Positions 1 to 64,000 of a stretch of 64,000 nt of DNA are shown piece after piece. Position 1 is the first letter of the stretch; every line of letters begins with the position of its first letter. Made by a program: the position numbers and the translations under genes. This DNA is from Actinomycetota bacterium. Its GTDB lineage: Bacteria > Actinomycetota > Actinomycetes > Streptosporangiales > Streptosporangiaceae. The notes beneath the pieces are model-generated. The model did not search any database. It was given only the letters and a program-made list of their open reading frames with translations, and had not been told where the DNA came from. The DNA lies in contig JAJPIV010000134.1 of assembly GCA_021324595.1 (NCBI GenBank), positions 1-64,000 of the forward strand, given 5' to 3'.

Positions 1-2219
1 AACGCGGCCATGAAGAACGCCCGGATGTAGTGCGGCTGCAGCCGGCGGGCGCGGGCCTCGGCCATCGCCGCCCGCCACTTCTCCAGGTCGGCGGCGGCGA
101 GGATGTCCCGGTGCGCGGCGCGTTCGGCGATCAGCTTGTCCAGCCCCTCGCCGACGGTGGCGTCGATCACCTGGGTGAGCCGGGCGCGCACCTCGGGCCG
201 GTCGCCGTAGCGGATCACCTCGACCAGCAGGTCACGCAGCGGGCTGCCTTCGAACGCCTCGCCGAGCACGTCGAAGACCTTGCCCTGGTAGGCCTGGCGC
301 TGGGTTTCCAGCTTGTCGAGGAGAAGCTGGAAGACGGCGCCTTCCCGGGTGTTCTGCGCGACCAGGTTCCACAGGTGGCAGACCTCGGTCTGGCCGATCT
401 GGTGGATGCGGCCGAACCGCTGCTCGATCCGGTTCGGGTTCCACGGCAGGTCGTAGCTCACCATCAGGTGGGCGCGCTGCAGGTTCAGGCCCTCGCCCGC
501 CGCGTCGGTGGCGACCAGCACCCGGGCCTGCACGTCCTGGGCGAACAGCTCCATGACCTTGCGGCGCTCCTCACGCCTGATCCCGCCATGGATGACCAGG
601 ACAGCCTCGGGGCGCCCGAGCAGGCCGCGGATGCGTTCGGCCACGTAGTCCAGGGTGTCCCGGTGCTCGGTGAAGACGATGATCTTCCGGATGCTGCCGG
701 CGGCGTCCCTGATCAGGGCGTTGTCGGTGAGCAGCTCGCGCAGCTCGGTCCACTTCTTGTCGGTGCCGGAGTGGCGGACCCTGCGGGCCAGCTCCTCCAG
801 GTCCGCGAGGATCGCGATCTCCTTGTCCAGCTCGGCGACCGTCTTCGCCGCAGTGGCGGCGTCGGCCACCTCGGACTCGACCTCCTCCGCCTCGCCGCTG
901 GGCAGGTCGTCCAGGTCCTCGGCGTCGTCGGGCAGGTCGCGGCCGAGCAGCTCGCCGAGCCGGCGGGCCAGGTCCTGGTCCGCGGCGGCGTGGTCGCCGT
1001 ACTGCACCTCGTGGCGCCTGCGCCGCCGTTCCAGCGACCTCAGGATCGCCTCGGGGCTGGAGGCCAGGCGCCGTTGCAGCACGGTGAGCGCGAGCCCGAC
1101 GGTGAAGCCGCGCTTGGCGTCGCCTTCAGCCTTGAGCCGGTCGGCGCGGTTCATCTCCTCGCGCACGTACTGGGTGACCGCATCGTACAGCTCCTGCTCG
1201 CCCTGGGACAGCTCGTAGGCGACGGTGTAGGCGCGGCGCTCAGGGAACAGCGGCGTGCCCTCGAACGTCTTCAGGTCCTCCTTGACCATGCGGCGCATCA
1301 GGCCCTCGGTGTCCACCGCGTGCACGCTGTCGCGGAACCGGCCCTCGAACCTGTCGGTGTCCAGCAGCGCCAGGAACAGCCGGAAATCCTCCTCCTTGCC
1401 CGCGTGCGGGGTCGCGGTCATCAGCAGCAGGTGCCGGGCGTGTCGGCCGAGCAGCTCGCCGAGCTGGTACCGCCTGGTCTTGCGCAGCTCGCCGCCGAAA
1501 TAGTGCGCCGACATGCGGTGCGCCTCGTCCACTACCACCAGGTCCCAGTCGGCGCGAGCCAGGTAGTCCCGTAGGTCATCGGACCGGGACAGCTGGTCCA
1601 TCCGCGCGATCAGCAGCGGGTTCCTGACAAACACCTGGCCGTCCGGCTGGGAGTCCGCGAGCTGCCGAGTGAGCTGCTCAAACGCCAGACCGAACTATTC
1701 CTTCAGCTCGTCCTGCCACTGATCGACCAGCCCGCCCGGAGCCAGCACCAGGCAGCGCTCCAGGTCACCGCGCAGCATCAGCTCCTTGATTTACAGGCCG
1801 GCCATGATCGTCTTCCCGGCGCCCGGGTCGTCGGCCAGCAGGAACCGCAGCGGCGTGCGGTCCAGCAGCTGCCCGTACACCGCCTGGATCTGGTGCGGCA
1901 GCGGCTCCAGATCCGAGGTGTGCACCGCGAGCATCGGATCGAAGCGCCCGGCCATCCTGATCCGGAGCCCTTCGGCGGCCAGCTTGAAGCCGGCCGCGTC
2001 CGCGCCGAAGTCGTAGGCCGCCGCGGCCTGGCCGAGGGACAGGCGCGGCTCGTGGTCACGGTACAGGATGCGCTCATCCAGGCGGCCGTCACCGGCCCGG
2101 TACGCCAGGCGCAGCGCATTCGACCTGATCCACGTCGCCGCGACCACGGTCACCGCGCCATCACCGGCCACCCCGGCGACCCGCGCCCCCGGGGTCACGT
2201 CCTCCAGCCTGATACCCAC
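1..2219 (-). pseudogene. SNF2/DEAD-like helicase, truncated by window edge and interrupted by two in-frame stops
   Basis: Minus frame from GTG 2219: VGIRLEDVTPGARV...[56 protein letters not shown]...VVVDEAHRMSAHYF...LLLMTATPHAGKEEDF...IIVFTEHRDTLDYVAERI...IEQRFGRIHQIGQ. Stops TAA (1791-1793) and TAG (1695-1697) are in the same frame as the DEAH motif and the rest. Confidence 0.85.
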
Positions 2220-2543
2220 GCCGCCCGCCTTCTCACCACCCGGCCCGTCGCGTTCACGCCTGACTCTAGGCAGATGCGCCGACGTCGGCTGGCCGGGTCT
2301 GTTCGGCGTCGTGACGGCCTGGCGTGGCGCGACACGCCGGTGATCACCAGGCGCGTGCTCTTGGTGATCTTGCACCGTGGCGTCCTGGTGTGCCCGGTGA
2401 TCAAGGCTTGCAGCCGCGTGAGGTGCTGGAGGCCCGCCCAGCCCAGCCAGGGCGGCGCGGCCCGGTCAGGCAACCTGGCTCGGTCGCGCGCCGTCCTGGT
2501 GGCAGGGAGCACGCACGCGCGGCTCGCGAGGGGCTCGGGAGGG

Positions 2544-3857
2544 ATGGTCATGAAGCCGGGAATCATCCGGGGATCCGTCGCGGCGCCGGCTGTGATGCTC
2601 GCCGCGCTCGCGCAGGCGGCCTGCGGCACCGCCGTCACCGGGGCGGGATCAGCGCCCGCGCCGAGGTGCCCGGCGCGCCTGCTGGCAGGCTCCACGCCGC
2701 CCGCCGGGGCGCCATCGGCGCCGTGGCCCGGCCGGGTTTCGCCCGCGCTGATCCCGCCGGGGGCGGTGACCGTCTCGATCTGCCAGTACGCGCCCCCGCT
2801 GCCCGCGTCCAAGGCGAGGCTCGCCCCTGCCCGCCGGATCGTGCTGCGCGGGACCTCCGCCGCGGGCCTTGCGGCGATCGTCGACGGCGGGCTGGCGCTG
2901 ACCGCCGCCGCCCGGCGTTGTGACCGTCCCCGGGGCAGGCTGCCGTTTCGCCAGGCGCTCGTGTTCGGATACCGGCGCGGGCGCCGCGTGACCGCCGCGA
3001 TCTCCTACACCGGCTGCTCGCTCGCGATCGTGGCAGCCGGGAGCAGGGCCGCCGTGCTCGCCAGCCCGTTGCAGTCTGACCTGTTCTCCCTCGCCAGTGT
3101 CACCCGGCGTCCGGAAGGCCCCCCGGCCCCGGGCCTGGTGAGCCTTTCGATCCGGTCCGCCGCGGCCGCCGCCGCACGTGGTCACTGGAGCCTGTACGTG
3201 GACGGCGCCGCCGTCATCCGCGCCGCCCGGCCCGGAACCGTGGTCTTCCAGGTCCCGCCGGCGGGCGTGCCGGACGCCGTGCCGGGCAGGGTCATCAGCG
3301 TGGTGCTGGCGGCCCGGCCCGCGCCCGGCTGCGTGCCAGCGCAGCTCGCCCTCAGCTACCTGGGCGGCGGGGCGGGAGCCGGCAGCGATTTCGGATCCGT
3401 CGTGGTCCGGGACGACTCGCCCCGCCCATGCGCGCTGGCCGGGCCGCTGCGCCTGGCCGGGACGGACCCGACGGGGCGGCTGGTCACGCGGACGGTCGTG
3501 TTCCCGGTGGCAGGCGCCGCACTCCTGAGCCCGGCGACAGGCCCGGTCAGTCAGCGCGTCACAACGGCGGGCAGCCCGCAGGCGGCCGCGCGCGGCGCCT
3601 TCGTCGCGATCCTGGCCCTGGCGGCCGAGTACCGGGACGGCCCGGCCAGTGTCGACCACGGGTACTGCGAGCCGCTGTGGATCACGCCCGCCGGATGGCG
3701 CGTCACGCTGCCGGACGGGCAATCGCTCACGGTCCCCAACGCGGATCCGTTCACCTCCGCGAGATTCAGCCGCTCCGGCGGACTGGTGACCTGCCGGGGA
3801 GAACTCGCTGGCGTCCCGCCCGCCACGGTCGCCTGGCAGCCAGGCGCCACGGGCTGA
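2544..3857 (+). CDS. Secreted/lipoprotein of unknown function with DUF4232-like C-terminal part
   Basis: ATG 2544 in frame of ORF 1893..3857; hydrophobic signal AAPAVMLAALAQAAC; C-terminal CVPAQLALSYLGGGAGAGSDFGSVVVRDDSPRPCALAG resembles DUF4232. Confidence 0.6.
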   Translation: MVMKPGIIRGSVAAPAVMLAALAQAACGTAVTGAGSAPAPRCPARLLAGSTPPAGAPSAPWPGRVSPALIPPGAVTVSICQYAPPLPASKARLAPARRIVLRGTSAAGLAAIVDGGLALTAAARRCDRPRGRLPFRQALVFGYRRGRRVTAAISYTGCSLAIVAAGSRAAVLASPLQSDLFSLASVTRRPEGPPAPGLVSLSIRSAAAAAARGHWSLYVDGAAVIRAARPGTVVFQVPPAGVPDAVPGRVISVVLAARPAPGCVPAQLALSYLGGGAGAGSDFGSVVVRDDSPRPCALAGPLRLAGTDPTGRLVTRTVVFPVAGAALLSPATGPVSQRVTTAGSPQAAARGAFVAILALAAEYRDGPASVDHGYCEPLWITPAGWRVTLPDGQSLTVPNADPFTSARFSRSGGLVTCRGELAGVPPATVAWQPGATG

Positions 3858-4008
3858 GATCCCCGGCCCCCGGCCCGCGCCCCCGCCCGGCATGGCTGCC
3901 CGGCCGGCCTCGCCGGCCCGGTGGCGGCCGCGGCCTGGCCGGCCCGCGGGACGCGCCGCGTTCGGGCACGCCAGGGAACGCGCCGCCGTGCCCTCGCGTC
4001 CAACGGGC

Positions 4009-4965
4009 ATGCGCGTTCGGGTAATGATCGCCGTGGCCCTGTGCGCCCTCGTAGCGGGGTGCGGGACGGCGCGCCCGCCGGAGCGCGGGCCTGGGGGAGC
4101 GGCGCCGGCTGCGGCTCGCCGGCCGGCGGCGGCGGCGGGGAACCGCGCGGCGGCCCGGGCGGAGGCGCGCCGGCTGCTGTCGCTGGCCCGGGTTCCTCCG
4201 GGCGCCGTCCGCCTGGCCCGCCCGCCGCGGGAGCTGTCCGCCCCGGCGATGGGCACGCCCGCGGTGACCTCGCTGGTCGACCGGGTCGCGGCCTGGCGGG
4301 TCCGGATGCCGTTCCCGGTGGCGCGCGACTGGCTGGCGGCCCACCCGCCGCGCGGCCTGCGCCCGGACGGATCGGCTGCCAGCGGTTACGCCAACACCGG
4401 GGTGATCACCATGGCCGGCACCAGCTACCGGGGCCCCGCCAGCGGGGCATGGCAGTCGGCCGACCTGGAGATCGGCGTGGCCCCGGCCGGCCCTGCCGCC
4501 AGCGTGATCCGCGCCGACGCGGTGATCGTGTGGCTGGATCCGCGGCCCATCCGGTCTGGTCCCGGCGCCCGCCCCGTGCGCGTCACCGTGGCGTCCGGCT
4601 GCCCGGCCTCCGACCGGGGCGTGACCGGCGTGATCAGCCCTGGCCCGGGGCTGAGCCGGCGGATGCTGCCGCCCGGGCGGCCCGTCGCCGGCCTGCGCTG
4701 CCGATACGACGGCCTCAATGGCCACCCGTGGCGGCTGGTCGGCGCGGCGCGGCTCTCCGCCGCGGCCGCTCGCCGGGCTGCCATGGCGATGCTGCGCCTG
4801 CCGCTCAGCCATCCCGACGGGGCGCGGGTGTCCTGCCCGCTGGCCGACGGATCGGCGGAGGTCCTCGCGCTGGCCTACCCGGGCCGCCCCGACGTGGACC
4901 TGTGGGTGACTATCGGCGGATGCGGCGGGGTCTCCAACGGCCACATCCTCGCCGGCCGCGCGTGA
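4009..4965 (+). CDS. Lipoprotein of unknown function
   Basis: MRVRVMIAVALCALVAGCGTARPP lipobox (LVAGC). Confidence 0.7.
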   Translation: MRVRVMIAVALCALVAGCGTARPPERGPGGAAPAAARRPAAAAGNRAAARAEARRLLSLARVPPGAVRLARPPRELSAPAMGTPAVTSLVDRVAAWRVRMPFPVARDWLAAHPPRGLRPDGSAASGYANTGVITMAGTSYRGPASGAWQSADLEIGVAPAGPAASVIRADAVIVWLDPRPIRSGPGARPVRVTVASGCPASDRGVTGVISPGPGLSRRMLPPGRPVAGLRCRYDGLNGHPWRLVGAARLSAAAARRAAMAMLRLPLSHPDGARVSCPLADGSAEVLALAYPGRPDVDLWVTIGGCGGVSNGHILAGRA

Positions 4966-5136
4966 CCGGCGGGCCGGCCCGGCCGCGCCCTCCCGTGACG
5001 GCGCGGCCGCCGGTGACCGTCCGGCGAACTGTCGGTCCGCCTCCCTAGCATCTGCGACAGCGCACCCGGGGACGGCGCGCCGCCGGCCGTTCAGGGGGCA
5101 ATCCCGGCAGGGCGCTCTTCGGCGGGAGGTGAGCTC

Positions 5137-6528
5137 GTGGGTCATGGCCAGGCGCCCATCGCCGTCGTCCTCGCCGCGGCGCTCTCCGTCGGCCTCGGCG
5201 CGTGCGGCGGCCGCGCGGCGGGATCGCGCGCGCCCGCTGCCGGGCAGCCCGCGCCCGGGCGGCCCGCCACCCGCCCGGTGCCTCCCGGCGCGGCCGGAGC
5301 ACCCCGGCCGGCGGGCACGCGGCGGTCGGCCGCCGCGTCCGCCGGCGGGCGCGGGAACGGCTCTCGCTTCCTGAGGCTGCTGATCGAGCCGCGGGACGGC
5401 ATCGCGCCGATCTACCGGCTGATCTCCGGGGCGCGGTCGTCGGTCGAGCTGACCATGTACGAGCTGGCCGACCCGGCCGCGGAGGCCGACCTCGCGGCGG
5501 ACGCGGCCCGGGGCGTGGACGTCCGCGTCATCCTGGACCAGCACCTGGCCCGGGCGGCGAACGCCAGCGCCTACCGCTACCTCACGGCGCGCGGAGTGCA
5601 CGTCCGGTGGGCGCCGTCCGGCACGATCTACCACCAGAAGACCCTCACGGTCGACGGCCTCACCTCGGTCATCATGACCGGGAACCTGGTCGCCTGGGAC
5701 TACCCGAGCACCCGGGACTTCGCCGTCATCGACTCCCGGCCCGCTGACGTCGCGGCGATCGTGGCCACCTTCGACGCGGACTACGCCGGCCGCCCGATCC
5801 GGCCGCCGGACGGCGCCGACCTGGTCTGGTCGCCCACGAACGCGCAGGCCACGGTCCTGTCCGTCATCGCGGGCGCCAGGCGCACGCTCGCCCTGGAAGA
5901 CGAGGAGATGCGCGACCCGGCTGTCACCAGCGCCCTGGCCGCCGCCGCCCGGCGCGGCGTGAACGTGACGATCACGATGACCGCCGACCCCGAGTGGGAC
6001 CAGGCGTTCACCCGGCTCAGCCGGGCCGGCGCGCACCTCCGGCTCTACCCGGATGGCGGCGGCTCGCTGTACATCCACGCCAAGGCGATCGTGGCCGACG
6101 CCGGCCTGCCCGATCAGCGGGCCCTGGTCGGGTCGCAGAACTTCTCCGCCGCCAGCCTCGACTACAACCGGGAGCTCGGCATCCTCACCAGCGCCCCCGC
6201 GATCGTGTCCGCCGTCAGCGCGACGCTCGCCGCCGACTTCGCCGGCGCGGCGCGGTACCGGGCGCCGGGCCAGCCACCGCCTGGCGGTCACGGGCAGGCG
6301 GCCTGGTGCACCGCCAGCGCCACCGTGTACGACGCCGCCCGCGACGAGAACGACGTCTTCGTTCACTCGGACCAGCCCTACCGGTCCGCGACGGCGACCG
6401 CGGACGGCTACTCGGGCACCTGGCGGACGGGCGGCACCGGCTACGCGCTGATCTACCTCGACGGGCCGCCGCCGGGCGCGCTCATCACCGTGCGGGTCGG
6501 CAGCGCGGTGTGCACCGCCAGGGACTGA
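5137..6528 (+). CDS. Phospholipase D-like domain lipoprotein
   Basis: GTG start after gggaggtgag; signal with lipobox LGAC; two PLD-type motifs IYHQKTLTVDGLTSVIMTGN and YIHAKAIVADAGLPDQRALVGSQNFS. Confidence 0.85.
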   Translation: MGHGQAPIAVVLAAALSVGLGACGGRAAGSRAPAAGQPAPGRPATRPVPPGAAGAPRPAGTRRSAAASAGGRGNGSRFLRLLIEPRDGIAPIYRLISGARSSVELTMYELADPAAEADLAADAARGVDVRVILDQHLARAANASAYRYLTARGVHVRWAPSGTIYHQKTLTVDGLTSVIMTGNLVAWDYPSTRDFAVIDSRPADVAAIVATFDADYAGRPIRPPDGADLVWSPTNAQATVLSVIAGARRTLALEDEEMRDPAVTSALAAAARRGVNVTITMTADPEWDQAFTRLSRAGAHLRLYPDGGGSLYIHAKAIVADAGLPDQRALVGSQNFSAASLDYNRELGILTSAPAIVSAVSATLAADFAGAARYRAPGQPPPGGHGQAAWCTASATVYDAARDENDVFVHSDQPYRSATATADGYSGTWRTGGTGYALIYLDGPPPGALITVRVGSAVCTARD

Positions 6529-6640
6529 CCCGCCGCCCGGCGGCAGGCGGCACGACCTGCCGGGCCAACGGCTCGGCCCCGCCGGCCACCCGGCATGGCC
6601 CCAATCCCGGCAAGGAAGGGCAAGTCGGTAGCGTAGGCGC

Positions 6641-8125
6641 ATGAGCGAGCCGGTGACCGAAGGGCAGGGGCCCTCCGCGGCACCGGAGGACGAGGGGGAA
6701 CGAGCCCGGCAGCGGCATGAGGCGCAGGCGGCCGGCGAGGCTCCCGCCGCGCAGGATCGCCCGGCCGCCGACCGCCGGCGGGTCAGGCCGGCCGGCGCCC
6801 GGTCGGACCGGCGCGCCGTCGCGGTGATGACGATCGCGCACGGCATCCAGCACTTCTACGTCGCCGGGCTGGCGATCACCTATCCATTCGTGGTGGCCGA
6901 GTTCCACGCCTCATACGCCGTGCTCGGCCTGTGGCTCTCGGCCGCCGGCGTGCTGGGCGGCCTGCTGCAGGCCGCCGCCGGGCTGCTGCGCCGCGCCAGC
7001 GCCCGCACGGTGCTCGCCGTGCAGGACCTGGCCATGGGCGGCGCGTCGGTGCTCGGCGCGGTCGCCGGGGCGTTCCCCGTGTTCGGGCTCGCGCGCGTGC
7101 TCGGCTCCGCGGTGAGCTGGCCGCAGCATCCGGTCGGGTCCGCCTACCTGGCCGAGCGCTTCCCGAAGCGGAGGGCGACCGTGCTGAGCTGGCACACCGC
7201 CGGTGGCAGCCTCGGCACGGCGGCGGTGCCGCTGCTGATGTCGGCGGTGCTGGCCGCGGCCGGCTGGCGCTGGGCGCTGGTGGCCCTGGGCGCTGCGCTG
7301 GCGGCGGGCGGCCTGCTGATCCGGCTCGCCCTCCCGCCCGAGCGCGGCGCGGCCGGGGACGCGCCGGGGCGGGGCACCGCCGGGCCGGATCTGGGCATGG
7401 CCGTCCCGGAGAGGCGCACCGCCGGGCCGGCCGTCGCGCGGGCCGCCCCCGCCGGGGCGAGCGGGCGGGCCTGGTCCTGGCGGCCCGCGCGCCGCCGGGG
7501 AGCCCCTGAGGGGCCGGCGCGCGCCGGGGGGCTCTGGCGGCAGCTCAGGCGACGGGAGGTAGCGGCGGTGCTCGCCGCCGGGACGATCGCCGCCGGCGGC
7601 CGTGGCCTGGGGACCCTGAGCACCTACATCCCGGCGTACCTGCGCAGCGGCCTTCGCCTGCCCACGCTGACGGTGGGCGTCCTGGTCACCATCGTCCTGG
7701 CGGCCAGCATCGCGGGCCCGGTGTTCGGCGGCGTGCTCGCCGACCGGTTCGGGCGGGCCAGGACGCTGATCGTCACCTACGTCGCCGCCGCCGGCGTCCT
7801 CGCAGCGTTCGGCTACGCCGGCCGTGGCGTGGTCGTGCTGGCACTCCTCGGCGTCGCCGTCGGCGTGCTCGGCTACGCCGAGTCGCCGCTGCTCCAGGCC
7901 GTCTTCTCCGACCTGCTCGGCGGCGCCGCCCGTGGCGCGTTCGGCGTGTTCTTCGCGATCTCCTATGGCGTCGGGTCGCTGTGGACCGCCGTGATCGGCT
8001 GGGTGATCACGGCGGCCGGCTTCGCGACGGCCTTCGCGGTGATGGCGGGCTCGTTCGTGGCGGCCGCGCTGATCATCGCCCTGGCCATTCCGCGCCGCCG
8101 CCGCGGCGCAGCGCACGGCGCGTGA
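6641..8125 (+). CDS. MFS transporter
   Basis: About 12 hydrophobic segments; MFS-like motif GGVLADRFGRARTL. Confidence 0.85.
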   Translation: MSEPVTEGQGPSAAPEDEGERARQRHEAQAAGEAPAAQDRPAADRRRVRPAGARSDRRAVAVMTIAHGIQHFYVAGLAITYPFVVAEFHASYAVLGLWLSAAGVLGGLLQAAAGLLRRASARTVLAVQDLAMGGASVLGAVAGAFPVFGLARVLGSAVSWPQHPVGSAYLAERFPKRRATVLSWHTAGGSLGTAAVPLLMSAVLAAAGWRWALVALGAALAAGGLLIRLALPPERGAAGDAPGRGTAGPDLGMAVPERRTAGPAVARAAPAGASGRAWSWRPARRRGAPEGPARAGGLWRQLRRREVAAVLAAGTIAAGGRGLGTLSTYIPAYLRSGLRLPTLTVGVLVTIVLAASIAGPVFGGVLADRFGRARTLIVTYVAAAGVLAAFGYAGRGVVVLALLGVAVGVLGYAESPLLQAVFSDLLGGAARGAFGVFFAISYGVGSLWTAVIGWVITAAGFATAFAVMAGSFVAAALIIALAIPRRRRGAAHGA

Positions 8126-8187
8126 GCGGCGAGGAACGGCGCGCGGGACGGGCCGGGCGCGCCGAGCCGCTCGGACGACCGGTCACG

Positions 8188-8217
8188 GGCCGGGCCGGGC
8201 GGGTGCCCGGCCCGGCC
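8188..8217. terminator. GC-rich hairpin between convergent MFS and serB genes
   Basis: GGCCGGGCCGGGC-gggt-GCCCGGCCCGGCC, 13-bp perfect stem. Confidence 0.5.
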
Positions 8218-8393
8218 GCCCGCCCGGCCCGGCCCTCATGGACTGGGAGTACCTGCTGGTGGCCGCTCGCCGCGAGTGAGCGCGGCCGCCTTCATGGTCC
8301 CGGATGGGGCCGCGCTGGAGCCTGCGGCGGAAGCGGGCGCCCAGGGTGATCATCTCCGTGACGTGGCTGGCGGGCGGCGTCGCCGGGCGGCGC

Positions 8394-9620
8394 CTACCCG
8401 GCGGCCCAGCCGAACGCCGGGCTGACCTGGTCGTCCTCGGCGTCGGCCGCGTCGATGTCATCCCTGGAGATCCCGAGCAGATACAAGATCGCGTCCAGGT
8501 GCGGCACGCTGACCGAGGCGTCGGCGGCGCGGCGCACGGCCGGCTTGGCGTTGAACGCGACGCCGAGTCCCGCGGCGGCGATCATGTCAAGGTCGTTGGC
8601 ACCGTCGCCGACCGCGACCGTCTGGCTGAGCGGCACCCCGGCCCGGGAGGCGAAGTCGCGGAGCAGCCGCTCCTTGCCCGGCCTGTCGATCAGCTCGCCG
8701 GCGATCCGCCCGGTGAGCCTGCCGCCGGCGATCTCCAGGGTGTTCGCCGCGGCGTAATCCAGCCCGAGCTCGGCGCTCAGCCAGTCCGTGACCTGGGTGA
8801 ACCCGCCGCTGACCACGCCGCACCGGTAGCCGAGGCGCTTGAGGGTCCGCACCAGCGTCCGGGCGCCCGGGGTGAGCCGCAGCTTTCCGGTCAGCGCCTC
8901 GACCACCGAGGCGTCCAGCCCCGCGAGCAGCGCGACCCGCTCGCGCAGGGCGGTGGCGTAGTCGATCTCCCCGCGCATCGCCGCCGCGGTCAGCGCCGAC
9001 ACCTCGGCGGCGTGGCCCGCCTCGTCGGCGAGCAGGTCGATGGCCTCGTCCTGGAGCAGCGTGGAGTCGACGTCCATCACCACCAGCCGCATCGCCCGGC
9101 GGTGCAGCCCGCCGCGCTGCACGGCGATGTCGACGCCGAGGCTGGCCGACTCCCGGGCGAGCGCGCCCCGCAGGGCCTGCGGGTCGGCACCGGAGATCCC
9201 GAACTCGATGCAGGTGACCGGCTCCCGGGCCAGGCGCTCGATCCGGTCGATGTTCGCGCCGCTCGCCGCGATCCGCCCGGCGATGGCCGCGATCACCGCC
9301 GGCGTCAGCGGGCTGCCGAGCACGGTCACGTGCAGCCGCCCCCGGGCCGGCGGGGCATGGTCCCCTGAACCGGTCGTGATCTCGGCGTTCATGCCGAGGT
9401 CGCCGGCGAGCGAGGTGACGCGCCGGTGGATCGAGGTCAGGTCCGGCGCTCCCGGGCAGGCGAGCAGGACGCCCAGGATCAGGTGGCCGCGGATGACGAC
9501 CTGCTCGACGTCGAGCACGGTCAGGTCGTGCGCCGCCAGGCCGGAGAACAGCCGGGACGTGACCCCCGGCCGGTCCCGTCCGGTCAGCGTGATCAGCAGC
9601 GTGGTCGGTGGCTGGGTCAT
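8394..9620 (-). CDS. serB: Phosphoserine phosphatase with N-terminal ACT-like domain
   Basis: ACT-like N-terminus; HAD motifs VVMDVDSTLLQDEAIDLLA and VAVGDGANDLDMIAAAGLGVAFNAKP. Confidence 0.92.
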   Translation of the reverse strand: MTQPPTTLLITLTGRDRPGVTSRLFSGLAAHDLTVLDVEQVVIRGHLILGVLLACPGAPDLTSIHRRVTSLAGDLGMNAEITTGSGDHAPPARGRLHVTVLGSPLTPAVIAAIAGRIAASGANIDRIERLAREPVTCIEFGISGADPQALRGALARESASLGVDIAVQRGGLHRRAMRLVVMDVDSTLLQDEAIDLLADEAGHAAEVSALTAAAMRGEIDYATALRERVALLAGLDASVVEALTGKLRLTPGARTLVRTLKRLGYRCGVVSGGFTQVTDWLSAELGLDYAAANTLEIAGGRLTGRIAGELIDRPGKERLLRDFASRAGVPLSQTVAVGDGANDLDMIAAAGLGVAFNAKPAVRRAADASVSVPHLDAILYLLGISRDDIDAADAEDDQVSPAFGWAAG

Positions 9621-9767
9621 GACCTGCCCACGCTATCGGGTCGGCGGCCAGGTCCGCGCCTCCGGCCGCCGCGATGGGCCCACCGGCCCCCCAGCCCGGG
9701 ACCAATGCCCGCTGCCGGCGGCGGGCGCGAGCCAGTTGGATGGAAACACCACGAAGGAAGTGCTCCG

Positions 9768-11423
9768 ATGAACGTTCTCAGCCCGGGCGGCCGGCCCCGG
9801 CGGCCCGCCGGATCGCGCGGGCTGCGTGCCCTGACCGCGCTCCCGCTCGTCCTCGCGACCGCCACGGCATGCGTCTCGGCCACACCGGTTCCCGCCACGC
9901 CCGGCTCGTCCCCGGCGGGCTCGTCCCCCCAGCGCTCGTCCCCGCACCCGCAGCGCTCGTCCCCGCCCGGCTCGCGGGTGGCATCCGCTCCGGGCGCCAC
10001 GGCGTCGCCCCCGGGCAGTCCAGCCGCCACCGCCACCGCACTGCCCGTTCCGGCGGGGCTCGGCGGCAAGGACTGGACGGAGGTCAAGACCACCAGCAAG
10101 ATCGTCGCGCTCACCTTCGACGCGGGGGCCAACGCCGACGCGGTGGACAGCATCCTCGCCACGCTGACGGCGCAGCACGTCCCGGCGACGTTCTTCCTCA
10201 CCGGGCAGTTCGTCCGGAACTACCCGGCGAAGTCGGCCGCGATCGCCCGGGCCGGGGAGCGCATCGGCGACCACTCGGTCTCGCACCCGGACTTCACCAC
10301 CCTCACCGACGCCCAGATCCGCGCCCAGGTGCTCGATGCCCGCAACCAGATCCGGTCGGTGACCGGCGCGGACCCGTGGCCATGGTTCCGCTTCCCCTTC
10401 GGCGCGCGCGACGCGCGCACGATCTCGGCGGTGAACTCGACTGGGTTCGTGCCCATCCGGTGGACCGTCGACACGCTCGGCTGGGAGGGCACCTCGGGCG
10501 GCCAGACGGTTCAGACGGTGATCAACCGGGTGCTGGCCAACCTGCGTCCCGGCGAGATCGTCCTCATGCACTGCGGCTCGAACCCCGATGACCACAGCAC
10601 CCTCGACGCCGACGCGCTCCCGGCCGTGATCGCCGGCCTGAAGGCGCGCGGCTACTCGTTCGTCACCCTCGACGCGATGCTGGGGTACCGCGAGCTCACC
10701 GCCGACGGCGCGGTGCGCCCGTTCGGCGCGGCGTCATTCGGATCGCTCGCCGGCCGGCTGCCCGTGGGCGTCACCGCCGTCGGGATCGCCGCCGACCGGG
10801 CGACCGGCGGCTACTGGATCCTCAAGTCCAACGGCGGCGTGAACGACTTCAACGCGCCCTGGTCCGGCTCGCTGGCCGGCCAGCTGCCCCCGGGGGTGCG
10901 GGTGACCGGGTTCGCGGCGGGGCGAGGCGGCGGCTACTACGTGCTGACCTCCGACGGCGGCGTGCACGCCTTCGCGGCCCCGTTCTACGGGTCACTGGCC
11001 GGCCGGCTCGCCGCCGGCGTCAGCGCGGTGGGCATCGCGACCGACCCGGTGACCGGCGGCTACTGGGTCCTCAAGTCGAACGGCGGGGTGAACGAATTCA
11101 ACGCCCCCTGGAGCGGCTCGCTCATCGGCAAGGTGCCCGCCGGGGTGCGGGTGACCGGGATCGCGGCGGGGCGAGGCGGCGGATACTACGTGCTGACCTC
11201 CGACGGGGACGTCCACGCGTTCGGCGAGCCGTTCCGCGGGTCGGTGCTGGGCAGGCTCCCCGTCGGCGTCGCCGCGGTGGGCATCGCGGGCGACCCGGCG
11301 ACCGGGGGCTACTGGATCCTCAAGTCCGACGGGGGCGTCGAGAACTTCTACGCGCCATGGTGGGGCTCGCTGGCCGGGCATCTGGCCACCGGCCAGCGGG
11401 TGGCAGGCCTCGCCGGCCAGTAG
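9768..11423 (+). CDS. Polysaccharide deacetylase (NodB homology) with C-terminal propeller-like repeats
   Basis: KIVALTFDAGANADAVDSILATL...HSVSHPDFTTLTD...FRFPFGARD; repeats TGGYWILKSNGGVNDFNAPWSGSLAG / GGGYYVLTSDGGVHAFAAPFYGSLAG. Confidence 0.9.
   Translation: MNVLSPGGRPRRPAGSRGLRALTALPLVLATATACVSATPVPATPGSSPAGSSPQRSSPHPQRSSPPGSRVASAPGATASPPGSPAATATALPVPAGLGGKDWTEVKTTSKIVALTFDAGANADAVDSILATLTAQHVPATFFLTGQFVRNYPAKSAAIARAGERIGDHSVSHPDFTTLTDAQIRAQVLDARNQIRSVTGADPWPWFRFPFGARDARTISAVNSTGFVPIRWTVDTLGWEGTSGGQTVQTVINRVLANLRPGEIVLMHCGSNPDDHSTLDADALPAVIAGLKARGYSFVTLDAMLGYRELTADGAVRPFGAASFGSLAGRLPVGVTAVGIAADRATGGYWILKSNGGVNDFNAPWSGSLAGQLPPGVRVTGFAAGRGGGYYVLTSDGGVHAFAAPFYGSLAGRLAAGVSAVGIATDPVTGGYWVLKSNGGVNEFNAPWSGSLIGKVPAGVRVTGIAAGRGGGYYVLTSDGDVHAFGEPFRGSVLGRLPVGVAAVGIAGDPATGGYWILKSDGGVENFYAPWWGSLAGHLATGQRVAGLAGQ
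10806..11420 (+). repeat. In-frame tandem repeat, 249-nt period (83 aa, two half-repeats each)
   Basis: GGC/GGG-GGC-TAC-TGG starts at 10806, 11055 and 11304. Confidence 0.85.
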
Positions 11424-11579
11424 CGCCGCCGGGCGATGGCGGGAGGGCGGCGCGCCGCGAGCGGGGCGTGGGCGCGGTCACCCCGGCCATGCGCCTGGCG
11501 GGCCGCGATACCGTGCCTGGATGACCGAACGCCATGAAAGCGCCATGTCCCCGGCCCCGCCCGCGGCAGGCTGACCGCC

Positions 11580-12377
11580 GTGCGGACCGTCGTCGCCTTT
11601 CATGCGCACCCGGACGACGAGGCGCTGCTGACCGGCGGGACGCTGGCGATGCTGGCCGGGCAGGGCCACCGGGTGGTCATCGTCGTCGCCACGGACGGCG
11701 TCATCGGGCCGGCGGGAGCTCCGGACGCTAGCGTCCGCCTCGCCGAGCTCCGCGCGAGCGCCGCGGCCCTCGGGGCCGCCCGGGTGGTGCACCTCGGGTA
11801 TGCCGACAGCGGCCACGGCCCGGTGCTGCCCCCGGACCCGCCGGACCGGACCAGGTTCGCCCGGGCTGACCTTGAGGAGGCCGCGGGCCGCCTCGCCGGG
11901 CTGCTCCTTCAGGAGCGCGCCGACCTGCTGCTGACCTACGATGCGCGCGGCGGATACGGCCACCGGGACCACGTGAAGGTCCATCAGGTCGGTGCCAGGG
12001 CCGCCGAGCTGGCAGGCGGCGTCCGCGTGCTTCAGGCGACCGTCCCGCGGGAGCTGATCTGCCTGGCGCTGCGGCCGCTGCGGGCGCTCGGCGCGGTCCG
12101 GTTCGGCGCCGAGGAGGCCAGGTCCGCGTTCACCCCCAGGGCGGCGATCACGCACCGGGTGAACGTGCGCCGGTACGCGGCCGCCAAGCGGGCGGCGCTG
12201 GCCGCCCACCGGTCGCAGCTGACCGGACCCGGGCGGGCGGCGCGGCTCTTCCGGGTCCTCGCGCGCCTGCCGGTGCCGGTCTTCGCGCTCGTGCTCGGCT
12301 GCGAGTGGTTCGCCGAGGCCCGGGCCACGCCGCCGGCTGGCGGCCGCGTGCCGCGACGCGACGAGGGCCCGGGGTGA
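11580..12377 (+). CDS. PIG-L family deacetylase
   Basis: MRTVVAFHAHPDDEALLTGGTLAMLAGQGHRVVIVVATDG. Confidence 0.9.
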   Translation: MRTVVAFHAHPDDEALLTGGTLAMLAGQGHRVVIVVATDGVIGPAGAPDASVRLAELRASAAALGAARVVHLGYADSGHGPVLPPDPPDRTRFARADLEEAAGRLAGLLLQERADLLLTYDARGGYGHRDHVKVHQVGARAAELAGGVRVLQATVPRELICLALRPLRALGAVRFGAEEARSAFTPRAAITHRVNVRRYAAAKRAALAAHRSQLTGPGRAARLFRVLARLPVPVFALVLGCEWFAEARATPPAGGRVPRRDEGPG

Positions 12378-12667
12378 CCGGGCGCCCGCGCCGGGGACGA
12401 CGCGCCAGGTGCCGGGCTGGCACCGGCGGCCCGGTGCGGCAGGGACTGCGGGCCGGGCCCGGCGCGGCACGGACTCCGCGCGATTCGCCCGCTGCGCACT
12501 GATCTGCCCCTTGGTTGGGCGACTCCCGGCGTGGCAATCTAGTGGGCAGGTAGACTAACCGCGCTCCGGGACGCCATGACCCGAACTGGCACAGTCTGGC
12601 TGGCTCCCGGCCGAGCGGTCCCGGCCGCGAGGCTCACCCGCACCAGCGCAACGTCACGGGAGTTGGA

Positions 12668-13882
12668 ATGCGCGTTCTGGTTCTAGGCGGCGACGGGTTC
12701 TGTGGTTGGCCCACGTCGTTGTACCTGTCGGACCGCGGCCACGACGTCACGATCCTGGACAACCTCAGCCGCCGGAACATCGACAACGAGCTCGAGGTCG
12801 AGTCGCTGACGCCCATCCGCCCGATCGGGGAGCGGCTGCGCGCCTGGAAGGAAACCTCCGGCCGCCAGATCGGCTTCATCAACCTGAACCTGGCCACCGA
12901 GTACGACCGCCTGGTGCGGGTGCTGCTGGACCTGCGGCCCGAGGCGATCGTCCACTTCGCCGAGCAGCGCGCGGCTCCATATTCGATGCGGACCACGCAC
13001 ACCAAGCGGTACACGGTCGACAACAATGTCCGGGCCACGCACAACCTGCTCGTCGCGCTGGTCGACACCGGAATCGACGCGGCACTCGCCCACCTGGGGA
13101 CGATGGGCGTGTACGGGTACGGCTGGTCCGGCAGCGCCCCGATCCCCGAGGGGTACCTGACCGTCAAGGTGCCCACCCCCGACGGTGACCTGGAGCGGGA
13201 GATCTTGCACCCGGCCAACCCCGGCTCGGTCTACCACATGACCAAGACCCTCGACCAGCTCATGTTCGCCTTCTACGCCAAGAACGACGGGCTGCGGATC
13301 ACCGACCTGCACCAGGGCATCGTGTGGGGCACGCAGACCGGCCAGACGATCAGGGACGAGCGGCTCATCAACCGGTTCGACTACGACGGCGACTACGGGA
13401 CCGTGCTGAACCGGTTCCTCATGCAGGCGGCCATCGGGCATCCGCTGACGGTCCACGGCTCCGGCGGCCAGACCCGCGCGTTCATCCACATCCGCGACAC
13501 GGTGCGGTGCATCGAGATCGCCATCATGAACCCGCCGCAGGCCGGATCACAGCCCATGGTGCTGAACCAGATCACCGAGACCCACCGGGTCGCCGACCTC
13601 GCCAAGATGATCAGTGAGATCACCGGGGTGCCGGTCGCGAACCTGCCCAACCCGCGGAACGAGGCCGACGAGAACGACCTGGTGGTTAAGAACGACCAGT
13701 TCCTCGCGCTGGGCCTGAACCCGACGACGCTCTCGAGCGGCCTGCTAGAGGAGGTCACCGAGGTCGCCGTCAGGTACAAGCACCGGGTCGACCCGACCAA
13801 GATCATCGCTCGGTCGGTGTGGCGCAAGGGAATGCAGGTCAGCGAGGACCTGCTGACCAAGCTCCCGGGGACCGCCGAATAG
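12668..13882 (+). CDS. NAD-dependent epimerase, UDP-sulfoquinovose synthase (SQD1)-like
   Basis: [27 protein letters not shown]...[16 protein letters not shown]...[12 protein letters not shown]...[11 protein letters not shown]...YHMTK...[51 protein letters not shown]. Confidence 0.85.
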
Positions 13883-13890
13883 GCAGGCCG

Positions 13891-15042
13891 GTGGCGGCGC
13901 ACTCCGGGCCCGCACGCGGTCGCCCGGGGGCGAGCCTTGACGCGGCCCGCGCCCTGCTGGCCAGGGCTCCGGTCTTCGACGGCCACAATGACCTGCCCTG
14001 GGCGCTCCGCGAGGGCGCCGAGGGCGATCCGGCCGAGGTCGACATCACGGCGAGCGTCCCGTTCACCCAGACCGACCTGCCCCGGCTGCGGGCCGGGGGC
14101 GTGGGCGCGCAGTTCTGGTCCGTCTACGTCCCCTCCGAGCTGGCTGGCGAGTCGGCCGTGGTGACCACCCTGGAGCAGATCGACCTCGTGCGCCGCCTCG
14201 CGGCCCGGCACGCGGCGCACCTGGAGATCGCGCGCACTGCCGCGGACGTCGAGCGGATCATCGCCTCCGGCCGGATCGCATCCCTGCTCGGGGCCGAGGG
14301 CGGGCACAGCATCGGCGGGTCGCTCGGGGTGCTCCGGGCGCTGCGCGCGCTCGGAGTGGGGTACCTGACGCTCACCCACAACCGGAACGTGCCGTGGGCC
14401 GACTCAGCGACCGACGAGCCCGGATGCGGCGGGCTGACCGCATTCGGCCGCGAGGTGGTCCGCGAGATGCAGCGGATCGGCATGCTCGTCGACCTGTCGC
14501 ACACGGCGCCGGCCACGATGCGCGACGCGCTGGCCGTCGCGTCGGCGCCGGTGATCTTCTCGCACTCCAGCGCCCGTGCGATCACCGATCATCCGCGGAA
14601 CGTCCCCGACGACGTGCTCGCCCGGCTCCGGGAGAACGGCGGGGTCGCGATGGTCACGTTCGTGCCGATGTTCATCTCGGCGGCGTGCCTGGAATGGGAA
14701 CTGCACGCGAAGGCGGAGGCGGGGCGGCGGGGCATCGACTACGGCGACCTGTCCAGGCGCGGCGAGCTCGCCGACTGGGCAGCGAGCCATCCGATGCCAC
14801 GGGCCACCGTCGCCGACGTCGCCGACCACGTCGAGCACGTCCGCCAGGTCGCGGGAGTGGACCACGTCGGGATCGGGGGCGACTTCGACGGGACGGGTGA
14901 GCTGCCGGCCGGCCTCGACGACGTGTCCTGCTACCCGGCGCTCATCGCGGAGCTGATCGAACGGGGCTGGAGCGAGGCCGACTGCGCGAAGCTGGCCAGC
15001 GGCAACATCCTGCGCGTCCTGCACGACGCCGGGCCGGCCTGA
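13891..15042 (+). CDS. Membrane dipeptidase (peptidase M19)
   Basis: [66 protein letters not shown]. Confidence 0.92.
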
Positions 15043-15120
15043 GCCCGGCGCGGGGCGGTCCACGGCGCGCCCGCCCGCGCCGGCGCTCCCGCCGGGCCTT
15101 CCTGGCGGTAGCGTCGGTCT

Positions 15121-16059
15121 GTGCGGCTCGGTGTGCTGGACGTGGGGTCCAATACGGTGCATCTGCTGGTCGTGGACGCCCACCCGGGGGCGCGCCCGCT
15201 CCCGGCCTTCTCCCACAAGGAGGAGCTGCACCTGGCCGATCACATCGACGCGGAGGGCCGCCTGACGCCCCAGTGCGCCACCCGGCTGGCCGACGTCGTG
15301 GACGAGGCGATGCGGATCGCCGAGGACAAGGGGGTCCAGGAGCTGCTCGCGTTCGCGACCTCGGCGATCCGCGACGCGGCCAACGGCGACGAGGTCCTCG
15401 CCCGGCTGGAGGACCGGGCCGGGGTGCGGATCCAGGTGCTCTCCGGGACCCAGGAAGCGCGCCTTACGTTCCTGGCCGCGCGGCGCTGGTTCGGCTGGTC
15501 GTCCGGGCGGCTGCTGGTGCTCGACATCGGCGGCGGGTCACTGGAGATCGCCGCCGGCCTGGACGAGGATCCCCAGGTGGCGGTCTCGCTGCCGCTGGGA
15601 GCGAGCCGGCTGACCCGGGACTGGCTGACCGGCGATCCGCCGGACCGGGAGGAGGCCAGGCGGCTGCGCAAGCACGTGCGGGCCGAGATCGCCTCCGCGG
15701 CGAGCGCCGTGCGCTCCGCGGGCGTGCCGGACCACGCCGTCGCCACCTCGAAGACGTTCCGCCAGCTGGCCAGGATCGCGGGCGCTGCCCCGTCCAGCGA
15801 GGGCCCCTACGTCAAGCGGCTGCTGAGCCACGCCGCCACGGCCGAGCTCGCCGAGCGGCTGCCGCGGATGCCGGTCGCCGAGCGGGCCCGGCTGCCCGGT
15901 GTGTCCAGGCTGCGCGCGCGGCAGCTAGCCGCCGGCGCGATCGTGGCCGACGCGGCGATGGACCTGTTCGGCCTGCCCGAGCTGGAGATCTGCCCGTGGG
16001 CCTTGCGGGAGGGCGTGATCTTGCGCCGGATCGACAGCCTGGCCGTCACGCAGCACTGA
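15121..16059 (+). CDS. Ppx/GppA phosphatase family protein
   Basis: [47 protein letters not shown]. Confidence 0.9.
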
Positions 16060-16075
16060 GCCGCGGCTCGGTGGC

Positions 16076-17209
16076 TCAGCCGGCCGTGTCGTCCAGCCCG
16101 CGCGAGCCCGCCCCGGTGATGCCGGTGGGGTGCCGCGCCTCGTCGCCGGGGTGACGCAGGTCGTCGGTCGGGGGATCCGACGCCTGGTGCCGGGTGCCAT
16201 CGCCGAAGGCCTCCGCCGGGTCGCGGTGCCGCCCAGCCGACTGGGCCACGGCCCCCGGCCGGCCCAGCACCTGGGTAGCGGCCGGACGGCCGGGCTGGCC
16301 CGGCGCCGGACTGTCACCAGGGCCAGCCGGGCCGACTCCTCCCGGCTGGCCGGGGACATGCCGCCGCCCGTCCGCCACGCCGGGCTGGCGCTGGCCGCCG
16401 CGGTGCGGGTCGTGAGGCGCCGGCCGACCCTCGCCATTGCCCGCCTGAGCGCTCATCGCGCGGGTCACCTCGTCTTCGAGCGAGCCGCGGGCCGCCTCGC
16501 CGGCGACCAGGCTGGTCACCACGTCGCGGATCTCGGTGAGCCGGCGCACGGTCTCGGTGTGGCGCGAGATCAGCAGGTTGAGCCGGCGCTCGGCCCCCTC
16601 GTGGATGGCCGTGGCGCGGGCGGTCGCCTCATCGAGCTGCTGCTTCGCCTGGGCCATGGCCGCGGCCACGGTGCTCTCCGCGTGCTTGGTGGCCGCCGCG
16701 ACCGTCTGCTCGGCGCTGGCCTGCGCCGACGACAGCAGCTGCTCGGCCTCGCTCTTGGCGGCGCTCACCGAGCGCTCGGACTGCTCGGCGGCGGCCGCGA
16801 GCATCCGCTCGGCCTGCTCCTGGGCGTGGGCGCGGATCTGGTCGGTCTCGCGCTTGGTGTCGGCCCGGAGCTTGTCGGTCTCCTCCTTGGCCGCCTCGCG
16901 CAGCTGCGCGAGCTCGGCGGCGACCCGCTCCCGCTCGGCCTTGGCCTCGTCGGCGGCGAGCTTGAGGATCTGCCCGACGCGCTCGCTGATCTCCTCGTGC
17001 GCCGGGCGCGCCGCGGTCTCCCGGGCCTCGGCCAGCTCGGTCCGGAGCCGCTCGACCTCGGCCAGGCTCTGCGAGAGCCGTCCCTCGAGCTCGCGTACCT
17101 GCTGGTTCCGCCAGGCGACGTACTCATCGACCTGCTGGCGGTTGTAGCCGCGGACCTCCCGTTCCCACTGGATCGCCCCGTCGGTGAGGAACTCGGTCTG
17201 CTCGCTCAT
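16076..17209 (-). CDS. DivIVA-like long coiled-coil protein with low-complexity tail
   Basis: VRGYNRQQVDEYVAWRNQQVRELEGRLSQSLAEVERLR then long Ala/Glu/Lys coiled coil; Gly/Pro-rich C-terminus. Confidence 0.65.
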   Translation of the reverse strand: MSEQTEFLTDGAIQWEREVRGYNRQQVDEYVAWRNQQVRELEGRLSQSLAEVERLRTELAEARETAARPAHEEISERVGQILKLAADEAKAERERVAAELAQLREAAKEETDKLRADTKRETDQIRAHAQEQAERMLAAAAEQSERSVSAAKSEAEQLLSSAQASAEQTVAAATKHAESTVAAAMAQAKQQLDEATARATAIHEGAERRLNLLISRHTETVRRLTEIRDVVTSLVAGEAARGSLEDEVTRAMSAQAGNGEGRPAPHDPHRGGQRQPGVADGRRHVPGQPGGVGPAGPGDSPAPGQPGRPAATQVLGRPGAVAQSAGRHRDPAEAFGDGTRHQASDPPTDDLRHPGDEARHPTGITGAGSRGLDDTAG

Positions 17210-17599
17210 GGGTCACCCGTCACATGAGGTCGGGGCAGCTCCCGGGACACGGCCACGCTCAGGGTTCCCTGGGCCGTCGGCGAGCCGGGCCTGCGAGTCG
17301 GTTGGGGGGCCGACGGCGCGCGAGGCAGGCCGGGGAGGCCCACCCGAGCGCGGCCGTCGCGCGGTGAACGTGATGACTCTTGCCCGGACGGAGGGGCCTC
17401 GCAACCGAAACAGCGGATTATCCCAATTTGCGTGTTTCAACGGGCCGGTCACCGCGAACCGGAGCGGGACCGGCAGGCACGACCGCGGGACGGGCACGCG
17501 CGGGGCCGCGGGCGGGGGGCGGGACGGTCTGGGATGATCGGAGCCGGCGGCGAGGGCACGGCGCGAGGCCGCGGGGGCGCCGGGCGCGCGGGAGGGCAG

Positions 17600-18226
17600 A
17601 TGACGGTCAGGGGCGGCCAGGTGGGCGCGCTGGACGGCGCCGCGCCATCGGTCCACCCCGGGGCATGGATCGCCCCGGGGGCGGTCGTGATCGGCCGGGT
17701 GACCATCGGCCGCGGGTCGAGCGTCTGGTACGGCAGCGTGCTGCGCGCCGATGACGATGAGATCTGGATCGGCGAGGAGTGCAACGTCCAGGACCTGTGC
17801 TGCGTGCACGTCGACGCCGGCGAGCCCGCGCTGCTGGAGTCCGGGGTCAGCATCGGCCATCACGCGACCGTGCACGGCGCGCTGCTGGAGTCCGGCTCGG
17901 TGGTCGGCATGGGCGCGATAGTGCTTGGTGGCGCGCGGATCGGCGCGGGCGCGCTGGTGGCGGCGGGCGCGGTCGTGCCGCCGGGCGCGCGGGTGCCAGG
18001 CGGGGTGCTGGTGGCCGGGGTGCCCGCGAGGATCGTCCGGGAGCTCACCGACGCGGACCGGGAGCGGCTATCCGGAATGGCCCGGCGGTACGCCGCGCGG
18101 GCGGGCCGGCACCGCGCAGCGCGCTGGGAAGCTCACCGCCCCGGTGGTGATCCCGGCCCGGGTGGGGATCCCGGCCCGGGTGGGGATCCCGGCCCGGGTG
18201 GTGATCCCGGCCAGCCAGCTGGGTAG
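17600..18226 (+). CDS. Gamma carbonic anhydrase-like left-handed beta-helix protein
   Basis: GAWIAPGAVVIGRVTIGRGSSVWYGSVLRADDDEIWIGEECNVQDLCCVHVD...GVSIGHHATVHGALLESGSVVGMGAIV. Confidence 0.9.
   Translation: MTVRGGQVGALDGAAPSVHPGAWIAPGAVVIGRVTIGRGSSVWYGSVLRADDDEIWIGEECNVQDLCCVHVDAGEPALLESGVSIGHHATVHGALLESGSVVGMGAIVLGGARIGAGALVAAGAVVPPGARVPGGVLVAGVPARIVRELTDADRERLSGMARRYAARAGRHRAARWEAHRPGGDPGPGGDPGPGGDPGPGGDPGQPAG
18143..18214 (+). repeat. 18-nt tandem repeat x4 at CDS 3' end (encodes GGDPGP)
   Basis: GGTGGKGATCCCGGCCCG units at 18143, 18161, 18179, 18197. Confidence 0.9.
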
Positions 18227-18325
18227 CGAGAAATGGTCCGGATGGGTCATGCGGCACCTGGCAGGGCCGCAATAGCCTGAGCGTGAGGCTGTCGCACGCG
18301 GGCCCGGCGACGGAAAGGTGGAGCG

Positions 18326-18511
18326 ATGCGGGGCGGCTTTGACGAGCGCGTTCACGACGCCGTGGCGCTCGCCGAGATCGACCTGTACTCCAATGTGCTC
18401 AGCGCCGCCGCCGCAGCCGACCGGCGGCTCACCGACGAGGAGCTGGACATCGCGCTGGGCCTGGACAGGGTGCCCGGCCCCAAGGGGCGGCCGGCCGCCG
18501 CCCCGGCCTGA
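18326..18511 (+). CDS. Small conserved-looking protein (61 aa), unknown function
   Basis: MRGGFDERVHDAVALAEIDLYSNVLSAAAAADRRLTDEELDIALGLDRVPG; preceded by gaaaggtggag. Confidence 0.65.
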   Translation: MRGGFDERVHDAVALAEIDLYSNVLSAAAAADRRLTDEELDIALGLDRVPGPKGRPAAAPA

Positions 18512-19450
18512 TCACCCGGCGCTGGCGCGGCCGAACATCACGTCGGTGTCCCAGTGCGTGAAGCCCAGCGACTGGTACAGCCCGATCGCCGCGGCGTTGC
18601 TCTCGTCGACGTAGAGCATGACCTGGAACAGCCCGCGCGAGCGCAGGTACCGCAGCCCGGTCAGGGTGAGCGCGCGGCCCAGGCCGGTGCCGCGCTCCTC
18701 CGGGGCGACGCCCACGACGTACACCTCGCCCATCGCGCCGTGCGGGTGCGCGGTCTCGGGCCCGTCCTGCCCGTGGATCTTCGTCCAGTGGAACCCGACC
18801 AGCCGCCCGCCGCGCTCGGCGAGGAAGAACCCGGCCGGGTCGAACCACGGCTCCCGCTCCCGCAGGTCCAGGTCGGCGCGGGTCCAGGCACCCTGCTCCG
18901 GGTGGCGGGCGAAGGCGCGGGCGTTCAGGTCCACCCATGCGTCCTCGTCGTGCCCGACCCGGAACGTGCGGACGGTGATCCCCTCGGCGAACTGCGGCTT
19001 GCCGATCCGTGCCTGCAGGGACCGGCGCATCTGCCACAGCGCGCGCACGCGCGCGAACCCGGCCGCCGCCGCCAGCCGCGAGGCGGCCGGCAGATCGCCG
19101 TGCGCCCACAGCCGCAGCGGCCCGTCCCCGGCCTCCGCGGCCAGCGCCTGCACGAGCCTGAGGCCCAGCCCTTGCCGGCGGTGCGCGGGGTGGATCACCA
19201 GCTCGCCGCTGGGGCCCTCGACCGGGTCGGTCGGATCGAGGTGGGCGTAGCCGACCACGCCGCCGTCACGAAGCAACATGACGTTGCGCGCCCGCCAGTC
19301 ACCGCCATAGCGCAGGTGCAGCATCACGTGCTCGGACAGCGGGGCGACCCCGTCCTCCTCCGTCGCCGTCTTGACGAGCCTGAGCACCGTGGCGGTCTCA
19401 TCGCTGGTCAGGGGCCCGGTGACGCGGACCTCGACCTCGCCGGCGGTCAC
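18512..19450 (-). CDS. mshD: Mycothiol synthase, two GNAT domains
   Basis: [22 protein letters not shown] and [55 protein letters not shown]; start overlaps stop of upstream glnR-like gene. Confidence 0.88.
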
Positions 19451-20385
19451 CGGCGCTCCCGGACCCGGCCCGCCCCGGCGCCACCGTCGCCTGCTGCCGC
19501 CGCCTGCGGGCCCGGCCCGGAGGTCCCGTCTCGCCCCGGTGTCGGCTCCCGCCGGCCACCCATGCCCGGGCGGCCGTCCAGCTCGGACTGGCCGCCTCCG
19601 GCGTCCCGCTGGCGCTCGGTCGCCGCCGGGACGAACCTGTAGCCGACGTTGCGCACCGTTCCGATCAGCCCCTCGTTCTCCGTGCCCAGCTTGGCGCGGA
19701 GCCTGCGCACGTGGACGTCGACGGTCCTGGTCCCGCCGAAGTAGTCGTATCCCCACACCTCCTGGAGCAGCTGCGACCTCGTGAAGACCCGGCGGGGATG
19801 CTGGGCGAGGTACTTGAGCAGCTCGAACTCCTTGAAGGTCAGGTCCAGGGCGATGCCGCCGATCCGAGCCGAGTAGGTGGCCTCGTCGATGACGAGCTCG
19901 CCCGACCGCACCTCGCCCGGGCGCGCCGCGGGAGCGCGGCGGCCGGCCGCCGCGTGGCGCGCTGCCGGGGTGCCCCGGGCGGCCAGCGACGCCCGGCTGA
20001 TCGCCAGCCGGAGCCGCGCCTCCACCTCCCCGGGGCCCGCGGAGTCCAGGATCACCTCGTCGGCGCCCCAGTCCGCGCCGACGGCCGCCCAGGCGCCTTC
20101 GCCGATCACCGCGATCAGCGGGATGCCCGTGGCGCCGAGCTGGCGGAGCAGGTCCCTGGCCCGCACCAGGTCCCGCCTGGCATCGACGAGCACCGCGTCA
20201 GGCACCGCGGCGGCCTGCCCCTGGCCCGCCGGGCCCGGCCGCGAGCCGGCCCCCGGCGAGGCGGCGGGTGGCACCGAGCCCGGGGATGCGGGCGCGACCC
20301 GTACCGTATGGTCAAGGAGGCTCAGCGAGGGCAGGATCTCCGCGGCGGTCTCGCCCGTGCGGGTGAGCAGGAGAACCGTGCTCAA
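19447..20385 (-). CDS. glnR: OmpR-type response regulator, GlnR-like
   Basis: Winged-helix DNA-binding domain [53 protein letters not shown]; direct glnR-mshD adjacency as in mycobacteria. Confidence 0.75.
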
Positions 20386-20493
20386 CAGCCGCCCCCTCCG
20401 GTCCGCGGCGAACCCTGCCGGGGATCACCTCCCTGACCTGCCAGGGATCCGTGCCGTCGCTGGCGAGGATCACCGAGAGCGAGGATATCTGAC

Positions 20494-20847
20494 GTGGGAA
20501 TCGTGACCCTGCGCTACTGGGCGGCCGCCAAGGATGCCGCCGGGGTCGCCGAGGAGAAGGTTGAGGCGCGCACGCTCGCCGAGGCGCTCGGCGCGGGCGT
20601 CGAGGCGGCCCGGGCCCGGGCCGTCCAGGCGGGCCACGGCCGGCCCGGGCAGCAGGCGTCCGGGCAGGAGGCGTCCGGGCGCGAGGCGTCCGGGCACGGC
20701 GAACCGGGGCCCGAGCGGCTCAGCCTCGTGCTGTCCCGGTCGTCGTTCCTCATCGACGGGCAGCCGGCCGGGACCCGGCGGCGCGAGGACGTCCTGCTCG
20801 CCGACGGCGCGGTCGTGGAGGTGCTCCCGCCGTTCGCCGGGGGATGA
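20494..20847 (+). CDS. MoaD/ThiS family sulfur-carrier-like protein
   Basis: VTLRYWAAAKDAAGVAEE... ends LPPFAGG with C-terminal Gly-Gly. Confidence 0.8.
   Translation: MGIVTLRYWAAAKDAAGVAEEKVEARTLAEALGAGVEAARARAVQAGHGRPGQQASGQEASGREASGHGEPGPERLSLVLSRSSFLIDGQPAGTRRREDVLLADGAVVEVLPPFAGG
20656..20700 (+). repeat. 15-nt in-frame tandem repeat x3 within MoaD-like gene
   Basis: GCGTCCGGGCAGGAG / GCGTCCGGGCGCGAG / GCGTCCGGGCACGGC. Confidence 0.85.
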
Positions 20848-20884
20848 GCGCCCCGGCGCGGCGATCCGGCGACCTGGCGGCCGG

Positions 20885-21571
20885 GTGAGCCTGCCCGGCG
20901 CCGTGCTGCTGGCCGGCGGCGTGATCGCCGCCGCCATCGCCGCCGACCGCCTCGCCGCGCTGATCGCCCGCGGCCGGATCGCCGGGGCCGCCGCGGCCGC
21001 CTCCCGCGCGCCGGAGCCTCCGGAGGTGACGATCGCCGGGGCGTTCCTGCCGCAACTGGCGCGCGGCGTGTTCAGGCGGATCGATGTCAGGGCCGGGGCC
21101 TTCCGCGCGGGCGGCCTTGAGTTCTCCGGCGTGACTGCCAGCCTCGCCGGCGTCCGCGCGCCGCTGCCCGCGCGGTCCGGCGCCGGCCCGGTCGCGGCCC
21201 GCGTGACCGCGGTCGCCACGATCCCGCTGGCCACCCTGGCCGGCCGGCTCCCGGGCGGGCTTACCCTGCGGGCCGAGGGGAACACGATCCGCCTGGCCGG
21301 CTCGGTGCTGGGAATGCCGGTCCGCGGCACGCTGGCGGTCAGCGCGATGCCGCGGGCGCTGACGGTCACCCCGAGGCTGACCGGGATGCCGGCGATCGCC
21401 GGGTTCGTGATCGACCTGGCGGCCCTGCCCCCGGGCCTGGCGGTCAGCTCGGTGAACGTGGCCGCCGTCGGCCTTGAGGTGCGCCTGGAGGGCCGCGAGG
21501 TGCGGCTCGGCCCCGCGGGCCCGGCCCGCGGGGCCGAGCCGACCAGGCGGGGCGATCACCCTGGCAGGTGA
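20885..21571 (+). CDS. DUF2993 / LmeA-like secreted phospholipid-binding protein
   Basis: N-terminal hydrophobic segment; VTIAGAFLPQLARGVFRRIDVRAGAFRAGGLEFSGVTASLAGV pattern. Confidence 0.6.
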   Translation: MSLPGAVLLAGGVIAAAIAADRLAALIARGRIAGAAAAASRAPEPPEVTIAGAFLPQLARGVFRRIDVRAGAFRAGGLEFSGVTASLAGVRAPLPARSGAGPVAARVTAVATIPLATLAGRLPGGLTLRAEGNTIRLAGSVLGMPVRGTLAVSAMPRALTVTPRLTGMPAIAGFVIDLAALPPGLAVSSVNVAAVGLEVRLEGREVRLGPAGPARGAEPTRRGDHPGR

Positions 21572-22149
21572 ACCCGCCCCTGGTGCCGTGCGTTGTACTG
21601 AACGTGGTCTGTCGCGACGGCTCGCCGGAGGATGGCCGGGCCCGGCCGCCGGCCGGCGAGGACGTGGTGCGGGCGCTCTACAGCGAGCACGCGGGCCCGC
21701 TGCTGAGGTACGCGTTGCAGCTGACGAGCGGCGACCGGCAGCGGGCGGAGGACATCGTGCAGGAGACGCTGCTGCGCGCGTGGCGGCATCCGGAGGCGAT
21801 CGCCAGCCGGCCGCCCCGGCCGTGGCTGTTCGCCGTCGCCCGGAACCTCGCCGTCGACGCCCACCGGGCCAGGCAGGCCCGGCCGCGCGAGGTCGGGGAG
21901 GCCGCGCTCGCGGTCGCGTCCGTGCCGGATGCGGCGGACCGGGTGCTTGAGTCCTGGGCGGTGGCGGAGGCTCTCGGCGAGTTGCGCCCCGAGCACCGGG
22001 AGATCCTGCTGGAGACCTACTACCGCGGGCGGTCCGTCTCCGAGGCGGCGGCGGCGCTCGGCATCCCGGCCGGGACGGTCAAGTCGCGCACCTACTACGC
22101 GCTGCGCGCGCTCAAGCTGGCGCTGGAGGAACGGGGGTTCACGCCATGA
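21568..22149 (+). CDS. ECF RNA polymerase sigma factor
   Basis: RAEDIVQETLLRAWRHPEAI...RPWLFAVARNLAVDAHRARQ...LPEHREILLETYYRGRSVSEAAAALGIPAGTVKSRTYYALRALK-type sigma2/sigma4 regions. Confidence 0.93.
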   Translation: MNPPLVPCVVLNVVCRDGSPEDGRARPPAGEDVVRALYSEHAGPLLRYALQLTSGDRQRAEDIVQETLLRAWRHPEAIASRPPRPWLFAVARNLAVDAHRARQARPREVGEAALAVASVPDAADRVLESWAVAEALGELRPEHREILLETYYRGRSVSEAAAALGIPAGTVKSRTYYALRALKLALEERGFTP

Positions 22150-22889
22150 GCGAGCCGTCCTGCCGCCCGTTCCGTGAGCTGCTCGGCGTCTACGTCCTCG
22201 GCGCGATCGAGCCAGCCGAGCGCGGGCTGGCCGACGCGCACCTGAGCACGTGCGCGAGCTGCCGGGAGGAGCTCGCCGGGCTCGCCGTGCTGCCCGCGCT
22301 GCTCCACCGGATCGCGCCGGCCGACGCCGAGCGGCTGGCCGCCGGCCCGGGCCCGCGGCGCGTCCTCGCGCCCGCGCCGGGGGACGGGCCTGCCGCGCCG
22401 GGGGACGGCGGCCCGGGCGGGCGGGCGGCGGCGCCGGACGAGGCGCTCGCCGGCCTGCTCGCCCGGGTGGCGGCCGCCCGCCGCGCGAGGAGGGCGCGCG
22501 GCCTGCTCGCCGCGGCCGCCGCGGTCGTGGTCGCGGCCGGCCTCGGGGCGGCCGTCACGCACGCCGCGGGTCGCCCGTCCGCGCCCGTCGCCGCGTCCAC
22601 CGACGCGGCGACGGCGAGCAGCGGAACGCTGAGCGCCACGGTCCGCTACAGCTGGGCCGGCGGGGGAACCTCGATGCGGGTCCGGGTCACCGGGCTACGG
22701 CAGTGGACCGAGTGCAGGTTCTGGGTGATCACCACGGACGGGCGCCGCGAGCTGGCCGGCGGATGGCTGGTCGGCCCGGGCGGCGGCAGGCTCTGGTACC
22801 CGGTGCGCACCGGCATTCCCGCGCCTAGGATGGCCGGGTTCGTGATCACGGCCGGGAGGCGGACGCTGCTGCGGATCCCCGCGGCCTGA
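22146..22889 (+). CDS. Anti-sigma factor with zinc-finger N-terminus
   Basis: HLSTCASCREELAGL ZAS-type motif plus TM segment; ATGA overlap with sigma gene. Confidence 0.85.
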   Translation: MSEPSCRPFRELLGVYVLGAIEPAERGLADAHLSTCASCREELAGLAVLPALLHRIAPADAERLAAGPGPRRVLAPAPGDGPAAPGDGGPGGRAAAPDEALAGLLARVAAARRARRARGLLAAAAAVVVAAGLGAAVTHAAGRPSAPVAASTDAATASSGTLSATVRYSWAGGGTSMRVRVTGLRQWTECRFWVITTDGRRELAGGWLVGPGGGRLWYPVRTGIPAPRMAGFVITAGRRTLLRIPAA

Positions 22890-22971
22890 CCGGCCCCGGC
22901 CGGCGCCGGGAACGCGGCCGCCGGCCGGCCAGGGCCGGGAATGGCGGAGCGGCAGCGGGCGTTTTCCGGCC

Positions 22972-23457
22972 GTGGCAGTCGGACTCATCGCGGCCGCCGC
23001 CGTGCTGCTGGCTGGGACTGGTTTCGGGCTGTGGCGGGGCCGGCGTGACGGCAGGGTGCGCCCGCGCTCGGCGGCGCCGGGCGGCGCCGTGCCTGGCCGG
23101 CCAGGCGGCGGGCCCGCCGGGGGCGGCCCGCGGGCGCTCGTGCTGGGCGCCGGGGACCTCGGCGTCAGCGAGCTGGGCACCCGCGCCACCCTCGTTCAGT
23201 TCTCGTCGGCGTTCTGCGCGCCCTGCAGGGCGACCAGGCGGATCCTCGCCGAGGTGGCGGGCATGGTGGAGGGGGTGCGGCATGTCGACATCGACGTGAC
23301 GGCCCGCCTGGACCTGGCCCGCAGGCTCGGCGTCCGGCGCACGCCCACCACGTTCGTGCTGGGGCCGGACGGGCAGGTCACCCACCGCGCGAGCGGCCAG
23401 CCCCGCAAGGCCGACGTGATCGCGGCGCTTGGCACCGGGGCAGATTTTCCTACATAA
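22972..23457 (+). CDS. Membrane-anchored thioredoxin-like protein
   Basis: N-terminal TM; FSSAFCAPCRATRRIL CxxC; RRTPTTFVLGPDGQV. Confidence 0.85.
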   Translation: MAVGLIAAAAVLLAGTGFGLWRGRRDGRVRPRSAAPGGAVPGRPGGGPAGGGPRALVLGAGDLGVSELGTRATLVQFSSAFCAPCRATRRILAEVAGMVEGVRHVDIDVTARLDLARRLGVRRTPTTFVLGPDGQVTHRASGQPRKADVIAALGTGADFPT

Positions 23458-23458
23458 T
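23429..23458 (+). promoter_or_regulatory. Sigma70-like promoter upstream of leader ORF
   Basis: TTGGCA (23429-23434), 18-nt spacer, CATAAT (23453-23458). Confidence 0.6.
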
Positions 23459-23539
23459 TGCTCGGGAACCTTCGTGACGATGCGAGGAGCGGTCACGCGT
23501 GGCAGCGGCAGCGTCCCCCGGCCCCCTCGGAGGGCCGCG

Positions 23540-23647
23540 ATGACCCCCCGGTGCTGCGCGCTGCGCCCGTGGCCGGCGCCTCGCGGGGCCAGCTTCTTCA
23601 CCAGGCGGCGCGTCGTCGATTACTGCCTGGTCGCGGCCAGCCTCTGA
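23540..23647 (+). CDS. Putative cysteine-type leader peptide (35 aa) upstream of sulfur-metabolism operon
   Basis: MTPRCCALRPWPAPRGASFFTRRRVVDYCLVAASL; C-terminal RRxVDxxxVA pattern; followed by alternative stem-loops and a sulfurtransferase operon. Confidence 0.65.
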   Translation: MTPRCCALRPWPAPRGASFFTRRRVVDYCLVAASL

Positions 23648-23664
23648 TCCCGCCCGCCGCGCCA

Positions 23665-23692
23665 GCGCCGCCACTTGGCGGGGCGGTGGCGC
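23665..23692 (+). promoter_or_regulatory. Mutually exclusive hairpins downstream of leader ORF (attenuator-like)
   Basis: GCGCCGCC(23665-72)/GGTGGCGC(23685-92) competes with CCGCC(23668-72)-ACTT-GGCGG(23677-81). Confidence 0.45.
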
Positions 23693-23733
23693 GTCCTGCG
23701 ACGCTCCGGCTGGTATCCGCGGGAGGAAATCCG

Positions 23734-24171
23734 ATGGATATTGACCCGAGGGGCCCTCGGTTCGCCGCGGCCCTGACCACCATCGTCCTGATCGCCGCGC
23801 TCGCCACCGCCAGCGCGTGGCTGGTCGCGGCCCAGGCCGTCGTGTTCGGGATCGGCGCGGTGTTCGGCATGCGCGCCGCTCCCTACGGGGTGATCTACCG
23901 GCTCGCGCTCGCGCCGAGGCTCGGCCCGCCCCGCGAGCGCGAGCGCGAGGCCCCGCCCCGGTTCGCCCAGGGCGTCGGCCTGGTGTTCGCGGCCACGGGG
24001 GCGGCCGGCTACGCGGCCGGGCTTGCCCCCCTCGGCATCGCTGCCACCTGCGCGGCGCTCGCCGCCGCGTTCCTCAACGCCGCCTTCGGCCTGTGCCTGG
24101 GCTGCGAGCTGTACGTCCTGATCCGACGCATCGTTCCCGGCCGCCAGGTCACTGGCGCCGGCCAGACCTGA
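23734..24171 (+). CDS. DUF4395 family membrane protein
   Basis: MDIDPRGPRFAAALTTIVLIAAL...FLNAAFGLCLGCELYVLIRR; RBS gggagg. Confidence 0.8.
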   Translation: MDIDPRGPRFAAALTTIVLIAALATASAWLVAAQAVVFGIGAVFGMRAAPYGVIYRLALAPRLGPPREREREAPPRFAQGVGLVFAATGAAGYAAGLAPLGIAATCAALAAAFLNAAFGLCLGCELYVLIRRIVPGRQVTGAGQT

Positions 24172-24186
24172 CAGGGAGTGTGACGC

Positions 24187-25023
24187 ATGAGCCGTTCCGG
24201 CGTTCTCGTCGACGCCGACTGGGTCCAGGCCCACCTCGGCGATCCCGGCATCGTCCTCGTGGAGGTGGACGAGGACACCAGCGCCTATGACAAGGGCCAC
24301 ATCAGGGGCGCCATCAAGATCGACTGGAGGAAGGACCTGCAGGACCCGGTCCGCAGGGACTTCGTGGACCGCGCCGGATTCGAGGCGCTGATGTCCGAGC
24401 GCGGCATCTCCAACGACGACACGGTGATCCTTTATGGCGGGAACAACAACTGGTTCGCCGCCTACGCCTACTGGTACTTCAAGCTGTACGGCCACGAGAA
24501 GGTGAAGCTGCTCGACGGCGGGCGCAAGAAGTGGGAGCTCGACTCGCGCGAGCTGGTCACTGAGGTCCCGCAGCGGCCGCGGACCAGCTACCGCGCCCGG
24601 GAGCAGGACCGCTCCATCCGCGCGTTCCGCGACGACGTCGTGGCCGCCATCGGCAGGCTCAACCTCGTGGACGTGCGCTCGCCCGATGAGTTCGCCGGCC
24701 GGCTGCTCGCCCCCGCCCACCTGCCCCAGGAGCAGGCGCAGCGCGGCGGGCACGTGCCCACGGCGAAGAATGTGCCGTGGTCGAAGGCGGCCAACGACGA
24801 CGGCACGTTCAAGTCGGACGACGAGCTCAGGGCACTGTATGCCGACCAGGCGGGACTGGACTTCAGCAGGGAGACCATCGCCTACTGCCGGATCGGCGAG
24901 CGCTCCGCCCACACCTGGTTCGTCCTGCACGAGCTGCTCGACCAGCCGAACGTGCGGAACTACGACGGGTCGTGGACGGAGTACGGCTCGCTGGTGGGCG
25001 TCCCGATCGAAGTGGGGGACTGA
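24187..25023 (+). CDS. Thiosulfate sulfurtransferase (rhodanese)
   Basis: VLVDADWVQAHLGDPGIVLVEVDED; catalytic-loop AYCRIGERSAHTWFVLHELL. Confidence 0.92.
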   Translation: MSRSGVLVDADWVQAHLGDPGIVLVEVDEDTSAYDKGHIRGAIKIDWRKDLQDPVRRDFVDRAGFEALMSERGISNDDTVILYGGNNNWFAAYAYWYFKLYGHEKVKLLDGGRKKWELDSRELVTEVPQRPRTSYRAREQDRSIRAFRDDVVAAIGRLNLVDVRSPDEFAGRLLAPAHLPQEQAQRGGHVPTAKNVPWSKAANDDGTFKSDDELRALYADQAGLDFSRETIAYCRIGERSAHTWFVLHELLDQPNVRNYDGSWTEYGSLVGVPIEVGD

Positions 25024-25025
25024 CG

Positions 25026-25346
25026 GTGAGCGGGGCCCGGCCCGATCCCCCGGGGTGCGGCGCGCCCCCCGGCGGCATCAGGGTGACCTCCGGCGTGGGG
25101 AGCCAGGCGGTGATCCAGGGGCGCGTGACCAGGTCCGGCGCCCCCCTCCGGACCGGCTACGCGAGGCTGCTCAACGCCGACGGCGAGTTCGTCGCCGAGG
25201 TGCCGCTGGGCGACGACGGGGGGTTCACGTTCTACGCCGTCCCCGGGGACTGGACCGTGCGGGTGCTGGCGCCCGGAGGGGTGCGGCTGGACCGCGAGGT
25301 CACCGCGGAGACCGGGAAGATCGTCGAGCTCGACCTGCCGGCCTGA
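25026..25346 (+). CDS. DUF1416 (SseC-like) protein
   Basis: VIQGRVTRSGAPLRTGYARLLNADGEFVAEVPLGDDGGFTFYAVPGDWTVRVLAPGG. Confidence 0.85.
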   Translation: MSGARPDPPGCGAPPGGIRVTSGVGSQAVIQGRVTRSGAPLRTGYARLLNADGEFVAEVPLGDDGGFTFYAVPGDWTVRVLAPGGVRLDREVTAETGKIVELDLPA

Positions 25347-25370
25347 CCCTGGCCGGCCCGCCCGGCTCGC

Positions 25371-25412
25371 AGGAAGCCGCGGGCCCGGGACGTCCCGGGC
25401 CCGCGGCTTCCT
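25371..25412. terminator. Perfect 42-bp palindrome
   Basis: AGGAAGCCGCGGGCCCGGGAC|GTCCCGGGCCCGCGGCTTCCT. Confidence 0.75.
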
Positions 25413-25435
25413 CCGCTCACCGCGGGCAGCCGCCT

Positions 25436-25489
25436 GTTCGCCATCAGTTTCGCTGACCTCATCCGGCGTTCAGCCGCGCGTCACCTGCG
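25436..25489 (+). promoter_or_regulatory. PHO-box-like direct repeats upstream of pstB
   Basis: GTTCGCCATCA, GTTTCGCTGAC, CTCATCCGGC, GTTCAGCCGCG, CGTCACCTGCG at 25436, 25447, 25458, 25468, 25479. Confidence 0.45.
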
Positions 25490-25558
25490 CCCCGTACAAA
25501 GGCTGCTGTGCGTCGCGACAGGCAGCTCCGGCAAGTCCACGGTGAGGTGAGGCGCGGG

Positions 25559-26416
25559 ATGTCGATCGAGGCCGGCCCGGGAGAGAGCCAGGCGAGCCCG
25601 CCGCCCGCCGGCGCAGTCGCGGGCGGCCGGGCGGCCCCGCCCGGCGAGGCCCGGCACGATGGCGCGGTGGCGCTGGCGACCGTAAACCTGACGATCAGCT
25701 TCGGGCCACGGCCGGTGCTCACCGCCGTGAACGCGAGGATCGAGCGCGGGGCGGTCACCGCCCTCATCGGACCGACGGGCTCGGGCAAGACCACGCTGCT
25801 GCGGACCTTCAACCGGATGAACGACAAGGTGTCCGGCTACCGGCACGCGGGCGATGTCCTGCTCGACGGGAGGAGCATCTGGCACCCGGGCGTGGAGCTG
25901 ATGGCGCTGCGGCGCAAGGTGGGCATGCTGTTCCAGCGGCCCAACCCGTTCCCCATGTCGATCATCGACAACGTGCTCGCCGGGGTGCGGGCGCACCGGC
26001 TGGCGAGCAGGAGCGCCATGAGCGCGATCGCCCGGGATCGCCTGGCCGAGGTGGGCCTGTGGGACGCGGTCCGCGACCGGCTCAAGGACTCGCCGTTCCG
26101 CCTGTCCGGCGGCCAGCAGCAGCTGCTCTGCCTGGCCAGGGCGCTGGCGGTCGGGCCCGAGGTGCTGCTCCTCGACGAGCCGACGTCCTCGCTCGACCCG
26201 GTGGCCACCGAGTCGATCGAGGCGCTGATCCGGCGGCTGACGCCGGCCCTGACCGTGGTGATCGTCACCCACAACCTGGCCCAGGCGAGCCGGGTCGCCG
26301 ACCGGATCATCTTCCTCAACGACGGCCGTCTCGTGGAGCACGGGAGGACCAGGCAGGTGTTCGAGAACCCGGCGCAGCAGGAGACCGCCCGCTACGTGAG
26401 CGGGCGCTTCGGCTGA
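25559..26416 (+). CDS. pstB: Phosphate ABC transporter ATP-binding protein (PstB/PhoT-like)
   Basis: Walker A GPTGSGKTT; RTFNRMND; LSGGQQQLLCLARAL; LLLDEPTSSLDP. An in-frame GTG at 25508 is an alternative start. Confidence 0.9.
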   Translation: MSIEAGPGESQASPPPAGAVAGGRAAPPGEARHDGAVALATVNLTISFGPRPVLTAVNARIERGAVTALIGPTGSGKTTLLRTFNRMNDKVSGYRHAGDVLLDGRSIWHPGVELMALRRKVGMLFQRPNPFPMSIIDNVLAGVRAHRLASRSAMSAIARDRLAEVGLWDAVRDRLKDSPFRLSGGQQQLLCLARALAVGPEVLLLDEPTSSLDPVATESIEALIRRLTPALTVVIVTHNLAQASRVADRIIFLNDGRLVEHGRTRQVFENPAQQETARYVSGRFG

Positions 26417-26426
26417 CCACCGACCC

Positions 26427-26540
26427 CCCGTGCGGGAGGACGGCCTTCCTCCCGCACGGGAGCGAGAACCGCGCGTTCCGCGCGGCCTCATCGCACGCGA
26501 CCGCGTGCGAGCCGTGTACCGCATGCGTCAGCATGCACAA
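26427..26540 (+). promoter_or_regulatory. Hairpin array in pstB-pstS intergenic region
   Basis: CCCGTGCGGGAGGA/TCCTCCCGCACGGG (14 bp), CCGCGCG/CGCGCGG (7 bp), TCGCACGCG/CGCGTGCGA (9 bp), GCATGC-GTCA-GCATGC. Confidence 0.7.
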
Positions 26541-26558
26541 CCGAAGGAGTATTCCCCG

Positions 26559-27692
26559 GTGGCCATACCAATCCGAATCGCGGGCATGGCGGCTGCCCTC
26601 GTTCCCCTGGCCGTGCTGGCGGCCGGCTGCGGCGGCTCGAACCCCTCATCGCCGAGCTCGGGAGGATCGGCGGCCAAGATGGTCGGCCCGGCCCTGCCCT
26701 CGGCCCCGGCCAAGGCCGCCGCGTCCGTCACCGAGACCGGCAGCACCCTGCTGTTCCCGCTGATCAGCGCCTGGGCCTCCGACTACCAGAAGCTGTACCC
26801 GCAGGTCACGATCACCACGGGCGCCACCGGCTCGGGCACCGGCATCGCCGATGCCACGACCGGGACCGTGGACATCGGCGCGTCCGATGCCTACCTGTCA
26901 CCGACGGTGAAGGCCCAGGCGCCGACGCTGGAGAACATCGCCCTGGCGATCTCGGCGCAGGCGATCAACTACAACCTGCCCGGGGTGCGGAGCCTCAGGC
27001 TCGACGGGGCGGTGCTGGCCGGCATGTACACCGGGAAGATCACCCGGTGGAACGACCCGGCCATCAAGGCGCTCAACCCCGGGGTGTCGCTCCCGGCCGC
27101 CAAGGTGGTGCCCCTGCACCGCGCGGACAGCTCGGGGGACACCTTCCTGTTCACCTCCTACCTGAGCGCGCAGGACCCGTCCGGCTGGCCGTCGTCGAAC
27201 GTCGGGACCACGGTCAGCTTCCCGGCCGTGCCGGGGGCGCTGGGCGAGCAGGGCAACGGCGGCATGGTGCAGGGCTGCGCGGCGACCCCCGGCTGCGTGG
27301 CCTACATCGGCGTCAGCTACGGCTCCCAGGCGCGGGCCGCCGGGCTGGGCGAGGCGGAGATCAAGAACGGATCCGGCAGGTTCGTGCTGCCGGTCCCGGC
27401 CACGATCGCCGCGGGCGCGGCGGGCTTCATCGCCAAGACGCCCGCCAACGAGACGATCTCGATGATCAACGGCCCGGCCCCGGACGGGTACCCGATCATC
27501 AACTACGAGTACGCGATCGTGAACACCAAGCAGCCCGACGGCACGGTGGCCGAGGACATCCGCGCGTTCCTGCACTGGGCGGTGCACGCCGGCCAGAGCG
27601 CCTCGGCCTACCTCGACAAGGTGAACTTCCAGCCGCTGCCGGCCAGCGTGGTCCGGCTCTCCGACGCGCAGATCGCCAAGATCGGCGCCTGA
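26559..27692 (+). CDS. pstS: Phosphate-binding lipoprotein PstS
   Basis: Lipobox [65 protein letters not shown]. Confidence 0.93.
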
Positions 27693-27696
27693 GCCG

Positions 27697-28779
27697 ATGG
27701 CGTCGCCCGCACGCGCGCTGCGGCCGGGCGGGGGAGCGGGCGCCGGCCCGCTCCCCCGGCGGGCCCGCGCCCGGCTCCGCGCGGGGATCCGGGAGGGAAC
27801 CCACATCCGCTGGGCCGGCGCGGCCGGCGCGGCCGTCCCGGTCCTGGCGCTCGGCTTCATCCTGCTCGTCCTCATCGTCAAGGCATGGCCGGCGATCAGG
27901 TACAACGGGGTGGGCTTCTTCACCGGCACCACCTGGGCCGAGGGAGACCTGTACGGCCAGCCGGTCCGCCGCGCCGGGGTGCTGGTCCCCGCGGGGGCCA
28001 GGTACGGGGCGCTGCCGGCGATCATCGGAACGCTCGGCACGTCGGCGATCGCGCTGGTCATCGGCGTGCCGGTGGCGATCGGGACCGCGCTGGTCATCGT
28101 GGAGCGGCTGCCCAGGCGCCTCGCCGGCCTCGTCGGGGGCTTCCTGGAGTTCCTGGCCGGCATCCCCAGCGTCGTGGTCGGCCTGTGGGGCGCCGTGACC
28201 TTCGGGCCGTTCATCGCCCGCCACGTCGCTCCCCTGGTCGCCCGCCACATGCCCGACGTGCCGGTGCTCAGCTACTTCCGCGGCAGCACCGGCAACGGCC
28301 AGGGGATGCTGGTCTCCGGGCTGGTGCTCGCGATCATGATCATCCCGATCGTCGCGGCGACCACCCGCGACCTGATCCGGCAGGTGCCGATCCTGCCCAG
28401 GGAGGGCGCGGTGGCGCTCGGGATGTCCGAGTGGGAGTGCGCCAGGCGGGTCACGCTGCCCTGGGTGGGCAGCGGCATCGCGGGCGCGGTCGTCCTCGGG
28501 CTCGGCCGCGCCCTCGGCGAGACCATGGCGGTGGCCATGACCTGCGGGGTCGTGCTCAGCACGGTTCCCGGCAACATCTACCAGACCATGACCACGATCG
28601 CGGCCACGGTGGTGCAGACCGTGGACACCGCGTTCCTGGACGGGACCGGGTTCGCGCTCCGCGCGCTCGCCGAGCTGTGCCTGGTGCTCATGGTCATCAC
28701 GCTGACGGCGAACGTGGTGGCGCGGCTGCTGGTCCGGCGGGTGTCGGCGATCGCGCTGCCGGTGGGCCGCGGGCTGTGA
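27697..28779 (+). CDS. pstC: Phosphate ABC transporter permease PstC
   Basis: [61 protein letters not shown]. Confidence 0.93.
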
Positions 28780-28803
28780 CGGGCGGGAAGCGAGGGATGA
28801 CGG

Positions 28804-29733
28804 ATGAGCGGGGCGCTGCCAGCCGGTGACGCGAGGATGCCGGGGCCTCCCGGCGCTGCCCGGCGGGGCGAGGCTGCCTGGCCCGCCGTGCCGCTGCGGC
28901 GCAAGGCGGTCAACGCCGCCTTCTGGGCCGCATGCTTCGCGTGCCTGGCCCTGGTCGCCATCCCCACCGTCTGGATGGCCGGCGGCGTGATCGCCAGGGC
29001 GGTCCCGAACTTCCGGTGGTCGGTGCTGACCACGCGCACCGACCAGCTGTCCGGCGGGCTGGAGAACGCGATCCTCGGCACGCTGGCGATCACGGCGGGA
29101 GTCGTCCTCGTGGCCGGCACGGTCAGCGTGCTGACCGGCATGTACCTGGCCGAGTTCGCGGCCGGCCGCCGGCGGGCGCTGCTGCGCGGCGGCTACGAGG
29201 TCCTGGCCGGCATCCCCTCCGTAGTGCTCGGCTACGTGGGCCTGGTCGCGCTCGCGGTCGGGCTCGGCTGGAAGTTCTCGCTGCTGTCGGCGGTCCTGGT
29301 GGTCTCCGTGCTGGCGGTCCCCTACATCACCAAATCGACCGAGACGGCGCTGGCCCAGGTGCCCACCTCCTACCGGGAGGGCGCGGAGGCCCTCGGGATC
29401 CCCCCGAGCTGGGCGCTCCGGAAGATCGTGCTGAGATCGGCCCTGCCCGGGATCATCACCGGGATCCTGGTCGCGGTCGCGATCTCGGCCGGGGAGACCG
29501 CGCCGCTGCTGTACACGGCCGGGTGGTCGGACGCGAACCCGTCGCTCGCCCTGATCCACGAGCCGGTCGGGTACCTCACCTACCCGGTGTGGGCGTTCGC
29601 GCCGATCAACCAGCCCGTCCGCAGCGCCAACATCCTGTCCTACGACGCCGCGCTGATCCTGCTCGCGTTCGTGCTGCTGCTGATCGTCGCCGGGCGCGTG
29701 ATCGTGTGGCTCTCCCGGCGCAATGCCGCGTGA
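28804..29733 (+). CDS. pstA: Phosphate ABC transporter permease PstA
   Basis: [64 protein letters not shown]. Confidence 0.93.
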
Positions 29734-29756
29734 GCCGTCGAGGCGGAGGGCATCCA

Positions 29757-30563
29757 GTGGCAGGCTCGGGCGACGACGCGGCCGGTGCCGCGGGAATCCT
29801 GGCCGACCGGCTCGCCGCCTCGCTCGTCCAGCACGAGCCGGGATGGCGGCTGCCGAGGCCGAGCACCCTCGCCCGCCGCTATCACGTGCCGCCTGCCCAG
29901 GTGGAGCAGGCGGTCAGCGATCTGGCCGCCCGTGACCTGGTCCGCATGCTGCCGGACGGCCAGGCGTACCGGGCGAGCCCGGCCCACTACCTGATCCCCG
30001 TGGCGGGAGTGCCGCGCCTGTCCGCCCTGGCCGATCCCATGGGCAGCGAGGTCGCCTGCGGCGGCAGGAGGGTGACCTGGCGGCAGGCGCCGGATGGGAT
30101 CGGCCGGGCGCTCGGGGTGCGGGCCACCGAGCAGGTCTGCGCGGTCCGGTGTCACTGGAGGCTGAACGGCAAGCCGGCCGCGATCTCGACCACGTACCTC
30201 ACCGAGCGCGCGGCGAGGCTGCTCGGCGACGTGTTCGGCCAGCCGGCCGGCGGCGGGCCGCCCGCCTGCGGGGCGCCCCCGGGCGGAGTGCCCGGGGTAC
30301 CGGCTCCGCTCGGCATCCCCGCCGCGCTCCACCTGGAGACGCACCCGCCCCCCTCGTCGCTGGCGCGGTGGCTGCGGCTCGCCTCCGGGCAGCCCGCCGC
30401 GATGATCACGGTGCGCTATGACGAGGCGGAATCGGGCCGGCCGGCCGCCCTGACGGTGACCGCGCTGCGCACCGAGCTGTTCCGGATCGTCATCGAGACG
30501 GGCGGGGGCGTCCCCGGGGGGTTCCCGGCCGCGGACAGGGTCCCTGCGGCTGGCACCGGGTGA
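29757..30563 (+). CDS. GntR-like transcriptional regulator with UTRA-like C-terminus
   Basis: wHTH LPRPSTLARRYHVPPAQVEQAVSDLAARDLVRMLPDGQAYRAS; effector-domain-like RCHWRLNGKPAAISTTYL. Confidence 0.65.
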   Translation: MAGSGDDAAGAAGILADRLAASLVQHEPGWRLPRPSTLARRYHVPPAQVEQAVSDLAARDLVRMLPDGQAYRASPAHYLIPVAGVPRLSALADPMGSEVACGGRRVTWRQAPDGIGRALGVRATEQVCAVRCHWRLNGKPAAISTTYLTERAARLLGDVFGQPAGGGPPACGAPPGGVPGVPAPLGIPAALHLETHPPPSSLARWLRLASGQPAAMITVRYDEAESGRPAALTVTALRTELFRIVIETGGGVPGGFPAADRVPAAGTG

Positions 30564-30635
30564 CCCGGCGGGCCCGATCCCGGCGGGCGGGCGGCCATTC
30601 CGGGGAGGACCGGCCATGGGCTATCTTGTGCCATC

Positions 30636-32138
30636 GTGCGGCCGTTGTCGAACCTCCCGCGCCCGGTCGGCGGGCGCCCGGCAGCGCCGGATCGGGCCGC
30701 CCGGCGTCCGGGTGCCTTAGCGGCGGCCCTCGCGACCGCGCTCGTGGCCGCGCAGTTCCTGCTCGCCCCGGTGACGCTTGGCCTGGCTCTGGGCTTCGTG
30801 CTGGCGGGAAGGCTGACGCGCTGGCATCCAGCGTGGCTGTCGCTGCCTGCGGCGGCCGGGGTCGCATGGACGGCTGCCGCAGGGTTCCGGCCGTCCCTGA
30901 CCGGCTACCTCGCGGTCGCGTTCCACCTGGCCGCGGCGTTCGGCCGCGGGGATCCGATGGCGGGCGCCCCGGCCGGGCTGCGCGGCGCGCTCGCCGGCTG
31001 GCCGGCCCGGCTCGCCGCGCAGTGCCCGGTCGCGGTCACTGCCGCCGCGGCCGAGGCCGCGGTCGCGTGCCGCATCGGGCCGCTCGCCGGCCACGCCGGG
31101 CCGGGTTCCCACAGGAGCGGCCTGCTGGCAGCGGCCCGGCGGTGGTACGTGACCGCGGCGATCGCCCGCGGCGAGGTGGCGACCGCCGCGGGCGCGTGCG
31201 TCGGCGTCATCAGGCGCACCGGAAGGCGGGCAGAGATTACCTGGCGGGAGGCCGCCGGCGGGGTGCTGTGCGCCGGCCATGATCCGGATGCCGTCAGCGC
31301 GACGGCCCTGGAGCTGGTCACCGCTGCGATCAGCCACCGCAAGGCGGTCGTGATCATCGATTCCGCAGGCGGGTCACCCGCGCCGGACGGCGGGCATGGG
31401 CCGGGCGGCGGGCATGGGCACGATGCCTGGCGGTGGCCGGCCGGCCGGCTGCGGGCCGCCGTCGGCTCGGCGTGCGAAGCGGCGGGCCTGGACCCGCCCT
31501 GGCCCGGCGGCCCGGGCGGCTGGTGCGAGGCGCTCCGCGTCGGCCTGGCCGGGGCCGGGCCGGCCTGGCCGGACGCCGCCAGCCCCCGGGACCGCGCGGC
31601 CCGCCCGCCCGGTGGCGCTGGTCACCGTCCTGCCCGGGCCGCGCGCCTGCAGGAAGCGCTCGTCCGGCGCGAGGTGCTGATGGCCTGCGGTGGCACGGCG
31701 GGCCGCGGCGCCCGCCAGGCGATCGCCCGCGCGGCCGTCGCGGACCTGACCGCGGCCCTCGCGGCGATGGCCGACTGGCTCGGGCCGGACGGCCCGCCGG
31801 GCACGGGCGCCGGGCCGCAGGCGCGCGTCCCGGTCGCCGACTGCCTGATCTGGGTGGCGGGCTGCGAGGCCGTCGAGGGCGAGTGCCTCGCGGAGCTGCT
31901 GCGGGTCGCGGCACGGGCAGGTGCCAGCGTGCTGCTGAGCACGGCCGACGGGCCGACGGCCGCCTGGCTGGCCGACCAGGTCAACGTCACGGTGCTGCGC
32001 GGCCCGGCCCCGGCGGGGCTCGGCCGTCCCCGGGCCGGCGGCGACCCGCAGGCTTCGCCTTCGCCGCAGGCCGCCCGCCTCCGCATAGCGGTCCGCGCGC
32101 CGCGCCGCGTCCTGTCCGGATGCGAGGCGGTCCGGTGA
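30636..32138 (+). CDS. Membrane protein with degenerate P-loop ATPase-like domain, unknown function
   Basis: Two N-terminal hydrophobic segments; AGGVLCAGHDPDAVSATALELVTAAISHRKAVVIID (P-loop-like, no Lys) and DCLIWVAGCEAVEGECLAELLRVAARAGASVLLST (Walker-B/sensor-like). Confidence 0.6.
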   Translation: MRPLSNLPRPVGGRPAAPDRAARRPGALAAALATALVAAQFLLAPVTLGLALGFVLAGRLTRWHPAWLSLPAAAGVAWTAAAGFRPSLTGYLAVAFHLAAAFGRGDPMAGAPAGLRGALAGWPARLAAQCPVAVTAAAAEAAVACRIGPLAGHAGPGSHRSGLLAAARRWYVTAAIARGEVATAAGACVGVIRRTGRRAEITWREAAGGVLCAGHDPDAVSATALELVTAAISHRKAVVIIDSAGGSPAPDGGHGPGGGHGHDAWRWPAGRLRAAVGSACEAAGLDPPWPGGPGGWCEALRVGLAGAGPAWPDAASPRDRAARPPGGAGHRPARAARLQEALVRREVLMACGGTAGRGARQAIARAAVADLTAALAAMADWLGPDGPPGTGAGPQARVPVADCLIWVAGCEAVEGECLAELLRVAARAGASVLLSTADGPTAAWLADQVNVTVLRGPAPAGLGRPRAGGDPQASPSPQAARLRIAVRAPRRVLSGCEAVR

Positions 32139-34195
32139 CCGCCGGGCGACCCGGACGGGGCGGGGCCTGGGCCGGGTGGGACGGGAACGGGGATGGACGG
32201 GACGGGGACCGGCCCGGCCCGGTCTGCCTGGGATGGCGGTGCGCCCCCACCCGCGCCGGCCCGGATCCCCCACCCGTCAGGCCGGCCGCCCCCCCGGCAC
32301 CTGGCCTCGACCCGGGCTGGGTGACCGCCCAGAGGCGGATCGCCGCGATCGAGTCCCGCCCGGCCAGGGCCGGCGCCGCAGCCTGCGCGATCGCGGGAGC
32401 GCTGGCCGGCGCCGGCTGGCTCGCCGGCCTGGCCGGCCCGGAGCTGGCCGGGTGCGCGGGCCTGCCGATCGCCGCTGGTGCGCTCGCCAGCGCCCGCTCG
32501 GCCTGGCGCGCCCGGCGGCGCCTGGCCCGCGCGATCACGGCCGAGCGGCACCGGACCGAGGCCATCGCCGCCGCGCAGTCCCGCTGGCTGGCCGCGCGGC
32601 AGCGCGAGCACGCTGCCGCGTACCGTGCCTGGCAGCGCCGCACGGTCCGGGCCGGGCGGCAGGCCGGCTGGTCGGCGGTCTGGCTCCCGGCCGCCATCGA
32701 CCGGATCGACGTCGCGGGCGGCACCCTGGCCGGCTGGTCGGCGCTGCTCACCACGGTCGCGGCGCCACTGCTGAGCGGCGGGGGCGAGGTGAGCGTCGTC
32801 GATCTCACCGAGGGCGCGGCAGCGGGGGACCTGATCGGGCTCGCCCGCGCCTGCGGGCTGCGGCCGCTGGTCTGGGTGCTCCCCGCCGACCTGCCCAGGC
32901 TGGACCTGGGAGCCGGCCTGAGTGCCGGGGCGCTGGCGGACGTGCTCGCCCTCGCCGCCGGCGCGGCCGGCGCCGGCGGCGAGCAGCCGGGGCATGGCGA
33001 CCACGGGCCGGCCGGCGATCCGGCCGCCGACTGCGCGCTGCTGGAGCGGGTGCTCGGATTGCTCGGCCCCGCGCCGCGGATGGCGCGGGTGACGGCCGCC
33101 CTGCGGGTGCTCGGCCAGGTGGGCGACCCGCGTACCGACCTGGCTGCCGGGCTGCTGTCGGCCGAGGAGGTGGACCGGCTGACGGCCATGTTCGGCCGGG
33201 GACCGGAGCGGATCGTCATCGAGCGAGCGTGGGCGCTGGAGTCCAGGCTGCGCCGGCTCGACCGGCTGGGCATGGCACCGGCCCCGCTGCCGCCCAGCGG
33301 CCTCCGGGTGGTGGCGCTCGACCGCCGCGCGGAGATCACCGGCAACCGCGTGCTCGGCACGTACGTGATCGCCGCGCTGACCCACCTGCTCCGCCAGGCG
33401 CCGGCGGGACGGCCATGGCGCCACGTGCTCTGCGTGCTGGGCGCCGAGCGGATCGGCGGCGGCGCGCTCGACCGGCTGACCGACGCCTGCGCCGCATCGG
33501 TGACCGGGCTGGTCCTCGCCTACCGCGCGGTCCCGCCCGCCGTCAGGGAGCGCCTCGGCCGGGGGAACGCCGCGATCGCGTTCATGCGGCTCGGCAATGG
33601 CGACGAGGCGCGGGCCGCCGCAGAGCTGATCGGGACCGAGCACCGCTTCGTCGTCGGCCAGCTCACCGACACGATAGGCACGTCGCTCACCGACACGTGG
33701 GGGTCCACCTACACCAGCACGGTGGGAACGGCGGACTCGGCGAGCGATTCGTACTCCCTGAGCGACACGCGCGGCGACACCCGGGGACGCGGGCGCAGCC
33801 AGCCGGCCGCCGGCGGGCCGTTCGGCGACCTCAGCAGGTCGCTGAGCCGCGACGTCAGCCGCTCGCTGGCGCGGTCATGGTCGCGGTCGCTGAGCGAGGG
33901 CATCAGTGCGGGCACCTCGTGGGGCGCCAGCCTGTCGCGCGCGGCCGGCGGGAGCGCGTCGGCGGGGCGCACCGCGCAGCGGTCCAGGGAGTTCCTGGTG
34001 GAGCCGGGCGAGCTGCAGCGGCTGCCGCCGACCGCGGCGATCGTGAGCTACCCGGCGCGGGCCGGCCGCGAAGTGCTGCTCGTCGACGCCAACCCGGCCA
34101 TCCTCACGCTCCCGGGGGCCGGCCGGCGCCGGCCGGCGGACCGGGAGCCCGGCCCGGGCCCGGGAGAATGGCGCCATGAGACGACCATTCCGTGA
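32135..34195 (+). CDS. Degenerate TraG/VirD4-like ATPase-fold membrane protein with Ser-rich region, unknown function
   Basis: GTGA overlap with preceding gene; IDVAGGTLAGWSALLTTVAAPLLSGGGEVSVVDLTEG (Trp in P-loop Lys position); AAIAFMRLGNGDEARAAAELIGTEHRFVVGQLTDTIGTS; Ser/Arg repeats; REFLVEPGELQRLPPTAAIV tail. Confidence 0.6.
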   Translation: MTAGRPGRGGAWAGWDGNGDGRDGDRPGPVCLGWRCAPTRAGPDPPPVRPAAPPAPGLDPGWVTAQRRIAAIESRPARAGAAACAIAGALAGAGWLAGLAGPELAGCAGLPIAAGALASARSAWRARRRLARAITAERHRTEAIAAAQSRWLAARQREHAAAYRAWQRRTVRAGRQAGWSAVWLPAAIDRIDVAGGTLAGWSALLTTVAAPLLSGGGEVSVVDLTEGAAAGDLIGLARACGLRPLVWVLPADLPRLDLGAGLSAGALADVLALAAGAAGAGGEQPGHGDHGPAGDPAADCALLERVLGLLGPAPRMARVTAALRVLGQVGDPRTDLAAGLLSAEEVDRLTAMFGRGPERIVIERAWALESRLRRLDRLGMAPAPLPPSGLRVVALDRRAEITGNRVLGTYVIAALTHLLRQAPAGRPWRHVLCVLGAERIGGGALDRLTDACAASVTGLVLAYRAVPPAVRERLGRGNAAIAFMRLGNGDEARAAAELIGTEHRFVVGQLTDTIGTSLTDTWGSTYTSTVGTADSASDSYSLSDTRGDTRGRGRSQPAAGGPFGDLSRSLSRDVSRSLARSWSRSLSEGISAGTSWGASLSRAAGGSASAGRTAQRSREFLVEPGELQRLPPTAAIVSYPARAGREVLLVDANPAILTLPGAGRRRPADREPGPGPGEWRHETTIP

Positions 34196-35009
34196 GGTCG
34201 ACGTGTTCTGCTCCGAGCCGTTCACCGGGAACCCGGTCGCGGTGGTCCTCGACGCGGCGGGGCTGACCACCGAGCAGATGCGCCGCGTCGCGCTCTGGGC
34301 GAACCTGTCCGAGACAACCTTCGTCCTCCCGGCGAGCCGGCCCGGGGCCGACTACCGGGTGCGGATCTTCACCCCGGCCGGGGAGCTCCCGTTCGCCGGC
34401 CACCCCACCCTCGGCACCTGCCACGCCTGGCTGGAGGCCGGCAACTCGCCCGCCGCCGGGGACGGGGCCGTCGTGCAAGAGTGCGCGGCGGGCCTGGTGC
34501 CGGTCAGGCGCACCGAGGCCGGGCTTGCCTTCGCGGCGCCGCCGCTGGTCCGTTCCGGTCCCGTGGATGAGCCGCTCGCCGAGCAGGTCGCCGCGGAGCT
34601 CGGCGTGAGCCGGGCCGGCATCGCCGGCATCCAGTGGGCGGACAACGGGCCAGGCTGGATCGCGGTGCTGCTGCCGGACGCCGGCGCCGTGCTCGCGCTG
34701 CGGCCCGGCCGGATCAGCCACGACATCGGCGTCGCCGGCCTGTACCCGCCGGGCTCGGAGTGCGCCGCGGAGGTGCGCTGCTTCTTCCCGGTGAACGGGA
34801 TGGCGGTCGAGGATCCGGTCACCGGGAGCTTCAACGCCTCGCTCGCCCAGTGGCTGTGCGGCGCGGGCCTGCTGGCCGCCCCTTACGTGGCCAGCCAGGG
34901 CACGGCGATCGGCCGCCGCGGCCGGGTCCACGTGAGCCGCGGCCAGGACGGGGCGTTCTGGATCGGCGGCGCGGCCGTGACCCGGGTGAGCGGGGAGATC
35001 GACGCCTAG
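34176..35009 (+). CDS. PhzF family isomerase/epimerase-like protein
   Basis: REVDVFCSEPFTGNPVAVVLDAAGLTTEQMRRVALWANLSETTFVLP; FTPAGELPFAGHPTLGTCHAW; VEDPVTGSFNASLAQWL; 20-bp overlap with upstream gene. Confidence 0.92.
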   Translation: MRRPFREVDVFCSEPFTGNPVAVVLDAAGLTTEQMRRVALWANLSETTFVLPASRPGADYRVRIFTPAGELPFAGHPTLGTCHAWLEAGNSPAAGDGAVVQECAAGLVPVRRTEAGLAFAAPPLVRSGPVDEPLAEQVAAELGVSRAGIAGIQWADNGPGWIAVLLPDAGAVLALRPGRISHDIGVAGLYPPGSECAAEVRCFFPVNGMAVEDPVTGSFNASLAQWLCGAGLLAAPYVASQGTAIGRRGRVHVSRGQDGAFWIGGAAVTRVSGEIDA

Positions 35010-35068
35010 CGGCGCCGATCCGCGGCAATGGGTGGCAGGCGGCCCGGGCCGCTTGATATGCACGCATC

Positions 35069-38000
35069 ATGCCCAGCGGTCAGGAGATCGCCGCCGGCGG
35101 CGCGCCCTGGTACCGGGTCGTCGCGATCCCGGACGCGGCGCACGGCGGGACGCCGGATCGCGACTACGCCGCCGTGCTCCCGGCGGCGCTCGACGCGGCG
35201 CGGCGGCAGCAGCCGCTCGTGGTCGGCTGGTTCTCCCGGGGCGGCGGAGCGCCGCTTGAGCTGGTCACCAACGCCGGGCCGCTGCCGTCCGCCCCGGAAG
35301 GGGCCGGCGGGCCAGGGCCGGCCGGGGCGGATGCGGGCGGTCAGTGCGAGCTGCTCTTCCCCTGGGGGGCGCGCGGCGTGCCGCTCACCGACAGCCTCCT
35401 CGCCGACCTGGACCGCCTGGTCTGGGCGCCCTGCCCCGGCCGCCTGGCCCCGCCGGGCGAGGCGGAGGCCGCGCGCGGCCCGGCATGGCCGTCCGCCGGC
35501 CTGGGCGTGGCCAGCCTCGGGGCGGGCCTTCGGATGACCGCGGCGGCCGGCCTGGGCGGCGCATCGCCCAGCCTGTTCGAGTCCGCGCTCACCACGCTGA
35601 TGGCCAGGCCGTTCGGCTGGCTCGTGGTCGCCGAGCCCACCGACGCGATCGGGGCTGAGATCGCCGAGCTGCGCACCAGGCTCAACGCGGTCCGCCGGTT
35701 CGACGAGGAGCGTTCCCGCCTGGAGGCCGACCGGGCGATCCGGCGGCTGGCCGAGCTCGACGCGTTCCGCGAGGCGGGCCTGTGGAACGTGCGCGTCCTG
35801 GTCGGAGCCGGGGACGCCGGGCAGCTGGCCGCCATCGGCCCGATCCTGGTCGGGTCGGCCGACCTCGGCGCCCACCCCTACCGCCTGCACGGCCCCGAGC
35901 GGGCCAGGGACCTGGCCGACGCCCTGGCGGCGACGAGCGCCGGGCACCCCGACGGGCCCGCGGTCCCGTTCGCCGCGACCGCGGGAGTCCTCGCGCCGCT
36001 GGCTGGCCTGCCGCGCCGGGAGGTCCCCGGCGTCAGGGTGCTCGACCTCGGCTACTTCGATGTCACCGCCGAGCCGGCCGGCGAGGACGCGGTCCACCTC
36101 GGCGCGATACTGGACGGGCACGACCGGGTGGTCGGCGCGCTCAGCGTCCCGCTTGCCACGCTGAACCGGCACGCCCTGGTCACCGGCGCCACCGGCGCGG
36201 GCAAGTCGCAGACCGTGCGCCAGCTGCTCGGCCAGGTCACGGCCGCCGGCATCCCGTGGCTGGTCATCGAGCCGGTGAAGTCGGAGTACGCGGCGATGGC
36301 AGGCACGGTCGCCGCGAGCGGCGGTGACCTCATCGTGGTCAACCCCGCCGACCCTCAGGCGGTGCCGCTGGCCGTCAACCCGCTGGCCCCCGAGCCCGGC
36401 TATCCGGTCCAGGCGCACATCGACATGGTGCGCGCGCTGTTCCTCGCCGCGTTCGACGCGCGCGAGCCGTTCCCGCAGATCGTCTCGCAGGCGCTGCAGC
36501 GTGCCTACGAGTCATGCGGCTGGGATCCGGTCACCGGCGCCGGGCGGCCGGGCACGGCCGTGCCGCCGGCGGTCCCCACGCTGGCCAGGCTCCAGGCGGC
36601 GGCGACGGAGGTGATCGAGGACGTCGGCTACGGCCGCGAGCTCCAGGCGGACGTCCGGGGCTTCGTGGAGGTCCGGCTGCGGTCCCTGCGGACCGGCTCG
36701 GCCGGGCGCTTCTTCGAGGGCGGCCATCCGGCCGACATCGGCGAGCTGCTGCGGCGGAACGTGGTGCTGGCCATCGAGGACGTCGCCAACGACGAGGACA
36801 AGGCGTTCCTCATCGGCACCCTGATCATCAGGATCGTCGAGCACCTGCGGCTGCGCGCCAGGGCAGGCGCCCCGGGCGGCCGTGACCCGCTCGGCCCGGG
36901 CGGCCAGGCAGGTGCGGGAGGCCCGGGCACCCCGCCCGGCGCGGGCGGGCCGGGTGCCGCGGCCGGCGCGGAGGCGCCGCTGCGCCACGTGATGGTCATC
37001 GAGGAGGCGCACCGGCTGCTGCGGGCCGGCCGGGAGGGCGCGGGCGCGCACGCCGTCGAGCTGTTCGCCAGCCTGCTCGCCGAGATCCGCGCCTACGGCG
37101 AGGGCCTGGTGATCGCCGAGCAGATCCCGGCCAAGCTCGTTCCCGACGTGGTGAAGAACACGGCCCTGAAGATCGTGCACCGGCTGCCCGCGCAGGATGA
37201 CCGGGCACTGGTGGGCGCGACCATGAACCTCGACGCGGAGCAGTCCAGGCAGGTCGTGTCGTTCCCGCCGGGGGTGGCGGCCGTGTTCGCGGACGGCATG
37301 GACCGGCCGCTGCGCGTCCGGGTCCCGCTGTGCCGCCGCGCGGTGGCCGGCCGGGCCGCCGCGCGGCCGGCCGGGCCGCCGCTGGCCGGCCGCCGGTCGC
37401 CGGCCTGCGGCCCGCGGTGCGCCGGCCGCGCCTGCACGCTCCGGGAGCTGCGCTCGGCCGACCTGCTCGCCGAGTCCGGCGAGAGCGCGTGGCTGCGGGT
37501 CTGGGCCGAGGCCGCGGTGCTCGCGTTCCTCACCAACTCGCCACTCCCCGTCGTCCCGGTCGCGCTGCGGGACTGGTGGTCGCGAGCCGACGAGCGGCTG
37601 CGGGAGTGCGCGCTGGCCACCGTCGTGGAACGCGCCGTCGCGGCCCGGGCGAGCGCGGTCCGCTCCTGCTTCGACCCCGCGGACCTGGTGGCGGTCGCCG
37701 GCCAGACCGCCCGGGCGATCCTGTCCGGCGGCAAGGGCGCGGGAACGCGGCCCGGTCCCGGCTGGGTCATCCCTCAGCTTCAGTGGCTCCACGAGCTGGA
37801 GCGCGTGCTTCCGCTCTCCGGGCCGTCGCCCGACCCGTTCGAGCTGGCGCTGCCGCTGGAGTTCGAGCTGCCCGGCCTGCCCGACCAGCCGGACACCAAG
37901 GTGGGCCAGCGGATCAGCGCCCTGCGCAGGCACCCGCTGTCGATGGAGCTCGACGGCAACCGGCTGCCGGCCTGGACGGCGCTGCTCGGGGAGGACGACC

Positions 38001-38197
38001 AGCGGGGCTTCTCCGCCGACCTGGCGCTGCTGGCGGTCGGCTCGAGCTACCGCGGGCAGCTGCTCCAGGCCGCGGGGGAGATGGGGGTGGCCGGGTGGCT
38101 GGAACCGGTGCTGTCCTGGCCCCGCCGGTTTATCGTGGGCGGTGACGACGAGCAGGTCGCGGCGGCGCGGGAGCGGCGCCAGCCGGTAGCCGGATAG
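35069..38197 (+). CDS. HerA/VirB4-like ATP-binding protein (DUF87-type)
   Basis: Walker A VTGATGAGKSQTVRQLL; IEPVKSEYAAM; Walker B RHVMVIEEAHRLL; IAEQIPAKLVPDVVKNTALKIVHRL; CGPRCAGRAC cluster. Confidence 0.85.
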   Translation: MPSGQEIAAGGAPWYRVVAIPDAAHGGTPDRDYAAVLPAALDAARRQQPLVVGWFSRGGGAPLELVTNAGPLPSAPEGAGGPGPAGADAGGQCELLFPWGARGVPLTDSLLADLDRLVWAPCPGRLAPPGEAEAARGPAWPSAGLGVASLGAGLRMTAAAGLGGASPSLFESALTTLMARPFGWLVVAEPTDAIGAEIAELRTRLNAVRRFDEERSRLEADRAIRRLAELDAFREAGLWNVRVLVGAGDAGQLAAIGPILVGSADLGAHPYRLHGPERARDLADALAATSAGHPDGPAVPFAATAGVLAPLAGLPRREVPGVRVLDLGYFDVTAEPAGEDAVHLGAILDGHDRVVGALSVPLATLNRHALVTGATGAGKSQTVRQLLGQVTAAGIPWLVIEPVKSEYAAMAGTVAASGGDLIVVNPADPQAVPLAVNPLAPEPGYPVQAHIDMVRALFLAAFDAREPFPQIVSQALQRAYESCGWDPVTGAGRPGTAVPPAVPTLARLQAAATEVIEDVGYGRELQADVRGFVEVRLRSLRTGSAGRFFEGGHPADIGELLRRNVVLAIEDVANDEDKAFLIGTLIIRIVEHLRLRARAGAPGGRDPLGPGGQAGAGGPGTPPGAGGPGAAAGAEAPLRHVMVIEEAHRLLRAGREGAGAHAVELFASLLAEIRAYGEGLVIAEQIPAKLVPDVVKNTALKIVHRLPAQDDRALVGATMNLDAEQSRQVVSFPPGVAAVFADGMDRPLRVRVPLCRRAVAGRAAARPAGPPLAGRRSPACGPRCAGRACTLRELRSADLLAESGESAWLRVWAEAAVLAFLTNSPLPVVPVALRDWWSRADERLRECALATVVERAVAARASAVRSCFDPADLVAVAGQTARAILSGGKGAGTRPGPGWVIPQLQWLHELERVLPLSGPSPDPFELALPLEFELPGLPDQPDTKVGQRISALRRHPLSMELDGNRLPAWTALLGEDDQRGFSADLALLAVGSSYRGQLLQAAGEMGVAGWLEPVLSWPRRFIVGGDDEQVAAARERRQPVAG

Positions 38198-38208
38198 CAT
38201 CGGCGGCC

Positions 38209-39447
38209 ATGGGCAAGCTACCTCTTCGGGCGCGGGTCGCCACCACCCTCGGCGAGGCGGCCGGGCGGGTGTCGCGCCTGACCGGGCGCGGCGACGGGTC
38301 GGTGATCGGCGGCGTGGTGGGGCTGCGCGTGGCCCCCGACCTGCTCAGGCAGCTCGCCGCCGGTCGGCAGGTCGTCCTGGTCACCGGGACGAACGGCAAG
38401 ACGACGACGACCCGGCTGGTGACCGCGGCGCTCGGCTCGCTCGGCCAGGAGGTCGCGACCAACGCCTTCGGCGCGAACATGGAGAGCGGCCTGGTCGCCG
38501 CGCTTGCCGCGGCGCCCGATGCGCCCTACGCGGTGCTCGAGGTGGACGAGCGGTACCTGCCCGCGATGATCCGGGCGACCCGCCCGCGGGTGGTGGTCCT
38601 GCTCAACCTCAGCCGGGACCAGATGGACCGGGCAGCCGAGATCTGGATGGTGGCCAGGATGTGGCGGGAGGCGCTCGCCGCCGCCCCGGACGTCCGCGTG
38701 GTCGCGAACGCCGACGATCCGCTGGTCGCCTGGGCCGCGGGGGCGGCCGCGCAGGCGAGCTGGGTGGCCGCCGGGCAACGCTGGCACGAGGACTCCTGGT
38801 GCTGCCCGGAGTGCGGTGCCCACCTGCGCCGGGACGAGCTCGGCTGGCGCTGCCCCGAATGTGGCCTGGCCCGGCCGCCGGCGCGGTGGGTGCTCGACGG
38901 CACCGCGGTGATCGACTCGGCCGGGGCCGTCCACGAGCTCGCGCTGACCCTGCCCGGCCGGGCGAACCGCTCGAACGCCGTCATGGCGCTGGCGGTCGCC
39001 AGCATCTTCGGCGCCGACGTCGGCCAGGCGCTGCCGTTCCTGCGCTCGGTGACCTCGGTGGCCGGGCGCTACACGACCGTGGAGCGGCGCGGCCGCTCTC
39101 TGCGGCTGCTGCTGGCCAAGAACCCGGCCGGCTGGCTCGAGGCGTTCGACGTGCTCGCCGGGGACGGGCGGCCGGTGGTGCTGGCGATCAACGCCCAGGT
39201 GCCGGATGGCAAGGACACGTCCTGGCTGTGGGACGTCGACTACCGGGTGCTCAGCGGCCGCCGGGTGCTCATCACCGGAGAGCGCCGCACCGACCTGGCG
39301 GTCCGGCTCGAGGCGGCGCAGGTGCCGTTCGAGGTGGCCGGCGACATCGACGCGGCGATCGACCGGGTGCCGCCCGGCGAGCTTGACGTGATCGCCAACT
39401 ACACCGCGTTCCAGCAGATCCGGGCTGCCCTGGGGCGGACGGCATGA
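38209..39447 (+). CDS. murT: Lipid II isoglutaminyl synthase subunit MurT
   Basis: Mur ligase VTGTNGKTTTTRLVTAAL; Cys4 module CCPECGAHLRRDELGWRCPECG; followed by gatD. Confidence 0.92.
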   Translation: MGKLPLRARVATTLGEAAGRVSRLTGRGDGSVIGGVVGLRVAPDLLRQLAAGRQVVLVTGTNGKTTTTRLVTAALGSLGQEVATNAFGANMESGLVAALAAAPDAPYAVLEVDERYLPAMIRATRPRVVVLLNLSRDQMDRAAEIWMVARMWREALAAAPDVRVVANADDPLVAWAAGAAAQASWVAAGQRWHEDSWCCPECGAHLRRDELGWRCPECGLARPPARWVLDGTAVIDSAGAVHELALTLPGRANRSNAVMALAVASIFGADVGQALPFLRSVTSVAGRYTTVERRGRSLRLLLAKNPAGWLEAFDVLAGDGRPVVLAINAQVPDGKDTSWLWDVDYRVLSGRRVLITGERRTDLAVRLEAAQVPFEVAGDIDAAIDRVPPGELDVIANYTAFQQIRAALGRTA

Positions 39448-39463
39448 GCGAGGGAGCCCCCTG

Positions 39464-40372
39464 ATGACATCGCCAGCCCAGGACGATCCCCGGCGCGCCG
39501 GGTGGCCCGCGTTGCAGCGCCATGCGGCGCGCTCCCCTGCGGGAAGCTACGTCCCGCCGCCCCCGCCAGGGCGGGCGCCCTCCGGGCCGGCCGGGGACGC
39601 CGGCGATGACCTGACCAGGCCGATCCCGCGGCTTGACCTGCCGGGGCCGGCCGGCGGATCAGAGTCGGCGCTGCGGCTCATCTGGATCTACCCGGACCTG
39701 CTCAGCACCTACGGCGACCGCGGGAACCTCATCGTGCTCGAGCGCCGCGCCAGGCTGCGCGGCCTGGCGGTGGAGGCGGTGGAGCTGAACTCGGACCAGC
39801 CGGTGCCCCGGGAAGGCGACGTCTACCTGCTCGGCGGCGGCGAGGATCTCCCTCAGGTGCTCGCCGCGCGGCGGCTGCGGGCCGACGGCGGCCTCGCCGC
39901 CGCGGCGGAGCGGGGCGCCGTCGTGTTCGCCGTGTGCGCCGGCTACCAGCTGATCGGCGCGGTGTTCGGAGGGGCCGGCGGCGAGCCCGTCGAGGGGCTG
40001 GGCCTGCTGGACGTCCGCAGCGGGCGGGGAGAGCGGCGCGGCGTCGGCGAGGTGATCGCCGACGCCGATCCGGCGCTGGGCCTGGAGACGCTCACCGGGT
40101 TCGAGAACCACCAGGGCGTGACCGCGCCGGGCCCGGGTGCCAGGCCCCTGGCCCGGGTGCGCGTGGGCGTCGGCAACGGCGACGGGACGGAGGGCGCCTA
40201 CGCCGGCAAGATCCTCGGCACCTACCTGCACGGCCCCGCGCTGGTCCGCAACCCCGGGCTCGCCGACCTGCTGCTGACCTGGGCGGCCGGCCCGCTGGCG
40301 CCGCTGGCCGAGGCGGACGAGGCGTGGACCAGGCAGTTGCGCGCCGAGCGGCTCGCCGCCGTGCCGGCGTGA
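39464..40372 (+). CDS. gatD: Lipid II isoglutaminyl synthase glutaminase subunit GatD
   Basis: LIWIYPDLLSTYGDRGNLIVLERRA; VYLLGGGEDLPQ; VFAVCAGYQLIG; GFENHQGVT. Confidence 0.92.
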   Translation: MTSPAQDDPRRAGWPALQRHAARSPAGSYVPPPPPGRAPSGPAGDAGDDLTRPIPRLDLPGPAGGSESALRLIWIYPDLLSTYGDRGNLIVLERRARLRGLAVEAVELNSDQPVPREGDVYLLGGGEDLPQVLAARRLRADGGLAAAAERGAVVFAVCAGYQLIGAVFGGAGGEPVEGLGLLDVRSGRGERRGVGEVIADADPALGLETLTGFENHQGVTAPGPGARPLARVRVGVGNGDGTEGAYAGKILGTYLHGPALVRNPGLADLLLTWAAGPLAPLAEADEAWTRQLRAERLAAVPA

Positions 40373-40394
40373 CGCGCGCCCGGGCGGGAGGCGG

Positions 40395-40760
40395 TCAGTA
40401 GACCAGCGCCCGCGCCCCGTCGGCCATGACCTCGGCGAGGAACGTGGCCGCGCCCGCGATCCTGATCCCGGTCAGCACGTCGGCCTCGCCGATGCCGCGC
40501 CGCGCCGCGCACTGCGTGCAGACGGTCACGGTGCCGCCCGCCAGGACGGCGCCGAGGAGGTCGCCGGCCGGGGTGGCGTGGGCGAGCGCGACCTCGCCCG
40601 CGCGGCCGGGAAGCGCCAGCCAGGCGGCCTCGCCCGCGAGCCAGAGCGAGACCGGGACGCCGCTGGCCACGGCGGCGGCGGCGACCGTGAGAGCCTGGTT
40701 GCAGCGCTCCGCGTCGTCGCGGCCGGCGGTTACCTTCACCACGAGTGCGGGCGTCGCCAT
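40395..40760 (-). CDS. DsrE-like family protein
   Basis: MATPALVVKVTAGRDDAERCNQALTVAAAAVASGVPVSLWLAGEAAW...VTVCTQCAARRGI. Confidence 0.7.
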   Translation of the reverse strand: MATPALVVKVTAGRDDAERCNQALTVAAAAVASGVPVSLWLAGEAAWLALPGRAGEVALAHATPAGDLLGAVLAGGTVTVCTQCAARRGIGEADVLTGIRIAGAATFLAEVMADGARALVY

Positions 40761-40785
40761 GCCTCGCACCGTACACTGCTCCGGT

Positions 40786-40905
40786 GTGGCGGCGGATGTG
40801 GCCGTGGCGGTCCTCATCGTGGTCGCGGCGGCGATCGCGGGGCGTTGCGCGCTCCTGGTCGTCCGCCTGTGGCGGGCGGCCGCCGGCCGCCCGCCACGGC
40901 CGTAG
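40786..40905 (+). CDS. Possible 39-aa single-pass membrane peptide
   Basis: [39 protein letters not shown], divergent from DsrE-like gene. Confidence 0.25.
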   Translation: MAADVAVAVLIVVAAAIAGRCALLVVRLWRAAAGRPPRP

Positions 40906-40914
40906 GCTTCAGGG

Positions 40915-41457
40915 ATGACCGTCACGCCGAACGACCCGGGACCGCAGGCCCACCCGGACCTGGCGCCGCTCAGCTTCCTCATCGGACGCTGGCGTGGCAC
41001 CGGGGTGGTGGGGTACCCGACGATCGAGACCGCCCGCTTCGGCCAGGAGCTGACGTTCAGCCACAACGGCAAGGCGTTCCTCATCTACTCCAGCCGGACG
41101 TGGCTGCTCGACGAGGAAGGGAAGGCGGGGCGCCCGCTGGCCACGGAGGCCGGCTACTGGCGCCCCCAGCCGGGCGGCCGCCTGGAGGTGCTGCTCGTCC
41201 ACCCCACCGGGATCAGCGAGGTCTACCTGGGCGAGATCAGCGGCACGAAGATCGAGATGGCGACCGACGTGGTCATCAGAACGGCGTCGGCCAAGGAGGT
41301 GACCGCGGGACGGCGGCTGTACGGGCTGATCGGCGCCGACCTGGGCTACGCCCATGACATGGCGGCGGTTGGCCAGCCGCTCCAGCCGCATGTGTCGGCC
41401 CAGCTCAAGCGGATCGGCGACGCCGCCGCCATGGACGCCGAAGGGCGAGGCAGCTAG
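40915..41457 (+). CDS. Nitrobindin-like (FABP/THAP4-type) protein
   Basis: LSFLIGRWRGTGVVGYPTIETARFGQELTFSHNGKAFLIYSSRTW; THAP4-like RPLATEAGYWRPQPGGRLEVLLVHPTGISEVYLGE. Confidence 0.85.
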   Translation: MTVTPNDPGPQAHPDLAPLSFLIGRWRGTGVVGYPTIETARFGQELTFSHNGKAFLIYSSRTWLLDEEGKAGRPLATEAGYWRPQPGGRLEVLLVHPTGISEVYLGEISGTKIEMATDVVIRTASAKEVTAGRRLYGLIGADLGYAHDMAAVGQPLQPHVSAQLKRIGDAAAMDAEGRGS

Positions 41458-41943
41458 GCCAGGCCCGTGGCGGGCGCCGCCCGCGCCCCCGCGGTCTCGG
41501 AACGGCGGACCCGGTGGCGACGGCCGGGGCAGCGGCCAGGGTCCAGCGGCCGGGGGCAGCGGCCCTGGGAGCGAGGGCGCGCGAAAAGGAATACCCCCGG
41601 GCTGCTCCCCGCCCGGATCGCCCGAGGGCGGTCCCGGGACGGGGGGCCGGCTGGACAAGGCCGGCCACCCGGGGGTCCGGTGCCTGCCGTGTATTCGCCG
41701 GCCGCCGCGACGGCGACGCGGGCACGATCACGAATCGCGACCAAGCCCGCGCGGGCCGGTGACGCGCACGCCCGGCACGCGGGCCCGGCGCGCTTCCACG
41801 GAGCGGCGGCTAGCGGACAGCCACCTCGCGAGTCCGACATCTATGCATCTGCTGGACCACCTCCCTGCCCGCGTAGCACGCACGTTACGGCAGGTCAGGG
41901 CTGACGGGCAAGGGAGTTCCCCGGGCGCCTCTAGACTCGGCCT

Positions 41944-42387
41944 ATGTCGCAGAGGTGGGACGACGCCCTGCGGGCCAGCGGGTACCGCGTGACCCCGCAG
42001 CGCCAGCTGGTGCTCGAGGCGGTCACCAAGCTTGAGCACGCCACGCCGGAGGAGATCTACGCGGAGGTCAAGCAGACCGCGGTCGGCGTGAACGTCTCCA
42101 CCGTCTACCGGACGCTGGAGCTGCTCGAGCAGATCGGCCTGGTCACGCACACCCACCTCGGCCACGGCGCGCACCGCTACCACCTGGCCGCCGACGCTCA
42201 CCACATCCACCTGGTCTGCCGGTCGTGCGGCGCGATCGCCCAGCTCGAGCCCGCCGCGGTCGCCTCCCTGGTGACCTCCCTCGACGCCGAGTACGGATTC
42301 GAGGTGGACGTCAGTCACCTGACGGTGTTCGGCACCTGCGCGAAGTGCCGGGGGACCGGCCGGCTGAGCGCCGCGCCCGCGCCCTGA
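41944..42387 (+). CDS. Fur family metalloregulator
   Basis: YRVTPQRQLVLEAVTKLEHATPEEIYAEV; NVSTVYRTLELLEQIGLV; HHIHLVCRSCG; CAKCRG. Confidence 0.92.
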   Translation: MSQRWDDALRASGYRVTPQRQLVLEAVTKLEHATPEEIYAEVKQTAVGVNVSTVYRTLELLEQIGLVTHTHLGHGAHRYHLAADAHHIHLVCRSCGAIAQLEPAAVASLVTSLDAEYGFEVDVSHLTVFGTCAKCRGTGRLSAAPAP

Positions 42388-42453
42388 GCGCCTGCGCCCG
42401 CGCCCTGAGCGCCTGCGCCCGCGCCCTGAGCACCTGCGCCCCGCGCCCTGAGC
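42364..42453 (+). repeat. About 21-nt tandem repeat across the fur stop codon
   Basis: CTGAGCGCCTGCGCCCGCGCC-type units at 42364, 42384, 42405, 42426, 42448(partial). Confidence 0.9.
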
Positions 42454-42617
42454 CGGCGCGCTGGCGGAGGTCCCGTCCGGCCGGGACGAAGAGCCTGTTC
42501 ACGGCGGAGCCGGGCGACATACGTTCGGTAGAGGACCGGCATGCTCGCCGCCCCGCCCGCCCGGCGCGTGACCGGGTGCGGTGAGATGAGCGAATGGGAT
42601 GCACAGGAGCTGAGACC

Positions 42618-43916
42618 ATGACAGAGCAGATCAACCAGGACGGCGTGCTGCACGTGACCGACAGCCGTACCGGGCGCAGTTACGACCTTCCGATCCGCGA
42701 CGGAGCGATCCGCGCGCTCGACCTGCGCCAGATCAAGGTGTCCGGCGAGGACTTCGGCCTGCTCTCCTACGACCCGGCGTTCCTCAACACGGCGAGCTGC
42801 AAGAGCTCGATCACGTTCATCGACGGGGAGCGCGGGATTCTCCGCTACCGCGGGTACCCGATCGAGGAGCTGGCCCGCCGGGCGTCCTTCCTCGACGTCG
42901 CCTACCTGCTCCTGCACGGCGAGCTTCCGGGCAAGGAGGAGTCGCAGGCGTGGGCCTCCGAGATCGCCCATCACACCTACGTGCACGAGAACGTCAAGAA
43001 GTTCATCGACGGCTTCCACCATGACGCCCATCCGATGGGCATCCTGGTGAGCACGGTGGCCGCGCTGTCCACGTTCTACCCCGAGGCGAAGAACGTCTCC
43101 GACGCCGCGCGCCAGCGGGAGCAGGTGATCCGGCTGATCGCCAAGATGCCCACGCTGGCGGCGTTCGCGTACCGGCACGCGATGGGCCTGCCCTACGCCT
43201 ACCCGGACGCCGAGCTGTCCTACGCCGGCAACTTCCTGAACATGATGTGGAAGATGACCGAGCCCAGGTACCAGCCCGATCCGGTGCTCGAGCACGCGCT
43301 GGACGTGCTGCTCACGCTCCATGCCGACCACGAGCAGAACTGCTCCACCAGCGCCATGCGCGTCGTCGGCAGCTCGCAGGTGGACCCCTACTCGGCCGCG
43401 GCCGCCGCGGCGGCCGCGCTTTACGGCCCGCTGCATGGCGGCGCCAACGAGCAGGTGCTGCGGATGCTCAGCCAGATCGGGTCCGTGGAGAACGTCCCCG
43501 CGTACATCGAGCGGGTGAAGCGGGGCGAGCTGCGCATGATGGGGTTCGGCCACCGCGTCTACAAGAACTTCGATCCCCGCGCCACGATCATCAAGGAGGT
43601 CGCCGACGAGGTCTTCCAGGTCACGGGCCGCAATCCGATGCTGGACGTCGCGCTGGAGCTGGAACGGGTCGCGCTCGCCGATGACTACTTCATCAGCCAC
43701 AAGCTCTACCCGAACGTGGACTTCTACTCGGGCATCATCTACCAGGCGATGGGCTTCCCGGTGACGATGTTCCCCGTGCTGTTCGCGATCGGGCGCATGC
43801 CCGGCTGGCTCGCGCAGTGGCAGGAGGGCTCGGCCGACCCGGAGCAGAAGATCTCGCGCCCGCGGCAGATCTACGTCGGCCAGGGCCTGCGGCACCTGGA
43901 CGGCCCGTCCTCGTGA
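42618..43916 (+). CDS. gltA: Citrate synthase
   Basis: SITFIDGERGILRYRGYPIEELA; LHADHEQNCSTSAMR; GPLHGGANEQVLRML; MGFGHRVYKNFDPRA. Confidence 0.95.
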   Translation: MTEQINQDGVLHVTDSRTGRSYDLPIRDGAIRALDLRQIKVSGEDFGLLSYDPAFLNTASCKSSITFIDGERGILRYRGYPIEELARRASFLDVAYLLLHGELPGKEESQAWASEIAHHTYVHENVKKFIDGFHHDAHPMGILVSTVAALSTFYPEAKNVSDAARQREQVIRLIAKMPTLAAFAYRHAMGLPYAYPDAELSYAGNFLNMMWKMTEPRYQPDPVLEHALDVLLTLHADHEQNCSTSAMRVVGSSQVDPYSAAAAAAAALYGPLHGGANEQVLRMLSQIGSVENVPAYIERVKRGELRMMGFGHRVYKNFDPRATIIKEVADEVFQVTGRNPMLDVALELERVALADDYFISHKLYPNVDFYSGIIYQAMGFPVTMFPVLFAIGRMPGWLAQWQEGSADPEQKISRPRQIYVGQGLRHLDGPSS

Positions 43917-43949
43917 GGGCGGCCCGCGATCCCTGGGCGGCCCTCTCAC
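43913..43949 (+). terminator. Imperfect hairpin at 3' end of citrate synthase gene
   Basis: GTGAGggcGGCC ... GGCCctCTCAC. Confidence 0.35.
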
Positions 43950-44001
43950 CTGCCGGGGCGTCCCGGCCGGCCGACGGGCCCGGGCGGCTAGCCTGACTGC
44001 C

Positions 44002-45012
44002 ATGGAGGGCTTCTCACTCGGCCTGGCCGGCGCGGTCCGCGCCGAGTTCCCCGACGCCGGGGTGGCGGCGCACTACGGCGACCCCTTCGGCGAGCAGCGC
44101 GCCCTCGCGGCGGGAGCCGGCGTGGTGGACCGGTCACACCGGGGCGTGCTGCGGATCGGCGGCGCGGACCGGCTGGGCTGGCTGAACAGCCTCGGCACCC
44201 AGAAGGTGGACGACCTGGCGCCGGGGACGGCCACCCAGTCGCTGATCCTCAGCCCGCACGGGCACGTCGAGCATCACCTGACCCTCGTCGACGACGGCGA
44301 GCACGCCTGGCTGCACGTCGAGCCCGGCGCGGCGCCGCAGCTGCTGTCCTTCCTCGAGTCGATGCGGTTCATGCTGCGCGTGAGCCCGGCCGACGTCAGC
44401 TCCGAGTACGGGGTGCTCACCGTGCCGGCGGGCGGGCCCGCCGGCGAGGCAGCCGCGGTGATGGAGCTCCCGTTCGGCACCGACCTGGTGATCCGGCGGG
44501 AGCGGATCGCCTCGGTGGCCGGCTCGCTGCGGGAGCAGGGCCTGCGGATGGCGGGCATGTGGGCGCACGAGGCGCTGCGGATCGCCGGGCGCCGGCCCAG
44601 GTTCGGCACCGACACCGACCACCGGACGATCCCCCACGAGGTCGGCTGGATCGGATCGGCGGTCCACCTGAACAAGGGCTGCTACCGGGGGCAGGAGACC
44701 GTCGCCCGGGTCCACAACCTGGGGCACCCGCCGCGCCGCCTCGTCCTGCTGCACCTCGACGGCAGCGAGAACCGGCTGCCCGCGCATGGCGAGCCGGTGC
44801 TCCTCGGCGGCACCCCGGTCGGCTTCGTCGGCTCGAGCGCGCGGCACTACGAGCTCGGGCCGATCGCGCTCGCCCTGGTCAAGCGAACCGTGCCGACGGA
44901 CGCGGCGTTCACCGCCGCCGGCATCAGCGCGGCGCAGGAGGTGATCGTGCCGCCGGATGCCGGGGCGAACGTCGCGGTCACGCTGCCGCCGCGGCGCCTG
45001 GGCCGGCGCTGA
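44002..45012 (+). CDS. ygfZ: YgfZ/GcvT-domain folate-binding protein
   Basis: NSLGTQKVDDLAPG; YgfZ signature LNKGCYRGQETVARVHNLG. Confidence 0.9.
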   Translation: MEGFSLGLAGAVRAEFPDAGVAAHYGDPFGEQRALAAGAGVVDRSHRGVLRIGGADRLGWLNSLGTQKVDDLAPGTATQSLILSPHGHVEHHLTLVDDGEHAWLHVEPGAAPQLLSFLESMRFMLRVSPADVSSEYGVLTVPAGGPAGEAAAVMELPFGTDLVIRRERIASVAGSLREQGLRMAGMWAHEALRIAGRRPRFGTDTDHRTIPHEVGWIGSAVHLNKGCYRGQETVARVHNLGHPPRRLVLLHLDGSENRLPAHGEPVLLGGTPVGFVGSSARHYELGPIALALVKRTVPTDAAFTAAGISAAQEVIVPPDAGANVAVTLPPRRLGRR

Positions 45013-45133
45013 ACGGGCCGCGCGCTGAACGGTCCGGCGCGGCGGCGGCGGCAGGGCCCGGCTCGCCGCCCGCTCGCGGGGAGTACCCTGGCCGGCAGGC
45101 AAGCCGGCTCACCCGTCCACGGAGGTGGTCCCA

Positions 45134-46069
45134 GTGCTGCGCCGCCTTCTGCTCGCCGCATCGGCCAGCCCGCGGTTCCGCGCAATCATCACCACGGTCC
45201 CGGTCACCCGCGGCATCGTTCGCAGATTCGTGGCCGGCGAGACCGCCGGCGAGGCCATCGCGGTGGCGCGCCGCCTGACCGCCGAAGGCCTCCTGGTCAC
45301 CATCGACCACCTCGGTGAGGACACCTCCGACGCCGATCGCGCCGCGGCGGTCGCCGCGGAGTACGTGGGCCTCATCGAACGGCTCGCCGGGGCGGGCCTG
45401 GCCGAGGCAGGCCGGGCCGAGGTCTCCGTGAAGCCAACGGCGGTCGGGCTCGGGCTCGCCGAGCATGGCGAGAAGACCGCCGCCGAGAACGTCCGGCGGA
45501 TCTGCTCGGCGGCCCGCGCGGCCGGCACCACCGTGACCTTGGACATGGAGGACCACACTCGGATCGACGCCACGCTGCGGCTCGTCCGCGACCTGCGCGC
45601 GGACTTCCCCGACCTGGGCTGCGTGATCCAGGCGGCCATGCGCCGCAGCCCGGGTGACTGCGAGGCCCTCGCCACCCCGGGCTCGCGGGTCAGGCTCTGC
45701 AAGGGCGCCTACCGCGCGCCCGAAGGGCTCGCCTTCGTCGCCCGGTCGGAGGTGGACCGGTGCTACGCGCGGTGCATGCGCCTGCTGATGGCCGGCCCGG
45801 GGTACCCGATGCTGGCGACCCACGATCCGCGGCTGATCGCGATCGGCCGCTCGCTGGCGGCGTCGTCGGGGCGCCCCCCGGACAGCTTCGAGTACCAGAT
45901 GCTCTATGGCGTGCGCCCCGACGAGCAGCGCCGGCTCGCGGCCTGCGGGGCCAGGGTCCGCGTGTACCTGCCCTACGGCGACGACTGGTACGGCTACCTG
46001 GTGAGGCGGCTGGCCGAGCGCCCGGCCAACGTCGCGTTCCTCCTGCGGGCGCTGGCATCGCGGCGGTAG
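45134..46069 (+). CDS. Proline dehydrogenase
   Basis: VSVKPTAVGLGL; VTLDMEDHTRIDATL; VRLCKGAYRAPEGLAF; FEYQMLYGVRPDEQRRLAACGARVRVYLPYGDDWYGYLVRRLAERPAN. Confidence 0.92.
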   Translation: MLRRLLLAASASPRFRAIITTVPVTRGIVRRFVAGETAGEAIAVARRLTAEGLLVTIDHLGEDTSDADRAAAVAAEYVGLIERLAGAGLAEAGRAEVSVKPTAVGLGLAEHGEKTAAENVRRICSAARAAGTTVTLDMEDHTRIDATLRLVRDLRADFPDLGCVIQAAMRRSPGDCEALATPGSRVRLCKGAYRAPEGLAFVARSEVDRCYARCMRLLMAGPGYPMLATHDPRLIAIGRSLAASSGRPPDSFEYQMLYGVRPDEQRRLAACGARVRVYLPYGDDWYGYLVRRLAERPANVAFLLRALASRR

Positions 46070-46109
46070 GCCGGCGCGGTCACCCCCATGCGGCGGCTAG
46101 GCTCTCCGC

Positions 46110-46904
46110 ATGATCGCGATCCTGGGCGCCGGGAAGATGGGCGAGGCGCTGCTGTCCGGCATGCTCCGCGCGGGCATCGCCCCGTCCGGGGTGATTGCCG
46201 CGGTCCGCCGGGAGGAGCGGGCGCGGGCGCTGCGTGACGCCTACGGGATCGAGGTGACCGGCGCGGCGGCGGCCGCCGAGCTCGCCGGGACGCTCGTGAT
46301 CACCGTGAAGCCGCAGGACATGGCCGCGCTGCTGGACGAGATCGGCCCGAGGGTGAAGGATGACCAGCTCCTGATCTGCCTGGCCGCGGGAATCACCACG
46401 GGATTCATCGAGTCACGGCTGCCCTGCGACGCCGCCGTGGTCCGCGTGATGTCGAACACGCCCGTGCTGGTCGACGAGGCGATGAGCGTGATCTCGGCCG
46501 GGCGGTTCGCGGGCGAGCAGCACCTGCGCCGGGCCGAGGATCTGCTCAGGCCGGTCGGCAAGGTGCTGCGGATCCCCGAGTCCCTGCAGGACGCGGCGAC
46601 CGCCCTGTCCGGCAGCGGCCCCGCGTACGTCTACTTCCTCGTCGAGGCGATGGTCGACGCCGGCATCCTGCTCGGGATGCCGCGCAGCACGGCGCTGGAG
46701 ATGGTCAAGCAGGCGGTGTACGGGGCGGCGACGATGCTGCGCGAGTCCGGCGAGCACCCGGTCATCCTGCGCGAGGCGGTGACCTCGCCGGGCGGCACCA
46801 CGATCAGCGCGATCCGCGAGCTGGAGCGGCACGGCGTGCGCGCCGCGTTCCTCGCCGCGATCGAGGCCGCCAGGGACCGCGGGCGCGAGCTGGGCGCCGG
46901 CTGA
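46110..46904 (+). CDS. proC: Pyrroline-5-carboxylate reductase
   Basis: IAILGAGKMGEALLSGMLRAG; VMSNTPVLVDEAMSVI; ALSGSGPAYVYFLVEAMVDAGILLGMPR; VTSPGGTTISAI. Confidence 0.95.
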   Translation: MIAILGAGKMGEALLSGMLRAGIAPSGVIAAVRREERARALRDAYGIEVTGAAAAAELAGTLVITVKPQDMAALLDEIGPRVKDDQLLICLAAGITTGFIESRLPCDAAVVRVMSNTPVLVDEAMSVISAGRFAGEQHLRRAEDLLRPVGKVLRIPESLQDAATALSGSGPAYVYFLVEAMVDAGILLGMPRSTALEMVKQAVYGAATMLRESGEHPVILREAVTSPGGTTISAIRELERHGVRAAFLAAIEAARDRGRELGAG

Positions 46905-47074
46905 GCGTCCCCGGCGGGCTCTCCCGCGGCGGCGGCCGATCCGGCGGGCGGGCTCCGTCAAATGTGGCCGAGCCTGGGGTTGCCCTTTCCGTCATACGAA
47001 TTACGCTGGATACGGGCGTGACTGGTGCGCTGCAGAACGTTGGGCGCAACGGGGAGCGCCGGAGAGGGCTACCG

Positions 47075-47281
47075 ATGGCAGCAGAGGCAACTCCGCTCAG
47101 CGCAGTCCGCTTCCTGACGGTCGCAGAGGTGGCGGCGATCATGCGCGTGTCCAAGATGACCGTCTACCGCCTCGTTCACTCTGGTGACCTGGAGGCAATC
47201 CGGGTGGGCCGTTCCTTCCGTGTGCCGGAGAGCGCCGTCAATCAGTACCTCAGGGACGCGTTCGTGGAGGCGGCGGGCTGA
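47075..47281 (+). CDS. BldC-like HTH/excisionase-family DNA-binding protein
   Basis: FLTVAEVAAIMRVSKMTVYRLVHSGDLEAIRVGRSFRVPESAVNQYLRD. Confidence 0.88.
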   Translation: MAAEATPLSAVRFLTVAEVAAIMRVSKMTVYRLVHSGDLEAIRVGRSFRVPESAVNQYLRDAFVEAAG

Positions 47282-47464
47282 TCTGCGCGGTCCGGGCGCG
47301 GCGCGCCGGCCGGCCCGGCAGGCACAGACCGCGGATCACCGGCGCCCGCGCGCCGGGAGTACGCTGTGGCGTCGGCGCGTGCCGTGGCGGCCGCGCGCGG
47401 TGAACGGCCGGCGCCCGAGCGTTAGGGACGCCGGGGCGCGTGGGTATCGATCAAGGGTGGTCTT

Positions 47465-47563
47465 GTGGGTTCCGTTATCAAGAAGCGCCGCAAGCGGATG
47501 GCGAAGAAGAAGCACCGCAAACTGCTGCGCAAGACGCGCATCCAGCGCAGAAACAAGAAGTAG
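47465..47563 (+). CDS. 32-aa basic AURKAIP1/COX24-domain ribosomal-type protein (bS22-like)
   Basis: [32 protein letters not shown]; below the ORF-track cutoff. Confidence 0.9.
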
Positions 47564-47660
47564 CCCCGCCCGGAGGATCCCGGGCGGCCCGGCCGGGGCG
47601 GATGGCGCGGCCGGGCCGCCGCCAGGTGCCCTGCCGAGCCTCGGGAACGGCGGCGTGGTC

Positions 47661-48524
47661 ATGAGCGATCCGCGAGCCCCGCGCGCGGGCGAGTGGCTGG
47701 GCGGGCTCGTCGGGTTCGCGCGGCGGCGGCTGGCGGGCGAGTCCGGGGCCGATCCGGAGTCCGGCTTCGACCCGGAGTTCAACCGCGTCCTGCTGATGCC
47801 CGTCGCCCGGGCGCTGTACCGGAACTGGTTCCGGGTGCGGATGCGCGGCATCGGGAACGTGCCCTCGTCCGGTCCCGCGCTCGTCGTCGCCAATCACTCC
47901 GGCGTGATACCGGTCGACGCGATCATGCTCCAGGTCGGCATCCTGGACGAGCACCCGGCCGCCCGCAACCTGCGCCTGCTCGGCGCCGACCTGGTGTACT
48001 CCGTCCCCGTCCTGGCGGACCTGGCGAGGAAGAGCGGCCATGTGCGGGCCAGCCCCGCGGAGGCGGAGCGGCTCCTGCGCTCGGGCGAGCTGGTCGGCGT
48101 GTTCCCCGAGGGCTTCAAGGGGATCGGCAAGCCCTTCAGCGAGCGCTACCGGCTGCGGCGGTTCGGCCGGGGCGGCTTTGCCCGCACGGCGATGCGCACG
48201 AGGTCACCGATGATCCCGTGCGCGATCGTCGGCGCCGAGGAGATCTACCCGATGGTCGCGGACTGGCCGCGGGTCGCCGCCCGGCTGCGGCTGCCCTACT
48301 TCCCGGTCACGCCGCTGTTCCCGTGGCTCGGCCCGCTCGGCGTCATCCCGCTGCCGTCCAAGTGGATCATCGAGTTCTGCGATCCGGTGCCCACCGACGG
48401 CTTCACCCCGGATCAGTGGGAGGACGAGGAGGTGATCGCCGAGCTCGCCGGCAAGGTGAAGGCCACGATCGACCGCAAGCTCGGCGAGCTGCTGGCCGAG
48501 CGGGGGCCGGCCTTCGGCGGCTGA
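47661..48524 (+). CDS. Lysophospholipid acyltransferase (PlsC-like)
   Basis: ALVVANHSGVIPVDAIML (NHxxxxD); VGVFPEGFKGIGKP. Confidence 0.9.
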   Translation: MSDPRAPRAGEWLGGLVGFARRRLAGESGADPESGFDPEFNRVLLMPVARALYRNWFRVRMRGIGNVPSSGPALVVANHSGVIPVDAIMLQVGILDEHPAARNLRLLGADLVYSVPVLADLARKSGHVRASPAEAERLLRSGELVGVFPEGFKGIGKPFSERYRLRRFGRGGFARTAMRTRSPMIPCAIVGAEEIYPMVADWPRVAARLRLPYFPVTPLFPWLGPLGVIPLPSKWIIEFCDPVPTDGFTPDQWEDEEVIAELAGKVKATIDRKLGELLAERGPAFGG

Positions 48525-48538
48525 CGGGGAGGCCGCCT

Positions 48539-49405
48539 TCAGCTCGAGCCGGCGGCGCGGTTCCGGCGCAGGGCCGCGCCGGCCGCCAGGCCGCCGACAA
48601 CGACGCCCGCCCCCGCGGCGACCGGGATGGCCACGAACGTGGCGCGGCGCCCCCTCCTGAACTCGTGCACCGGCCAGCCCCGCTCGCGCGCCACGGCCCG
48701 CAGCCGGGCGTCGGGGTTCACCGCATGGGGGTGCCCGACGAGCTCGAGCATGGGCAGGTCGTTCGCGGAGTCGCTGTACGCGCTGCAGCGGGCCAGGTCA
48801 AGGCCCTCCCGCTCGGCCAGGGCGAGCACCGCCGCCGCCTTGGCCGAGCCGTGCAGCAGCCCGCCGGACAGCCGGCCCGTGTAGACGCCGTCGCGGGTCT
48901 CGGCGACCGTGCCGAGCGCGCCGCTCAGGCCCAGCCGCCTGGCCAGGATGTCCGCCAGTTCGATCGGGGTCGCGGTGACCAGCCAGACCCGCTGGCCGGC
49001 GTCCAGGTGCGCCTGCGCGAGATCGCGGGCGCCCTCCCAGATCCGGCCGGCCATGGTCTCGTCGTAGATCTCCTCACCGAGCGCGATGATGTCGGCCACC
49101 CGGTGGCCGGCGACGAAGGCGAGCGCAGCCTCGCGGGCCGCGTCGATGTGGTTCGCGCTCTCCGCCCCGCGCACGCGGAACAGGAACTGCCCGGCCATCA
49201 TCCTGGCCAGGTCTCTCGGGCCGAACATCTTGCGGGCCGCCAGGCCCCTCGCGAAGTAGTAGATCGACGCGCCGCGCATCAGGGTGTTGTCCACGTCGAA
49301 GAAGGCCCCGGCCCGCGGATCCGGGGCGGCCGGCGGCCTGGGGGCGGCGGCCGCCGCCTCCCCCGCCGGCGCGGCATGGTCGTGGTGATCGGGGTGCGCC
49401 GTCAC
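48539..49405 (-). CDS. HAD-IB family phosphatase
   Basis: GAFFDVDNTLMRGASIYYFARGLA; VTATPIELADILA; AYSDSANDLPMLELVGHPHAVNPD. Confidence 0.9.
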   Translation of the reverse strand: MTAHPDHHDHAAPAGEAAAAAPRPPAAPDPRAGAFFDVDNTLMRGASIYYFARGLAARKMFGPRDLARMMAGQFLFRVRGAESANHIDAAREAALAFVAGHRVADIIALGEEIYDETMAGRIWEGARDLAQAHLDAGQRVWLVTATPIELADILARRLGLSGALGTVAETRDGVYTGRLSGGLLHGSAKAAAVLALAEREGLDLARCSAYSDSANDLPMLELVGHPHAVNPDARLRAVARERGWPVHEFRRGRRATFVAIPVAAGAGVVVGGLAAGAALRRNRAAGSS

Positions 49406-49516
49406 GATAGCCGAGCCTAATGGGTACGCTTGGTAACCCGGCGCGGGTCTCGCGCCGACGGGTCGCCGCGCCCGACCGGCGGCGGCACGCTCGGGCGTAG
49501 GGCACCATAGGCAGGG

Positions 49517-51520
49517 ATGTCGCTCTCTCTCATCGTGGTCGTGCTCGGCGCCGTCGTCGCGGCGGCGGGTACCGTCACGCTGGCGGCGCGCGCCGCCAGG
49601 AGACCCTCGCCGGCGCTGCTCGCCTGGACGGCCGCGGTGCTGGGGCTCGCCGTGGCGCTCGGCTCGCAGGCCGTCGGCTACCTGGCCGGCTACAGCGCGC
49701 TGCTCTTCCGGGCCATGGAGCTCGGCGCCCAGCTACTGGCCCCGCTTGCGCTGTGCCTCGGCCTGGCCGAGGTGGTCGCGCGCAGGTTGCCCGCCCGGTT
49801 CGCCATGCGGCTGGTAACATCGGGCCTCGCGATCGTCCTCGCCGTCGCGCTCGGCTCGGACCCGCTCAACCAGAGCCGGAGGTTCAGCAAGGCGTGGCCG
49901 GACCCCGCGGTCTTCTACGAGCCGGTGCCACTGGCGCTGATCGGGATTCTGGCCCTCTTCATCGTGGTCACCGTCCTGGTGTCCGTGCTGGCCACGGCGG
50001 CGGGCTCCCGGCGTGCCGGGCCCGGGAGCCGGGCCGGGCCGGTGCTCGCGGCCTCGGCGGCGGCGCTGGCGCTCGCGGAGCCTGGCCTGTCCTGGTTCGC
50101 GCACTCGGCCGGGGTCAGGCCCCCGGCGTCGGACCGGGGCATGTTCGCCCTGGCCTGCACGGCGGCCGCGGCGCTGACGTGGTACGCGGCCGTCGCGGCA
50201 CAGCGGGCCGGCGTGCTGGTCCCGGCCGGCCGGGTCGCGGACGAGGCCGGTGACGGCCGGGCGGATGGCGGTGAGGGTCCCGACGACCAAGGCGGTGGCA
50301 TGGACGGGCGGTACCAGACAGGAGAGTTCGACGGTTACGGCCGGGGCGACTATGACCAGCGCGGCCTGCCCGGCGACGACCCGCGCGCCTACCGTGACGA
50401 CCCCGCGCACGGGTGGCCGGGCCCGGCGGGCGGCCGTGTCCCGCAGCTGGACTCGCAGTCCGGCTACCCCGGGCTCGCCGCCCTCGCGGCCGAGTTCGAC
50501 GATCCGCCGCCCGGGGCAGCCGGGTACCGTGATCCGCGGGCCCCGGACGGCGCGATGCCGCCCGGCGCCCCCTACGCCGGCCCCCCCTACGACGGCCCCC
50601 CCTACGACGGCTCCCCCTACGACGGCCCCCCCTACGACGGCGACGGGCCCTACCGCGGGCCGCGTGGCGAGCCCGGCCCGCCGGCGCTCCGGGGGGCGTA
50701 TGACCGGGACCCCTACGGGCCGGGTCCCGACGCGGGCGGTCCCTACCGCGAGCCAGCGAACGGCGCCTGGCCCTACGACGGCGGCGGGCCCTACCCCGGG
50801 CCTCGTGGCGAGCCCGGCCCGCCGGCGGTCCAGGGGGATCCGTACCGCGGCGAATGGGACGCGCAGCGCCGGGCCTTGCGCGACGGCTATGCGAACGGCG
50901 GGCCCTCCCCCGGCGCGGCACCCTACGGCGAGGAGGCAGGCCACGGCGGCCCCCGGCCACCGGATGGCGCGGGCACCTCATCGTTGTTCGGTCAGATCAC
51001 CATCTACACGCTGATCGAGGAGCGGGCAGGTGACTTTGACAGGCTGACCGAGCGGATGGTGGCCAGGGTCCAGGCCCGGGAGCCCGACACGCTGGTCTAC
51101 ATCGTCCACGCGGTGCCGACCGCGCCGATGCAGCGGATCCTGTACGAGGTCTACCGCGACCGGGCCGCCTACGAGGAGCACCTGCGCCAGCCCTACATGG
51201 TCAGGTACGAGGCGGAGCGCCGGCCGCTCGTGCTGGCCACGAACGTGATCGAGCTCGGCCTGCAGCAGGCGAAGGTGACGCCGTTCCCGTCGATCTCCGC
51301 GATCTCCGACATCCTCAGCGAGTCGGGCATCGACCTGACCGGCGTCGTCAGGTCGCGCGGCAGGATCGCCGGGGGCAACGGCCACGAGCCCCGGGGCCTG
51401 CCCGCCCCCGGTCAGGGGGGCCAGCGGCCCGTCCCGGACCGCTATGACGGGCCCGGCTACGCCCAGCCCTACCAGCAGGGCTGGGACGAGATCCGCGGGC
51501 GCGACCCGGGGTACCGGTGA
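49517..51520 (+). CDS. Multi-TM protein fused through a Pro/Tyr/Asp/Gly-rich repeat linker to a monooxygenase-like (ABM) domain
   Basis: About 7 hydrophobic N-terminal segments; PYDGPPYDGPPYDGSPYDG linker; FGQITIYTLIEERAGDFDRLTERMVARVQAREPDTLVYIVHAVPTAPMQRILYEVYRDRAAYEEHLRQPYM. Confidence 0.8.
   Translation: MSLSLIVVVLGAVVAAAGTVTLAARAARRPSPALLAWTAAVLGLAVALGSQAVGYLAGYSALLFRAMELGAQLLAPLALCLGLAEVVARRLPARFAMRLVTSGLAIVLAVALGSDPLNQSRRFSKAWPDPAVFYEPVPLALIGILALFIVVTVLVSVLATAAGSRRAGPGSRAGPVLAASAAALALAEPGLSWFAHSAGVRPPASDRGMFALACTAAAALTWYAAVAAQRAGVLVPAGRVADEAGDGRADGGEGPDDQGGGMDGRYQTGEFDGYGRGDYDQRGLPGDDPRAYRDDPAHGWPGPAGGRVPQLDSQSGYPGLAALAAEFDDPPPGAAGYRDPRAPDGAMPPGAPYAGPPYDGPPYDGSPYDGPPYDGDGPYRGPRGEPGPPALRGAYDRDPYGPGPDAGGPYREPANGAWPYDGGGPYPGPRGEPGPPAVQGDPYRGEWDAQRRALRDGYANGGPSPGAAPYGEEAGHGGPRPPDGAGTSSLFGQITIYTLIEERAGDFDRLTERMVARVQAREPDTLVYIVHAVPTAPMQRILYEVYRDRAAYEEHLRQPYMVRYEAERRPLVLATNVIELGLQQAKVTPFPSISAISDILSESGIDLTGVVRSRGRIAGGNGHEPRGLPAPGQGGQRPVPDRYDGPGYAQPYQQGWDEIRGRDPGYR
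50566..50640 (+). repeat. 15-nt in-frame repeat (encodes PPYDG/SPYDG)
   Basis: CCCCCCTACGACGGC-type units x5. Confidence 0.85.
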
Positions 51521-51786
51521 GGCTGCCGGGACGCCGCGGGCGAGGCCCGGCTCATGTGATCACGCTGCTGTCCCGGCCCGGCTGCCACCTGTGCGACGAG
51601 GCCCGGTCCGTCATCGCCGCGGTGGCCGGCGAGCTCGGCGTGCCCTGGGCCGAGCGGGACGTCACAGCCTCGCCGGAGGACCTGCGCGAGTACGGCGACA
51701 TGGTGCCGGTCACCTTCATCGACGGGGTCCAGCACGACTTCTGGCGGGTCGACGAGCGCCGCCTGCGCGAGGCGCTGCGCGCCTGA
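51517..51786 (+). CDS. Glutaredoxin-like protein
   Basis: ITLLSRPGCHLCDEARSVIAAVAGELGVPWAERDVT; GTGA overlap with upstream gene. Confidence 0.88.
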   Translation: MRLPGRRGRGPAHVITLLSRPGCHLCDEARSVIAAVAGELGVPWAERDVTASPEDLREYGDMVPVTFIDGVQHDFWRVDERRLREALRA

Positions 51787-51809
51787 TGGCGCGGCGGAAC
51801 CCGCCGACT

Positions 51810-51827
51810 TTGTGCAAACGTTCACAA
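51810..51827. promoter_or_regulatory. Rex operator (ROP)
   Basis: TTGTGCAAACGTTCACAA versus TTGTGAAnnnnTTCACAA; followed by -10 TAGCGT at 51833. Confidence 0.88.
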
Positions 51828-51919
51828 GGGCGTAGCGTGTGGTGAGCCACAGCCGGAGCGGACTGCGGACGACAGGCCGCCCCGCCCGCCGTGCCGAGCC
51901 CCCAGGAGTAGCCGGCGTC

Positions 51920-52768
51920 ATGTCCCGCCGCAGACGATCCGAACACGCACCGGGCATCCCCGAAGCCACCATCGCGCGGCTCCCGCTCTACTTGCGCGCC
52001 CTGTACGCGCTGGCCGACCGCGGCATCGCCTCGGTGTCGAGCGAGGAGCTGGCCGCGGCGGCGGGCGTGAACTCGGCCAAGCTCCGCAAGGACCTGTCCC
52101 ACCTTGGCTCGTACGGCACCCGGGGCGTCGGCTACGACGTGGACTACCTGCTCTACCAGGTCTCGCGCGAGCTTGGCCTGACCCAGGACTGGCCGGTCCT
52201 CATCGTCGGTGCCGGCAACCTCGGCCGGGCCCTGGCGAACTACGGCGGATTCGCCTCACGCGGCTTCCGCGTGGCCGCGATGCTGGACTCCGACCCGTTC
52301 GTGATCGGCCGCGTGATCGCGGGCCACCGGGTGCGGGGTGCCGACGAGATGGAACAGGTCGTGGCCGAGCACGGGGTGATGATCGGGGCGATCACCGCGC
52401 CGGCCGGCGCCGCCCAGGGAATCTGCGACCGGCTGGTGGCCGCCGGGGTCACGAGCATCCTGAACTTCGCCCCGGTTGTGCTCAGCGTGCCGGAGGGCGT
52501 CGACGTGCGTAAGGTCGATCTGTCGATCGAGTTGCAGATCCTCGCGTTCCACGCGCAGCGCAGGTCAGGCCGGCGGCTGCGGTCGCTCGGCGGCCTGGCC
52601 GGCGCCGCGGAAGACACCGCGGGCCGCGGCGCCCGGCGCGGCGCGGGACCTCCGGGACCTGCCGGCCGGCCGCCGTTCCCCGGGGCCGGCGCCCTGCCGG
52701 GCAGGGCGGGCAGGGCGCAGCTGGCTGGAGGTGACGGTGGGGTGGCCGCCGAGGCGGTGGGCAGATGA
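51920..52768 (+). CDS. rex: Redox-sensing transcriptional repressor Rex
   Basis: IARLPLYLRALYALADRGIASVSSEELAAAAGVNSAKLRKDLSHLGSYGTRGVGYDVDYL; VGAGNLGRALANY. Confidence 0.95.
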   Translation: MSRRRRSEHAPGIPEATIARLPLYLRALYALADRGIASVSSEELAAAAGVNSAKLRKDLSHLGSYGTRGVGYDVDYLLYQVSRELGLTQDWPVLIVGAGNLGRALANYGGFASRGFRVAAMLDSDPFVIGRVIAGHRVRGADEMEQVVAEHGVMIGAITAPAGAAQGICDRLVAAGVTSILNFAPVVLSVPEGVDVRKVDLSIELQILAFHAQRRSGRRLRSLGGLAGAAEDTAGRGARRGAGPPGPAGRPPFPGAGALPGRAGRAQLAGGDGGVAAEAVGR

Positions 52769-54162
52769 GCGTCCTGGTCGTCGGGCTCAGCCACGCGAGC
52801 GCCCCGGTGGCCATCCTCGAGCGCGCGGTGGTCACCGGCGAGGCCAAGGTGAAGCTCCTGCACGATCTGCGGCTGGCCGATCACATCGCGGGCTCGCTGG
52901 TGCTGAGCACCTGCAACCGCGTGGAGGTCTACGCGGAGGTTGACAGGTTCCACGGGGGCGTCACGGCCATCTGCGACCTGCTGGCCAGGCACTCGGGCCT
53001 GTCGCTGGCCGAGCTGACCGGGCCAGCGTACGTCCACTACGAGGACCGTGCCGCCGAGCACCTGCTCACCGTGGCGTGTGGCCTGGACTCGATGGTGGTG
53101 GGCGAGAGCCAGATCCTCGGCCAGGTGCGCGACGCGGTCCGGCTGGCCCGCCAGCACGGCACGCTGAGCCGGGAGCTGTCCGACCTCGCCAGGCTGGCGC
53201 TGCGGGCCGGACGGCGCGCTCACGCGGAGACCGGGATCGACGCGGCGGGCCAGAACCTCGTGATGCTGGGCGTGCAGGTCGCCTCCCGGCTGCTCGAGCG
53301 CGGCCCGTCCGGCGGGGCGCCGCTGAGCGGCCTGTCCGTCCTCGTGGTGGGAGCAGGCTCGATGAGCTCGCTCGCGGTCGCGACCGCGCGCCGTCACGGA
53401 GCCGGCCAGATTGTGATCGCCAACCGGACCAGGGCCCGCGCCGAGCGGCTCGCGGCCCGGTACGGCGCCACGGTGGCGTCCATGCCGGAGCTGCCCGCCA
53501 GCATCGCCGCCGCGGACCTGGTCATCTCCTGCACCGGCGCGACCGGGCACGTGATCACTGCGGCGATCGCCGAGCGGGCCCTGCGGCTGCGCTCGCCGGG
53601 TGGCCGGGGCCCGCTGGTCCTGCTCGACCTGGCGCTGCCCCGGGACGTCGAGGCCGCGGCCGCGGCGCTCCCCGGCGTCCGGCTGGTCAGCCTGGAGGAC
53701 CTCGGCCCGCCCGGCGGGGCGGAGGGCGCCGGGCCGGGCGCGCCAGGATCGGCCGCCGAGGCCGAGGTCGCCGCAGTGCGGCGGATCATGGCCGCCGAGC
53801 TCGCCGAGTACCTGCGCGCAAGCCGCGCGGCGAGCGTCGCCCCGACTGTCGCCGCGCTGCGCGCCAAGGCCACGTCGGTGGTCGAGTCGGAGCTGGCCAG
53901 GCTGGAGCACCGCCTCGGCGACCTCGACGCGCGAGCCCGGCGGGAGATCGCCAAGGCCATGGGCAGGGTGGCGGACAAGCTGCTGCACGGGCCGACCGTG
54001 CGGGTGAAGGAGCTCGCGGGGGCGCCGGGCGCGGACTCGTACGAGGCGGCGCTGCGGGTGCTGTTCGAGCTCGATCCCGGGGCCGTGCGGTCGGTAGGCG
54101 CCCCGAGCGGGGATCTGCTGGCCGCGGCCGGCCAGGCCGCCGAGGAGGAGGACGACCGATGA
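52765..54162 (+). CDS. hemA: Glutamyl-tRNA reductase
   Basis: LVLSTCNRVEVYAEVDRFH; GLDSMVVGESQILGQVRDA; VVGAGSMSSLAVATARRHGA. Confidence 0.95.
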   Translation: MSVLVVGLSHASAPVAILERAVVTGEAKVKLLHDLRLADHIAGSLVLSTCNRVEVYAEVDRFHGGVTAICDLLARHSGLSLAELTGPAYVHYEDRAAEHLLTVACGLDSMVVGESQILGQVRDAVRLARQHGTLSRELSDLARLALRAGRRAHAETGIDAAGQNLVMLGVQVASRLLERGPSGGAPLSGLSVLVVGAGSMSSLAVATARRHGAGQIVIANRTRARAERLAARYGATVASMPELPASIAAADLVISCTGATGHVITAAIAERALRLRSPGGRGPLVLLDLALPRDVEAAAAALPGVRLVSLEDLGPPGGAEGAGPGAPGSAAEAEVAAVRRIMAAELAEYLRASRAASVAPTVAALRAKATSVVESELARLEHRLGDLDARARREIAKAMGRVADKLLHGPTVRVKELAGAPGADSYEAALRVLFELDPGAVRSVGAPSGDLLAAAGQAAEEEDDR

Positions 54163-55103
54163 CCCGTACGCCGGCCCGGTTGGGGACCAGGCGCAGCCCG
54201 ATGGCGATGGCCCAGGCGCGGCACGTGGCCGGCCTGCTGGCCGCCAGGACCGGCCGCCCGGTCGAGCTGGTCGGCATCGCCACGCTCGGCGACGTCAGCA
54301 AGGAGCACCTGACCCAGCTCGGCGGCACCGGGGTGTTCGTCAGCGCGCTCCGGGAGAGCCTGCGCTCGGGGGAGGTCGACATCGCCGTCCACTCGCTGAA
54401 GGACCTGCCGACCGCGGGGGGGCAGGAGTTCGCCCTCGCGGCGGTGCCGCCCCGCGACGACCCGAGGGACGCGCTGGTCACGGGGACCGGCGCGAAGCTC
54501 GCCGACCTTCCCGCCGGGGCCAGGATCGGGACCGGGTCGCCGCGCCGGGCCGCGCAGGTGCTGCTGCTCCGGCCCGACCTGCGGCCGGTTCCGATCCGCG
54601 GCAACGCCGGGACCCGGCTCGCCAAGCTGGACTCCGGCGAGGTTGACGCGGTCGTGCTCGCGTACGCGGGCCTGGCCCGGATCGGCCGGCTGGACGTCGT
54701 CAGCCAGGTGTTCGAGCCTGATGAGATGCTGCCGGCGCCCGGCCAGGGCGCGCTGGCCGTGGAGTGCCTGGCGAGCCGGGCCGACGTCGCCGAGTGGCTC
54801 GCCGGGATCGACGACCGCGCCAGCCGGCTGGCGATCACCGCGGAGCGCGCCCTGCTCGCGGCGCTGCAGGCTGGCTGCTCGGCCCCGGTCGGCGCGTATG
54901 CTGCCGGGACGGAGACGCTGCGGCTCGACGCGGTCGTCGCGGCGGCCGGCGGGGGAGTGGCCCTGCGCGCGAGCGCGGCCGGCCCGGCGGGCGAGGCCGA
55001 GCGCCTCGGCCGGTCTGCTGCCGCCGAGCTCCTCAGCCGGGGCGCGGGTAGGTATACGCACGTGTCAGCTGGACAGCTCACCGACGGGGACGATGTGAAG
55101 TGA
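54159..55103 (+). CDS. hemC: Porphobilinogen deaminase
   Basis: RLGTRRSPMAMAQA; DIAVHSLKDLPT; GTGSPRRAAQ; APGQGALAVEC; LQAGCSAPVGAYA. Confidence 0.95.
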   Translation: MTRTPARLGTRRSPMAMAQARHVAGLLAARTGRPVELVGIATLGDVSKEHLTQLGGTGVFVSALRESLRSGEVDIAVHSLKDLPTAGGQEFALAAVPPRDDPRDALVTGTGAKLADLPAGARIGTGSPRRAAQVLLLRPDLRPVPIRGNAGTRLAKLDSGEVDAVVLAYAGLARIGRLDVVSQVFEPDEMLPAPGQGALAVECLASRADVAEWLAGIDDRASRLAITAERALLAALQAGCSAPVGAYAAGTETLRLDAVVAAAGGGVALRASAAGPAGEAERLGRSAAAELLSRGAGRYTHVSAGQLTDGDDVK

Positions 55104-56722
55104 ACCTCACGCCCGTGACGGACATCACCGGGCCGGCACGCGGGGGCCGAGCCCGGGCCGGCCGTCCCGGCCTGGTCGCCCTGGTCGGCGTCGGCCCCGG
55201 CGATCCGGAGCTGCTGACCCTGCGGGCGGCCGCTCTGCTGCGCGAGGCCGACGTCGTGGTGGCCGGGCCGCCGGCCAGGGAGCGGGCCGCCGGCCTGCTC
55301 CGCCGGGACGCCACCGTCGTCGAGCCGGCGGCCCTGGAGTCGGACCCGGACCTGCTGGCGCGGGAGGCCAGGTCCGGCCGCCTGGTGCTCCGCCTCTACG
55401 GCGGGGACCCGCTGCTGTTCTGCTCGGCCGCCGCGGATGCCGCCGCCTGCGCGCGGGCTGGCGTGCGGTTTGAGATCGTGCCCGGGGTCTCCGCCGCCAC
55501 CGCCGTCCCCGCCTACGCGGGCATCCCGCTGACCCCGGACGGCACGGGCGAGGTCCGGATCGTGCAGGCGGCCGACGCCGGCCGGGTTCCGGCCGGGCCG
55601 GGATCGGTCGTCATACTCGGCGCCGAGTCCGCCGTCACCGACGTCGCCAAGCAGATGGTCGCGTCCGGGTGGCCCGAGGACACGCCGCTGGCGATCACCT
55701 GGAACGGCACGACACCCGAGCAGCACACGGTCGTCGGCACGCTCGGCACGATCGCCGCCGACCTCAAGGCCGCCGGGATCAGCGTGGCCACCGAGCACGG
55801 CCCGGCGATCGCGGTGGCCGGCGAGGGCGTGCTCGCCAGGCGTGAGCTGTCCTGGTTCGAGACCAAGCCGCTGTTTGGCTGGCGGGTGCTGGTGCCCAGG
55901 ACCAAGGAGCAGGCGGCGAGCGTCAGCGAGCGGCTGCGCGGCTACGGGGCGGTGCCCGAGCAGGTCCCGACGATCGCCGTCGAGCCGCCGCGAACCCCCC
56001 AGCAGATGGAGCGGGCCGTGCGCGGGCTGGTCACCGGCCGGTACCAGTGGGTCGCGTTCACCTCGTCCAACGCCGTCCGGGCGGTCCGCGAGAAGTTCGA
56101 GGAGTACGGGCTCGACGCGCGGGCGTTCGCCGGGGTGAAGGTTGCCGCCGTGGGCGAGCAGACCGCCGCGGCGCTGCGGGCGTTCGGGATCATGCCCGAA
56201 CTGATGCCCGAGGCCGAGCAGTCGGCGGAGGGCCTCGCCCGGTGCTGGCCGCCCTACGACGACGTGCTCGACCCGATCAACCGGGTGCTGCTGCCGCGGG
56301 CGGACATCGCCACAGAGAACCTGGTGACCAGGCTCACCGCGCTCGGCTGGGAGGCGGAGGAGGTGACCGCGTACCGCACCGTCCGGGCCTCCCCGCCGCC
56401 TGCCCCGGTCCGCGAGGCGATCAAGGGCGGCGGGTTCGACGCGGTCCTGTTCACCTCCTCCTCCACGGTCAGGAACCTCATCGGGATCGCGGGGAAGCCG
56501 CACGCCGTCACCGTGGTGGCGGTGATCGGGCCGGAGACCGCCCGGACCGCGGCCGAGTACGGGCTGCGGACGGACGTCATCGCGCCCCGCCCCTCGGCCA
56601 CGGCGCTCGTGGACGCGCTGGCCGAGTACGGGGCGGCGCTGCGGGACGCGGCGGCGGAGGCCGGCGAGCCGTTCCGCAGGCCGAGCGAGCGCCGCAGGGG
56701 CGCGCGCCGGCGGATCAGGTAG
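55100..56722 (+). CDS. hemD: Fused uroporphyrinogen-III C-methyltransferase / uroporphyrinogen-III synthase
   Basis: VGVGPGDPELLTLRAAALLREADVVV...RLYGGDPLLF...VPGVSAATAVPAYAGIPLT; C-terminal HemD-like GWRVLVPRTKEQAASVSERLRGYGA. Confidence 0.93.
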   Translation: MNLTPVTDITGPARGGRARAGRPGLVALVGVGPGDPELLTLRAAALLREADVVVAGPPARERAAGLLRRDATVVEPAALESDPDLLAREARSGRLVLRLYGGDPLLFCSAAADAAACARAGVRFEIVPGVSAATAVPAYAGIPLTPDGTGEVRIVQAADAGRVPAGPGSVVILGAESAVTDVAKQMVASGWPEDTPLAITWNGTTPEQHTVVGTLGTIAADLKAAGISVATEHGPAIAVAGEGVLARRELSWFETKPLFGWRVLVPRTKEQAASVSERLRGYGAVPEQVPTIAVEPPRTPQQMERAVRGLVTGRYQWVAFTSSNAVRAVREKFEEYGLDARAFAGVKVAAVGEQTAAALRAFGIMPELMPEAEQSAEGLARCWPPYDDVLDPINRVLLPRADIATENLVTRLTALGWEAEEVTAYRTVRASPPPAPVREAIKGGGFDAVLFTSSSTVRNLIGIAGKPHAVTVVAVIGPETARTAAEYGLRTDVIAPRPSATALVDALAEYGAALRDAAAEAGEPFRRPSERRRGARRRIR

Positions 56723-56745
56723 GCACACGAAAGGGAGCGCCCGCG

Positions 56746-57741
56746 ATGGCCGAACCTTCCCCCGCGTCCTTCCCCGCCGCCCGGCCCCGCAGGCTCCGCC
56801 GGACGGCCGCGCTGCGCCGGCTCGCCGCGCAGGTCGACGTCCGCCCGGCCGACCTGGTGCAGCCGCTGTTCGTCAAGGAGGGCATCAGCGAGCCGGTGCC
56901 CGTCGCGTCCATGCCCGGGGTCGCGCAGCACACCAGGGACAGCCTGCGCAAGGCCGCGGCGGAGGCCGCCGAGGCCGGGGTGGGCGGGCTGATCCTGTTC
57001 GGCATCCCGGCGGCCAAGGACGATCGCGGCAGCGCCGCCGACGACCCGGACGGGATCGTCCAGGCCGCCCTGCGCGACCTGCGGGCCGAGGTCGGCGCGC
57101 GGCTCGTCGTCATGGCCGACCTGTGCCTGTGCGAGTACACCGACCACGGGCACTGCGGCGTGCTCACGCCCGGCCGCGACGTGGACAACGACGCCACGCT
57201 AGAGCGGTACCAGGCGATCGCGGTCGCCCAGGCGCGAGCCGGGGCGCACGTCGTGGCGCCGAGCGGCATGATGGACGGCCAGGTGGCGGCGATCCGCCAG
57301 GCGCTCGACGGAGCTGGCTTCGCCGACGTGGCGATCTGCGCCTACGCCGTCAAGTACGCCTCAGGGTTCTACGGTCCGTTCCGCGACGCGGCCGAGGGGG
57401 CTCCCAGGTTCGGCGACCGGGCCTCGTACCAGCAGGACCCGGCCCGCCGGGAGGAGGCGCTGCGGGAGGTGATGCTCGACGTGGCCGAGGGCGCGGACAT
57501 CGTCATGGTCAAGCCCGCGCTGCCCTACCTGGACATCGTCGGCATGGTCGCCCGGCAGGCCAGCGTGCCGGTCGCCGCCTACCAGGTGAGCGGGGAGTAC
57601 GCGATGATCGAGGCCGCGGCGGCGGCGGGCTGGCTGGACCGCGACCGGGTCATCGGGGAGACGCTGACCGCGATCAAGCGGGCGGGCGCAGGGATCATCC
57701 TGACCTACTGGGCCACCGAGGTGGCCCGCAGGCTGGCCTGA
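56746..57741 (+). CDS. hemB: Delta-aminolevulinic acid dehydratase
   Basis: DLVQPLFVKEGISEPVPVASMPGV; MADLCLCEYTDHGHCGVL; VAPSGMMDGQV; VKYASGFYGPFRDAA. Confidence 0.96.
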   Translation: MAEPSPASFPAARPRRLRRTAALRRLAAQVDVRPADLVQPLFVKEGISEPVPVASMPGVAQHTRDSLRKAAAEAAEAGVGGLILFGIPAAKDDRGSAADDPDGIVQAALRDLRAEVGARLVVMADLCLCEYTDHGHCGVLTPGRDVDNDATLERYQAIAVAQARAGAHVVAPSGMMDGQVAAIRQALDGAGFADVAICAYAVKYASGFYGPFRDAAEGAPRFGDRASYQQDPARREEALREVMLDVAEGADIVMVKPALPYLDIVGMVARQASVPVAAYQVSGEYAMIEAAAAAGWLDRDRVIGETLTAIKRAGAGIILTYWATEVARRLA

Positions 57742-57795
57742 GCCGCCCCCTGGCCCGCAGGCTGGCCTGAGCCGCCCCCTGGCCCGCAGGCTGGC
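57723..57795 (+). repeat. 29-nt tandem repeat (about 2.5 copies) spanning hemB stop codon
   Basis: GGCCCGCAGGCTGGCCTGAGCCGCCCCCT at 57723 and 57752, partial at 57781. Confidence 0.92.
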
Positions 57796-59343
57796 TCAGG
57801 CCGGAAGGTAGGCGACCAGCCGGCGCGGGACCGCGCCGGGCAGGCTGACCCGCCGCCAGCCGCGGGCGAACGCCGGAGGGCGCTCGTGCGGCCACTCCAG
57901 GACCGCGAAGCGACCGCGCGCCACCCGGAACGGCGACCGCGCGGCCGGCGGCCGCGCGCCGGCCGAGTCGGGGGTGGACGCGCACCCCGCGTAGAACGCG
58001 ACCGGGATCCGCTGCGCGCCGTTGAGCAGGCACGGCGGCGCGATGCCCAGCCGGCGCAGGTCGGCCGCGACCCTGGCGTACTCGGCGTGGAACCGGGCCG
58101 TCCCCGCGACCTCGTGGCTGAGCACCGCCTGCTGGACCACCGCCTGGGCGACCAGGATCACCCCGATCAGCACGGTGACCTCGGACCGCCAGCCCGGGCT
58201 GGTCCGCGCCAGCACCCCGGCCACCAGGTCGGCGACCGGGACCGAGGCCAGGGCGTAGTACGGCAGCAGGAACCGGGGCGCCGCGTAGTCCACCCCGATC
58301 AGGTACTGGCCGGCCAGCGCCAGCGCGCAGGCCGCGGCGAGCGCGCTGGAGGCCAGCCGGCCCGCCCGGCGCGCGGCGAGCATGCCGAGGACGACCAGCA
58401 CGGGAAGGGCGAGCCACCACAGGTCAAGGACGGGGTAGCGCACGCCGACCGTGCACGGGCGGCACAGCGTCGGCCCGTTGAGCGCGCGCAGCTCCGCCCA
58501 GAACCCCGCGTGCAGTCCGAGCCCGCCCTGCTCGGCGCCGGCCAGCCTGAGCCGGCGCAGCGGCCCGCCGAACCGCAGGAACGCCTCGACCACCCACTCC
58601 GCGGCCCCGGCGGCCAAACCGGCTACCACCGCGGCGACCAGCGGCACCTTCCGCCACGCGGGCACAGCGAGAGCCGCGAGCACCAGGAGGGCGGCCAGGA
58701 AGACCGCGTCCCCGATCCGCACGAGGGCGCCCGCGGCGACGGCGAGCGCCAGCCCGGCGAGCGGCCAGCCGGCCGGCCCCCGCGCCCGCGCGCCCGGCCC
58801 CGCCGGGTCATCCGCGGGCCGCACGGCGCCCGCCGCGCGCAGGAAGAGCCCGGTCGCGGCCAGGGCGGCGAACGCCATCCACAGGTCCGGCATCGCCTGG
58901 GGCCCGTAGAACCTGGCCACCCACAGGCTGCCGAACATCGCCCCGGCCAGGGCGAGCTGCCAGGCGGGCCGCAGGCGGCGCCAGGCGAGCAGCGAGCCGA
59001 ACAGGGCCAGCCCGGAAGCCACGGCCAGGTAGGCGCGCAGCGCCACGACCGAGGAGGTGACCAGCTCCAGCGGCGCCACGAGCAGCGGGATGCCCCGCGA
59101 GCGCGCGGGGTCGAAGAACGCCGCGGGCGCGTGCGGGCTGACCTGGCTGACGTAGACCACCTCATCCCAGCTCAGCCCCAGCCTGGGCGGCACGCTGACC
59201 AGCTGCGAGACGGTGAACGCCGCAGCCGCGAGGGCGATCCAGGCGACGCTGTCCGGCCCGGGCAGGCGGGTCAGGGCGCGGCGGCGCGCGGCAAGCCCGG
59301 GCCGCGAGCCCGGGGGCGCCGGCTCGGCGCGGAAGCGCGACAC
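57796..59343 (-). CDS. Polytopic membrane protein, GT39/ArnT-like glycosyltransferase candidate
   Basis: LSWDEVVYVSQVSPHAPAAFFDPARSRGIPLLVAPL (GT-C loop-like) and about 10 TM segments. Confidence 0.65.
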   Translation of the reverse strand: MSRFRAEPAPPGSRPGLAARRRALTRLPGPDSVAWIALAAAAFTVSQLVSVPPRLGLSWDEVVYVSQVSPHAPAAFFDPARSRGIPLLVAPLELVTSSVVALRAYLAVASGLALFGSLLAWRRLRPAWQLALAGAMFGSLWVARFYGPQAMPDLWMAFAALAATGLFLRAAGAVRPADDPAGPGARARGPAGWPLAGLALAVAAGALVRIGDAVFLAALLVLAALAVPAWRKVPLVAAVVAGLAAGAAEWVVEAFLRFGGPLRRLRLAGAEQGGLGLHAGFWAELRALNGPTLCRPCTVGVRYPVLDLWWLALPVLVVLGMLAARRAGRLASSALAAACALALAGQYLIGVDYAAPRFLLPYYALASVPVADLVAGVLARTSPGWRSEVTVLIGVILVAQAVVQQAVLSHEVAGTARFHAEYARVAADLRRLGIAPPCLLNGAQRIPVAFYAGCASTPDSAGARPPAARSPFRVARGRFAVLEWPHERPPAFARGWRRVSLPGAVPRRLVAYLPA

Positions 59344-59448
59344 CTCATGAGGATGCCACGCCCGGCAGGCTGCCAGGCCACCGGGCGGAGTATCGTCGCA
59401 GGCAACGCGGAGCGACGCCGCGGGCAACGATGCCTGGAGGGGCGGCCG

Positions 59449-60113
59449 ATGGTCGAAGCGGTCATGCGGCCCAGGCGGCGCGGGGCGGGCGGCCGGCAGC
59501 TGCTCGCGGCGCACCGGTACGCGGCCATGGGATGGCCGGTCTGCGCCGGCGCGCATCCCGTCGGCCGGCGGCCGGGCGGCGCGGCCACTGGGCGCGCCTG
59601 CTCGTGCGACCGGGTGGGCTGCCCGGCGCCGGGAGCCCACCCGCTGTCACCGGCCTGGAAGCTGCAGGCGACGGTGGACCATGACCTCATCCGGCGGTGG
59701 TGGACGGCCTCCCCGGCGGCCGGGATCCTGCTGGTGACGGGCCGGGTGTTCGACGTGCTCGACGTGCCGGCCGCAGCCGGGCAGGCGGCGCTCGCGCGCC
59801 TGGAGCGCGACGGGATGCCACCGGGGCCGGTCGCCCTCGGCGCCGGGCGCCGGGCACTGTTCTTCGTCGCCTCCCGGGCGGCGCTGGCCGACGATGCCGA
59901 GTGGTGGCCCTGCCACCTGGACTGCGTGCCGGAGACCGTGCCCGAGATCGGGGGGCTGCGCTGGCACTGCACGGACAGCTACGTGCTCGCCCCGCCGTCG
60001 CGGCTGGCCGGCGGCCTTGCGGCGCGCTGGCTGCGCCCCCCTGGCCGGGCGCCGCTTCCGGACGCGCTCCGCCTGCTGGGGCACCTGGCCGACGCCTGCG
60101 AGGAGGTCATGCG

Positions 60114-60117
<4 letters not shown>
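59449..60117 (+). CDS. Bifunctional primase/polymerase (prim-pol, AEP)-like domain protein
   Basis: [17 protein letters not shown]...[57 protein letters not shown]...[14 protein letters not shown]. Confidence 0.75.
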
Positions 60118-61421
<1,304 letters not shown>

Positions 61422-61464
61422 CGGGGGGCCCTCCGCGCTCCGGGAGCAGCCGGAAGGCCCCCCG
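61422..61464 (+). terminator. Hairpin downstream of hemL
   Basis: CGGGGGGCC ... GGCCCCCCG, plus inner TCCG/CGGA pairing. Confidence 0.6.
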
Positions 61465-61481
61465 CGGGCCCGGGCGGCCGG

Positions 61482-62486
61482 TCAGCGGTGCAGGTGCACC
61501 GAGATGTGCGAGAAGTGGACGTGCTGGCCCGCCGGGTTCGGCAGGATCACGTGGAATCCGCACTGGTAGTAAGCGTGCAGGCCGACCCGGTTGGGCGTGC
61601 CGCGCGAGTCGCCGAACTGGGCGCGGGGCGAGTCCCGCCAGCACGTGAGGTCGCGGAAGGCGACATTGCTGACGATCTCGTTGGCGTCGTGGCTGGCCAT
61701 CACGTTGCTGCTGATCGTGGCGTCGATGCCGATCCGGTTGCGGATCACGCCCAGCCAGCACGAGCGCAGGTGGCGGACGATGATCACGTGCCCGATCCAG
61801 CTGTCCTCGTAGGCGCTGAACGCGGGGCTGTGTTTGACCGCGAAGATGCCCATCGGGCGGCACGTGAGCCCGCCGCCGCCGGCGACCTGCACCACGGAGC
61901 CGCCGATCCAGGCGTAGTGCACGACGACGCCGAGCGCGCCCACCGCGATGATGCTGCCGAAGACCTTCGGCCGGCTGCTGAGCCTGGTCCGGCCGTGGGG
62001 GCGGTCGTCGAGGCAGCGGAAGCTCCTGCCGCAGCCGAGGAAGAGCGTCGCGCCCCGGCTGACGACGATGTTGTGCCCGACGATGAGACGGGAGTGCCCG
62101 CGGCCGAACGCGGCCAGGAGCGCCGAGTGGCGCAGCACGAGCACGTCGCGCTCGACGACGGCCGGGCCGCGGTCCACCAGGCAGAGGCCCCGGACGACGA
62201 CCTCCCCGAAGCGGCCGGCCAGCACTCCCGGGTGCCGGACCGAGCCGTGGCAGACCAGCAGCGGCCAGGACGGCGCGCCGGATGCCGGGACGGCGGGCGC
62301 GAGCGCGAGGCCGCCGAGCAGGGTGGCGACCACGGCCGCCGTGGCCCGGCCGGCCCGCGGCCTCGCGGCCCGCGCGGCGCTTCCCGGTGCCCCGGCGCGC
62401 GCGAACCCGCCGGCGCCGGTGCCGCGGGTGGCGGCGGCCGCGCGGGCCGCCGTCACCAGATGTGCCTGACGACGTAGCATGTGCAT
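61482..62486 (-). CDS. Secreted protein, beta-helix-like, unknown function
   Basis: N-terminal signal-like segment AVVATLLGGLALAPAVPASGA; RBS aaaagggg; repeated VVV/SRGATLFLG-type rungs. Confidence 0.6.
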   Translation of the reverse strand: MHMLRRQAHLVTAARAAAATRGTGAGGFARAGAPGSAARAARPRAGRATAAVVATLLGGLALAPAVPASGAPSWPLLVCHGSVRHPGVLAGRFGEVVVRGLCLVDRGPAVVERDVLVLRHSALLAAFGRGHSRLIVGHNIVVSRGATLFLGCGRSFRCLDDRPHGRTRLSSRPKVFGSIIAVGALGVVVHYAWIGGSVVQVAGGGGLTCRPMGIFAVKHSPAFSAYEDSWIGHVIIVRHLRSCWLGVIRNRIGIDATISSNVMASHDANEIVSNVAFRDLTCWRDSPRAQFGDSRGTPNRVGLHAYYQCGFHVILPNPAGQHVHFSHISVHLHR

Positions 62487-62675
62487 CCCCTTTTCTCGTT
62501 CCCCCGTTGGGAGACGCATTTTCGCAGCACGTTAACATGCGCCGCCATTACCGCGCGGGCTCCCGCCCGAAGTGCCGGCAATTGTTATTTCAGCGACGCC
62601 GCCGGTGCCGCGCATCACAGGGATTGCGGGGCAACCCGGCCATTGGCGCAGCCGCGCGGCGCCGCCGGCCGCCGG

Positions 62676-63542
62676 TCAGCCCAGGGCGATCGCGATGATC
62701 CCGGCGGCGATCGCGGCGCCTGCCGCCAGCCGGCGGGCCAGGCCGGCCTCGCCGAGCATGCGCCGGCCGAGCAGGATCGCGAACACCACGCTGACCTCGC
62801 GCGCCGGGGCGACCGCGCTGACCGCGGTGAAGCTCAGCGCGGTCAGCACGAGCAGGTAGGCGAGGGGTGACAGCAGCGCCGCGCCGATCACCTGCGGCCG
62901 GAACCGCTGCCACACGCGGGCCACCAGGTCGCGGCGGCCCAGCGCGAACGGGGCGAAGGCCACGGCCATCACCGGGTACCCGGGGTAGCCCTGGATGGCG
63001 GGCGGCGTGTGCAGGGTGGACACGGCGTACTTGTCGCAGACCGTGTAGCAGGCGATGAACACCCCGGTGGTCACCGCGAAGGCCAGCGCCCCGGGGGAGA
63101 AGGCGGCCCGCGTGCCCGCGGTCGGCCAGCCGATCACGACGACGCCGGCGATGACCGCGGCGATCCCGGCGGCCTGCACCGGGGCCGGCCGCTCGCCGAG
63201 GAGCACGATCCCGGCGACGGCGGCGAGCAGGGCACCGGTCCCACGGCCGACCGGGTAGGTGAGCGACAGGTCGCCGAGCCGGTAGCCGGACTGCAGGAAC
63301 AGGAAGTACCCCGTGTGCAGCGCGCCGGTCAGGGCGAGGAAGGCCCAGTTGCGCCAGGTCAGCGAGGGGTGGCCGAGGACGGCCGTGCCCACGGCCACCG
63401 GAGCGTAGGCGATCGCGGCGCCGACGGCGACCAGCCAGATGAACGCCACCGCCCCGGTCGCCGCCGCCTGCTTGCTGAACAGGTTCCAGCTCGCGTGGGC
63501 CAGTGCCGCCGCCAGCACGAGCGAGATGGCGGCGGCGCTCAT
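62676..63542 (-). CDS. EamA/DMT-type transporter
   Basis: About 10 TM segments; LGDLSLTYPVGRGTGALLAAVAGIVLLGERP. Confidence 0.85.
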   Translation of the reverse strand: MSAAAISLVLAAALAHASWNLFSKQAAATGAVAFIWLVAVGAAIAYAPVAVGTAVLGHPSLTWRNWAFLALTGALHTGYFLFLQSGYRLGDLSLTYPVGRGTGALLAAVAGIVLLGERPAPVQAAGIAAVIAGVVVIGWPTAGTRAAFSPGALAFAVTTGVFIACYTVCDKYAVSTLHTPPAIQGYPGYPVMAVAFAPFALGRRDLVARVWQRFRPQVIGAALLSPLAYLLVLTALSFTAVSAVAPAREVSVVFAILLGRRMLGEAGLARRLAAGAAIAAGIIAIALG

Positions 63543-63742
63543 GCGGCGTCCTTGCAGGTCCGGTACCGGGTGAACCTCCGCCACCCTATCCCTTCCGGAC
63601 ATGCCCTGCGGATCCGGGTGGTTCACCCGCCGTTCACCAGGGGTTGCGCTCCGGGAACCCCTGGGATGGCGCGGCGGGCGTGCCGGGCGCGAGCCGGCGG
63701 CGGGGCGAAAGGCCCGGCGGGGCCGGTAGGCTGGGCGGCGCC

Positions 63743-64000
63743 ATGAGTGCGCAGACCAGCGCCGGCCCGGCGGGGCCGGACAGCCCGACCACGATCGTCC
63801 ACCTGGTGCGCCACGGGGAGGTGGCCAACCCGCGCGGCGTGCTGTACGGGCGGCTGCCCGGCTTCCACCTGTCCGAGGACGGGCAGATGATGGCCAAGGC
63901 CGCGGCCGGCTTCATGGCGGGACGGGATGTCACCGTGCTCCGCTCCTCGCCGCTGGAGCGGGCGGTCGAGACGGCCGAGCCGATCGCCGCCCAGCTCGGC
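63743..64000 (+). CDS. Histidine phosphatase / phosphoglycerate mutase family (truncated at window end)
   Basis: MSAQTSAG...TTIVHLVRHGEVANPRGVLYGRLPGFHLSEDGQMMAKAAA...LRSSPLERAVETAEPI. Confidence 0.9.
   Translation, partial: MSAQTSAGPAGPDSPTTIVHLVRHGEVANPRGVLYGRLPGFHLSEDGQMMAKAAAGFMAGRDVTVLRSSPLERAVETAEPIAAQLG

What the first reader, a model, noticed from the sequence alone, without database searches (positions are those of the whole stretch)
30636..38197. Candidate undescribed system: intact HerA/VirB4-like ATPase with two degenerate ATPase-fold membrane partners and a PhzF enzyme in one gene cluster
Seen: four co-directional genes, 30636-32138, 32135-34195 (GTGA overlap), 34176-35009 (20-bp overlap, PhzF) and 35069-38197 (59-bp gap). 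Only the last has clear Walker A (GATGAGKS) and Walker B (VMVIEEAH) motifs. The first two carry N-terminal hydrophobic segments and recognisable P-loop/Walker-B positions in which key residues are replaced. No relaxase, VirB or T4SS channel gene is nearby, so it does not look like a conjugation module. Inference: a membrane-associated HerA-type motor with pseudo-ATPase scaffolds, possibly envelope- or DNA-related, coupled to a metabolite isomerase.
Basis: partly seen in the sequence, partly recalled or inferred. Interest (0 to 1): 0.8.

Follow-up and report, generated by a model that had tools for sequence, protein, structure and literature searches.

The report
Two-ATPase membrane motor linked to toxins
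The gene cluster belongs to an apparently undescribed family of bacterial membrane machines, in which a working HerA-type motor protein is paired with a partner that looks like a motor but has lost its ATP-binding lysine; relatives in other actinomycetes sit directly in front of changeable toxin and immunity genes, so the machine probably exports proteins, although the copy in this window has no toxin beside it.

Summary
The four genes are real, at the stated coordinates; murT and gatD follow directly. The core is a pair. P2 (32135-34195) is an N-terminally membrane-anchored protein whose predicted fold matches TrwB/VirD4 (E 4e-6), yet none of 143 distinct homologues has the Walker-A lysine (137 have Trp). 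P4 (35069-38197) is an intact HerA/DUF87-type ATPase (Walker A in 104/107). P1 is a third, eroded P-loop-like membrane protein of restricted distribution; PhzF is a near-genus-level passenger.

In 395 sampled genomes of the class, all 43 strong P4 hits also had P2. In the order Streptosporangiales the pair sits beside murT-gatD. In Streptomyces, Nocardia and one unnamed family, accessory copies form P2-P4-toxin-immunity operons: ADP-ribosyltransferase (twice), calpain-like protease (twice), barnase-like RNase plus Barstar, RelA/SpoT-like, lipase-like plus ankyrin. Two toxins share an N-terminus but differ at the C-terminus.

Best reading: an undescribed membrane translocation motor for polymorphic toxins. 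Secretion itself is inferred; the window's own cargo is unknown. Main rivals: an intracellular conflict/defence module, or an envelope function beside lipid II amidation.

The parts
30636..32138 (+). P1: 500-aa membrane protein with eroded P-loop-like domain; restricted distribution (14 of 80 named loci)
31275..31304 (+). P1 decayed Walker-A position (GHDPDAVSAT); GAADSGKT in relative L062
32135..34195 (+). P2: 686-aa N-terminal TM-anchored VirD4/TrwB-fold pseudo-ATPase with Ser-rich C-terminal stretch; core component
32717..32740 (+). P2 pseudo-Walker A GGTLAGWS (Lys replaced by Trp)
33425..33448 (+). P2 pseudo-Walker B (VLCVLGAE; acidic pair replaced by G-A)
34176..35009 (+). PhzF-family enzyme; near-genus-restricted passenger inside the operon
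35069..38197 (+). P4: 1042-aa HerA/DUF87-type ATPase; core motor; C-terminal Cys motif (C780, C784, C789, C847)
36185..36208 (+). P4 Walker A GATGAGKS
36989..37012 (+). P4 Walker B VMVIEEAH
38209..39447 (+). murT-like lipid II isoglutaminyl synthase subunit, 11 bp after P4; conserved neighbour
39464..40372 (+). gatD-like glutamine amidotransferase; conserved neighbour

Best explanation
P2 and P4 form a two-component membrane translocation motor: P2 is a membrane-anchored VirD4-like pseudo-ATPase that probably serves as docking platform or substrate receptor, and P4 is the ATP-hydrolysing HerA-like pump that works beneath it. Accessory copies of the pair export polymorphic toxins that have an acidic/proline-rich, probably disordered N-terminus and no signal peptide, with the toxin and its immunity gene encoded directly after P4. 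The window holds the chromosomal copy that is conserved beside murT-gatD, with an extra eroded ATPase-like membrane protein (P1); its cargo is unknown. Shown: gene order, conservation, motif loss in P2 and retention in P4, predicted fold of P2, toxin-immunity linkage in relatives. Inferred: physical P2-P4 complex, protein export, role of the acidic N-terminus, and that the window copy does the same job.
For: P2 fold = TrwB coupling protein, Foldseek E 3.8e-6, prob 1.0. Conserved pseudo-Walker A in P2 and intact P4. All 43 strong P4 genomes are P2+ (hypergeometric 7e-39, phylogeny not corrected). P2-P4-ADP-ribosyltransferase-hypothetical operon on S. clavuligerus pSCL4 with 4-bp overlap between P4 and toxin; P2-P4-RelA/SpoT-like protein in S. 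antimycoticus and P2-P4-lipase-like-ankyrin in Nocardia; ADP-ribosyltransferase, and calpain-like protease plus DUF6406, in two Streptomycetaceae genomes; RNase plus Barstar. Same toxin N-terminus with different C-termini in L181 and L198. Effectors lack TM segments and strongly hydrophobic N-termini.
Against: No toxin-immunity gene was found beside the window copy or the murT-linked copies examined. No pore, channel or pilus component is conserved with the pair. Many P2 orthologues occur without any detectable P4. Linkage to polymorphic toxins does not by itself prove export through P2/P4. No experiment.
Confidence: 0.5

Rival explanations
1. Intracellular conflict or anti-phage module: P4 is a HerA-type sensor/motor that unleashes the linked toxin inside its own cell, and the 'immunity' gene is an antitoxin.
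For: HerA ATPases act in defence systems with effectors; P4 matches PADLOC HerA and mad8 models weakly. Effectors have no signal peptide. In L204-L206 and L217 the pair sits with other membrane proteins bearing a repeated SISGSQIAVGG-like tail.
Against: The commonest copy is syntenic beside murT-gatD across the family rather than in variable islands. P2 is a TM-anchored VirD4-fold protein. Shared N-terminus with swapped C-terminal toxins plus Barstar-type immunity is the polymorphic-toxin pattern.
Confidence: 0.22
2. Vertically inherited cell-envelope function: the murT-linked copy moves or organises an envelope component, and toxin-linked copies are later recruitments.
For: 62 of 80 named loci have MurT near P2; P4 ends 11 bp before murT in the window; P2 persists next to murT in genomes without P4.
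Against: MurT-GatD is a cytosolic enzyme pair that needs no motor (established knowledge); the pair also occurs away from murT in accessory loci; shared neighbourhood may be mere chromosomal linkage.
Confidence: 0.2
3. DNA translocase or conjugation-related motor (HerA/VirD4-like DNA pump).
For: P4 and P2 belong by sequence or fold to DNA-pump families; in genus g52 genomes P2 sits beside a T4SS-like cluster.
Against: No relaxase or mating-pair genes seen in the window or beside most pairs; recurrent toxin cargo instead.
Confidence: 0.08

Closest known systems
VirD4/TrwB type IV coupling proteins
   Same: P2: N-terminal TM anchor plus predicted RecA-like domain closest to TrwB
   Different: P2 lacks the Walker-A lysine in every homologue and the Walker-B acidic pair in nearly all; no T4SS channel genes with it; Ser-rich C-terminal stretch
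HerA/DUF87 ATPases (including HerA defence proteins and mad8)
   Same: P4: Walker A, Walker B and HerA_C/DUF87 matches
   Different: Long extra N- and C-terminal regions with a conserved Cys motif; co-occurs with P2; no NurA/SIR2/DUF4297 partner seen; matches to HerA equivalogs are far below curated cut-offs
Type VII secretion ATPase EccC/EssC
   Same: Active plus degenerate FtsK/HerA-type domains and export of polymorphic toxins (PMC3482391); a T7SS with its own EccC-sized ATPase is inserted beside P2-P4 in Actinoallomurus
   Different: Domains on separate proteins; pair lacks EccB/EccD/mycosin, and the toxins in the other loci have no WXG match; inactive domain is GGTxxGW
Polymorphic toxin systems catalogued in Zhang et al. 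2012 (PMC3482391)
   Same: Common N-terminus, exchangeable C-terminal toxin, adjacent immunity gene
   Different: The passages read name T7SS and T4SS FtsK/HerA ATPases as export motors; no P2/P4-type pair was found in them

Membership tests
VirD4/TrwB T4CP | N-terminal TM anchor plus TrwB-like RecA fold | tested here: met
   (fold is a prediction)
VirD4/TrwB T4CP | Active Walker A and B | tested here: not met
VirD4/TrwB T4CP | Encoded with VirB4 and channel components | tested here: not met
   window and most relatives lack them; T4SS-like neighbours only in genus g52
HerA/DUF87 ATPase (superfamily) | Walker A, Walker B and DUF87/HerA_C match above gathering score in P4 | tested here: met
HerA proper / HerA defence system | Equivalog score or nuclease/SIR2/DUF4297 partner | tested here: not met
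   scores far below cut-offs; no such partner
Type VII secretion system | EccB, EccC, EccD, mycosin and WXG100 in the locus | tested here: not met
   not found around the pair in the window; present only as an insertion in Actinoallomurus
Polymorphic toxin system | Shared N-terminus with exchangeable C-terminal toxin and linked immunity | tested here: inconclusive
   met in relatives, not in the window itself
Secretion system | Demonstrated export of cargo | not testable with these tools
   needs experiment

The most novel reading that the evidence does not exclude
P2 and P4 are the defining pair of a previously undescribed actinomycete protein-export system: an active HerA-like pump coupled to a membrane VirD4-like pseudo-ATPase that delivers acidic-tailed polymorphic toxins, with a chromosomal copy fixed beside the lipid II amidation genes in Streptosporangiales.
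Probability: 0.4. Interest if true: 0.85.

Novelty: new variant of a known kind. Interest (0 to 1): 0.68.

Why it matters
Actinomycetes are major competitors in soil, yet known protein-weapon export in them is essentially Sec, Tat, T7SS and contractile injection. A small two-protein motor tied to exchangeable toxins would add a delivery route that can be tested at once in S. clavuligerus. It also gives an unusually clean case of an ATPase-fold protein kept for a long time without its catalytic lysine, present in every sampled genome that has its active cousin.

Tried and rejected
Profile-profile comparison of P1, P2 and P4 found no significant similarity among them, and profile searches of PDB sequences with P1 or P2 gave nothing; only the predicted structure of P2 worked. 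The P1 model is too poor to assign a fold. Whole-P4 protein searches of relatives failed three times and one Streptomycetaceae search failed; a smaller one found P4 in 4 of 81 genomes. PhzF as a functional part was rejected on distribution. The idea that P2/P4 replaces EccC in the Actinoallomurus T7SS was rejected because a 1322-aa EccC-like ORF and an EccD-like ORF lie in the same cluster (these two identified by eye). A T4SS reading was rejected for lack of channel genes outside genus g52. Literature searches found no description of the pair; most subscription papers, and Iyer et al. 2004, are not held.

Full report
What is there. P4 has intact Walker A and B motifs and matches HerA_C and DUF87; PhzF is unambiguous; P1 and P2 match no family. 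Directly after P4 come murT (11 bp) and gatD (16 bp); upstream lie pstB-pstS-pstC-pstA and a GntR/UTRA regulator. The window appears to be a Streptosporangiaceae-type metagenome-assembled genome: the nearest named P2 loci are from Streptosporangiaceae/Streptosporangiales MAGs.

Which genes belong together. Relatives of the same family keep P2, P4, murT and gatD in order. Among the 80 best named loci found with the P2 profile, P4 is detected in 69, murT in 62, P1 in 14 and PhzF in 3; some loci are cut by contig ends. PhzF occurs in the window's genus, including L224, and in L064. So the conserved unit is P2-P4; P1 is an optional third member; PhzF is a passenger.

Degenerate ATPases. Of 143 distinct P2 sequences none has lysine at the Walker-A position: 137 have Trp and 5 Arg, inside GG[T]xxGW; the Walker-B acidic pair is G-A in nearly all. 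P4 keeps GATGxGKS in 104 of 107 distinct sequences. One paralogue next to P2 in G017 has lost its Walker motifs and about half its length. AlphaFold2 of P2 (18-sequence alignment, mean pLDDT 77.5, pTM 0.69) is closest to the conjugative coupling protein TrwB (E 3.8e-6, probability 1.0), followed by a Legionella coupling ATPase, HerA, TdpAB and VirB4. P2 has one or two N-terminal hydrophobic segments in all relatives checked; P4 has none at its N-terminus. P1 gives only a low-confidence model with weak P-loop matches, but relative L062 retains GAADSGKT where the window has GHDPDAVSAT, which supports an eroded P-loop origin.

Co-occurrence. In 395 genomes sampled from the class, 71 had P2 and 45 had a P4 match; the 43 strong P4 genomes are all P2-positive. 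The hypergeometric probability, 7e-39, ignores shared ancestry and is not a formal test. In that sample only two or three candidates per genome were scored, so absences were checked again: 24 genomes (23 with a P2 hit; G022 had none) stayed P4-negative with most or all candidates scored, whereas 13 of 13 other genomes checked had a P4, sometimes away from P2. P2 therefore also exists without P4, in a diverged form, beside murT in the cases examined.

Toxin linkage. Outside the murT locus the pair is accessory and repeatedly precedes toxin-immunity genes. Streptomyces clavuligerus pSCL4 carries P2-P4-ADP-ribosyltransferase-hypothetical, the toxin start overlapping the P4 stop by 4 bp. S. antimycoticus has P2-P4-(664-aa protein with a sub-threshold RelA/SpoT match)-94 aa-HD protein. 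A Nocardia plasmid has P2-P4-(725-aa protein with a GHSLGAG lipase-like motif, seen by eye)-ankyrin protein. A named Streptomyces plasmid has a P4 remnant before a calpain-like protein with the same MSELY start. In family f19, L181 has P4-RNase-Barstar (RNase match sub-threshold, Barstar 3e-18) and L198 has P4 followed by a protein with a near-identical N-terminus but another C-terminus. Most effectors have an acidic or proline-rich N-terminal half, and those tested lack TM segments or strongly hydrophobic N-termini. This is the organisation that defines polymorphic toxins (PMC3482391).

Other contexts. In Actinoallomurus soli a complete-looking T7SS (EccB, WXG100 pair and subtilase by Pfam; EccC- and EccD-like ORFs by eye) lies next to P2, and a ~2500-aa WXG100_2 protein lies between P2 and P4. 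Four other loci have tandem ~150-aa paralogues after P4. L204-L206 and L217 have a membrane protein and a small protein with glycine-rich tail motifs.

Interpretation. A membrane VirD4-fold protein that has lost the usual ATP-binding residues, present in every sampled genome that has the active HerA-type pump and, with it, repeatedly linked to exchangeable non-Sec toxins, is best read as part of a protein-export motor. That P2 and P4 touch each other, that they move protein, and that the murT-linked copy in this window does the same, are inferences. An intracellular conflict role and an envelope role remain open. No description of the pair was found in the searchable open literature, which does not cover most subscription journals.

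Noticed in passing
L087 with L217 and L234 (Actinoallomurus soli): A complete-looking T7SS is inserted in the conserved P2-P4 neighbourhood, with a ~2500-aa WXG100_2 protein between P2 and P4.
   Followed up: partly
L185:8342-9293, L186:17023-17980, L218:6862-7771, L223:12447-13400: Tandem pairs of ~150-aa paralogous proteins of unknown family follow P4 in four loci.
   Followed up: partly
L204:7432-9294, L205:5876-8063, L206:6447-8616, L217:7892-10074: A ~600-aa membrane protein, in most cases with a ~115-aa protein, beside P2-P4; both carry a SISGSQIAVGG-like tail (a GPINTGSGTQDNR variant in L217).
   Followed up: no
L168:1876-9870 and L171:2089-10096: In genus g52 a diverged P2 without P4 lies convergent to a T4SS-like cluster (small two-TM protein, VirB6-like, SCO6880-like proteins, by eye).
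   Followed up: no
L169, L170, L181, L182, L192, L198: Endonuclease V (PF04493 confirmed in L181), in several of these loci with a MORN-like small protein, recurs near or between P2 and P4 in family f19.
   Followed up: no
L233:6518-8059: A Zeta-toxin domain is fused to a remnant of P4 on a Streptomyces plasmid.
   Followed up: no
L044:11071-12678: A P4 paralogue beside P2 and murT that has lost its Walker motifs; the same genome has intact P4 copies elsewhere.
   Followed up: partly
window 35069-38197 (residues 780-847 of P4): Nearly invariant Cys motif (C780, C784, C789, C847) after the ATPase domain, possibly a zinc site.
   Followed up: no
window 25508-30563: pst genes in the order B-S-C-A followed by a PhnF-like GntR/UTRA regulator; listed ORF 28932-30563 overlaps pstA, so its true start is probably near 29.7 kb.
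   Followed up: no
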